From: Bacteroidota bacterium
Lineage (GTDB): Bacteria > Bacteroidota > Bacteroidia > Bacteroidales > Paludibacteraceae
NCBI GenBank assembly: GCA_022708505.1
Contig: JAKIYP010000019.1
Coordinates: 1 to 34,963, forward strand
Direction: 5' to 3'
DNA length: 34,963 bases
The notes under the pieces were generated by a model, which was given only the letters and a program-made list of their open reading frames with translations, had not been told where the DNA came from and searched no databases. The translations under genes were made by a program, and so were the position numbers. Below, piece after piece: positions 1-34,963 of this stretch (its first letter is position 1; every line of letters starts with the position of its first letter).

Positions 1-26
1 TAACTTACATCTTTGATTTACAGCCA

Positions 27-58
27 TAAAGATATAAAATATCATACAAATAAGCAAA
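27..58 (-). promoter_or_regulatory. Possible promoter reading out of the left edge
   Basis: On the minus strand a TTTG box (55-58) lies 20 nt upstream of TATCTTTA (27-34). This is one base away from the Bacteroidota consensus TTTG-N19/21-TAnnTTTG. It would drive a leftward gene beyond the window. No start codon with an open frame is visible in the 26 bases that remain, so this is a weak call from spacing and sequence only. Confidence 0.3.
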
Positions 59-97
59 TTAATTGATGCCATTTTTTGAAAAATAAAACAATAAAAA

Positions 98-127
98 AGA
101 GGCTGTCTACCTTTTGAGACAGCCTCT
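98..127 (-). terminator. Rho-independent terminator after the trp operon and channel fragment
   Basis: The arms AGAGGCTGTCT (98-108 and 117-127) form a perfect 11-bp stem with an 8-nt loop. On the minus strand the hairpin is followed by a run of T. It is the first convincing terminator downstream of trpA on this strand, so it probably ends the whole trp transcript. The stop codon of the truncated channel gene (107-109) lies inside the hairpin. The hairpin may therefore have arrived with the event that truncated the gene. Confidence 0.75.
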
Positions 128-1057
128 GAAAGTAGGCAATGCCCAATCGGCATGAAATCCTGAAATTACAAGTTTTCCGGATTCTATTTCAGTAAAAACA
201 TATTTAACAAATCGTATCAGATACTTAAATATAAAATAAATAACAATGATGGTAAATAATTCAGGCAAATAATTCCAGACTGAAAGCATCATAGCTTTAA
301 ATGGTCCCCACACAAAACCAAACAAAGTGGCTGCCCATCCCCTGGAAAATGGGAAGATACTGAATATCATTGGCAGCAACAAATAGATTAGAATGATTAT
401 TACTGCCCACTTAAGAACTTTCAACAACCAGAAAACAACACTAAGTTCCTGCTCTGCTGTAAGAAAAGTATAGTCTTTATATGAAAGGTTCTTTAACCAC
501 TTGTCTTTATTTACTGTAATTCTGTCAACAACATACAAATGACCTCTTTTAATTAAGAATATCATTAACCAGATACCGGCAAGAACTAACAGCACGAGTC
601 CGATACGGATTATTATGGTAACAAAACTCCGGTCTTTTCTGGCTTTATCAATGGCAGTCTGAATTTGCTGAATGTATTCTTCTGCCAGCTCCATACTACC
701 AACACCCTTACTCAGCGCATCATTCTCTGACACACTCATAATGATGGTCTCACCACAAATAATATCAACATAACTACCGTTTTGAGATGTGATGATCTTA
801 TTGGTACTGTAAGTATTCTCATCAAATATTTTTTCGAGTCTGACTGATATCTTCTCCGCTCTTTCCTCCGCTGTCAGGGACGCAAGTCTGGAGTCAATAA
901 AAAATAAAGTGTCTGTATAGAAAACCACCGGATAAGCTTTCCTGACTTCCTCAGTCGTTTCAGAAACAACAACTTTATCAGCAGATGGGGATTGTGCATT
1001 GGCGTTCATAAAAAACAACGAGCACAAAAAGAACAGCAGGTACAGGATTTTATTCAT
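107..1057 (-). pseudogene. Truncated MscS-family mechanosensitive channel (N-terminal part only)
   Basis: The frame begins with a signal peptide (start MNKILYLLFF chosen; an in-frame ATG 27 nt upstream is less likely). A periplasmic domain follows, containing the segment DTLFFIDSRLASLTAEERAE. Then come three hydrophobic spans, at roughly residues 145-170, 215-240 and 265-290 of this start. This is the N-terminal architecture of long Bacteroidota MscS-like channels. In those proteins the segment equivalent to GFHADWALPTF continues into the pore helix and the MscS beta domain. Here it is followed by only six residues (RGCLKR) and a stop inside a terminator hairpin. The conserved pore domain is therefore absent, and the product of about 316 residues is unlikely to gate as a channel. 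The gene begins 33 bp after trpA and probably lies on the trp transcript. That the gene was once full length is inferred from remembered family structure, not from an alignment. Confidence 0.7.
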
Positions 1058-1090
1058 GACAGTCTGAGTTTGATTACCTGACAAAAATAA

Positions 1091-1861
1091 CTATTTTTTT
1101 AGATTATCCAACAAAACTTCTACGGCAGTGCCAATTTGATGCTGTTCGCCGAGGGTTTTGATGAAAGCCGAACCTATAATTGCTCCTGAGGCATGTTGAT
1201 TGACCATTTCGAGGGTTGCTTTATTAGAAACCCCAAAACCAATCAACCTTGGATTTTTCAATCCCATGGCATTGATGCGATTGAAATAGGCAATGCGACT
1301 GTCGAACGATTGTTGAGTGCCGGTCACGGCTGCCGAAGAAACCATGTAGATAAATCCGTTTGTATGTTCATCGATTTCACGGATTCTCTCCTCTGATGTC
1401 TCGGGCGTAATCAGGAAGATGAATTTCAGATCATACTTATCAGCTATGGCCTTATACTCATGCAGATAATCCGACATAGGGAGATCTGGTATAATCATAC
1501 CATCCACACCAACCCGACTGCATTCCCGGCAAAAATTCTCAAACCCGAATTGCATCACGGGATTGAGATAACCCATCATCACCAATGGAATTTGGATTTC
1601 CTGACGTATATCGGTCAACTGACTAAACAACTTGCGAATGCTCATACCATTTTGCAGGGCTTCATGGCTCGACTGCTGAATAACAGGTCCGTCGGCCATC
1701 GGATCGGAGAACGGAATCCCTATTTCGACCAAATCAACACCATTTGCCTGTAATGCTTTTAGTACCGGCACTGTATCTTCTAATTGTGGGAAACCGGCTG
1801 TAAAATAAACTGAAAGAATATTTTTCTGTTTTTTTTCGAACAATTGATTGATTCTATTCAT
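1091..1861 (-). CDS. trpA: Tryptophan synthase alpha subunit
   Basis: TrpA cleaves indole-3-glycerol phosphate to indole and glyceraldehyde 3-phosphate, and passes indole through a tunnel to TrpB in the cytoplasmic alpha2-beta2 complex. The 256-residue length is normal for this TIM barrel. The signature EIGIPFSDPMADGPVIQ is present, with the catalytic acids at E46 and D57, matching E49 and D60 of the enteric enzyme. The phosphate-binding end reads GFGVSN followed later by GAIIGSAFIK. The start codon overlaps the trpF stop as ATGA (1858-1861), which implies translational coupling. It is the last biosynthetic gene of the operon, and no terminator separates it from the channel fragment downstream. 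Confidence 0.98.
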   Translation of the reverse strand: MNRINQLFEKKQKNILSVYFTAGFPQLEDTVPVLKALQANGVDLVEIGIPFSDPMADGPVIQQSSHEALQNGMSIRKLFSQLTDIRQEIQIPLVMMGYLNPVMQFGFENFCRECSRVGVDGMIIPDLPMSDYLHEYKAIADKYDLKFIFLITPETSEERIREIDEHTNGFIYMVSSAAVTGTQQSFDSRIAYFNRINAMGLKNPRLIGFGVSNKATLEMVNQHASGAIIGSAFIKTLGEQHQIGTAVEVLLDNLKK

Positions 1862-2487
1862 AACTCGTTAAGCTGTTTGATAAATTGTTGTAATAATTCA
1901 TAATCTTTGATTGCCGGAGCAGTTTCGAATCTGCTGTTTAAATCAACTCCCCTGAAATATGGATGATTAATCTTTTGTATCTCGCAGGCATCATCCGGAC
2001 CAATTCCCCCACTGAGGAAAAAAGGGGTATCTCCATGATAAGCATCAAGTAAACTCCAGTCAAACTTGGAGCCTGATCCCCCATAAGAAGCTGTCTTCGT
2101 ATCAAACAAGAAATAATCGACCTGACGATTATAACGCACTGCATTTTTAAAGTCTTCAGCTGAATGTATCTGAAAAGCTTTCAACACTATTAAACCTCTA
2201 CTTTTCAGGGAACTGCAAAGTTCGGCTGACTCATTTCCATGTAACTGTACTGCCTGCAAATCGTATAATTCCACCTTTTGCATGATATCTTCTTCGGAAG
2301 CATTGACAAAAACCCCGGTTTTTGTCGTGTTCTGACCAAATCTGATATGCTTTAGCGCTTCAGGTGATGCTACATACCTCGGAGATTTGGGATAGAAAAT
2401 GAATCCCATAAAATCAGGAGTAAGTGTCAACACTTCACGTATGTTGTCAGCATCGCGCATGCCACATATTTTAATTAAAACATTCAT
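1858..2487 (-). CDS. trpF: Phosphoribosylanthranilate isomerase
   Basis: TrpF performs the Amadori rearrangement of N-(5-phosphoribosyl)anthranilate to CdRP, the step between TrpD and TrpC. The start at 2487 gives MNVLIKICGMRD, with the conserved KICG containing the catalytic cysteine at the end of the first strand. An upstream in-frame ATG at 2517 would add ten residues unlike the family and would lie inside a heptanucleotide repeat, so it was rejected. The C-terminal phosphate-binding loop FFLSGGIGPDDA is present. The product is 209 residues, normal for a single-domain TrpF. It is a separate gene from trpC, unlike the fused enteric form, and overlaps trpA by 4 bp. Confidence 0.96.
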   Translation of the reverse strand: MNVLIKICGMRDADNIREVLTLTPDFMGFIFYPKSPRYVASPEALKHIRFGQNTTKTGVFVNASEEDIMQKVELYDLQAVQLHGNESAELCSSLKSRGLIVLKAFQIHSAEDFKNAVRYNRQVDYFLFDTKTASYGGSGSKFDWSLLDAYHGDTPFFLSGGIGPDDACEIQKINHPYFRGVDLNSRFETAPAIKDYELLQQFIKQLNEL

Positions 2488-2503
2488 TATTTGAAGGGGT
2501 GAG

Positions 2504-2524
2504 TAGTCAATGGTCAATGGTTAG
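2504..2524. repeat. Three heptanucleotide repeat units at the trpC stop / trpF leader
   Basis: Three 7-bp units, TAGTCAA, TGGTCAA and TGGTTAG, lie head to tail on the plus strand. The trpC stop codon (2514-2516) is inside the array, so the last trpC residues are repeat-encoded. The same two heptamers, TGGTCAA and TGGTTAG, recur in a longer array at 15074-15115. Confidence 0.7.
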
Positions 2525-3308
2525 TTTGTTTTTTTAATTCCTGAACAAAACTGTTTAATGCTTTTGCAGGGTTTAGTTCTTTCATAAAATTCTCGCCCAT
2601 CAGAAAACCCTGATATCCTGTATTTTTAAGCGCATTAACCGTTTCAGGAGAAGAAATACCACTTTCACTGATTTTAACAAATTGATCCGGAATCAATTCT
2701 GCCAGTTCAAACGAAACATCCGTGCTGACTTCAAACGTTTTTAAATTACGGTTGTTCACACCTACCATATCCACAAAATCATTGATATGCACAAGTTCTT
2801 CCCTGTTATGAATTTCGAGTAACACTTCCAGCGACAGCGCTTTTGCCTGCTGGGCAAGCTCGAGCGTATCATCTACTGTTAACGCCGCTGCAACCAGTAA
2901 AATCACATCAGCTCCCATCGCTTTTGCTTCAAATAACTGAAAAACATCGATGATAAAATCCTTACGCAGGATGGGACAATGCACATGCGGACGGGCTGCT
3001 GTCAGGTCTTCGGGTACGCCGCCGAAATACTTACTGTCGGTCAAAACAGAAATGCCGGCTGCCCCTGCTTCATCATATCCCGAAGTAATCTCCACCACGT
3101 CCGCCTCTTCATGTATCCAGCCTTTCGAAGGTGATTTTCTTTTAAACTCAGCTATAATGCCTGAAGATGATGCAATCAACCTGTCTTTCAGAGAAATACA
3201 TTTTCTACTGAAATAGGGTGCAGTTCGTAAATCATCAATCGTTATCAATTTTTTACGATTTGCGACTTCTGTTTTTTTATCAGCAATTATCTTATCTAAT
3301 ATTGTCAT
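2514..3308 (-). CDS. trpC: Indole-3-glycerol-phosphate synthase
   Basis: TrpC closes the indole ring, converting CdRP to indole-3-glycerol phosphate with loss of CO2 and water. The 264-residue TIM barrel carries the family motifs IAEFKRKSPSKGWI (residues 52-65), ILRKDFIID with the catalytic lysine near 116, and EVLLEIHN with a catalytic glutamate near 165. The C-terminal phosphate site SESGIS is present. An AGGAGG sequence lies only 1-2 nt before the ATG, too close to be an ordinary Shine-Dalgarno; the start is supported by the family N-terminus ILDKIIA. The last codons and stop lie in a heptanucleotide repeat. A palindromic repeat fills the gap to trpD. Confidence 0.97.
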   Translation of the reverse strand: MTILDKIIADKKTEVANRKKLITIDDLRTAPYFSRKCISLKDRLIASSSGIIAEFKRKSPSKGWIHEEADVVEITSGYDEAGAAGISVLTDSKYFGGVPEDLTAARPHVHCPILRKDFIIDVFQLFEAKAMGADVILLVAAALTVDDTLELAQQAKALSLEVLLEIHNREELVHINDFVDMVGVNNRNLKTFEVSTDVSFELAELIPDQFVKISESGISSPETVNALKNTGYQGFLMGENFMKELNPAKALNSFVQELKKQTNH

Positions 3309-3331
3309 GCCTCCTTAATTATACATTATTT

Positions 3332-3354
3332 GGGCGCAAGCGTTGCGCCCCTAC
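3332..3354 (-). repeat. REP-like palindrome with GTAG head, trpD-trpC gap
   Basis: On the operon sense strand a GTAG tetranucleotide (3351-3354) directly abuts a palindrome with perfect 8-bp arms, GGGCGCAA and TTGCGCCC (3332-3350). The layout of tetranucleotide head plus GC-rich hairpin is that of REP elements processed by RAYT (TnpA-REP) enzymes. No T-run follows it on the sense strand, so it does not look like a terminator. It is one of four such elements, one in each long trp gap. Confidence 0.6.
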
Positions 3355-3362
3355 GTTTTCTG

Positions 3363-4358
3363 TTAATTGTATATTTCAATAAATTTCCGAAACGCATTGA
3401 TTGCCGATCCACTTTGCAGCGATTCCATGGCTTCTGTTTTACAATCTTCGATTGATTTAAGCGGACAACGGGTCTGGATTGCCAAAGCGGCATTGATAAT
3501 CACCGCATCTCTTTGTGCAGTTGAAGCTTTATTCTCAAGCACATTCAGGAAAATTGCTGCAGCATCCTGTACAGTTGCACCGCCCCATAAAACCTGTTGT
3601 TCAATCTTATTAAAGCCTAATTCTTCCGGAGTAAAAATAAATTCGCCTGTATTGTTTACTACCTTAGTGGTATCTGTCAGCGATATTTCATCATAACCAT
3701 CCAAGCTGTGTACGATGCTATACTGAGCACCTAAACGTTGATAGATATAGCTATACAACCGCATCATCTTCAGGTTATAAACACCCAAACACTGATATTT
3801 GGGTTGCGCCGGATTGATAAGGGGTCCGAGCACATTGAAGAATGTTCGCACACCCAGATTTTTCCTCACCGGCGCCACATGTTTCATCGCAGGATTGAAA
3901 ATAGGTGCATGCAAATAAGCAAAACCCGAACCATCCAAAGATGTTTTCAAGACTGACTCATCCGTAGTAAATTTTGCACCAAAATATTCGAGTACATTGG
4001 AGGAACCACTCACTGATGTTGCTCCATAGTTGCCGTGCTTGGCGACTTTATAACCGGCGCCTGCCACCACAAAACAAGCAGCAGTTGAGATATTGAAAGT
4101 GTTTTTTCCATCACCTCCTGTCCCTACAATATCCATAATCCCGAAGTCCGACAAATCAACCTTCACAGCCATGGAAAGCAAAGCATCCCTGAACCCGATG
4201 ATTTCATCCAATTCAATGCTACGCATCAGGTACACCGAGATAAAAGCAGCAATCTGCGCCTCGTTGTATAATCCTGCTGCCATATTGGTCATCACCTCTG
4301 TGGCCTCATTCCTCGATAAGGATTGATGATCGAATAATCTGTTTAAAATTTGTTTCAT
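3363..4358 (-). CDS. trpD: Anthranilate phosphoribosyltransferase
   Basis: TrpD transfers phosphoribose from PRPP to anthranilate. The 331-residue protein has the small N-terminal helical domain and then the glycine-rich pyrophosphate loop GTGGDGKNTFNIS (from residue 79). KHGNYGATSVSGSSNVLE (from 107) contributes the anthranilate and PRPP sites, and the Mg-binding acidic pair lies further on (DEISLTD). It is a stand-alone gene, not fused to trpG as in enterics. Gaps on both sides are filled with palindromic repeats, so coupling to neighbours is by co-transcription and not by overlap. Confidence 0.97.
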   Translation of the reverse strand: MKQILNRLFDHQSLSRNEATEVMTNMAAGLYNEAQIAAFISVYLMRSIELDEIIGFRDALLSMAVKVDLSDFGIMDIVGTGGDGKNTFNISTAACFVVAGAGYKVAKHGNYGATSVSGSSNVLEYFGAKFTTDESVLKTSLDGSGFAYLHAPIFNPAMKHVAPVRKNLGVRTFFNVLGPLINPAQPKYQCLGVYNLKMMRLYSYIYQRLGAQYSIVHSLDGYDEISLTDTTKVVNNTGEFIFTPEELGFNKIEQQVLWGGATVQDAAAIFLNVLENKASTAQRDAVIINAALAIQTRCPLKSIEDCKTEAMESLQSGSAINAFRKFIEIYN

Positions 4359-4406
4359 ACTATATTAACACTTTTCAAAACACACAAGTATTTCTAAATA
4401 AGTTTC

Positions 4407-4430
4407 CCCCGGGTTAAAACCCGGGGCAAT
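4407..4430 (-). repeat. REP-like palindrome, trpG-trpD gap
   Basis: Perfect 9-bp arms CCCCGGGTT and AACCCGGGG enclose AA (4407-4426). On the sense strand the tetranucleotide ATTG (4427-4430) directly precedes the palindrome. It is almost identical to the element at 6618-6641, which has one mismatch in the stem, so the two are copies of one family. Confidence 0.6.
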
Positions 4431-4446
4431 TGAATATTCGCCAAAA

Positions 4447-5013
4447 TTAATATTCCAACCAATTTCTCAACATCTCCTCCCCTTCCGGTGTCAGCACCGA
4501 TTCCGGATGAAATTGTACACCCCGCACATCAAATTGCTTATGCGCCAATGCCATGATCATGCCAGACTCATCGACTGCAGTCACCTTCAAACAATCGGGC
4601 AAAGATCCCTTCTCAACAGCCCAGGAATGATATCGGCCTACGGTCATTTTTCCCGGCAAATTGTTGAACAACACATCATTCTCAAGTACTTGTATTTCAG
4701 ACGTTACACCATGATGCACCTCCGGCAGGTTTATCAGCTTACCTCCAAATGCTTCAGCGATGGCCTGTTCGCCCAAACAAACACCCAATATACTTTTAGA
4801 AGCGGCATAAGTCCTTATCAAATCCAATAGAATCCCCGACTCGGAGGGTACTCCCGGCCCCGGTGACAAGATAATCTTATCAAAACGCGCAATTTCAGCT
4901 AAAGCAATCTGATCATTGCGGTGTACTTCAACATCATTATATCCGAGCTTTTTCAGCGCATGCACGATGTTGTAGGTAAAAGAATCGTAATTGTCGAATA
5001 CTAATATTTTCAT
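4447..5013 (-). CDS. trpG: Anthranilate synthase component II, glutamine amidotransferase
   Basis: TrpG hydrolyses glutamine and delivers ammonia to TrpE for anthranilate synthesis. The start at 5013 gives MKILVFDNYDSFTYN, the canonical N-terminus. The longer frame from 5055 adds 14 unrelated residues. The class I amidotransferase triad is visible: C79 in GVCLGEQA, and H169 and E171 in FHPES. The oxyanion loop reads PGPG. At 188 residues it is a stand-alone subunit. A 161-bp gap containing a REP-like palindrome and heptamer repeats separates it from trpE, an unusually long spacing for two subunits of one enzyme. Confidence 0.97.
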   Translation of the reverse strand: MKILVFDNYDSFTYNIVHALKKLGYNDVEVHRNDQIALAEIARFDKIILSPGPGVPSESGILLDLIRTYAASKSILGVCLGEQAIAEAFGGKLINLPEVHHGVTSEIQVLENDVLFNNLPGKMTVGRYHSWAVEKGSLPDCLKVTAVDESGMIMALAHKQFDVRGVQFHPESVLTPEGEEMLRNWLEY

Positions 5014-5064
5014 GTTTTTTTTAAAATCTAATGTCAAACGACTAATCTTATGCATCGATAACCC

Positions 5065-5088
5065 CCCGCCAGCTAACTGGCGGGCTAC
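5065..5088 (-). repeat. REP-like palindrome with GTAG head, trpE-trpG gap
   Basis: Perfect 8-bp arms CCCGCCAG and CTGGCGGG flank a 4-nt loop (5065-5084), with GTAG (5085-5088) directly in front on the sense strand. A second small hairpin, GCTTCC-TCC-GGAAGC, lies at 5097-5111 in the same gap. The layout matches the element in the trpD-trpC gap although the stem sequence differs. Confidence 0.6.
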
Positions 5089-5161
5089 AAAAATTTGCTT
5101 CCTCCGGAAGCCACTGTACCGTTATTCGTTATAAGCTAAGCTACTCCTTTCCGTTCTCCGT

Positions 5162-5189
5162 CATTCACTATTCGCTATTCGCTATTCGC
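5162..5189. repeat. Heptanucleotide repeat TATTCGC at the trpE stop
   Basis: Three perfect TATTCGC units (5169-5189) are preceded by a degenerate unit CATTCAC (5162-5168). Read on the minus strand they give GCGAATA units. These encode the trpE C-terminus ANSE and its TAG stop (5175-5177). The same heptamer recurs at the trpB stop. Confidence 0.75.
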
Positions 5190-6581
5190 TAACTGAATCG
5201 CCCGCTTCAACGCCGCCAACTTATTATTTACTTCCTGCAATTCACTTTCTTCATCAGATTTCGCTACCACACCTGCTCCGGCCTGATAATACAGGGTATT
5301 TTGTTTGCTTACAAAGGAACGGATGGTGATGGCCTGGTTGAAACTGCCATCGAAACCAATATAACCCAAACAACCTCCGTAGGGTCCCCGGTCATGCGGT
5401 TCAATCTCATCAATCAGCTGCATTGCCCTGATTTTTGGTGCGCCCGACAATGTTCCGGCCGGAAATGTATCGGCAAAAAGCTTGATGACTTTAGTCTCAG
5501 GTCTGAGTTTTCCGCTGACACTTGAGACCAGATGCAACACATGCGAATAATATTGCACTTCCCTGAAAACTTCCACTTCCACATTTTCAGTATTGCGACT
5601 CAGGTCGTTGCGCGCCAAATCAACCAACATCACATGTTCGGCATTTTCTTTTTTATCCTTGCTTAACTTTTCTGCCAGCTCCAGGTCTTTTTCATCATCA
5701 CCGGTGCGACGGAAAGTCCCGGCTATAGGTTTAATAAATGCTTTCTGTTTTTTTCCATCCACCACTAAATGTGCCTCCGGCGATGAGCCGAAAATCCGGA
5801 AATCTCCGAAATTAAAATAAAACAAGTAGGGAGAAGGATTGACGGAGCGAAGTGTGCGGTACAACATAAAATCATCTCCCCTGAACTGCTGATAAAACCT
5901 TCTTGAAAGCACAATCTGAAAAACATTACCCTTGAAACATTCTTCTTTGCCACGTGCAACCATTTTTCTAAAATCATCATCAGAAATATCGCATCTCTCC
6001 TCACCTACCGGTTGAAAATCGAATGTGGCAATGTTATTATTCAACAGCACTTTCTCAATCACATCAATTTCAGATTTCTCTGCTTCCTGCAGGTTCTCAA
6101 TGATGGTCAACTCATTATTAAAATGATTAATCGCGATAATGTACTTAAACAGCACATAATGCAAACCCGGCATCGAACCCGGGACCGTTTCACGCGCATG
6201 CAGTTTGACATCTTCAAAATACTGTACCGACTCGTAAGAGGTATATCCCAGCAAACCATTAATCAGTCCTTTTTCTGTTGGCTGATTAATCAATTCAAAT
6301 GATTTGAGAAAAACATCAAAACGATCCGCCACCGTCATTTTATCCGCAACTTTCGTTTCAATTTGCTTTCCATCCGGATATTCTTCTTTGATCAGAAATC
6401 GGTTCACCGAAATACCACCCACGGGTGCAAAACCTATATACGAAAAACTGTTTTCGATCCCGTGATAATCAGAGCTCTCCAGCAGCACCGAGTTGGTATA
6501 CAAATCCCGTATTTTCAGATATATACCCACAGGTGTCTGCATATCTGCCAGCATTTTTTTTGTATGTACGTATAATTTCAT
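5175..6581 (-). CDS. trpE: Anthranilate synthase component I
   Basis: TrpE converts chorismate and TrpG-derived ammonia to anthranilate, the committed step. The N-terminal domain has LLESSDYHG (from residue 33), which contains the LLES motif that binds the feedback inhibitor tryptophan in characterised enzymes. Product inhibition is therefore likely retained. The C-terminal chorismate-binding domain shows FQIVLSRRF, GSSPEAHL, the Mg-binding region around EHVMLVDLARND, and TFPAGTLSGAPKIRAMQLIDE. AGAGVVAKSDEESE follows near the end. The 468-residue length is typical. The final residues ANSE and the stop codon lie within a TATTCGC repeat array, so the C-terminus varies with the repeat and not with the enzyme fold. 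Confidence 0.98.
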   Translation of the reverse strand: MKLYVHTKKMLADMQTPVGIYLKIRDLYTNSVLLESSDYHGIENSFSYIGFAPVGGISVNRFLIKEEYPDGKQIETKVADKMTVADRFDVFLKSFELINQPTEKGLINGLLGYTSYESVQYFEDVKLHARETVPGSMPGLHYVLFKYIIAINHFNNELTIIENLQEAEKSEIDVIEKVLLNNNIATFDFQPVGEERCDISDDDFRKMVARGKEECFKGNVFQIVLSRRFYQQFRGDDFMLYRTLRSVNPSPYLFYFNFGDFRIFGSSPEAHLVVDGKKQKAFIKPIAGTFRRTGDDEKDLELAEKLSKDKKENAEHVMLVDLARNDLSRNTENVEVEVFREVQYYSHVLHLVSSVSGKLRPETKVIKLFADTFPAGTLSGAPKIRAMQLIDEIEPHDRGPYGGCLGYIGFDGSFNQAITIRSFVSKQNTLYYQAGAGVVAKSDEESELQEVNNKLAALKRAIQLANSE

Positions 6582-6617
6582 ATAAAATATTTTTTCTTCA
6601 GATTGAACGCAATTATC

Positions 6618-6641
6618 CCCCGGATTAAAACCCGGGGCTAT
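6618..6641 (-). repeat. REP-like palindrome with ATAG head, trpB-trpE gap
   Basis: The arms CCCCGGATT and AACCCGGGG (6618-6637) pair with one mismatch around AA. On the sense strand ATAG (6638-6641) directly precedes the palindrome. It is a near copy of the element at 4407-4430. The heptamer array of the trpB stop follows within 5 bp. Confidence 0.6.
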
Positions 6642-6644
6642 AGA

Positions 6645-7832
6645 TTATTCGTTATTCGCTATTCGCTTAACATACGTTTCCATATCCTTATCACCCCTGC
6701 CTGAAACCGTCAATACAACAACATCATCGGGTTTAAAGTTTGGCTGCTCCTTTTTCAGCACACCCAGCGCATGAGCCGATTCAATGGCCGGAATGATTCC
6801 TTCCATTTTCGTAAGTTCAAATGCAGCCACAAGGGCCTCATCATCGTTAATGGCATGAACTTTTGTTCGTCCAATTTGCGCAAAATGAGCATGTGCAGGT
6901 CCAACTCCCGGATAGTCCAGTCCGGCCGAAATAGAATAAGGCTCAATAATCTGCCCATCCTCATCCTGCATCAGCAACGTTCTGAAACCGTGGATTATTC
7001 CTATGGTTCCAACATGTATAGTAGCAGCAGTTTCTCCCGATTCAATACCCAAACCACCTGCTTCCGCCGAAATAATCTTCACCCGTTCATCATTCAGATA
7101 ATGAAAATATGTACCCATAGCATTGCTGCCACCGCCCACACAAGCAATCAGGTAATCCGGATAATTCCGGTTTATTTGTTCCTGTAATTGTGACTTAATT
7201 TCTTCTGATATAACCGACTGAAAATAGGCCACCATATCCGGATAAGGATGCGGTCCGACCGTGGAACCAATGATGTAAAACGAATCGGGATTAGAGCACC
7301 AGTAACGAATAGCTTCATTTGTAGCATCCTTCAGGGTCATATTGCCACTGGTCACCGGCTCGACTTTGGCTCCCAGCATGTTCATTTTCTGCACATTCAG
7401 GAACTGTCTGTCCACATCCGTTTTACCCATAAACACGATACATTCCAAGCCCATGAGGGCACAGGCAGTGGCAGTAGCCACACCATGTTGTCCGGCGCCG
7501 GTTTCAGCAATAATTCGTGTTTTCCCCATGCGTTTGGCCAACAATATCTGACCCAGTGCATTGTTGATTTTATGCGACCCGGTGTGATTCAGGTCTTCTC
7601 TTTTCAGGTAGATGTTGGTTCCGTATAAAGCCGACAGCCTTTTAGCATGATACAATGGAGAAGGTCTCCCTGCATAGTGTTTCAGCAAATCATAATATTC
7701 AGCTTTAAAAGCCGGATCAGCTTTTGCTTCATCGAAAGCAGCTTTTAAACGTTCAACTGAGCCATGTAGAATTTCAGGGATGTAAGCTCCTCCGAATGTC
7801 CCGTAATATCCTTTATTATCCGGTTGATTCAT
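6645..7832 (-). CDS. trpB: Tryptophan synthase beta subunit
   Basis: TrpB is the PLP enzyme that condenses indole with serine to give tryptophan. The 395-residue protein has the PLP lysine K88 in NHTGSHKINN. AETGAGQHGVA follows, and the phosphate-binding CVGGGSNAMG lies near residue 232. It belongs to the ordinary TrpB1 type that pairs with TrpA. It is the first structural gene after the attenuator, which is usual in this phylum, while trpA is at the far end of the operon. The last residues (RIANNE) and the stop are encoded by a heptanucleotide repeat. Confidence 0.98.
   Translation of the reverse strand: MNQPDNKGYYGTFGGAYIPEILHGSVERLKAAFDEAKADPAFKAEYYDLLKHYAGRPSPLYHAKRLSALYGTNIYLKREDLNHTGSHKINNALGQILLAKRMGKTRIIAETGAGQHGVATATACALMGLECIVFMGKTDVDRQFLNVQKMNMLGAKVEPVTSGNMTLKDATNEAIRYWCSNPDSFYIIGSTVGPHPYPDMVAYFQSVISEEIKSQLQEQINRNYPDYLIACVGGGSNAMGTYFHYLNDERVKIISAEAGGLGIESGETAATIHVGTIGIIHGFRTLLMQDEDGQIIEPYSISAGLDYPGVGPAHAHFAQIGRTKVHAINDDEALVAAFELTKMEGIIPAIESAHALGVLKKEQPNFKPDDVVVLTVSGRGDKDMETYVKRIANNE
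6646..6666. repeat. Heptanucleotide repeat TATTCG(T/C) at the trpB stop
   Basis: Three head-to-tail units, TATTCGT, TATTCGC and TATTCGC, cover the last trpB codons and overlap its TAA stop (6645-6647). The unit is the same as in the array at the end of trpE 1.5 kb away. Confidence 0.75.
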
Positions 7833-7903
7833 TTTATATTGAATTTAGAAATGATTTTTATCTTTTGCGCACCCATCCGGGTTATCATTATTATTTAAAA
7901 CAA

Positions 7904-7936
7904 AAAAGGCTTATCGTGAGTTCCGACAAGCCTTTT
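7904..7936 (-). terminator. trp attenuator terminator hairpin
   Basis: On the minus strand the RNA folds into a 13-bp stem (arms 7924-7936 and 7904-7916, one G-U pair) with a 7-nt loop. The run TTTTTTGTTTT follows. It lies between the Trp-rich leader peptide and trpB, so it must be bypassed for operon expression. Its loop plus three stem bases (7914-7921) are exactly complementary to 7973-7980 at the leader stop codon, giving a competing anti-terminator pairing. Confidence 0.85.
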
Positions 7937-7972
7937 CAAATATAATTCATTTGATAAATACATGTTAATAAC

Positions 7973-7980
7973 ACTCACGA
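7973..7980 (-). promoter_or_regulatory. Anti-terminator strand on the trp leader stop codon
   Basis: The RNA segment UCGUGAGU from 7973-7980 contains the leader UGA stop (7975-7977). It is perfectly complementary to ACUCACGA from 7914-7921 in the terminator loop and stem. A ribosome stalled on the Trp codons (7999-8007) would leave it exposed. A ribosome terminating at the UGA would cover it. The pairing is read from the sequence; the switching behaviour is inferred. Confidence 0.65.
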
Positions 7981-8040
7981 ACCGAAATTCTGCAAGCGCC
8001 ACCACCAAGCTGTATTTATTAAATTCTGTTTCATTTTCAT
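7975..8040 (-). CDS. trpL: Tryptophan operon leader peptide (21 residues, three consecutive Trp)
   Basis: The frame reads MKMKQNLINTAWWWRLQNFGS and stops with TGA. Three consecutive TGG codons occupy 7999-8007. Tryptophan is the rarest common residue, so WWW in a 21-codon frame placed between a good promoter and a terminator ahead of trpB is strong evidence for a ribosome-stalling attenuator peptide. The start follows the predicted transcription start by only about 7-10 nt. A second in-frame ATG two codons in would give 19 residues. There is no Shine-Dalgarno, as usual in this phylum. The peptide has no expected function after synthesis; translation itself is the sensor of charged tRNA-Trp. 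Confidence 0.88.
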   Translation of the reverse strand: MKMKQNLINTAWWWRLQNFGS

Positions 8041-8053
8041 ATTAATTTGACGA

Positions 8054-8085
8054 CAAAGATATGAATGTAATTTTATATATGCAAA
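8054..8085 (-). promoter_or_regulatory. trp operon promoter
   Basis: On the minus strand a TTTG -33 box (8082-8085) and a TATCTTTG -7 box (8054-8061) are separated by exactly 20 nt. This matches the Bacteroidota primary-sigma consensus TTTG-N19/21-TAnnTTTG. Transcription should start near 8047-8050, just ahead of the leader peptide. The promoter lies in the gap immediately after infB. No terminator is seen after infB, so some read-through from the rimP-nusA-infB transcript is possible. Confidence 0.85.
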
Positions 8086-8103
8086 TCTAATTACAATTTT
8101 TTA

Positions 8104-11055
8104 TCACAAAGTCTTTTTAACTTCGGTTTCTTCAAAACTTTCAATCATGTCACCAACGCGGATGTCGTTGTAATTTTTGATATTCAAACCACATTCGTAA
8201 TTGGTTCCGACTTCTTTCACATCTTCTTTGAAACGTTTCAGGGATTCCAGTTCGCCGGTATAAATTACAATGCCGTCGCGGATAATGTGCACTTTGTTCG
8301 TTCTCTTAATTTTACCTTCGCGAACGAGACAACCTGCAACCGTACCAACCTTTGTAATCTTGAATACTTCACGAACCTCAACTGTGGCTGTAACCTCTTC
8401 CTTGATTTCAGGAGAAAGCATACCTTCCATTGCCGATTTAATTTCTTCAATTGCATCGTAGATGATAGAATACAAGCGCACGTCGATTTCCTCTTTTTCA
8501 GCCATCTTACGGGCAGAAGCTGTCGGACGAACCTGGAAGCCGCAAATAATTGCATTGGATGCAGCTGCCAGCAAAATATCAGAATCTGAAATCGCCCCAA
8601 CAGCCTTATGAATGACATTTATCTGAATATTTTCTGTTGAAAGTTTGAGTAAGGAGTCTGCAAGCGCTTCCACAGAACCATCCACATCCCCTTTTACAAT
8701 GATATTCAGCTCTTTGAAATCTCCTAAAGCGATACGACGACCCAATTCGTCCAGGGTAAAGTGTTTCTTGGTGCGCAAACTTTGCTCACGTTGCAGCTGT
8801 TCACGTTTATTGGCAATTTCACGTGCTTCCTGTTCGGTTGCCATCACATTGAAATTGTCGCCGGCCTGTGGGGCCCCATTCAAACCAAGAATCAACACCG
8901 GTTCAGCAGGTTTTGCCTCCTGAATACGTTGATTTCTTTCATTAAACATGGCTTTCACCCTGCCGTGATAAATTCCGGCCAACACCACATCTCCCATTTT
9001 CAGGGTACCATTTTCAACCAATATGGTTGAAATATAACCCCGACCTTTATCAAGCGATGATTCAATCACTGAACCTACAGCTCTTTTATTCGGATTGGCT
9101 TTCAGTTCAAGCATTTCAGCTTCAAGCAATACTTTTTCAAGCAGTTCTGCTATACCCATACCCTGTTTGGCTGATATATCCTGCGATTGGTATTTACCCC
9201 CCCAGTCTTCAACCAAATAATTCATGTTAGCAAGCGTTTCCTTGATTTTTTCAGGATTTGCTCCCGGCTTATCAACCTTGTTGATGGCAAAAATCATCGG
9301 TACTCCCGCAGCAGATGCGTGGTTGATCGCTTCAATCGTCTGGGGCATCACATTATCGTCAGCAGCCACGATGATAATCGCGATATCTGTCACTTTTGCA
9401 CCACGGGCACGCATGGCAGTAAATGCTTCGTGACCTGGAGTATCAAGGAAAGTAATACGCTGACCATTATCTAATTTCACATTATAGGCACCGATATGCT
9501 GGGTAATACCACCGGCTTCACCCGCAATCACATTGGTTTTGCGTATATAGTCAAGCAAAGAAGTCTTACCATGGTCAACGTGACCCATCACCGTTACAAT
9601 CGGGGCACGCGGCTGCAGATCAGCTTCATCATCCGGTTCGCTTTCACCAATAGCTTCTACCACATCCGCACTCACAAACTCGGTTGTAAATCCGAACTCA
9701 TCAGCAACAATATTAATTGTTTCTGCATCGAGACGCTGGTTGATCGAAACCATCATACCAATACTCATACAAGTGGCTATTACCTGATTGACAGAAACAT
9801 CCATCATTACAGCCAATTCACTTACCGTCACAAACTCAGTGAGTTTCAACACCTTTTCCTGTTCGCGTTCCTGCATTTCCAACTCACTCTGGCGAGCAGA
9901 AAAGCTATCACGTTTTTCTCTGCGGTACTTAGCGCCCTTACCTTTTTTGTTGGTACCGGCCATCCTTGCTAAAGTCTCTTTGATCTGACGTTGTACTTCT
10001 TCCTCATCAACAACTGTTTTCAAAGGTTTCTTAAACTTATCTTTAGCCAGTTTAGCCTGCATGCCGCCAGCCTGAGCCGGCTTTTTAGAATGGTCAACCG
10101 GGAAATGTTCGATATCCACTTTTTGATTTGAGAAACGTTCCCGTTTCTTTTTCTTTTTGATATCTTCTTCTGTTTCTACATGATTCTTTTTCTTTTCATC
10201 AATCGCATTTTTGGCTTTTTCCTCCCTTTCCTTTTTCTTTTGTTCTTTTGTTTTGGGTTTGGGACGGGTAGTTTGATTCAGTGCATCCAGGTCAATACGA
10301 CCCAACACAACCGGTTTAATTTCAACCACAGGTCTGGCAATGGAGAACACTTCATCTTCATCATCTTTTTCTGATTCGACTTCAGGCTCTTGCTCTTTTT
10401 CTACAACCACTTGTTTTTCTTCTTCCTGCGAATCAACTTCTTTAGAAACAACTGGTTCGATTTGAGGAGTAATTTCAGGTTGCTCCGAAACTTCCACTTC
10501 CTGATTGATTTCCGGTATAACTTCTACTGAGTGTTCTTCAGCAACTGCTTTCTGAACAATTTCAACTGGTTCTTGAACCAGCTCATTAACAACAGGAATC
10601 TCAACTTCTTCTTTTTCAACCACTTTAAGTTCCTCAACAGGTTCTGTTGTTTTTACCGGTTTTTGCACAACCGGTTCGGGTTTTATCGGTTCAGGCTTTT
10701 TGTTGATAGCATCCAAATCAATTTTACCAACCTGTTTGATTGAAGGCAACTGATCAACCGGCACCTCAACGGGGATGATATTTTCTGCTTTCTCTGCTGT
10801 TTTCTTAGCGCCATAACCTTCCAACGCAACGGTTGATGCCTTTTCTTTCTGGTGGCGCTCCTGACTGATGCGTTCCGACTCCATTTTCAGAGCCATGTCT
10901 TTATTGAACTCTTTTACCAATAACAAGTGAAGTTCATCCGACAATTTCAGGTTGGGATCAACGGCAATCTTGTTTCCTTTTTTGGCTAAAAAGTCAACTG
11001 CTGTGGTTATACCGATATTTAATTCTTTACAAGCTTTACTTAATCTGATGGGCAT
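8104..11055 (-). CDS. infB: Translation initiation factor IF-2
   Basis: IF-2 is the GTPase that brings fMet-tRNA to the 30S subunit and promotes subunit joining. The 983-residue protein starts with a short IF2-N helical domain ([15 protein letters not shown]). A long charged, low-complexity linker rich in E, K, V and P follows (about 90-400), then a second IF2-N domain (about 405-455). The G domain has GHVDHGKT (491-498), GGIT (515-518), DTPGH (538-542) and NKVD (592-595). The beta-barrel and fMet-tRNA-binding domains complete it. The linker holds two copies of a short motif, [10 protein letters not shown] (109-118) and [10 protein letters not shown] (251-260). It is the last gene of rimP-nusA-infB, a conserved order. 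Confidence 0.98.
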
Positions 11056-11137
11056 GTTATAATCTATAATTTTTTAAGTAAGTTATACGAAATGGAAACA
11101 GAAAGCGATACGCAAAATATCATTTTTTACGAAATGC

Positions 11138-12403
11138 CTACATTTCTGTTTCTTCTTCAAATTCAGCGCGTAAAATAGCAAGCACTTCATCTATAGTTTC
11201 TTCCTCAAGGTCTGTCCTTCTGATCAAATCCTGACGTGGAACAGCAAGCACACTCTTAGCTGTATCATAACCGACATTCTTGAAGGCATCAATTACCCAC
11301 TGTTCTATTTCATCATTGAATTCATCTAAGTAGATATCTTCGGTTTCTTCTTCATCATCCAACTCACGATAAACATCCAGGGTATAACCTGTCAGCATAC
11401 TGGCCAGCTTAATATTCAACCCTCCTTTACCAATTGCCTGCGAAACTTCTTCCGGCTTCATGTAGATTTCGGCTTTTTTATCCGCTTCGCTTAAACGGAT
11501 TGAAGAAATCTTGGCCGGACTCAATGAACGCTGGATAAAAAGACTGATGTTGTTGGTGAAATTAATTACGTCGATATTTTCATTCCGCAATTCACGTACA
11601 ATACCATGGATACGGGAACCCTTAACCCCCACACAGGCGCCAACCGGATCAATGCGGTCATCATAGGACTCAACAGCCACTTTGGCTCTTTCACCAGGCA
11701 TACGGGCAATTTTCTTGATGGTTATCAATCCTTCGTTGATCTCGGGAACTTCGAGTTCAAACAATCTTTCCAGGAAAACCGGGGATACCCTCGAAAGAAT
11801 AATTTTAGGATTGTTGTTTTTATTTTCCACCATGGCTACGACTGCACGAACTGTATCACCCTTGCGATAAAAATCTGATGGAATCTGCTCTGACTTTGGC
11901 AAATACAATTCATTACCCTCATCATCAATCAGCAACATTTCCTTCTTCCATATCTGATATAATTCAGCGCTGACAATCTGCCCCACTTTTTCACTGTATT
12001 TGGCAAATACATTTTCTTTCTGAAGCTCCAGTATCTTGGACGATAAGGTTTGTCTGAGATTCAAAATCGCCCTGCGACCAAAACTCATGAAGTCAACCGT
12101 ATCGGTCACTTCTTCACCTACCTCATAATCTTCATCAATTTTTTTCGCATCAGAAAGTTTGATTTCCAGGTTGTCATCTTCAAATTCATCATCCTCAACC
12201 ACTGTACGGTTGCGATAAATTTCGAAGTCACCCTTATCCGGATTGATAATCACGTCGTAATTATCGTCACTTCCGAACATTTTCGCGATTACACTTCTGA
12301 AAGACTCTTCCATAACGGAAATCAGCGTGGTTCTGTCGATACTTTTCAACTCCTTGAATTCCGAAAAGGTATCGATCAAGTTAATCGTTTCTTTTTTGCT
12401 CAT
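11138..12403 (-). CDS. nusA: Transcription elongation/termination factor NusA
   Basis: NusA binds RNA polymerase and nascent RNA, and modulates pausing, termination and antitermination. The 421-residue protein has an N-terminal polymerase-binding domain (1-125) and an S1 domain (about 140-205). KH1 contains GVKGSR (259-264) and KH2 contains IGKGGLN (324-330). An acidic helical C-terminus (about 355-421) follows. It lacks the two long acidic repeats of the enteric protein, as is usual outside Proteobacteria. It starts 3 bp after rimP, so the two are probably coupled. NusA often autoregulates its operon, and a candidate leader hairpin lies upstream of rimP. Confidence 0.97.
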   Translation of the reverse strand: MSKKETINLIDTFSEFKELKSIDRTTLISVMEESFRSVIAKMFGSDDNYDVIINPDKGDFEIYRNRTVVEDDEFEDDNLEIKLSDAKKIDEDYEVGEEVTDTVDFMSFGRRAILNLRQTLSSKILELQKENVFAKYSEKVGQIVSAELYQIWKKEMLLIDDEGNELYLPKSEQIPSDFYRKGDTVRAVVAMVENKNNNPKIILSRVSPVFLERLFELEVPEINEGLITIKKIARMPGERAKVAVESYDDRIDPVGACVGVKGSRIHGIVRELRNENIDVINFTNNISLFIQRSLSPAKISSIRLSEADKKAEIYMKPEEVSQAIGKGGLNIKLASMLTGYTLDVYRELDDEEETEDIYLDEFNDEIEQWVIDAFKNVGYDTAKSVLAVPRQDLIRRTDLEEETIDEVLAILRAEFEEETEM

Positions 12404-12406
12404 GGC

Positions 12407-12874
12407 TTATTTGAATCTAATGATCAGTTTTGTTGTTTTTATATTTTTGAATGATAATGTAATTTCTTCCTGAATGGTTTTTTTACGTTTTGCACCTTCC
12501 TCCTTAATTGCTTTTTCAACTGTCAATACAACAGCATCAGTCGACACAGAACTCAATACTCCTGCCAGCTTCTTTCCCTCTGTAGTCAGCACCTCTACTT
12601 CTTTTCCGATATTTTTCTCGTATTGCTTTAATACTTTAAAAGGCGAACTTAAACCGGCAGAGCTGACTTCAAGTTCAAAGTCCTCTACCTCACGATCCAG
12701 TTTTGATTCCAAAAAACGGTTCAACGCCACGCAATCGTCCAACGAAACGCCATTGAAAGAATCAATTTCCACCTGAATCCGGTTATCCTGATTCACTTTT
12801 AAATCTACGAGATAGTGCTCACTCTCCCGAAGATAGGACTCAACTATCTGACTAACAATACTTTTATCTAACAT
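12407..12874 (-). CDS. rimP: Ribosome maturation factor RimP
   Basis: RimP assists 30S subunit maturation. The start at 12874 gives MLDKSIVSQIVESYL and a 155-residue product, normal for the family. The longer frame from 12919 runs back through the leader hairpin and was rejected. The N-terminal alpha-beta domain includes the pattern LDDCVALNRFLESKLD and DFELEVSSAGLSSPFK, which matches the conserved LEVSSPGLDRPL region. A C-terminal SH3-like domain follows. It is the first gene of rimP-nusA-infB and has a well-matched promoter 60-90 bp upstream. Confidence 0.95.
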   Translation of the reverse strand: MLDKSIVSQIVESYLRESEHYLVDLKVNQDNRIQVEIDSFNGVSLDDCVALNRFLESKLDREVEDFELEVSSAGLSSPFKVLKQYEKNIGKEVEVLTTEGKKLAGVLSSVSTDAVVLTVEKAIKEEGAKRKKTIQEEITLSFKNIKTTKLIIRFK

Positions 12875-12897
12875 CTTTTGACTTATTTCAACAATAA

Positions 12898-12915
12898 AGG
12901 GGACTGCCGTCCCCT
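12898..12915 (-). promoter_or_regulatory. Leader hairpin ahead of rimP-nusA-infB
   Basis: A 7-bp stem (AGGGGAC with GTCCCCT) and the 4-nt loop GGCA lie in the predicted 5' leader, about 23 nt before the rimP ATG. TTTATTGTT follows on the sense strand. It could be a weak attenuating terminator or a translation control hairpin. The U-run is short, so termination is uncertain. Confidence 0.45.
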
Positions 12916-12936
12916 CCACATTTCAAATATCGCATG

Positions 12937-12967
12937 CAAAGATAGTCTTTTTTTCTTAAATAACAAA
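12937..12967 (-). promoter_or_regulatory. Promoter of rimP-nusA-infB
   Basis: TTTG (12964-12967), a 19-nt spacer and TATCTTTG (12937-12944) on the minus strand match the Bacteroidota primary promoter. The upstream box lies 9 bp after the rfbB stop codon, so the operon has its own promoter although rfbB reads towards it. The predicted start near 12930 leaves a leader of about 55 nt that contains the hairpin. Confidence 0.8.
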
Positions 12968-12976
12968 TTTTCATTA

Positions 12977-14029
12977 TTATCTTTCTACATATTGTTGCTG
13001 ATAATAAGACTGATATTGCCCGCTTGTAACATTATCCATCCACTCCTGATTAGCCAGATACCAGTCGACTGTTTTTTCCAGTCCTTCTTCAAACTGAAGT
13101 GAAGGTTTCCATCCCAGTTCACGTTGCAATTTAGATGAATCAATGGCATATCGCAAATCGTGACCGGCACGGTCTTTTACAAAAGTAATGAGTTTAGCCG
13201 ACTCTCCCGCCTCGCGCCCCAGCTTCCGGTCCATGATTTCACAAAGTTTTCTGATCAGGTCTATGTTCGTCCATTCGTTATTTCCACCGATATTATAAGT
13301 CTCACCAACTACACCGTCATGGAAAATCACATCAATAGCCCGGGCATGATCATTCACCCACAACCAGTCACGCACATTTTCTCCTTTTCCGTAAATGGGA
13401 ATCGGTCTGTTATTTTTTATATTATTGATTGACAACGGAATCAGCTTCTCAGGAAAATGATTAGCTCCGTAATTATTGGAGCAATTGGAAATCACAACCG
13501 GCAAACCATAAGTATGATGGTATGCCCGGACAAAATGGTCGGAAGAGGCTTTCGCAGCAGAATAAGGACTTCTCGGATCATAAGCTGTCTCTTCCGTAAA
13601 AAAACCCGTATCACCTAACGAGCCATACACTTCATCAGTAGAAATGTGGTAAAAACGCTTTCCCTCCATGTTGCCTTTCCAGCTTTCTTTAGCTGCATTC
13701 AACAAATTAGCAGTACCAAAGACATTCGTTCTGATAAAAGCAAACGGATCGGTAATAGACCTGTCGACATGCGACTCGGCAGCCAGGTGAATCACGCCGT
13801 CAAACTGATACTTAGCAAACAGTTCCGGAATAAAACTTTCATCCGTAATATCTCCTTTGACAAAAGTATAATTGGACAATCCATCAATATCTTTCAGGTT
13901 TTCCAGATTACCTGCATAAGTCAACGCATCCAGATTTACCACCTGATATTCAGGATATTTAGTCACAAACAAACGAACAACGTGCGAGCCTATAAATCCG
14001 GCCCCACCGGTAATTAATAATGTTTTCAA
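12977..14029 (-). CDS. rfbB: dTDP-glucose 4,6-dehydratase
   Basis: RfbB is an NAD-dependent extended short-chain dehydrogenase. It oxidises C4 and dehydrates C5-C6 of dTDP-glucose to dTDP-4-keto-6-deoxyglucose, the entry to dTDP-rhamnose and related sugars. The 350-residue protein has the Rossmann motif TGGAGFIGSH (7-16). The catalytic STDEVYG places Asp132 and Glu133 next to Thr131, and the YSAAK pair is Tyr156 and Lys160. NNYGANHFPEKLIP is diagnostic for the dTDP-glucose branch. The start codon is TTG (14027-14029), placed directly before the conserved KTLLITGGAGF. No other rfb gene is in the window, so the pathway partners are elsewhere. Confidence 0.95.
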   Translation of the reverse strand: MKTLLITGGAGFIGSHVVRLFVTKYPEYQVVNLDALTYAGNLENLKDIDGLSNYTFVKGDITDESFIPELFAKYQFDGVIHLAAESHVDRSITDPFAFIRTNVFGTANLLNAAKESWKGNMEGKRFYHISTDEVYGSLGDTGFFTEETAYDPRSPYSAAKASSDHFVRAYHHTYGLPVVISNCSNNYGANHFPEKLIPLSINNIKNNRPIPIYGKGENVRDWLWVNDHARAIDVIFHDGVVGETYNIGGNNEWTNIDLIRKLCEIMDRKLGREAGESAKLITFVKDRAGHDLRYAIDSSKLQRELGWKPSLQFEEGLEKTVDWYLANQEWMDNVTSGQYQSYYQQQYVER

Positions 14030-14063
14030 TGTTGTCTATATTTTAAAATTTGGTTAGCGCTTG

Positions 14064-14071
14064 CAAAAATA
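14064..14071 (-). promoter_or_regulatory. Candidate -7 box for rfbB
   Basis: TATTTTTG on the minus strand matches TAnnTTTG. The region 19-20 nt upstream has only T-rich sequence in place of TTTG. It would give an rfbB leader of about 28 nt. It is weaker than the trp, rimP and tRNA promoters. Confidence 0.45.
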
Positions 14072-14143
14072 CACAGAAATTCCAGGTTTAAAAAATTATT
14101 GGATTTTTTTCAACAAAAAGTAGCTTTTCCAGAATCTTTATTT

Positions 14144-14151
14144 TATTTTTG
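14144..14151 (+). promoter_or_regulatory. Candidate -7 box for the HU-like/SPOR gene
   Basis: TATTTTTG matches TAnnTTTG and sits only 4 bp before the GTG start at 14156. No TTTG is found 19-21 nt upstream. If it is used, the mRNA would be leaderless or nearly so. Confidence 0.35.
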
Positions 14152-14155
14152 TGTC

Positions 14156-15073
14156 GTGGAAACAATTTTCAGGAACATAGAAAAACTGTTAGCGACTAAT
14201 GATCACGCAGTTGTTCCGGGTTTGGGTGGATTTGTTGTACAGCAGCAACCGGCCCGGATCTCGGGTAAATACATCGTTGCACCCAGGGCAACCATCAGCT
14301 TCAATCCACTGATCAGTCAAAACGACGGCATGCTGGCCATAGAAATTTCCCGGCAAAAAGGAATCAGCTATCGTGAAGCGACGGCCATCGTTGAAAAAGA
14401 AACCAGGGAATTTCTAACGAAACTGAAAGCTGTTCGTAAAATGGCGTATGGACGTTTGGGAACTTTTTTCTTAGAAAATGACTCGCACCTGATTTTCACT
14501 CCGGCAACCGATTTGTCATTCTTACCTGCTAATGTTGGATTACAGGATTTATTGTTACCAACAATAAATCAGACATCAAAAGACATTGTATTTACCATTT
14601 CGGCAAGGAAGATGATGAAATATGCCGCCATTTTCATCACTTTTATAGCACTGCTTTTTTCACCGCGTCTCAACGAATCCACGAATATCACGAGAGCAGA
14701 TTTCAGTCAGCTAAACCGGGTTGAACTACCCGAGATTACAGTTTCACCCATGATTGAAACAACAATACAGGAGATTCAACCTCAGGAACCGGCAAAAGAG
14801 TCGGCAAAAGAGTCGACTGAAGACATTTTGCTTCAAGACAAAAACAACTATAAAGTAATTGTTGCTGCCTTCGACTTGCCGGAAAAAGCCATGCTTTTAC
14901 GCGACAAACTCAAGAAGGAAGATTATCCCGAATCTGAAATCATCGTAACCAGCAACAACACCCGGGTTGCTATCCGCTCGTTCAGCAACATCATTTCCGC
15001 AGTGAACTACATGGAAGAGGTTCGCAATGAAGACCCGCGGTTTGCCGACGCGTGGGTGATGAAGAGTGAATAG
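14156..15073 (+). CDS. HU-like (CCDC81-type) and SPOR domain membrane protein
   Basis: The N-terminal 120 or so residues (METIFRNIEKLLATNDHAVVPGLGGFV, given here in part) resemble the HU-CCDC81 domains of Bacteroidota proteins, which are related to HU-type DNA-binding folds. A single hydrophobic span (KYAAIFITFIALLFS) follows. A linker comes next, with the repeat AKESAKEST. The C-terminal SPOR-like domain starts near NYKVIVAAFDLPEKA. SPOR domains bind glycan strands lacking stem peptides at division sites, so the protein probably spans the inner membrane with the SPOR domain in the periplasm. The GTG start at 14156 is chosen because the longer frame from a TTG at 14099 adds a segment that overlaps the promoter region. 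The stop abuts a heptamer repeat array. Confidence 0.75.
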   Translation: METIFRNIEKLLATNDHAVVPGLGGFVVQQQPARISGKYIVAPRATISFNPLISQNDGMLAIEISRQKGISYREATAIVEKETREFLTKLKAVRKMAYGRLGTFFLENDSHLIFTPATDLSFLPANVGLQDLLLPTINQTSKDIVFTISARKMMKYAAIFITFIALLFSPRLNESTNITRADFSQLNRVELPEITVSPMIETTIQEIQPQEPAKESAKESTEDILLQDKNNYKVIVAAFDLPEKAMLLRDKLKKEDYPESEIIVTSNNTRVAIRSFSNIISAVNYMEEVRNEDPRFADAWVMKSE

Positions 15074-15115
15074 TGGTCAATGGTTAGTGGTTAGTGGTTA
15101 GTGGTTAGTGGTTAG
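15074..15115. repeat. Heptanucleotide repeat array TGGTTAG
   Basis: One TGGTCAA unit is followed by five perfect TGGTTAG units, starting directly after the TAG stop of the HU-like/SPOR gene. Because 7 is not a multiple of 3 and the unit contains TAG (TAA on the other strand), three units give stops in all six frames. The same units occur at the trpC stop. The rest of this 169-bp gap (15116-15242) is AT-rich and holds the rpsP promoter. Confidence 0.85.
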
Positions 15116-15182
15116 TAAGTTTAGGGATTTATTGAAATCTTTCTTTTTTAATTCTAAATTTTTAATTCTAAATTCTTTTTCC

Positions 15183-15190
15183 TATCTTTG
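15183..15190 (+). promoter_or_regulatory. rpsP -7 box
   Basis: TATCTTTG is a perfect TAnnTTTG match, with TTTT (15160-15163) in place of TTTG at a 19-nt spacing. The predicted start near 15197 gives a leader of about 45 nt. It contains a small GCTTTT/AAAAGC hairpin. Confidence 0.6.
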
Positions 15191-15242
15191 CAGCCGCTTT
15201 TCGAGAAAAAGCAACAGGTATAATCATTTAATAAAGACAAAA

Positions 15243-15806
15243 ATGCCAGTAAAAATCAGATTACAACGTCATGGTCGCAAAGGATATGCTTATTATCATA
15301 TCGTAATTGCCGACAGTCGTGCGCCACGTGATGGCAAATTCATTGAACGAATCGGTTCATACAACCCGAACACCGATCCTGCTACAGTAAACCTGAAGTT
15401 CGACAGAGCTTTGTATTGGATGCAGGTAGGCGCTCAACCTACGGACACAACCCGTAATATCCTTTCTGCTGAAGGGGTACTCATGAAAAAACACTTGTTG
15501 GAAGGTGTAAAAAAAGGTGCTTTCGATGAAGCAGAAGCCGAAAAACGTTTTGCTGCATGGCAAACAAGCAAAGAAAGCAAAGTAAACAAAACAAAAGAAC
15601 AAATTGCTGCTGAGAAAGCTGCAGCTGCTAAAGCCCGTCTTGCCGCTGAGGTAGAGGTAAACAAAGCTAAAGCCGCTGAACTTGCCAAGAAATTAGCTGA
15701 TGCGAAGGCTGCTGAAGCTGAAGCACAAGTAGAAGCTGCACAGGCTGAGGCTCCGGCTGAAGTTGAAGCTCCGATAGAAGAAAAAGAAGCTCCGGCTGCA
15801 GAATAA
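15243..15806 (+). CDS. rpsP: 30S ribosomal protein bS16
   Basis: The bS16 protein is an early-assembly protein of the 30S subunit. The start [20 protein letters not shown] is canonical; an upstream in-frame extension from 15108 covers repeats and the promoter and is rejected. The conserved part ends near residue 85. The remaining 100 residues are rich in Ala, Lys and Glu and are predicted to be helical or disordered, ending in [19 protein letters not shown]. Long charged tails of this kind are usual in Bacteroidota S16, giving 187 residues against about 82 in E. coli. A strong terminator follows, so the gene is monocistronic. Confidence 0.97.
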
Positions 15807-15824
15807 ATTTCAATTATAATTATC

Positions 15825-15869
15825 AAAACAGGTCAATTTCCGGACTTAAGCTGGAAGTTGGCCTGTTTT
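15825..15869 (+). terminator. rpsP terminator
   Basis: The arms 15825-15841 and 15853-15869 form a 17-bp stem with two G-U pairs and an 11-nt loop. They begin AAAACAGG and end CCTGTTTT, and GTTTTATC follows. The distal end of the 3' arm also supplies the TTTG box of the next promoter. Confidence 0.85.
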
Positions 15870-15897
15870 GTTTTATCAAAACTATCCTGTAAATTTG
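15867..15897 (+). promoter_or_regulatory. Promoter of the MgtC/DUF4010-like gene
   Basis: TTTG (15867-15870), a 19-nt spacer and TAAATTTG (15890-15897) fit the Bacteroidota consensus. The TTTG box is shared with the end of the rpsP terminator stem. The predicted start is near 15904, about 43 nt before the ATG. Confidence 0.75.
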
Positions 15898-15946
15898 CCG
15901 GAAATAATTTCGATGAAGTTAATTCAAAATCTTATTTCTCATCATC

Positions 15947-17263
15947 ATGGACGAATTGATCAAAATACTGCCTGAAGAGCTGGTAACATTTGTTCTCACC
16001 ACTCTTTTTTCTCTACTGATAGGATTATCCCAACTGAAATTTCAGCTTAAACACGATGAGGACAAAGGAGGCGTTACATCGTTCGGTACCGACCGGACTT
16101 TTACTTTCATCGGGATTCTTGGCTACATACTGTATATGCTTGAACCGAAAAATTTTACTTTGTTTATAGGTGGCGGACTTGCTTTGATTGTATTATTGGG
16201 ATTAAACTATGTCACGAAAGCATGGAAACATGCAGATTTCGGCATGACAACCATTTCCATCGCCCTCATTACTTATTGCTTGGCTCCGGTCATCGTAACA
16301 CAACCCCTTTGGTTCTCACTAACTATCGTGGTACTGATTCTTATGCTGACGGAGATGAAACCTACCTTCAAACGCTTCGCCAATAAAATGAGAAACGACG
16401 AATTAATCATTCTCGCCAAGTTTCTTGCTATCAGTGGCATTATCTTGCCTATCTTACCTGATAATATCTTAATTGAGGGCACAAAACTTACTCCTTATTC
16501 AATCTGGCTGGCTACAGTTGTAGTATCGGGCATCTCTTATGCTTCATACCTGCTTAAAAGATATGTTTTTAAATCATCGGGAATATTCATTTCCGGACTG
16601 ATTGGAGGTTTATACAGCAGTACTGCCACCATCACACTTTTAGCCAAAGATGCGAAAACTGCCCCAGAAGCTAAATTATCAAAATATGCCGGCTCAATGG
16701 TCATCGCAAAAAGTATGATGTTCCTGAAATTCATGATTTTAATCTATATATTCAGTAAGGAAATATTCATGCTAATTTACCCTTATCTTATTTTTTTAAC
16801 GCTGGCATCCGCCTTTATTTCCTGGCTTATTTACCGTAAATCCATTAACAACGAGGCAAAAACCACCGAAGGAGAACACGATGATAAGGATTACAAAAAT
16901 CCATTGGAATTTAAAGTGGCACTAATATTCGCGGCGTTATTTGTTTTCTTCACAATAATAACCACATACACGATTCGATATACAGGAAACAGTGGGCTAA
17001 CGATATTGTCATTATTAAGCGGACTAAGCGACATTACGCCTTTCGTACTTAACTTATTACAGAACGTTGCAGAAATACCAAGGCAAATAGTGGTTATTGC
17101 AGTTTTATTGGCCATGCTCAGCAATACAGCCGTTTCCATGTTTTACATCTATTTTTTCTCCGGACAACGGATGGATTTACAGAAGAAAGTCTTATGGGTA
17201 TTTCTGGCAATCGTCATCCTGACAGGCATTGCCGCCGGAATTATGTATTTGTTTACCACCTGA
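15947..17263 (+). CDS. MgtC/SapB-like membrane protein with DUF4010-type C-terminus
   Basis: The 438-residue polytopic inner-membrane protein has roughly ten to twelve hydrophobic segments. The N-terminal part has an MgtC/SapB-like pattern: an LLIGLSQLKF segment, then GTDRTFTFIGILGYI, which corresponds to the GLRTFALVGLLG block of the family. The C-terminal half (GIFISGLIGGLYSSTATITLLA and following helices) looks like the DUF4010 domain often fused to it. The family's function is not settled. MgtC itself affects magnesium-limited growth and ATP synthase activity, which should not be transferred to this protein. It has its own promoter and a 63-bp gap to the next gene. Confidence 0.75.
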   Translation: MDELIKILPEELVTFVLTTLFSLLIGLSQLKFQLKHDEDKGGVTSFGTDRTFTFIGILGYILYMLEPKNFTLFIGGGLALIVLLGLNYVTKAWKHADFGMTTISIALITYCLAPVIVTQPLWFSLTIVVLILMLTEMKPTFKRFANKMRNDELIILAKFLAISGIILPILPDNILIEGTKLTPYSIWLATVVVSGISYASYLLKRYVFKSSGIFISGLIGGLYSSTATITLLAKDAKTAPEAKLSKYAGSMVIAKSMMFLKFMILIYIFSKEIFMLIYPYLIFLTLASAFISWLIYRKSINNEAKTTEGEHDDKDYKNPLEFKVALIFAALFVFFTIITTYTIRYTGNSGLTILSLLSGLSDITPFVLNLLQNVAEIPRQIVVIAVLLAMLSNTAVSMFYIYFFSGQRMDLQKKVLWVFLAIVILTGIAAGIMYLFTT

Positions 17264-17295
17264 TAAATACATCGATTCTTTTAATAATTTTTTCG

Positions 17296-17303
17296 TACAT
17301 TTG
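17296..17303 (+). promoter_or_regulatory. Candidate -7 box ahead of the thiamine-binding-like gene
   Basis: TACATTTG matches TAnnTTTG and would give a leader of about 17 nt. No TTTG box is present at the expected distance. It may drive the three-gene run ending with marC. Confidence 0.45.
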
Positions 17304-17326
17304 TACATTATTTTTATTCATATAAA

Positions 17327-17620
17327 ATGCAAAACACCGTCAACATCGCCCTGCAGATCCTGCCGGCATCCAAAGATAAACACCCGTACACCCTTGTGGA
17401 TGAAGCCATCAGCATCATCGAAAACTCCGGATTGAAATACCGCGTAACGCCTTTTGAAACCGTGATGGAAGGAAGTTATGATGAAATCATGGAAGTGGTA
17501 AAAAAAGCGCAGGAAGCTTGCTATGCCGCTGGAGCAGACAGCCTGATGACTTACCTGAAAATCCAGAGTGCAAAAACTGATGTATGTATCGAGGATAAAA
17601 TGGAAAAATACGATATCTGA
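17327..17620 (+). CDS. Thiamine-binding-like protein (MTH1187/YkoF-type, DUF77)
   Basis: This 97-residue cytoplasmic protein has the small alpha-beta fold pattern of the MTH1187/YqgV family: NIALQILP at the start, YTLVDEAISIIENSGLKYRVTPFETVMEG in the middle, then a helix. The family binds thiamine or related ligands in characterised members. The partial motif TPFETVMEGSYDEIMEVV is the family hallmark. No thiamine transporter or TPP riboswitch is nearby, so the ligand cannot be inferred from context. The glycosyltransferase gene begins 20 bp downstream and is probably co-transcribed. Confidence 0.8.
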   Translation: MQNTVNIALQILPASKDKHPYTLVDEAISIIENSGLKYRVTPFETVMEGSYDEIMEVVKKAQEACYAAGADSLMTYLKIQSAKTDVCIEDKMEKYDI

Positions 17621-17640
17621 TTACATCTAAGCTGCTTACC

Positions 17641-18444
17641 ATGCTGCATGTTTCTATCGTCATATATAAACATCTGTACAGCGAAACTGAATCGCTGATT
17701 CATGTTTTACGGGAATCGGAAGTCGTTGAAAAAATTTACATCATCGACAACTCACCTGTTCCTTCCTGTGATTTTAAGCAGGAGGGACTCACCTATATCT
17801 TCACAGGAAAAAATATCGGCTATGGTGCGGCACATAACATCGCGCTACGGAAAACGATAGCTGCCGGCGTTCCCTATCATTTGGTTGTAAATCCCGATAT
17901 TACCATGGATGCGCATATCCTGAAAGAAATGGTGGAATACCTGGAACAAAACACGGACATCGGCCACCTGATGCCAAAAATTGTTTATCCCTCGGGCGAA
18001 ACACAATACTTATGCAAACTTATCCCGGCTCCTTCAGATTTGATTTTCAGAAGGTTTCTCCCAAAGAAGTGGACTGAAAAACGCATGTACCGGTTCGAAA
18101 TGCGTAATACAGGATACGATAAAATCATGGATATTCCTTATCTTTCGGGTTGTTTCATGCTGCTCAGAACAGAAGCCCTTAAAAAGGCCGGTTTATTTGA
18201 TGAACGTTTTTTCCTGTATCCGGAAGATATCGATTTAACACGCAGGATTGGAATTCATTACAGAACCGTTTTTTATCCCCGGGTTTCAGTCGTTCATCAT
18301 CATGCGCAGGAATCCTATAAAAGTCTTTACATGATGCTTGTTCATAGCTGGAATTTGACGAAATATTTCAACAAATGGGGATGGTTTTTTGATAAACAAA
18401 GAAAAGAAATCAATCAGCAATACATTAAAAAATACAACTTATGA
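17641..18444 (+). CDS. Family 2 glycosyltransferase, rhamnosyltransferase-like
   Basis: The 267-residue GT-A enzyme starts with VSIVIYKH and has YIIDNSP followed by GKNIGYGAAHNIALR, the nucleotide-binding block of WbbL/RfbF-type transferases. The metal-binding motif is VVNPDI, in place of DxD. LSGCFMLLRTEALKKAGLFDERFFLYPEDIDLTRRI is the acceptor-side motif shared by dTDP-rhamnose and similar transferases. It has no membrane segment, so it should act at the inner face of the membrane on a lipid-linked or nascent glycan. The donor is not determined by the sequence. Its stop overlaps the marC start as ATGA, implying translational coupling. Confidence 0.85.
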   Translation: MLHVSIVIYKHLYSETESLIHVLRESEVVEKIYIIDNSPVPSCDFKQEGLTYIFTGKNIGYGAAHNIALRKTIAAGVPYHLVVNPDITMDAHILKEMVEYLEQNTDIGHLMPKIVYPSGETQYLCKLIPAPSDLIFRRFLPKKWTEKRMYRFEMRNTGYDKIMDIPYLSGCFMLLRTEALKKAGLFDERFFLYPEDIDLTRRIGIHYRTVFYPRVSVVHHHAQESYKSLYMMLVHSWNLTKYFNKWGWFFDKQRKEINQQYIKKYNL

Positions 18445-19019
18445 ACTTCAGTTTTGTGGAAATTACAAGTGCTTTCATGGTACTCTTTGCCATTATCGAC
18501 ATTTTGGGTTCAATCCCCATTATTCTGAATATCAAAAAGAAGGACAAAAATATTTATGCATTCTGGGCCAGTTTAATCGCCCTCGTTATTTTAATTTTGT
18601 TTTTATTCACCGGAGAAGGTATCCTGAAATTGTTCAGTGTTGACATCCAGTCATTCGCTGTTGCAGGAGCGTTAATCATATTCATCTTCGCCATTGAAAT
18701 GATTTTAGATATCGAGATTTTCCGCAACAACGGGCCCAAAAACACTTCTTCTTTTATTCCGTTGGCTTTTCCATTGATTGCGGGCCCGGGGTCATTTACT
18801 ACCTTGCTGTCACTACGTGCCGAATATCAGATTGAAAATATTATTGTTGCCTTGGTATTGAACTTAGCCTTCGTGTACCTGGTGCTAAAATCGACCAATC
18901 GCATTGAAAGATTATTCGGAGAGGCCGGCATTTACATTCTACGTAAATTCTTCGGTATCATCCTGTTGGCAATCGCAGTAAAACTGTTTACCACAAATTT
19001 GAATCACCTGCTTCAATAG
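18441..19019 (+). CDS. MarC family integral membrane protein
   Basis: The 192-residue protein has six predicted membrane helices and the family pattern FAIIDILGSIPIIL near the N-terminus and PLAFPLIAGPGSFTTLL in the middle. This matches MarC/UPF0056, whose function is unknown despite the historical name linked to multiple antibiotic resistance. It is coupled to the preceding glycosyltransferase by a 4-bp overlap. Its 3' end overlaps the convergent purM gene by 7 bp, and no terminator lies between them. Confidence 0.88.
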   Translation: MNFSFVEITSAFMVLFAIIDILGSIPIILNIKKKDKNIYAFWASLIALVILILFLFTGEGILKLFSVDIQSFAVAGALIIFIFAIEMILDIEIFRNNGPKNTSSFIPLAFPLIAGPGSFTTLLSLRAEYQIENIIVALVLNLAFVYLVLKSTNRIERLFGEAGIYILRKFFGIILLAIAVKLFTTNLNHLLQ

Positions 19020-20179
19020 TGGAATGTTCCAAACGGACTTTCGATGATCAGCTCTTTTTGTCCGGATTGCTCTACATATCCGACAATTTGAGCCTCAATA
19101 TTGAATGAACGGGAGATTTCGATGACCTGGCTTGCCTGTTCCGCTGGCAGGTAAATTTCCATGCGATGTCCCATATTGAACACTTTATACATCTCTTTCC
19201 AGTCGGTTTTGGATTCCTGCTGAATTAGCTGGAACAAAGGCGGAACAGGAAAGAGATTGTTTTTCACCACCCTGAGTTGATCGACAAAATGCAGAATTTT
19301 GGTTTGTGCTCCTCCTGAACAATGCACCATGCCATGAATAAACGGACGTAATTCGGCCAGTATTTTTTTGATGACCGGCGCATAGGTGCGTGTAGGCGAA
19401 AGCACTAATTTACCGGCATCCAAACCGGTTTCAGCAATCATATCAGTTAATTTACACGAACCTGAATACGCTAAATCTCCCGGAATATCAGGATTGTAGC
19501 TCTCCGGGTATTTTTCAGTCAGGTAATTGGCGAATACATCATGACGGGCCGAGGTCAGTCCGTTGCTCCCCATCCCCCCGTTGTATTCCTTTTCATAAGT
19601 TGCTTGTCCCGATGAAGATAAACCGACAATCACGTCACCCGGACGGATATTCGCATTGTCAATCACATCAGCACGTTTCATGCGACAAGTAACGGTGCTG
19701 TCGACAATGATGGTACGCACCAAATCGCCCACATCGGCCGTTTCACCTCCGGTGGGATAGATATTTACCCCCATGGCGGCAAGTTCCCCGACCAATTCAT
19801 TGGTTCCATTGATAATGGCTGATATCACTTCTCCCGGAATGAGGTTTTTATTGCGACCAATGGTCGATGAAAGCAAGATATTATCCGTAGCCCCCACACA
19901 AAGCAAATCATCAATATTCATAATCAGCGCATCCTGTGCAATGCCCTTCCACACATTCAAATCTCCGGTCTCCTTCCAATAAATATAGGCTAATGAAGAT
20001 TTTGTGCCAGCCCCATCAGCATGCATGATATTGCAATACGCAGGATCATTACCCAGAAAATCAGGGACTATCTTGCAGAAAGCCTTAGGATAAAGTCCTT
20101 TATCAATGTTTTTGATTGCATTGTGTACATCTTCTTTCGATGCTGAAACTCCACGCTGATTGTATCTTTGATCACTCAT
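19013..20179 (-). CDS. purM: Phosphoribosylformylglycinamidine cyclo-ligase (AIR synthase)
   Basis: PurM closes the imidazole ring, converting FGAM and ATP to AIR in purine synthesis. The 388-residue protein is the divergent Bacteroidota form. It begins SDQRYNQRGVSASKEDVHNAI and carries HADGAGTKSSLAY, the equivalent of the D-G-V-G-T-K block. QDALIMNIDDLLCVGA binds ATP and metal, and GGETADVGDLV follows. GLSSSGQATYEKEYNGGMGSNGLTSAR contains the SGxHSNG-like loop. The C-terminal AIRS domain ends with GHRMEIYLPAE. It is longer than the 345-residue enteric enzyme. Upstream lies 107 bp with a 14-bp repeat array and no clear promoter. Confidence 0.92.
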   Translation of the reverse strand: MSDQRYNQRGVSASKEDVHNAIKNIDKGLYPKAFCKIVPDFLGNDPAYCNIMHADGAGTKSSLAYIYWKETGDLNVWKGIAQDALIMNIDDLLCVGATDNILLSSTIGRNKNLIPGEVISAIINGTNELVGELAAMGVNIYPTGGETADVGDLVRTIIVDSTVTCRMKRADVIDNANIRPGDVIVGLSSSGQATYEKEYNGGMGSNGLTSARHDVFANYLTEKYPESYNPDIPGDLAYSGSCKLTDMIAETGLDAGKLVLSPTRTYAPVIKKILAELRPFIHGMVHCSGGAQTKILHFVDQLRVVKNNLFPVPPLFQLIQQESKTDWKEMYKVFNMGHRMEIYLPAEQASQVIEISRSFNIEAQIVGYVEQSGQKELIIESPFGTFHY

Positions 20180-20266
20180 ATATAATTATTTAATAATTTT
20201 AAACCACAAAAGGCACAAAAGGAGGCAAAAGAAAAAAAATATTTATTCGTTAGACTACCAATTTAT

Positions 20267-20301
20267 CCGCTCTCAGTTTTCCGCTTTCAGTTTTCCGCTT
20301 T
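20267..20301. repeat. 14-bp tandem repeat at the malQ stop
   Basis: Two units of CCGCT(C/T)TCAGTTTT (20267-20280 and 20281-20294) and a partial third overlap the malQ stop codon (20287-20289) and encode its last residues. The unit is twice 7 bp and carries TGA on the minus strand. The rest of the purM-malQ gap (20180-20266) is AT-rich, with a degenerate CACAAAAGG direct repeat around 20203-20226. Confidence 0.75.
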
Positions 20302-22986
20302 ATTCGCTCTTCCACTATCTTCAATCACCTTCCTGATTCTTTCATTCAAGGAATTCAGTTTCAGCAAGTCCTCCAAACTGATATGCATACGGTAACACCA
20401 GAAGTTCCGGGGGTTAGCAGGCACATTAATCCGTTCTGCTTCCGGATTTTCATGGGCATATCTGCCATCAATAGCTAACCAATCCTGCCATGGTAAAATT
20501 ACCAACATAGCATTCGATTCCAAATGCTGATTAATAATTCTCTCTGCAATCCACGGCTCACATTGCTCGGGAGCGACACCCTGTATTCCGAGCGCTTTGT
20601 TGTAAAAACGCTGTGTTATGTTTCTATCCTCAAGCCACCAGGCCCTGATTGGATTCATGTCGTGTGTCGAAGTTGTACAAACCGACCGGTACGGTGCATC
20701 CTGAGGCATGGCAAATTCATGGTGTGGTTTTTTCGGCATACGTTGAATCTCCAGGCTCAGAATTTCCAGTTTGTTCATCACATCTGGCACAGAATCGGGC
20801 ACCATACCCAGATCCTCGCCGCAGACCAACATATCGGTTGAAGCAATCAATGCCGGTAATTTTTTCATTGCCTGTTCTTTCCAGAAAGCATTGTGCCGGT
20901 GGTAATAATAATCAACATAAATACCGTCCAGCAGACGACGGGTTTCGTCGGGTAAATCACGGAAAGTGGCCGAACTGTGCATCGATATCCGCGGATGGAA
21001 TTTATCCGGCTGCCGGGTATCTCGTATGAAAAGAACTTCACAATGAAGCATATACAAACCATCCCTGATCATCACCTCTTTGGTCCCGAAATTATAACCC
21101 AGCGAAGCAAAATAGGCTTCAACCTTTTTCTGGGTATCAAATGCCGGTTTGAATTTGTAGTTTTGCCAGCCGTCCTGATCAAAGTACTCCCGAAGGACAT
21201 CGGCTGTATATTTTCCGAAAGTTGCATGCAACACATGTTCTCTCAGGTAAGGCTTCAGAAAACGATTTTCGTCCCAGTACAAACCCTTCTTCTGTAACTC
21301 TTCCACCGTAAACGGAAGAGAAGGACTGAAACTGCCCGTCAATCCCCATACATCCTGTTGAGGGATTTCCCATATCCTGAAAAATCCGAGTATATGGTCA
21401 ATCCGGTAAGCATCAAAATACTCCGCCAGTTTCTGAAAACGTTTAATCCACCAGCGGTAATTATCTTTTTCCATGAGTTCCCAGTTATAGGTAGGGAAAC
21501 CCCAGTTCTGACCAGTTGCTGAAAAGTCATCCGGCGGTGCTCCGGCCTGCATACTGGTATTGAACATCTCCGGCTCCATCCAGGCGTCTACACTTCGCGG
21601 ACTCACACCAATCGGTATATCACCTTTAATGGTAATTCCCTGACTGCGGGCGTAATCATGCACTTCAGTCAGTTGTTTATTGAGATGAAACTGAACAAAA
21701 TAAAACAGGGCAATTTCGTCATAAAAATCACTCCCGGGAGCAGCCAACTCTTCAATTTCAGCCGCATTGTATTGACTCTTTTCTGGCCATTTAGAAAACT
21801 CTGGAGTTCCATATTTATCCCTCAGATAAGAAAAAACGGCATACGGAACAAGCCAGGATTTATTTTGCTGAAAAAAGAGTTTGTATTCTTCCGAACTGAA
21901 AAGCTTTTTAGATGAATCCTGATAAACTTCTTTACAGAATTCCCATTTCACATTCATCACATTCTGATAATCCGAAAAGGATTTGGCATTCAGCGCTTTT
22001 TTTTGTTCAGCATAATAAGCCTTGCGAACCGGATCCTTTATTTTCCCAACAGCATCCAGATGCAAATAAATGGGATGCAAGGCATACACCGAAACCGCAT
22101 TATAAGGATAAGAATCATAATTACTGTGATACAGGATGGTATCGTTGATGGGAAGCGTTTGTATCATTTGCTGGCCAGTAAGTTTTGCCCAGTCAATCAT
22201 CAGTTTCAGATCATAAAACTCACCGGTTCCGAAACTTTTTTTACTTCTCAGCGAAAAAACCGGGATAGCGACCCCGGCTCCTCTCCAGGAAGGAATGGTA
22301 CGCATAAAATTTTCATCGGTCACAACATGAAAACCTTCTCCCGAAAGTTTGTCAACTTTCCGGTTTGGTCCCCCACCCCATGCCAAGACTTCATCCGTAG
22401 CTGTATCAACAATAAGATATTTGTATTCCAACGGGAACTTTATCTTACCCGTTTCCATATAAACCGACCAAACCGGATAATTTGACTCATCAAGTCTGAC
22501 TTTTCTGTTTACATCCCAGTTCCCCAGAAAATCCTGATTTCCAACAATGGCAAAATGCCTCCCCGGTTCCATCTGTTGACAAAATAGCTGCAAGCGAAAA
22601 TTGCCCCTTTCAGGCTGATCTGACTTTAGGAGTTCGCGTTTAAAATAACAATCCCTGAATACTGTGGTGGAAAAAGGACTTTCTCCGAATGAATCCCGCC
22701 AGGAATCGTGTAAAAACACCTGTTTTTGTCCTGAAGGCAAGCGAACTTCCCTCATCTCACCCGATTCACGGATAAATTCACCGGAATTATCCAGTAGTTC
22801 GTATTGATAATGAAGGAAAGTAATCCGGTCATCAAGAGTCAGTTCTTTTTTCCAGTAAAAATGCTGATTGCAATGCATTTCATGGGAAACGACACGTATA
22901 TCTCCGGATTCACCCGTTTCTTTCAGTAGTAATTGAATCTTACCACCCCATTGGGTTACAAAATGTATGTTGAATGTTATTAACAT
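20287..22986 (-). CDS. malQ: 4-alpha-glucanotransferase (amylomaltase, GH77) with N-terminal starch-binding domains
   Basis: The enzyme transfers alpha-1,4-glucan segments between maltodextrins. The 899-residue protein has two N-terminal CBM20-like domains (about 1-105 and 125-230; the second contains FAIVGNQDFLGNWD). The GH77 barrel starts with AGVAIPVFSLRSKKSFGTGEF. Catalytic residues are visible: nucleophile D530 in AYRIDHILGFFR, acid-base E724 in VCGEDLGMVP and the stabilising D776 in TSTHDMNP. The layout matches plant DPE2 and many Bacteroidota enzymes, and is longer than the roughly 690-residue enteric MalQ. There is no signal peptide, so it is cytoplasmic. The end of the gene (RANKAEN) is repeat-encoded. 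No other glycogen or sus genes are in the window. Confidence 0.95.
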   Translation of the reverse strand: MLITFNIHFVTQWGGKIQLLLKETGESGDIRVVSHEMHCNQHFYWKKELTLDDRITFLHYQYELLDNSGEFIRESGEMREVRLPSGQKQVFLHDSWRDSFGESPFSTTVFRDCYFKRELLKSDQPERGNFRLQLFCQQMEPGRHFAIVGNQDFLGNWDVNRKVRLDESNYPVWSVYMETGKIKFPLEYKYLIVDTATDEVLAWGGGPNRKVDKLSGEGFHVVTDENFMRTIPSWRGAGVAIPVFSLRSKKSFGTGEFYDLKLMIDWAKLTGQQMIQTLPINDTILYHSNYDSYPYNAVSVYALHPIYLHLDAVGKIKDPVRKAYYAEQKKALNAKSFSDYQNVMNVKWEFCKEVYQDSSKKLFSSEEYKLFFQQNKSWLVPYAVFSYLRDKYGTPEFSKWPEKSQYNAAEIEELAAPGSDFYDEIALFYFVQFHLNKQLTEVHDYARSQGITIKGDIPIGVSPRSVDAWMEPEMFNTSMQAGAPPDDFSATGQNWGFPTYNWELMEKDNYRWWIKRFQKLAEYFDAYRIDHILGFFRIWEIPQQDVWGLTGSFSPSLPFTVEELQKKGLYWDENRFLKPYLREHVLHATFGKYTADVLREYFDQDGWQNYKFKPAFDTQKKVEAYFASLGYNFGTKEVMIRDGLYMLHCEVLFIRDTRQPDKFHPRISMHSSATFRDLPDETRRLLDGIYVDYYYHRHNAFWKEQAMKKLPALIASTDMLVCGEDLGMVPDSVPDVMNKLEILSLEIQRMPKKPHHEFAMPQDAPYRSVCTTSTHDMNPIRAWWLEDRNITQRFYNKALGIQGVAPEQCEPWIAERIINQHLESNAMLVILPWQDWLAIDGRYAHENPEAERINVPANPRNFWCYRMHISLEDLLKLNSLNERIRKVIEDSGRANKAEN

Positions 22987-23008
22987 GTTATACTGTTTAT
23001 TATGCCAG

Positions 23009-23016
23009 CAAAGTTA
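23009..23016 (-). promoter_or_regulatory. Candidate -7 box for malQ
   Basis: TAACTTTG on the minus strand matches TAnnTTTG and would give a 16-nt leader. No TTTG is found 19-21 nt upstream. The remaining bases between here and the tRNA (23017-23106) hold no recognisable gene. Confidence 0.45.
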
Positions 23017-23106
23017 CTAAAATAACAGGCATATTGACATGTATGTAAACCTAAAACCACTGAAACATCCGAAAACGTTTGCTTTAAAAACATCATCTTA
23101 AACGAT

Positions 23107-23146
23107 GAAGGATGTCTAAAAGCCTGCGACTTAATAGACATCCTTC
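23107..23146 (-). terminator. Hairpin downstream of tRNA-Cys
   Basis: Perfect 12-bp arms GAAGGATGTCTA and TAGACATCCTTC flank a 16-nt loop, starting 5 bp after the tRNA 3' end on the minus strand. The following sequence has only a short T-run (CGTTT). It may be a terminator or a processing element. Confidence 0.55.
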
Positions 23147-23150
23147 TTTG

Positions 23151-23221
23151 AGGTACTTGGCGGATTCGAACCGCCGTAGACGGTTTTGCAGACCGGTGCC
23201 TAACCACTCGGCCAAAGTACC
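23151..23221 (-). tRNA. tRNA-Cys (GCA)
   Basis: The 71-nt minus-strand gene folds as a cloverleaf. The 7-bp acceptor stem is GGTACTT with AAGTACC, and the discriminator base is U, the identity element for cysteine. The D arm contains GAGTGGTTAGGC. The anticodon stem CCGGT/ACCG-type presents loop CTGCAAA with anticodon GCA (23187-23189). The T arm has GGTTCGAATCC. CCA is not encoded. A perfect promoter lies just upstream. Confidence 0.95.
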
Positions 23222-23237
23222 CTTTGTTTTTGGTTTG

Positions 23238-23268
23238 CAAAGATAATGTAATTTTTTTATGTGACAAA
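23238..23268 (-). promoter_or_regulatory. tRNA-Cys promoter
   Basis: TTTG (23265-23268), 19 nt and TATCTTTG (23238-23245) on the minus strand match the consensus fully. Transcription would start near 23231, about 10 nt before the mature tRNA. Confidence 0.8.
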
Positions 23269-23311
23269 TAGAAAAATCCACTGTTTGATGTTTTACGGGG
23301 TGCAAAACAAC

Positions 23312-23354
23312 AATAATACCGGTAATGAATTCAGAATCAATTACCGGTATTATT
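23312..23354 (-). terminator. Terminator of the ECF sigma operon
   Basis: Perfect 15-bp arms AATAATACCGGTAAT and its complement enclose a 13-nt loop. TGTTGTTTTG follows on the minus strand. It lies 23 bp after the periplasmic protein gene and ends that unit. Confidence 0.8.
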
Positions 23355-23376
23355 ATCTCAACATTACAAAACTTAT

Positions 23377-23838
23377 TTATTGCTGTTGTTTTGGTCCACG
23401 ATGCTGACCCGGAACCTTTTGCATTAATTCTCTCTTGTATGATTTTTCGGCCAAAAGTAAACGGTTGATAGTTTGTGCCGGTAATATTTTCTTTAATTTT
23501 ATGTAATATTTTTGTTGAATCCGGGCATTATCCAACTCGAAATTTACCATGGCATCGTTAATTGCTTCGTAATTTGTGCCTGATATTTCAGATTTTCGGC
23601 GATTATCCCTGAAAACATCCCTGTATTTTTCAAGCAAATCCCACAATTCAAGTTCTGTTTCCATAAACACTGGCTCAACCTTTTGTATATCAGCATCCGA
23701 CAATCTCGATTTTTCAATTACAAAAGTCCATTTTTTATTGATGACATCATCCTTAGAAAAGCGTGGACCTCTTTCCTGTCCAACTAATCCGCCAAAAAAT
23801 AAAACCAAAACGCTTAACAATATTATTTTCTTTTCCAT
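23377..23838 (-). CDS. Small periplasmic protein of the Spy/CpxP-like type
   Basis: The start MEKKIILLSVLVLFFGGLVGQ is a clear signal peptide, and a longer frame from 23883 is less likely. The mature part of about 133 residues is highly charged and helical. It contains DADIQKVEPVFMETELELWDLLEKYRDVFRD (given in part) and KYYIKLKKILPAQTINRLL, where the LPAQ step resembles the LTxxQ motif of Spy and CpxP. The C-terminus is basic and ends QHRGPKQQQ. It is the last gene of a sigma factor, anchored protein and periplasmic protein series. A role in sensing envelope stress for the sigma factor is inferred from this context only. Confidence 0.65.
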   Translation of the reverse strand: MEKKIILLSVLVLFFGGLVGQERGPRFSKDDVINKKWTFVIEKSRLSDADIQKVEPVFMETELELWDLLEKYRDVFRDNRRKSEISGTNYEAINDAMVNFELDNARIQQKYYIKLKKILPAQTINRLLLAEKSYKRELMQKVPGQHRGPKQQQ

Positions 23839-23860
23839 ACAATCATGATTTTTTTTCAGA

Positions 23861-24187
23861 TTATTCATTATCATCCGACTCAACCGGATAGTAGTCCAAC
23901 ATGACTGTTTGGTCTATCTGAGACATCACATACATTTCATACAAATCAGCATCCATCTTCCTGTTATTTTGATAAACAACATAGAACACATTGCCCATGA
24001 GAAACAAGCCGACGAACATGGCTGCCAGATAGAACCAGGGCTTCAATAACTTTTTCGCTGAAAGTCTGTCTTTAGCAATCTTCGTGTCTATTTCAGCAGC
24101 AAAACTTTCGAAATAGTTTTCCGGCACTGTAAAGGGATTTCTGTTGCCGGTTTCTTTCAATATTTTATGTAATTCTTTATCCATCAT
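23861..24187 (-). CDS. Single-pass membrane protein, candidate anti-sigma factor
   Basis: The 108-residue protein has an N-terminal cytoplasmic part with NPFTVPENYFESFAAEI, a pattern common in small proteins beside sigma factors in this phylum. One membrane span follows (PWFYLAAMFVGLFLMGNVFYVVY, about 50-72). The short acidic tail (VESDDNE) is presumably periplasmic. The topology and position directly after an ECF sigma factor suggest an anti-sigma factor. It has no zinc-binding HxxxCxxC motif, so it is not a standard ZAS protein. Two adjacent ATGs begin the frame. Confidence 0.6.
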   Translation of the reverse strand: MMDKELHKILKETGNRNPFTVPENYFESFAAEIDTKIAKDRLSAKKLLKPWFYLAAMFVGLFLMGNVFYVVYQNNRKMDADLYEMYVMSQIDQTVMLDYYPVESDDNE

Positions 24188-24273
24188 AATTTTAATACGT
24201 ACATTTAGACTTTTAATATATCAAAAGGTTTAATTTCTGAAACGTTAAAGTGATTCATCTGCCGGATAATTGT

Positions 24274-24831
24274 TTAAGTTACTTTCTCTTCGGTCAGATA
24301 TTTCTCTATTTTTTTTACGGCATGATGATACGATGCTTTCAATGCACCTACTGATGTTTCGAGGATATTTTCCATTTCTTCGTAAGTGAGGTCATCAAAA
24401 TATTTCATATTAAATACCAGTCTTTGTTTTTCCGGCAGTGTAAGAATTGCTTGCTGAAGTTTCATTTCGGCTTCATTACCCGAAAAATAGGTATCAGCCT
24501 GTAACTGACCAAGCAACAGACCTTCCACATCATCAATTCCGGAGATATTACGCATCCTTTTGTTGGTCAGGAAAGTCAAGGTTTCATTTGTAGCAATGCG
24601 ATACAACCAGGTTGATATCTGCGACTCTCCCCTGAAACCGGCAAGGCCATTCCAGGCTTTCATAAATGTGTTCTGCAGTACATCATTGGCATCCTCGTGC
24701 GATAACACCATCTTTCTGATGTGCCAATACAAACGCTCCTGATACAAACGCACCAGTTTGGAAAAAGCTTGTGCATTTGTTTTCGGATTGACCAATTGGC
24801 TTAAAATATTATGCTCTTCTATATCTGCCAT
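24274..24831 (-). CDS. ECF-type RNA polymerase sigma factor
   Basis: The 185-residue protein has sigma region 2 (about 20-90), with DANDVLQNTFMKAWNGLAGFRGESQISTWLYRIA giving the -10-binding and core-binding helices. It has region 4 (about 125-180), with LPEKQRLVFNMKYFDDLTYEEMENILETSVGALKASYHHA containing the helix-turn-helix for the -35 element (both given in part). There is no region 1 or 3, as usual for ECF sigmas. It is followed after 86 bp by the anchored protein. No primary-type promoter was seen in the 72-bp gap after prmC, which may mean an autoregulated or read-through promoter. Confidence 0.92.
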   Translation of the reverse strand: MADIEEHNILSQLVNPKTNAQAFSKLVRLYQERLYWHIRKMVLSHEDANDVLQNTFMKAWNGLAGFRGESQISTWLYRIATNETLTFLTNKRMRNISGIDDVEGLLLGQLQADTYFSGNEAEMKLQQAILTLPEKQRLVFNMKYFDDLTYEEMENILETSVGALKASYHHAVKKIEKYLTEEKVT

Positions 24832-24903
24832 TTATGTATTTTAAATCACATCAGATTGCTTAGACTATATTGCTTTTGAAAAGTTTAATCAGACTTTAAC
24901 TAA

Positions 24904-25740
24904 TCACGGAATAATTCCCTTAATCATCCTGTTATTGCCTGCAATATCTTTTTTAATTTCAAGTTGCTGAAAGTTCATTTCCCGAAGCATCAGAAGACAT
25001 GCATGCCCAAAATCACGATGAACTTCAAAAAACAGTTTTCCTCCTGCATGAAGATGACGTTTTGCAAATTCTGCTATTTTCCGGTAGAAAATCAAAGGAT
25101 CGTCATCCGGGACAAACAAAGCAGCTTCCGGCTCAAAATTCTTTACATGGTCCGAAATTTCAGTTCGTTCGGCATAGGGAATATAGGGTGGATTGCTTAC
25201 TATTACATCATACCGGTTATCAGTATTATGCTCTTCTAAAACATCCATATAAAAGAAATCAACCTGATTTTCATTAAGTTCTGCGTTTTTGCGGGCAGTT
25301 TGCAAACTTTCCAACGACACATCACAAGCATGCACATCTGCCTGTGGCATAAAATATTTAAGAGCGATGGCAATACAGCCACTACCAGTACCTATATCTA
25401 AAATCACACTATTCTCTGCTGATTCTTTTACAATCCATTCAACCAACTCCTCCGTTTCGGGACGTGGAATCAATACCGACGGATCTACTCTGAAAATCAA
25501 CCCGCAAAACTCAGTTTCACCTAATACATACTGTACAGGCATACCGGTTTTAAGCTTTTCAAGATAAAAATTCAATAAATCCCACTGATATGCAGAAAAA
25601 ATTGTATTTTTGTTAACTAAAATTTCCGTAAAACTGAATCCGGTGATTTTTGATATGAGTAGCCGGACGACCGATTGCAGCTCATTTTCTGTATAATAAG
25701 CTGATAATTCGGACCGGATGTGATTAATGGCATTTTGCAT
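24904..25740 (-). CDS. prmC: Peptide chain release factor N5-glutamine methyltransferase
   Basis: PrmC methylates the glutamine of the GGQ motif in release factors RF1 and RF2, using SAM. The 278-residue protein has the N-terminal helical domain and then IPRPETEELV (91-100). The SAM motif is DIGTGSGCIA (115-124), and the catalytic NPPY at 183-186 lies in VSNPPYIP. It is divergent from ribD with only 19 bp between start codons. A perfect TATCTTTG box (25746-25753) sits 5 bp before its ATG, so the mRNA may be leaderless. Confidence 0.95.
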   Translation of the reverse strand: MQNAINHIRSELSAYYTENELQSVVRLLISKITGFSFTEILVNKNTIFSAYQWDLLNFYLEKLKTGMPVQYVLGETEFCGLIFRVDPSVLIPRPETEELVEWIVKESAENSVILDIGTGSGCIAIALKYFMPQADVHACDVSLESLQTARKNAELNENQVDFFYMDVLEEHNTDNRYDVIVSNPPYIPYAERTEISDHVKNFEPEAALFVPDDDPLIFYRKIAEFAKRHLHAGGKLFFEVHRDFGHACLLMLREMNFQQLEIKKDIAGNNRMIKGIIP

Positions 25741-25749
25741 GCATGCAAA
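25734..25749. promoter_or_regulatory. Perfect 16-bp palindrome between prmC and ribD
   Basis: TTTGCATGCATGCAAA is a perfect inverted repeat that covers the prmC start codon (25738-25740) and part of its TATCTTTG -7 box (25746-25753). It could be an operator shared by the divergent genes. Nested GCATGC repetition may also arise by chance. Confidence 0.35.
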
Positions 25750-25753
25750 GATA
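25746..25753 (-). promoter_or_regulatory. prmC -7 box
   Basis: TATCTTTG on the minus strand is a perfect match, with TTTT in place of TTTG at a 19-nt spacing. The expected transcription start falls on or next to the prmC ATG. Confidence 0.5.
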
Positions 25754-25759
25754 GGAAAA

Positions 25760-26821
25760 ATGAATTACGAAGAAAAATACATGTATCGTTGTTTGCAACT
25801 GGCAACTTATGGTGCCGGCCATGTTGCTCCCAATCCGATGGTTGGTGCCGTGTTGGTTCACAATGACCGCATTATCAGTGAAGGTTATCATCACCGGTTC
25901 GGAGAATCGCATGCCGAGCCAAATGCCATACATAGTGTAAAAGACACATCTTTGCTAAAAGAATCAACACTCTATGTCAATCTGGAGCCCTGTTCCCATT
26001 TCGGTAAAACACCACCCTGTGCTAATCTAATTGTGGAAAAAGGCATTCCAAGGGTTGTAATCGGAACCTTGGATCCAAATCCGAAAGTTTCGGGAAAAGG
26101 AATAGAAATACTCCGAAGCGCTGGTATAGAAGTTATAACTGGAGTTTTAGAAGATGCCTGTATGCAATTAAACAAACACTTTTTCATCTGGCAAAAAGAA
26201 AAAAGACCTTACGTTCTGCTTAAATGGGCACAAACCAGAGATGGTTACATTGACAGGATCAGAACGAATGCAGATACGCCGCCTTTACAGATTTCCGATA
26301 ACATCACCAGGCAATTAACCCACAAAGTCAGATCAGAAAATCAGGCAATCATGGTTAGCACCAATACCGTTTTTCTCGATAATCCTTCCCTAACAGTGAG
26401 AAACTGGCCGGGCAAAAATCCGATTCGAATCATGCTCGATCGAACCGGCAGGATACCCCTGGATTATGTAATTTTTGATCAGACTGTTAAAACCCTTGTA
26501 TTTACTGAAAACCCACGCGAGAATACAGATAAAATTAACTATATATTTCTGCGTTTTGATGACAAGATGCTTCATAACATGCTGAAAATAATTGCTTCAC
26601 AGGGCATACATTCAGTTTTGGTTGAAGGTGGTTCAAGTTTATTAAACAGTTTTATTACAAGTGGGTTGTGGGATGAAGCACGTACAGAAGTTTCGGATAC
26701 AACAATCGGTAACGGTGTCCCCGCCCCGGCAACTGGTACTGCCGCCGAAAACGTAAGCATAATCAACAAGCATTTGTATTTTATATATTATAACAGAAAC
26801 AAAAAATTCTCTCATGAATAG
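25760..26821 (+). CDS. ribD: Bifunctional riboflavin deaminase/reductase
   Basis: RibD performs the second and third steps of riboflavin synthesis: deamination of the pyrimidine, then NADPH reduction of the ribosyl side chain. The start MNYEEKYMYRCLQLA at 25760 is chosen over an upstream in-frame ATG. The deaminase zinc site is H51 and E53 in HAEPNA plus C78 and C87 in EPCSHFGKTPPC. The reductase domain starts near PYVLLKWAQTRDGYI and includes VLVEGGSSLLNSFI. The product is 353 residues, a usual length. Other rib genes are not in the window. The 3' end overlaps the next gene by 8 bp. Confidence 0.95.
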   Translation: MNYEEKYMYRCLQLATYGAGHVAPNPMVGAVLVHNDRIISEGYHHRFGESHAEPNAIHSVKDTSLLKESTLYVNLEPCSHFGKTPPCANLIVEKGIPRVVIGTLDPNPKVSGKGIEILRSAGIEVITGVLEDACMQLNKHFFIWQKEKRPYVLLKWAQTRDGYIDRIRTNADTPPLQISDNITRQLTHKVRSENQAIMVSTNTVFLDNPSLTVRNWPGKNPIRIMLDRTGRIPLDYVIFDQTVKTLVFTENPRENTDKINYIFLRFDDKMLHNMLKIIASQGIHSVLVEGGSSLLNSFITSGLWDEARTEVSDTTIGNGVPAPATGTAAENVSIINKHLYFIYYNRNKKFSHE

Positions 26822-28238
26822 CCTGCTGTTCATCATATTGGTTGTATTTTATTTCTATATGATTGTCAGCGCCATTTCGGTGTTGTTATTAGAAAACCGT
26901 AACCCTGTAAGATCCTTATCCTGGGTGCTGGTGTTGGTTTTGCTACCCGTAATTGGTATATTGCTGTATTTTTTGATAGGTCAGAATTACAGAAAACAAA
27001 AAATAATTTCCAAGAAAAGCATCAAACATGAAACCAAGTTGCCTTATAAAGAACTCAAACCTGATGCTTTCACGGAATTCATCACAAGCCCCAATCAACT
27101 GAATATGATTAATTTATTGTACAAAAACAGTGATGCATCTGTTTATGCTTACAATAAAATTGATGTACTGGCCGACGGGGAATCCACCTTCTCGGCAATG
27201 TTTGAAGCCATCAAAAACGCAGAAAACCATATTCACATAGAATTTTTTATTTTTGAAGACGACCGGATTTCAAACTATCTGAGAGAATTGCTCATAGAAA
27301 AAGCAAAAGCCGGAGTCAGGGTCAGGATGATTTACGATTACCTGGGTAGTTTCGACCTGTCACGGAAATACCTGCGGACGCTTAAAGAGGCAGGTGTTTA
27401 TGTGAGACCATTTTTGCCATTAAGACTCAGGCTCAGAAGAAGTAAAATTAATTTCAGGAATCACCGGAAAATTTTGATTGTGGACGGAAAGTACGGCTTT
27501 ACAGGCGGATTGAATTTCGCCGACCGGTATATCTTTGGAAATACGCTGGGAAAATGGCGTGACACATTTGTCCGTTTTGAAGGAGCTGCTGTACACGGAT
27601 TGCAATCGCTTTTTCTCACTGACTGGTACTTCGTTGAGCGCAAGCTGATTACGGATATAAAATACTATCCAAAGCCAAAGAAATACGAGCAGAATCTCAT
27701 TCAGATTGTCAGTAGCGGACCCGATTCCGACTGGGAATGTATCATGCAGGGCATTGCATCGGGAATCATGGCAGCTCATGATTATGTTTACCTCCATACA
27801 CCCTATTTTGTACCCAATGATGTAATATTGAATGCTGTAATTATTGCTGCCCTGAGTGGAGTTAACATAAAACTGATGATCCCCAAAGAATCTGATTCAA
27901 AATTTTCAGATGCCTGTACTTTCAGTTATCTGGGCGAAATACTCGAAGCTGGCGTAAAGGTGTATCAATACGAAGAAGGTTTCCTACACAGCAAAGCAAT
28001 TGTTATTGATGATTTCATTTCAATTGTGGGATCGGCCAATCTGGATGAAAGAAGTTTTAATCAGAACTTTGAGGCTAATGCTTTTATCTACGAAAAGAAA
28101 ACTGCTCTTGAACTCAAAAAATTATTTGAGAACGACATGCAGAATTGCCGGGAGATTACACTTGACGACTGGCATAACCGAAAAAGAAGTCAAAAACTGA
28201 AGGAATCATTTGCACGCCTTTTCAGTCCGATTATATAA
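26814..28238 (+). CDS. cls: Cardiolipin synthase (phospholipase D family)
   Basis: Cls joins two phosphatidylglycerols to make cardiolipin at the inner membrane. The 474-residue protein has two N-terminal membrane spans (about 4-26 and 34-55). Two phospholipase D domains follow with complete HKD motifs: H217, K219 and D224 in NHRKILIVDG, and H392, K394 and D399 in LHSKAIVIDD. Each is followed by a glycine-asparagine block (GGLNFADR; GSANLDERSF). All catalytic residues are present. It overlaps ribD by 8 bp and is probably translated from the same message, an unusual pairing without obvious functional link. Confidence 0.95.
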   Translation: MNSLLFIILVVFYFYMIVSAISVLLLENRNPVRSLSWVLVLVLLPVIGILLYFLIGQNYRKQKIISKKSIKHETKLPYKELKPDAFTEFITSPNQLNMINLLYKNSDASVYAYNKIDVLADGESTFSAMFEAIKNAENHIHIEFFIFEDDRISNYLRELLIEKAKAGVRVRMIYDYLGSFDLSRKYLRTLKEAGVYVRPFLPLRLRLRRSKINFRNHRKILIVDGKYGFTGGLNFADRYIFGNTLGKWRDTFVRFEGAAVHGLQSLFLTDWYFVERKLITDIKYYPKPKKYEQNLIQIVSSGPDSDWECIMQGIASGIMAAHDYVYLHTPYFVPNDVILNAVIIAALSGVNIKLMIPKESDSKFSDACTFSYLGEILEAGVKVYQYEEGFLHSKAIVIDDFISIVGSANLDERSFNQNFEANAFIYEKKTALELKKLFENDMQNCREITLDDWHNRKRSQKLKESFARLFSPII

Positions 28239-28259
28239 TGATATTCAGTATTTATTTTG

Positions 28260-28267
28260 TACTTTTG
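28260..28267 (+). promoter_or_regulatory. Candidate -7 box for the DUF4199 gene
   Basis: TACTTTTG matches TAnnTTTG and lies just after the cls stop. The predicted leader is about 17 nt. No TTTG box is seen upstream at 19-21 nt. Confidence 0.5.
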
Positions 28268-28290
28268 CAAGCATCAAAATTCAGGTATTT

Positions 28291-28845
28291 ATGCAGGAAA
28301 ACATATTCAAATCCACCATGTTCAACGGGCTCATACTGGGCGTACTTTTCTCCGTTAACTTTTTGTTTACCAGTTCAAAAACGATTCCATTCGTATTGTT
28401 GTCCTATGTAATAATAGCTTTCATTATTGTTTTGATGTACCGGATGGCCAAACGATACCGGGACACCGAATGCGGAGGATACATTGGATACTGGCGGGTT
28501 TTTAATTATGTTGTACTGACTTTTTTGTTTGCAGGAATTATTTCAACTGCTTTTAAAATCATCTACACCAAATACATCAACCCTGATTTTCTTCCGGCAC
28601 TTTTTGAAGAAAGTATGCGACAGGTTGAACAAAATCGTGGAATTTTTGAAAGTCTGAACCTGCCTTTAGACGACAAATACTACGAAGAGCTTGAAAGACA
28701 GATGAAACCTGTCAATTACTCTATTCAAACCATTTGGATAAATGTCTTTTTGGGAGCAATTTTAGGGTTGGTGCTGGCTGGTTTCGTAAAAAAACAAAAA
28801 GGAATTTTTGAGGAAGAGACACCCAATGAAGAACAAAAATTATAA
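28291..28845 (+). CDS. DUF4199 family membrane protein
   Basis: The start MQENIFKSTMFNGLILG at 28291 follows a -7 box; an upstream frame from 28210 overlaps cls and is rejected. The 184-residue protein has four likely membrane helices, two at the start, one near 75-95 and one near 150-170. Between the third and fourth lies a charged helical loop containing MRQVEQNRGIFESL. This is the DUF4199 pattern, found beside a polyprenol-phosphate glycosyltransferase in many Bacteroidota, as it is here with an 11-bp gap. The function is unknown. Co-transcription suggests a shared role in lipid-linked sugar metabolism, as an inference. Confidence 0.8.
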   Translation: MQENIFKSTMFNGLILGVLFSVNFLFTSSKTIPFVLLSYVIIAFIIVLMYRMAKRYRDTECGGYIGYWRVFNYVVLTFLFAGIISTAFKIIYTKYINPDFLPALFEESMRQVEQNRGIFESLNLPLDDKYYEELERQMKPVNYSIQTIWINVFLGAILGLVLAGFVKKQKGIFEEETPNEEQKL

Positions 28846-28856
28846 TTACCAATTCC

Positions 28857-29807
28857 ATGAACATATCCATAGTTGTACCCCTTTATAACGAAGAAGAATC
28901 ATTACCCAAACTCCATGAGTGGATTGAGAGGGTTATGCAAGAGAACCAATTTACTTACGAAATAATTTTTGTAAACGATGGAAGTACAGATCGTTCCTGG
29001 CAGGTAATTGAACAGCTGCAAGCTCAATCTCCGAATGTCAGGGGCATTAAATTTCGTAATAATTATGGAAAATCACCAGCCTTGTTTTGCGGATTTCAGG
29101 CAGCGAAAGGAGATGTGGTTATCACCATGGATGCTGATTTACAGGACAGTCCCGATGAAATCCCTGAATTATACAGGATGATAACTGAAGAGGAATACGA
29201 TCTGGTTTCAGGGTGGAAAAAGAAACGTTATGATTCCAAACTAGCCAAAAACCTACCCTCAAAAATATACAATGCCACGGCGAGAAAGGTAACCGGATTG
29301 AAACTTCACGACATGAATTGTGGCTTAAAAGCCTATCGGAACGAGGTCATTAAAAACATCGAAGTATATGGAGAAATGCATCGTTACATTCCTTTTCTTG
29401 CAAAGAATGCAGGTTTTACCCGCATTGGAGAAAAAGTTGTAACGCACAGAAAACGTGAATTCGGCACCACCAAATTCGGTCTGAGCCGCTTTGTAAATGG
29501 GTACCTGGATTTAATGACACTCTGGTTTCTGTCAAAGTTCGGTAAAAAGCCAATGCATTTCTTTGGCCTATATGGCAGTTTGATGTTTTTGCTTGGTTTA
29601 ATTTCAGTCGTGGTAGTTGGGGCTGTTAAACTACATGCGATCATCAATCAAACGAGAGCTGCCCTGATAACAGACAGCCCCTATTTTTACATCGCGCTGG
29701 TTGCCATGATCTTAGGCACTCAGCTGTTCATGACCGGATTTCTGGGTGAAATCGTGGCCAGAAATTCAACCGAAAGAAATAATTATAAAATTGAGAAAGA
29801 AATCTGA
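28857..29807 (+). CDS. Polyprenol-phosphate glycosyltransferase (DPM1/GtrB-like, GT2)
   Basis: The 316-residue enzyme has a GT-A domain with VVPLYNEEESL at the start. It has VNDGSTDRSW (D41) and the metal-binding DADLQDSPDEIPE (D92 to D94). The acceptor-side segment has KLHDMNCGLKAYR and an amphipathic helix region near HRKREFGTTKFGLSRF. Two C-terminal membrane helices (about 230-255 and 275-300) anchor it. This matches enzymes that transfer a sugar from a nucleotide donor to undecaprenyl or dolichyl phosphate at the cytoplasmic face. The sugar is not determined by the sequence. Confidence 0.9.
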   Translation: MNISIVVPLYNEEESLPKLHEWIERVMQENQFTYEIIFVNDGSTDRSWQVIEQLQAQSPNVRGIKFRNNYGKSPALFCGFQAAKGDVVITMDADLQDSPDEIPELYRMITEEEYDLVSGWKKKRYDSKLAKNLPSKIYNATARKVTGLKLHDMNCGLKAYRNEVIKNIEVYGEMHRYIPFLAKNAGFTRIGEKVVTHRKREFGTTKFGLSRFVNGYLDLMTLWFLSKFGKKPMHFFGLYGSLMFLLGLISVVVVGAVKLHAIINQTRAALITDSPYFYIALVAMILGTQLFMTGFLGEIVARNSTERNNYKIEKEI

Positions 29808-29845
29808 TTCATTTTCAGGTTGCTTTACAAATAAACATTCGGCAT

Positions 29846-30361
29846 ATGGAAATTTTCAAATACATATTACCGGCATTTATCGTGATGATGACAGCTTATT
29901 TGCTGTTTGATAAAATGTTATCCAACGAGGAAAAAAGAAGAAAATTTGAACTCACCAAAAAAGACCGTGCCTCTTTCGTTCCTTTACAGCTAAGGGCTTA
30001 CGAGCGATTGATGCTGTTGCTCGAACGCAGTAACCCGGCTAATATGGTGCTTCAGATTATCAAACCCGGGATGTCCTGCATGGAATTTCAATCTCAGTTG
30101 ACCGATCATATCAGAAAAGAATTTGAACACAATTATGCCCAACAATTATATGTTAGTGATGAACTGTGGTCGGCCATAAAAAACACGCAGGACAATCTGA
30201 TTAAACTGATAAACACAACCGCAATCCGTTTTAAAGTTGATGAACCTGCCACTCAACTGGCAGAGCAAATTATCCGCATATATGCTGAGACAGATGACAA
30301 TCCGACACAAATTGCCATCGGAATTTTAAAAACAGAAGTAAGAAATCAGTTTCTCAGGTAA
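29846..30361 (+). CDS. Conserved membrane-anchored protein of unknown function
   Basis: The 171-residue protein has one N-terminal membrane helix (YILPAFIVMMTAYLLFD). A charged cytoplasmic part follows, with VPLQLRAYERLMLLLERSNPANMVLQ and the segment IRKEFEHNYAQQLYVSDELW. Small Bacteroidota-specific hypothetical proteins share this layout. I do not recognise a domain with a known reaction. It follows the glycosyltransferase by 38 bp and precedes the lipoprotein gene by 6 bp, so it is part of the same run. Confidence 0.7.
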   Translation: MEIFKYILPAFIVMMTAYLLFDKMLSNEEKRRKFELTKKDRASFVPLQLRAYERLMLLLERSNPANMVLQIIKPGMSCMEFQSQLTDHIRKEFEHNYAQQLYVSDELWSAIKNTQDNLIKLINTTAIRFKVDEPATQLAEQIIRIYAETDDNPTQIAIGILKTEVRNQFLR

Positions 30362-30367
30362 ATATCC

Positions 30368-30832
30368 ATGAAAATATTCATTACATCACTTACTTTCATC
30401 TTATTGTTTTTTTCCTCTTGCACACAAGAAGAAGCTTGCAGGGAAAATAAACAGGTATTATTCAGAACCGGGTTATACACTTTGGGAACAGGTAACAGCC
30501 TGAATGTTGATAGTATTACCGTATTTGGTCTGAATGATAATTCAATTGAGGTGGATTCATTATATAAAAATGTCAAAAATATCAATAAAATAGCTTTACC
30601 TTTGAACAATTCGACAGAAGAGAGCATTTTTGTTTTGAATATAAATGGAATACACGACACACTAAATATTCAGTATTCAAACAAAGAGTATTTTATTTCT
30701 TATTCCTGTGGGATGGTTATTACGCATCATGTTGATACGGTTATAAGTACCAATCACATGATAAAAGGTTATAAAATTGTAAATCGCGATATAAACACAA
30801 CAGATGTACAACATTTACAGATATTACTTTAG
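30368..30832 (+). CDS. DUF6452-like lipoprotein
   Basis: The 154-residue protein has a type II signal peptide with lipobox LFFSSC, so it should be lipid-anchored at Cys17 or 18. The mature part has a second cysteine in QEEACRENKQ and a third in SYSCGM, and a beta-rich pattern, similar to DUF6452 proteins. The next gene is a DUF6048-type protein, a pairing common in the phylum. The function is unknown. The 3' end overlaps the next gene by 29 bp in another frame, which the signal peptide of the next gene supports as real. Confidence 0.75.
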   Translation: MKIFITSLTFILLFFSSCTQEEACRENKQVLFRTGLYTLGTGNSLNVDSITVFGLNDNSIEVDSLYKNVKNINKIALPLNNSTEESIFVLNINGIHDTLNIQYSNKEYFISYSCGMVITHHVDTVISTNHMIKGYKIVNRDINTTDVQHLQILL

Positions 30833-31490
30833 TCTGCTGTTGGTGTGTTGCGTAACAACATTAACCGGGCAAAAGGTAAATACAGAAATAAACGACAGTA
30901 TTAGGAAGTTTGAACTTAATAGCTTACGGGTTGAAGTTGACATGTCTCCTGTTATCACCACGTTTCTGAATCGAGGTGATGTTTATCAATACGAAGGTGC
31001 TATTCAGGCTGAAATCAACAAGCGGTTTTATCCGGTCTTTGAAATTGGTTATGCCGGGGCTGACAAACTTACAACATCAGAAATAAACTATCAGGGGAAT
31101 GCACTTTTTTATCGGTTAGGAATGGATTTTAATCTGATAAAAAATCAAACGATTGAAAATAAGTTTACGAATTATTTTCTGATAGGTGCCCGGTTAGGTC
31201 ATACGAACTTTGATTATAATCTGCAGAATATTACCTTTGAGAATGAATATTGGGATACTAATTTTCAAAAAGATTTCCGGGGAGAATCTTTAAATTTATG
31301 GTTTGAAATAACAGCAGGTATCAGGGTCGAAATCTATAAAAGAGTATATATCGGGTGGACAGCACGCATCAAAAACCTGATAAACAAACCTGACCCGGGA
31401 GAATATAAACCCTTTTATATTCCCGGATTCGGCATCAACGGTGATGGATCTGTGTGGGCATTTAATTACATGTTAGGATATAAATTTTAA
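30804..31490 (+). CDS. DUF6048-like outer membrane beta-barrel protein
   Basis: The 228-residue protein has a signal peptide (YFSLLLVCCVTTLTGQ). Alternating hydrophobic beta strands follow, such as FYPVFEIGYAGADKL, NYFLIGARLGHTNFDY and VYIGWTARIKNL. It ends in an aromatic residue (FNYMLGYKF), as is typical of outer-membrane barrels inserted by BamA. It resembles the DUF6048 family. It overlaps the DUF6452-like gene by 29 bp, so the two are probably made together. Transketolase begins 17 bp after it. Confidence 0.75.
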   Translation: MYNIYRYYFSLLLVCCVTTLTGQKVNTEINDSIRKFELNSLRVEVDMSPVITTFLNRGDVYQYEGAIQAEINKRFYPVFEIGYAGADKLTTSEINYQGNALFYRLGMDFNLIKNQTIENKFTNYFLIGARLGHTNFDYNLQNITFENEYWDTNFQKDFRGESLNLWFEITAGIRVEIYKRVYIGWTARIKNLINKPDPGEYKPFYIPGFGINGDGSVWAFNYMLGYKF

Positions 31491-31506
31491 TCAAAAATAA
31501 ATAATA

Positions 31507-33531
31507 ATGAATTCAATTGCAACTTTAAATCGGGCAGCAGATAACATACGCATACTCGCTGCATCCATGGTTGAAAAAGCAAAATCGGGTCACCCCGGTG
31601 GCGCTATGGGAGGAGCAGACTTTATCAATGTGTTATATTCCGAATTTTTGGTATATGATCCTGAGAATCCAACCTGGGCTGGTCGTGACCGGTTTTTTCT
31701 GGACCCGGGACACATGTCACCTATGTTGTACTCAGCATTGGCTTGTACCGGAAAATACAACCTGGATGAGTTAGCACAATTCCGTCAGTGGGGATCTCCG
31801 ACTCCGGGTCATCCTGAGGTAGATGTAAAACGTGGAGTTGAAAACACTTCCGGTCCGCTTGGTCAGGGACATGCCTATGCGGTTGGAGCTGCTATTGCGG
31901 CTAAATTTTTAAAAGCACGTTTCGGAGACGTGATGGGACAAACCATATACGCTTTCATCTCAGACGGAGGTATTCAGGAAGAGATTTCTCAGGGAACAGG
32001 ACGAATTGCCGGTCACCTCGGACTTGACAACCTGGTTATGTTTTATGATTCAAACGACATCCAGCTATCAACTAATACTGATGCAGTTACAAGTGAAGAT
32101 GTCGCGATGAAATACAAAGCCTGGAACTGGCATGTAATCGAAATCGATGGGAATAATGCAGAACAAATCAGAAAAGCCCTGACCGAAGCAAGAGCCGAAA
32201 ACTCGCGTCCAACCCTCATCATTGGCAAGACGATCATGGGTAAAGGAGCAAGGAAAGCTGACGGATCAAGTTATGAGCGCATGTGTGCAACTCATGGCAT
32301 GCCACTCGGAGAAGCCGGTGCATCATTTGAAGAAAGTATCAGGAATCTTGGGGGGAATCCTGAGAATCCATTTGTATTCTTTGAAGAAACCAAAGCCCTA
32401 TATGCAAAACGCGCTGAAGAATTAGCAGTGATTATGGCTGAAAAATATGCAGAAGAAGAAAAATGGGCTAAATCAAATCCTGCTTTAGCCGAGAAATTGG
32501 CCTTGTTCTTCTCCGGTAAAACCAATATAAACTGGGAAGCGATTGCTCAAAAGCCCAATCAGTCGACCAGGGCTGCATCAGCAACAGTGCTTTCCGAATT
32601 GGCAGTACAGGTAGAAAATATGATTGTCGCTTCAGCCGACTTATCCAATTCTGACAAAACAGATGGATTTTTAAAGAAGACTACTGCTTTCACCAAAGGT
32701 GATTTCAGTGGCGCCTTTTTACAGGCAGGAGTTGCAGAGTTAACAATGGCCTGTTTAAGTATCGGGATGAGTTTACATGGAGGAGTGATACCTGCTTGTG
32801 CAACATTCTTCGTATTTTCGGATTATATGAAACCTGCCATACGTATGGCAGCGCTGATGGAACAACCTGTAAAGTTTATCTGGACGCATGATGCATTCAG
32901 GGTAGGAGAAGACGGTCCAACGCACGAACCGGTAGAACAGGAAGCCCAAATCCGTTTAATGGAGAAATTAAAGAACCACAACGGTCAGAATTCAATGCTG
33001 GTACTTCGTCCCGCTGATGTAGAGGAAACGACTGTGGCCTGGAGAATGGCCATAGAAAATACCCATACACCTACCGGTTTAATCCTTTCACGACAAAATA
33101 TCAATGACCTTCCGGCTGTTAACTCACGTAAAGATGAAGCCAAACAAGCTGAAAAAGGAGCTTATGTGGTGAATTGTGATGGCAATCCCGATGTAATACT
33201 TTTAGCTTCCGGATCAGAAGTATCGACTTTGAATGAAGGTGCTGCTTTGTTGCGCGCTGAAGGCATTAAAGTGCGTTTAGTCTCAGTTCCATCTGAAGGT
33301 TTATTCAGGGCTCAACCCGTAGCATATCAGCAAAGCGTGTTACCCTCCGGCATCAGGATATTTGGACTGACGGCCGGTTTACCGGTAAATCTGGAAGGAT
33401 TGGTTGGCGCTAACGGCAAAGTTTTTGGTCTGGAATCGTTCGGGTTCTCTGCCCCCTATAAAGTGCTCGACGAGAAGCTTGGTTTCACGGGTCAAAACGT
33501 ATACAATCAGGTTAAATCCATGCTATCATAA
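31507..33531 (+). CDS. tkt: Transketolase
   Basis: Transketolase moves two-carbon units between sugar phosphates in the pentose phosphate pathway, using thiamine diphosphate. The 674-residue protein has SGHPGGAMGGAD (from 27), DPGHMSPMLYS (from 66) and the TPP-Mg motif ISDGGIQEE (151-159) with the metal ligand in YDSNDIQLS. The middle pyrimidine-binding domain has E411 in GVAELTMAC and HDAFRVGEDGPTHEP (from 461). The C-terminal domain is complete. The gene ends with a good terminator. It follows DUF6048 by only 17 bp without a clear promoter, so it may be read from the upstream run. Confidence 0.97.
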   Translation: MNSIATLNRAADNIRILAASMVEKAKSGHPGGAMGGADFINVLYSEFLVYDPENPTWAGRDRFFLDPGHMSPMLYSALACTGKYNLDELAQFRQWGSPTPGHPEVDVKRGVENTSGPLGQGHAYAVGAAIAAKFLKARFGDVMGQTIYAFISDGGIQEEISQGTGRIAGHLGLDNLVMFYDSNDIQLSTNTDAVTSEDVAMKYKAWNWHVIEIDGNNAEQIRKALTEARAENSRPTLIIGKTIMGKGARKADGSSYERMCATHGMPLGEAGASFEESIRNLGGNPENPFVFFEETKALYAKRAEELAVIMAEKYAEEEKWAKSNPALAEKLALFFSGKTNINWEAIAQKPNQSTRAASATVLSELAVQVENMIVASADLSNSDKTDGFLKKTTAFTKGDFSGAFLQAGVAELTMACLSIGMSLHGGVIPACATFFVFSDYMKPAIRMAALMEQPVKFIWTHDAFRVGEDGPTHEPVEQEAQIRLMEKLKNHNGQNSMLVLRPADVEETTVAWRMAIENTHTPTGLILSRQNINDLPAVNSRKDEAKQAEKGAYVVNCDGNPDVILLASGSEVSTLNEGAALLRAEGIKVRLVSVPSEGLFRAQPVAYQQSVLPSGIRIFGLTAGLPVNLEGLVGANGKVFGLESFGFSAPYKVLDEKLGFTGQNVYNQVKSMLS

Positions 33532-33544
33532 ATTATCTAAAACG

Positions 33545-33583
33545 AAGGGTGAGTTGAAGATTATCAATCTGACGCTCACCCTT
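33545..33583 (+). terminator. tkt terminator, directly ahead of the porin gene
   Basis: The 9-bp arms AAGGGTGAG and CTCACCCTT enclose a 21-nt loop that holds its own AGATT/AATCT stem. TTATTATTTT follows. It ends only 14 bp before the porin ATG, leaving no room for a promoter after it. Confidence 0.75.
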
Positions 33584-33597
33584 TATTATTTTCACAC

Positions 33598-34809
33598 ATG
33601 AGAAAAATATATTTACTAATAATTTTTGTGACAGTAATAAACAGTCTGTCGGCACAAAACACAAAAGCAACTTTAGAACTATACGGTTTTGTAAGAAATG
33701 ATTTCTATTATAATTCGCGACAATGCGAAGAAGGCATTGATGGAGTTTTTCATTTTTACCCTAAACCCATCAGATTAGATAATTCAGGGCAAGATGAAAA
33801 TGCTGTTCCACAAGCCAACATGCTCAGTATTGCTACCCGGATCGGACTCAACATCAAGGGACAACCCATCTTAGGCGCACAATCATCTGCAAAAGTAGAA
33901 GCCGACTTTGCCGGATATGGAGTTGCAAATTATGTTGTCAGGATACGTCATGCGTACATGCAATTAAAATGGGAAGAATCAACACTGCAAATCGGCCAGA
34001 ACTGGCATCCCATGTGGGGATCGGTTATCCCCGTCACGGTTTCTTTGAATGCAGGAATGCCGTTTCAACCCTTCAACAGAAGTCCTCAACTTCGTATTAC
34101 ACATAATCTAAAAGAAAATTTCGCTTTGACCGGAGCTGCTGTTTACCAAATGCAATATACCTCCTCCGGTCCAAAAGGTTTTTCGCCCAATTATTTAAGA
34201 AACTCATTGATACCAGAGCTTTTCGGTGGATTTGAATATAAAGGTGAGCATTGGGTTACCGGAGCCGGAGTTGACATGAAAGTAATCAAACCGGACGATA
34301 AAAATCTTTCTTCAATCGCTGCAATAGCATATTCCCAGTTTACACAAGACAAATTTACTGCAAAAGCGAGGTTAACTGTGGGACAAAACCTAAGTGATCA
34401 ACTACTTGCAAACGGATACGGTAAGACATACAACAGTTCAACAGGAGCATACGGATACACCAACCAGAATATTATATCAAGCTGGGTAAATCTTGTTTAC
34501 GGTAGAAAATGGCAAATCAGTTTATTTGGAGGGTATGCTCAGAATTTAGGTAGCAGCATGCCACTGCATAATGATAACGGACGAATAACCATTTACAGCA
34601 GGGGATTCTACACCGATACCCAGGAAATGATTAGCAGTATGTTCAGGGTCTCACCAACCCTTATTTATAATCTGTCCAATTTCAGTTTTGGGGTTGAATA
34701 TAATCTGACAGGTGTTACATACGGTACGATTCAGACAAATGGCAAAACAACACAAAACTACACAGTTAATAACCATAGGATTATTGGCTCTGTAAGCTAT
34801 TATTTCTAA
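33598..34809 (+). CDS. Outer membrane porin, DcaP-like
   Basis: The 403-residue protein has a signal peptide ending SLSAQ. It then shows regular amphipathic beta strands: ATLELYGFVRNDFYYNSR, LSIATRIGLNIKGQPI, SAKVEADFAGYG, RIRHAYMQLKW and TLQIGQNWHPMWG. It ends in a C-terminal aromatic (HRIIGSVSYYF). The ELYGFVRND opening and IGQNWHPMWG block are typical of DcaP-like trimeric porins found in Bacteroidota and Acinetobacter. The substrate is unknown. It sits alone between two terminators, and its own promoter is not evident. It may depend on read-through of the tkt terminator or on a promoter inside tkt. Confidence 0.8.
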   Translation: MRKIYLLIIFVTVINSLSAQNTKATLELYGFVRNDFYYNSRQCEEGIDGVFHFYPKPIRLDNSGQDENAVPQANMLSIATRIGLNIKGQPILGAQSSAKVEADFAGYGVANYVVRIRHAYMQLKWEESTLQIGQNWHPMWGSVIPVTVSLNAGMPFQPFNRSPQLRITHNLKENFALTGAAVYQMQYTSSGPKGFSPNYLRNSLIPELFGGFEYKGEHWVTGAGVDMKVIKPDDKNLSSIAAIAYSQFTQDKFTAKARLTVGQNLSDQLLANGYGKTYNSSTGAYGYTNQNIISSWVNLVYGRKWQISLFGGYAQNLGSSMPLHNDNGRITIYSRGFYTDTQEMISSMFRVSPTLIYNLSNFSFGVEYNLTGVTYGTIQTNGKTTQNYTVNNHRIIGSVSYYF

Positions 34810-34825
34810 TAAACCCTCTTATTTT

Positions 34826-34849
34826 ATGCCCTGTAGCAATACGGGGCAT
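34826..34849 (+). terminator. Porin terminator
   Basis: A 10-bp stem, ATGCCCTGTA with TACGGGGCAT including one G-U pair, closes on a GCAA tetraloop of the stable GNRA class. T-rich sequence follows. It ends the porin transcript. Confidence 0.8.
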
Positions 34850-34891
34850 TTTCATTTTATATTTTCATCGCCCATACCACTGATTCGGCTT

Positions 34892-34962
34892 ATTTAGTAG
34901 CAGAAGAAAGGTCACTTGACGACCAACTTGCTTTCCTCAACTTGCTTTTCAACTCAGACTTT
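34892..34962 (-). other. Open frame at the right edge, possible 3' end of a gene
   Basis: The minus strand is open from the window edge to a TAA at 34892-34894. It reads the polar, Lys/Ser-rich tail LKSKLRKASWSSSDLSSATK. It would converge on the porin terminator. Only about 23 codons are visible and the family is not recognised. The plus strand is also open here in one frame, so this is a weak call. Confidence 0.25.
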
Positions 34963-34963
34963 C

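Follow-up and report, generated by a model that had tools for sequence, protein, structure and literature searches.

The window, as the whole 34,963-nucleotide stretch of Bacteroidota DNA analysed here is called (contig JAKIYP010000019.1), carries a trp operon in the order trpB-E-G-D-C-F-A on its minus strand. The genes upstream are rimP, nusA and infB, and between infB and the operon a promoter-like site, a short frame with three consecutive Trp codons (WWW), a terminator hairpin and trpB can be read directly in that order (Table 1); infB ends at 8104 and the leader ATG lies 63 nt further on. Elsewhere in the window, a 325-aa frame adjoining trpA (107–1084) matches nothing in NCBIfam and, in Pfam, no more than a mechanosensitive-channel helix below threshold, a 232-aa frame at 15108–15806 carries a ribosomal protein S16 domain and is far longer than that domain, and a tRNA gene lies on the minus strand at 23151–23221.

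Table 1 Features of the trp leader and operon, in positions of the window
Feature	Position	Strand	Description
Promoter-like site	8054–8085	−	TTTG at 8085–8082, 20 nt, TATCTTTG at 8061–8054; direct reading
Leader peptide gene	7975–8040	−	ATG at 8040, TGA at 7977–7975; 21 codons, MKMKQNLINTAWWWRLQNFGS
Outer helix	7954–8019	−	AUAAAUACA (8019–8011) with UGUAUUUAU (7962–7954); within the hairpin of the Rfam model
Sensing codons TGG TGG TGG	7999–8007	−	direct reading
Protector hairpin	7972–7998	−	post-Trp codons CGCUUGC (7998–7992) with GUGAGUG (7978–7972)
Switch element S, UCGUGAG	7974–7980	−	overlaps the leader stop codon
Small pre-terminator hairpin	7936–7954	−	UCAAAU (7954–7949) with AUUUGA (7941–7936)
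Intrinsic terminator	7902–7936	−	5′ arm 7936–7924, loop 7923–7917, 3′ arm 7916–7904; 13 pairs
S′, CUCACGA	7914–7920	−	last 4 bases of the loop and first 3 of the terminator 3′ arm; predicted to pair with S as antiterminator
trp operon, trpB-E-G-D-C-F-A	1091–7832	−	NCBIfam matches
trpB	6645–7832	−	curated NCBIfam cut-off reached; ATG at 7832
trpE	5175–6581	−	best NCBIfam match, below curated cut-off
trpG	4447–5055	−	curated NCBIfam cut-off reached
trpD	3363–4358	−	curated NCBIfam cut-off reached
trpC	2514–3308	−	curated NCBIfam cut-off reached
trpF	1858–2517	−	best NCBIfam match, below curated cut-off
trpA	1091–1861	−	curated NCBIfam cut-off reached

The first-pass annotation had described a 21-codon frame with three Trp codons, followed by a 13-bp terminator hairpin with a T-run and then by trpB, and all of these elements are found in place. 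In the closest relatives (L032 and L068) the leader start aligns with the second ATG of the frame (8034), which corresponds to a 19-codon peptide, and the U run of the terminator (7907–7902) extends to 7902. An ATG-started WWW frame of 10–45 codons occurs only here in the window, both strands considered, and in none of 20,000 dinucleotide shuffles of positions 8103–7833, while a terminator scan of 901 bases returned the 7936–7902 hairpin and one more (8154–8170, plus strand) against a shuffle mean of 0.6. The site at 8085–8054 is a putative promoter by its likeness to the Bacteroidota promoter consensus, and by eye a similar TTG(C)...TATC.TCTTTG arrangement precedes the leaders of many relatives; a scan of 901 bases for sigma-70-type sites, which represent another promoter type, gave two sites, none of them at 8085–8054, with a shuffle mean of 2.6.

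Several helices can be drawn within the leader transcript. The outer helix consists of nine standard pairs out of nine and reaches a mean pair probability of 0.94–0.99 when folded without a ribosome, and within it the codons following the Trp run pair with the region of the stop codon in the protector hairpin, which has further inner pairs between 7990–7987 and 7982–7979. When the leader is folded with a ribosome placed on its stop codon, the small hairpin that precedes the terminator belongs to the structure of lowest energy, and in several relatives hairpins of different letters are seen by eye at the same place. In the relatives element S (UCGUGAG) is found at the stop codon of the leader, and the complementary element S′ (CUCACGA) in the terminator loop and 3′ arm.

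The leader belongs to the Rfam family RF01692, Bacteroid-trp. The match scores 52.7 bits against a gathering threshold of 49, covers the model at full length (1–131) at 7925–8054 on the minus strand, and is the only one in the genome assembly, which is 75% complete. As is characteristic of the family, it lies in a member of the Bacteroidota, as judged from a TrpB 99.7% identical to that of a Paludibacter MAG (L111), and upstream of trp genes, with the trpB start 92 nt past the end of the match. The window and the family share the phylum, the leader start, the Trp codons, the outer helix and a protector-like inner helix; in contrast, the 131-position model contains the first hairpin only. Its last bases, GGCUUGUC, fall within the 5′ arm of the terminator, and it holds neither the terminator 3′ arm of the window nor the S:S′ antiterminator predicted there. 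The enterobacterial Trp_leader family RF00513 gives 18.7 bits, below its gathering threshold of 41. The trpB motif RF04312, which resembles the window in having two hairpins, the second a terminator, and in standing at times before trpB, differs in that it was proposed as a riboswitch candidate from Firmicutes and Fusobacteria (PMC11109978); with 26 bits against a gathering threshold of 59 this assignment was dropped.

The first-pass annotation had left it open whether the version of this phylum had been described. As a motif it has: Bacteroid-trp was listed in 2010 as a cis-regulatory motif of Bacteroidetes (Weinberg et al., PMC2864571), and in Flavobacterium psychrophilum it is given as conserved before the trp operon and likened to the E. 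coli trp leader (PMC6414381), with strong clues to leader-peptide attenuation ahead of amino-acid operons in the same species (PMC9723704). For Bacteroides thetaiotaomicron, short frames reminiscent of attenuation leaders have been noted in a paper in whose main text neither trp nor tryptophan occurs (PMC7366714), and the term Bacteroid-trp also occurs in PMC4977773. A description of the S:S′ antiterminator pairing was not found in the open-access text searched, and may be contained in the supplement of the 2010 study or in Lopatovskaya et al. 2010 (cited in PMC4833913).

The arrangement is conserved in the genus. Among 33 regions upstream of trpB in genomes of the genus, the leader is present in 31 (28 with WWW and three with WW) and the remaining two are truncated, at 107 and 200 nt, where their contigs end, so that the loss of Trp codons or hairpin beside a retained trpB, which had been named beforehand as evidence against an attenuator, was not encountered in this set; three further genomes of the genus (G003, G006, G030) gave no close TrpB. 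An RF01692 search with stricter filters gave matches in 30 of 60 relatives and missed the leaders of five genomes of the genus (G004, G005, G015, G022, G033), which are seen to have WWW or WW, S and a terminator. In other families of the order the leader is found in six of 15 trpB upstream regions. In six of the nine leaderless ones (L070, L072–L076) the gene is directly preceded by the end of a long open frame, so that trpB is internal there; the other three (L069, L071, L078) have neither a leader nor a long frame ending at trpB. At E ≤ 0.001 and with the stricter filters, RF01692 matched 42 of 395 genomes across the phylum (38 over the cut-off) and 38 of 393 across the order (22 over the cut-off). 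As a separate observation, His-run leader frames (HHH to HHHHHH) stand upstream of hisG in nine of ten loci of other Bacteroidales families (L272–L276, L278, L279, L281, L287); by eye, terminator-like hairpins follow them, and in some a segment close to the stop codon seems able to pair with the terminator. No leader-like His frame was seen at 20 hisG loci of the window's own genus.

Since infB ends only 63 nt before the leader ATG and transcripts reading through it would meet the hairpin, the hairpin could be regarded as the terminator of infB and the short frame as a free-standing small protein gene. This is hardly credible, however: the leader is separated from infB by a promoter-like site, 31 of the 33 genus regions keep both leader and terminator beside trpB, and elsewhere in the taxonomic order the leader is absent where trpB is internal (L070, L072–L076).

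A conserved, structured leader with a terminator would also be expected of a tryptophan riboswitch or a protein-bound leader in which the short frame is incidental, and RF04312, a different family, has been put forward as a riboswitch candidate (PMC11109978). Against this stands the behaviour of the Trp codons. The Trp-free pattern CGTGAG..TGTCG..CTCACGAY, scanned through a collection of species genomes, matched at least 118 stretches, with 80 loci listed, of which 22 are from Bacteroidota by record title (including Candidatus Physcocola); among these listed matches a WW or WWW leader ending at CGTGAG is nonetheless found in 19 of the 22 Bacteroidota loci vs none of the 58 others. In 17 of those 19 loci trpB follows within 280 nt, and the other two hold 150 and 380 nt of downstream sequence. 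The genus set, which was anchored on trpB, likewise has tandem Trp codons in all regions except the two cut ones, the RF04312 score stays below threshold, and the 2010 table has an 'n' for Bacteroid-trp under Switch (PMC2864571), which together make a riboswitch very improbable. A short leader frame with tandem Trp codons is thus a conserved feature of these loci.

Comparative analysis of the pairing was based on 108 leaders that had been found via RF01692 or TrpB, not via the S/S′ pattern. From 153 such loci, with some genomes represented twice, an automatic finder gave leader and terminator in 131, of which 101 were distinct; L076 was removed as a chance WW frame that has no RF01692 match and an internal trpB, and eight leaders that the finder had missed (L067, L088, L101, L106, L107, L255, L258, L261) were added by hand. 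Outside the sample are L253 (terminator cut off), L240 (TTG start), L035 and L038 (contig ends), the leaderless L069–L075 and L078, and L077 and L079, second TrpB copies with no tblastn match. Of these, L240 (G013:C147) is the second RF01692 match in its genome; its WW frame begins with TTG, its two elements read S = GUCGUAAG and S′ = ACCUGCGAC, and the contig ends just past the terminator. Three Trp codons in a row occur in 91 of the 108 leaders and two in 17; TGGTGG was a criterion for picking them and tandem Trp codons therefore prove nothing within the sample. An earlier S:S′ test of 83 unique pairs contained loci picked by the pattern and is therefore excluded as evidence. The alignment of the 108 leaders begins at the Trp codons, reaches as far as the U run and was made without reference to structure; clades share changes, so that its cells are not independent events, and shuffles, slides and permutations served as controls.

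In this alignment the S:S′ helix is paired in 84.5% of 918 cells, and changes on both sides occur at eight of its nine pairs, in 57 cells. Its covariation is 0.202 vs 0.135 (sd 0.006) in shuffles, none of 500 of which reached it, and at most 0.070 when one strand is slid against the other. The unpaired cells lie mostly at the helix ends, with 31 of 108 at the first pair, 29 of 95 at the last but one and 57 of 75 at the last. The terminator itself covaries as well (0.272 vs 0.164 shuffled). Cognate S:S′ duplexes have a mean energy of −10.74 kcal/mol vs −9.24 for permuted partners (0 of 20,000 permutations), and the difference persists with one duplex for each of the 50 distinct S′ (−10.41 vs −8.84, again 0 of 20,000). 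Taken singly, 35 of these 50 do better than with shuffled S (P ≤ 0.05), and the own S′ is unbeaten by any foreign one in just four. The protector duplexes, formed by the post-Trp codons with S, are likewise matched, with a mean of −6.3 vs −5.1 permuted (0 of 20,000) and 40 of 85 beating shuffles singly at P ≤ 0.05. At one base of S both partners can be followed together: read as protector partner (assigned by folding), S and loop, the letters are C-G-C in 52, U-A-U in six and A-U-A in two of the 108 leaders, U-A-A (17), C-G-A (10) and C-G-gap (10) retain the protector pair but not the loop pair, and the remaining 11 have other combinations.

The leader of the window was also folded in its different translational states, with the RNA covered by a stalled ribosome left out. 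With a ribosome on any of the Trp codons and the transcript ending at 7914–7911, when only the first 3–6 bases of the terminator 3′ arm are out, S:S′ has a probability of 0.95–0.98 and the terminator core of 0.0; at an end at 7908 the stalled state is mixed (S:S′ 0.23–0.53), and from 7906 on the terminator prevails in every state (0.93–1.0), and the decision in favour of S:S′ must therefore be kinetic. In the ribosome-free state S is bound in the protector at 0.99, S:S′ is at 0.00 and the terminator forms, as it also does with a ribosome at the stop codon.

Within a Trp-codon attenuator, the contact between S and the loop might alternatively be a pseudoknot on an intact terminator, the antiterminator being another hairpin, such as 7954–7949/7941–7936 lengthened to include the AAAA with which the terminator stem begins. 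That small hairpin does exist in the stop-state fold, and the S′ columns within the 3′ arm are also constrained by the terminator stem, which leaves only the four loop pairs, as set by the window's terminator and with the stem reaching into them in a few rows, as independent evidence. Their covariation is 0.157 vs 0.093 shuffled (0 of 500 shuffles), with slides giving up to 0.100, but their count of pairs with both-sided changes is not special, as 409 of 500 shuffles reach it, and the number of further pair types hardly so (31 of 500). Against the pseudoknot, however, the predicted S:S′ pairing runs into the 3′ arm: among the 50 distinct S′ at least six uninterrupted pairs are found in 40 and at least eight in 21, the latter exceeding the 7-base loop of the window. 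Furthermore, the terminator core is at zero in the stalled state at ends 7914–7911, and pairing of the AAAA would presumably spare the G+C part of the terminator. We therefore regard the pseudoknot as unlikely and S:S′ as the probable antiterminator.

The same switching between S:S′ and terminator is predicted for most relatives. With a ribosome on the second Trp codon S:S′ exceeds 0.5 in 91 of the 108 leaders, and on the first in 87, vs 41 of 540 foldings of the stalled state with the letters of S shuffled. S:S′ already exceeds 0.5 without a ribosome in ten leaders, eight of them from genus g34, and with a ribosome at the stop codon in none of the 108, the latter largely by construction because S then lies under or behind the ribosome. 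An antiterminator and a terminator that exclude each other, and a protector that a stalled ribosome would open, are thus predicted in silico for the window and, over the full three states, for 79 of the 108 leaders, with 29 falling short. In eight leaders (L003, L018, L241, L243, L262, L264, L266, L269) S and S′ are complementary and the terminator wins even when the ribosome is stalled. The S:S′ behaviour is missing from the RF01692 matches L233–L238, L257, L263 and L265, of which L234, L257 and L263 give the terminator as their fold, while L235, which falls short as L236 and L265 do, may be a chance match.

The spacing of the elements is also restricted. GUGAG begins 19–23 nt past the last Trp codon in 104 of the 108 leaders, which is the distance required if a ribosome on the Trp codons is to mask the protector strand but not S. 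The frame in which S is read, on the other hand, varies among the leaders (81/18/9), and the stop codon overlaps GUGAG in the register of the window in 67 and lies elsewhere in 41. The footprint of a ribosome is taken as 15 nt from the A-site codon; in six of the 108 leaders the stop codon follows S at a distance of more than 15 nt, so that a terminating ribosome would not cover S. In L066, L242, L245, L260 and L262 S is located inside the leader frame, 18–35 nt before the stop codon, and the RNA element thus appears, from the sequences, to be kept with the stop codon elsewhere. The sequence and its conservation, the covariation of S:S′ and the terminator, the matched protector pairing and the spacing are what has been observed.

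The comparative evidence thus supports the proposal of the first-pass annotation that a Trp-codon attenuator precedes a trpB-first operon in the Bacteroidota, and we assign a probability of roughly 0.85 to the leader being a ribosome-mediated transcription attenuator of the trp operon, a member of RF01692 in which S switches between two partners. From the covariation and folding we infer how stalling, termination, read-through and the effect of tryptophan would be connected. Without translation, the post-Trp codons would hold S in the protector and the terminator would form. When Trp-tRNA is scarce, the ribosome would stall on WWW and cover the post-Trp codons, and S, thereby freed, would capture CUCACGA, that is, loop bases and the first bases of the 3′ arm, as these leave the polymerase, so that the terminator could not close in time and trpBEGDCFA would be transcribed. 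When tryptophan is plentiful, the ribosome would reach the stop codon and sit on S, and the terminator would form. Such a switch should permit trp transcription only under tryptophan scarcity.

The likeness to the classic enteric attenuator, which had been suggested for the locus, proves to be partial. The E. coli trp leader is known to alternate between pairing of regions 1:2, 2:3 and 3:4, and the window shares with trpL (RF00513) the tandem-Trp leader peptide, the terminator and the use of protector, antiterminator and terminator as alternatives. However, the antiterminator of E. coli takes the 5′ arm of the terminator (CGGGC with GCCCG), whereas in the window, by the same kind of folding, it takes the loop and 3′ arm; the first gene of the operon is also trpE in E. 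coli and trpB here. As a control, folding of E. coli trpL in stalled states at an intermediate length gave the CGGGC:GCCCG antiterminator as the lowest-energy fold and at greater lengths the terminator. The terminator 5′ arm is nevertheless used, as in enteric bacteria, by some RF01692 leaders from other families of the class, where its partner is a strand located at or past the stop codon: in L237 GGCAGCC pairs with GGUUGCC of the 5′ arm, with the same bases in L238, the 5′ arm is likewise used in L233, and in L239, which nevertheless shows the S:S′ behaviour as well, the end of the 5′ arm and the loop are used. We lean, with some reserve, towards regarding Bacteroid-trp as a distinct attenuation layout, in which a strand on the stop codon would capture first the loop and then the 3′ arm, in a toehold-like manner with a head start of four bases, as opposed to the enteric 5′ arm; with the 5′ arm apparently used in lineages such as those of L237 and L238, the phylum would hold both.

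The RNA family and its motif are already known, and the window is an ordinary member of RF01692; what appears to be new, relative to the open-access text searched, is the covariation-supported layout of an antiterminator on loop and 3′ arm, and the Rfam model might be lengthened to take in the whole terminator. For a catalogued family whose mechanism was not found described in that text, this offers a switch model testable at the level of single bases, and trp control in an abundant phylum becomes directly accessible to experiment by matched base swaps. It also suggests that the textbook logic of attenuation may be met by a different strand geometry.
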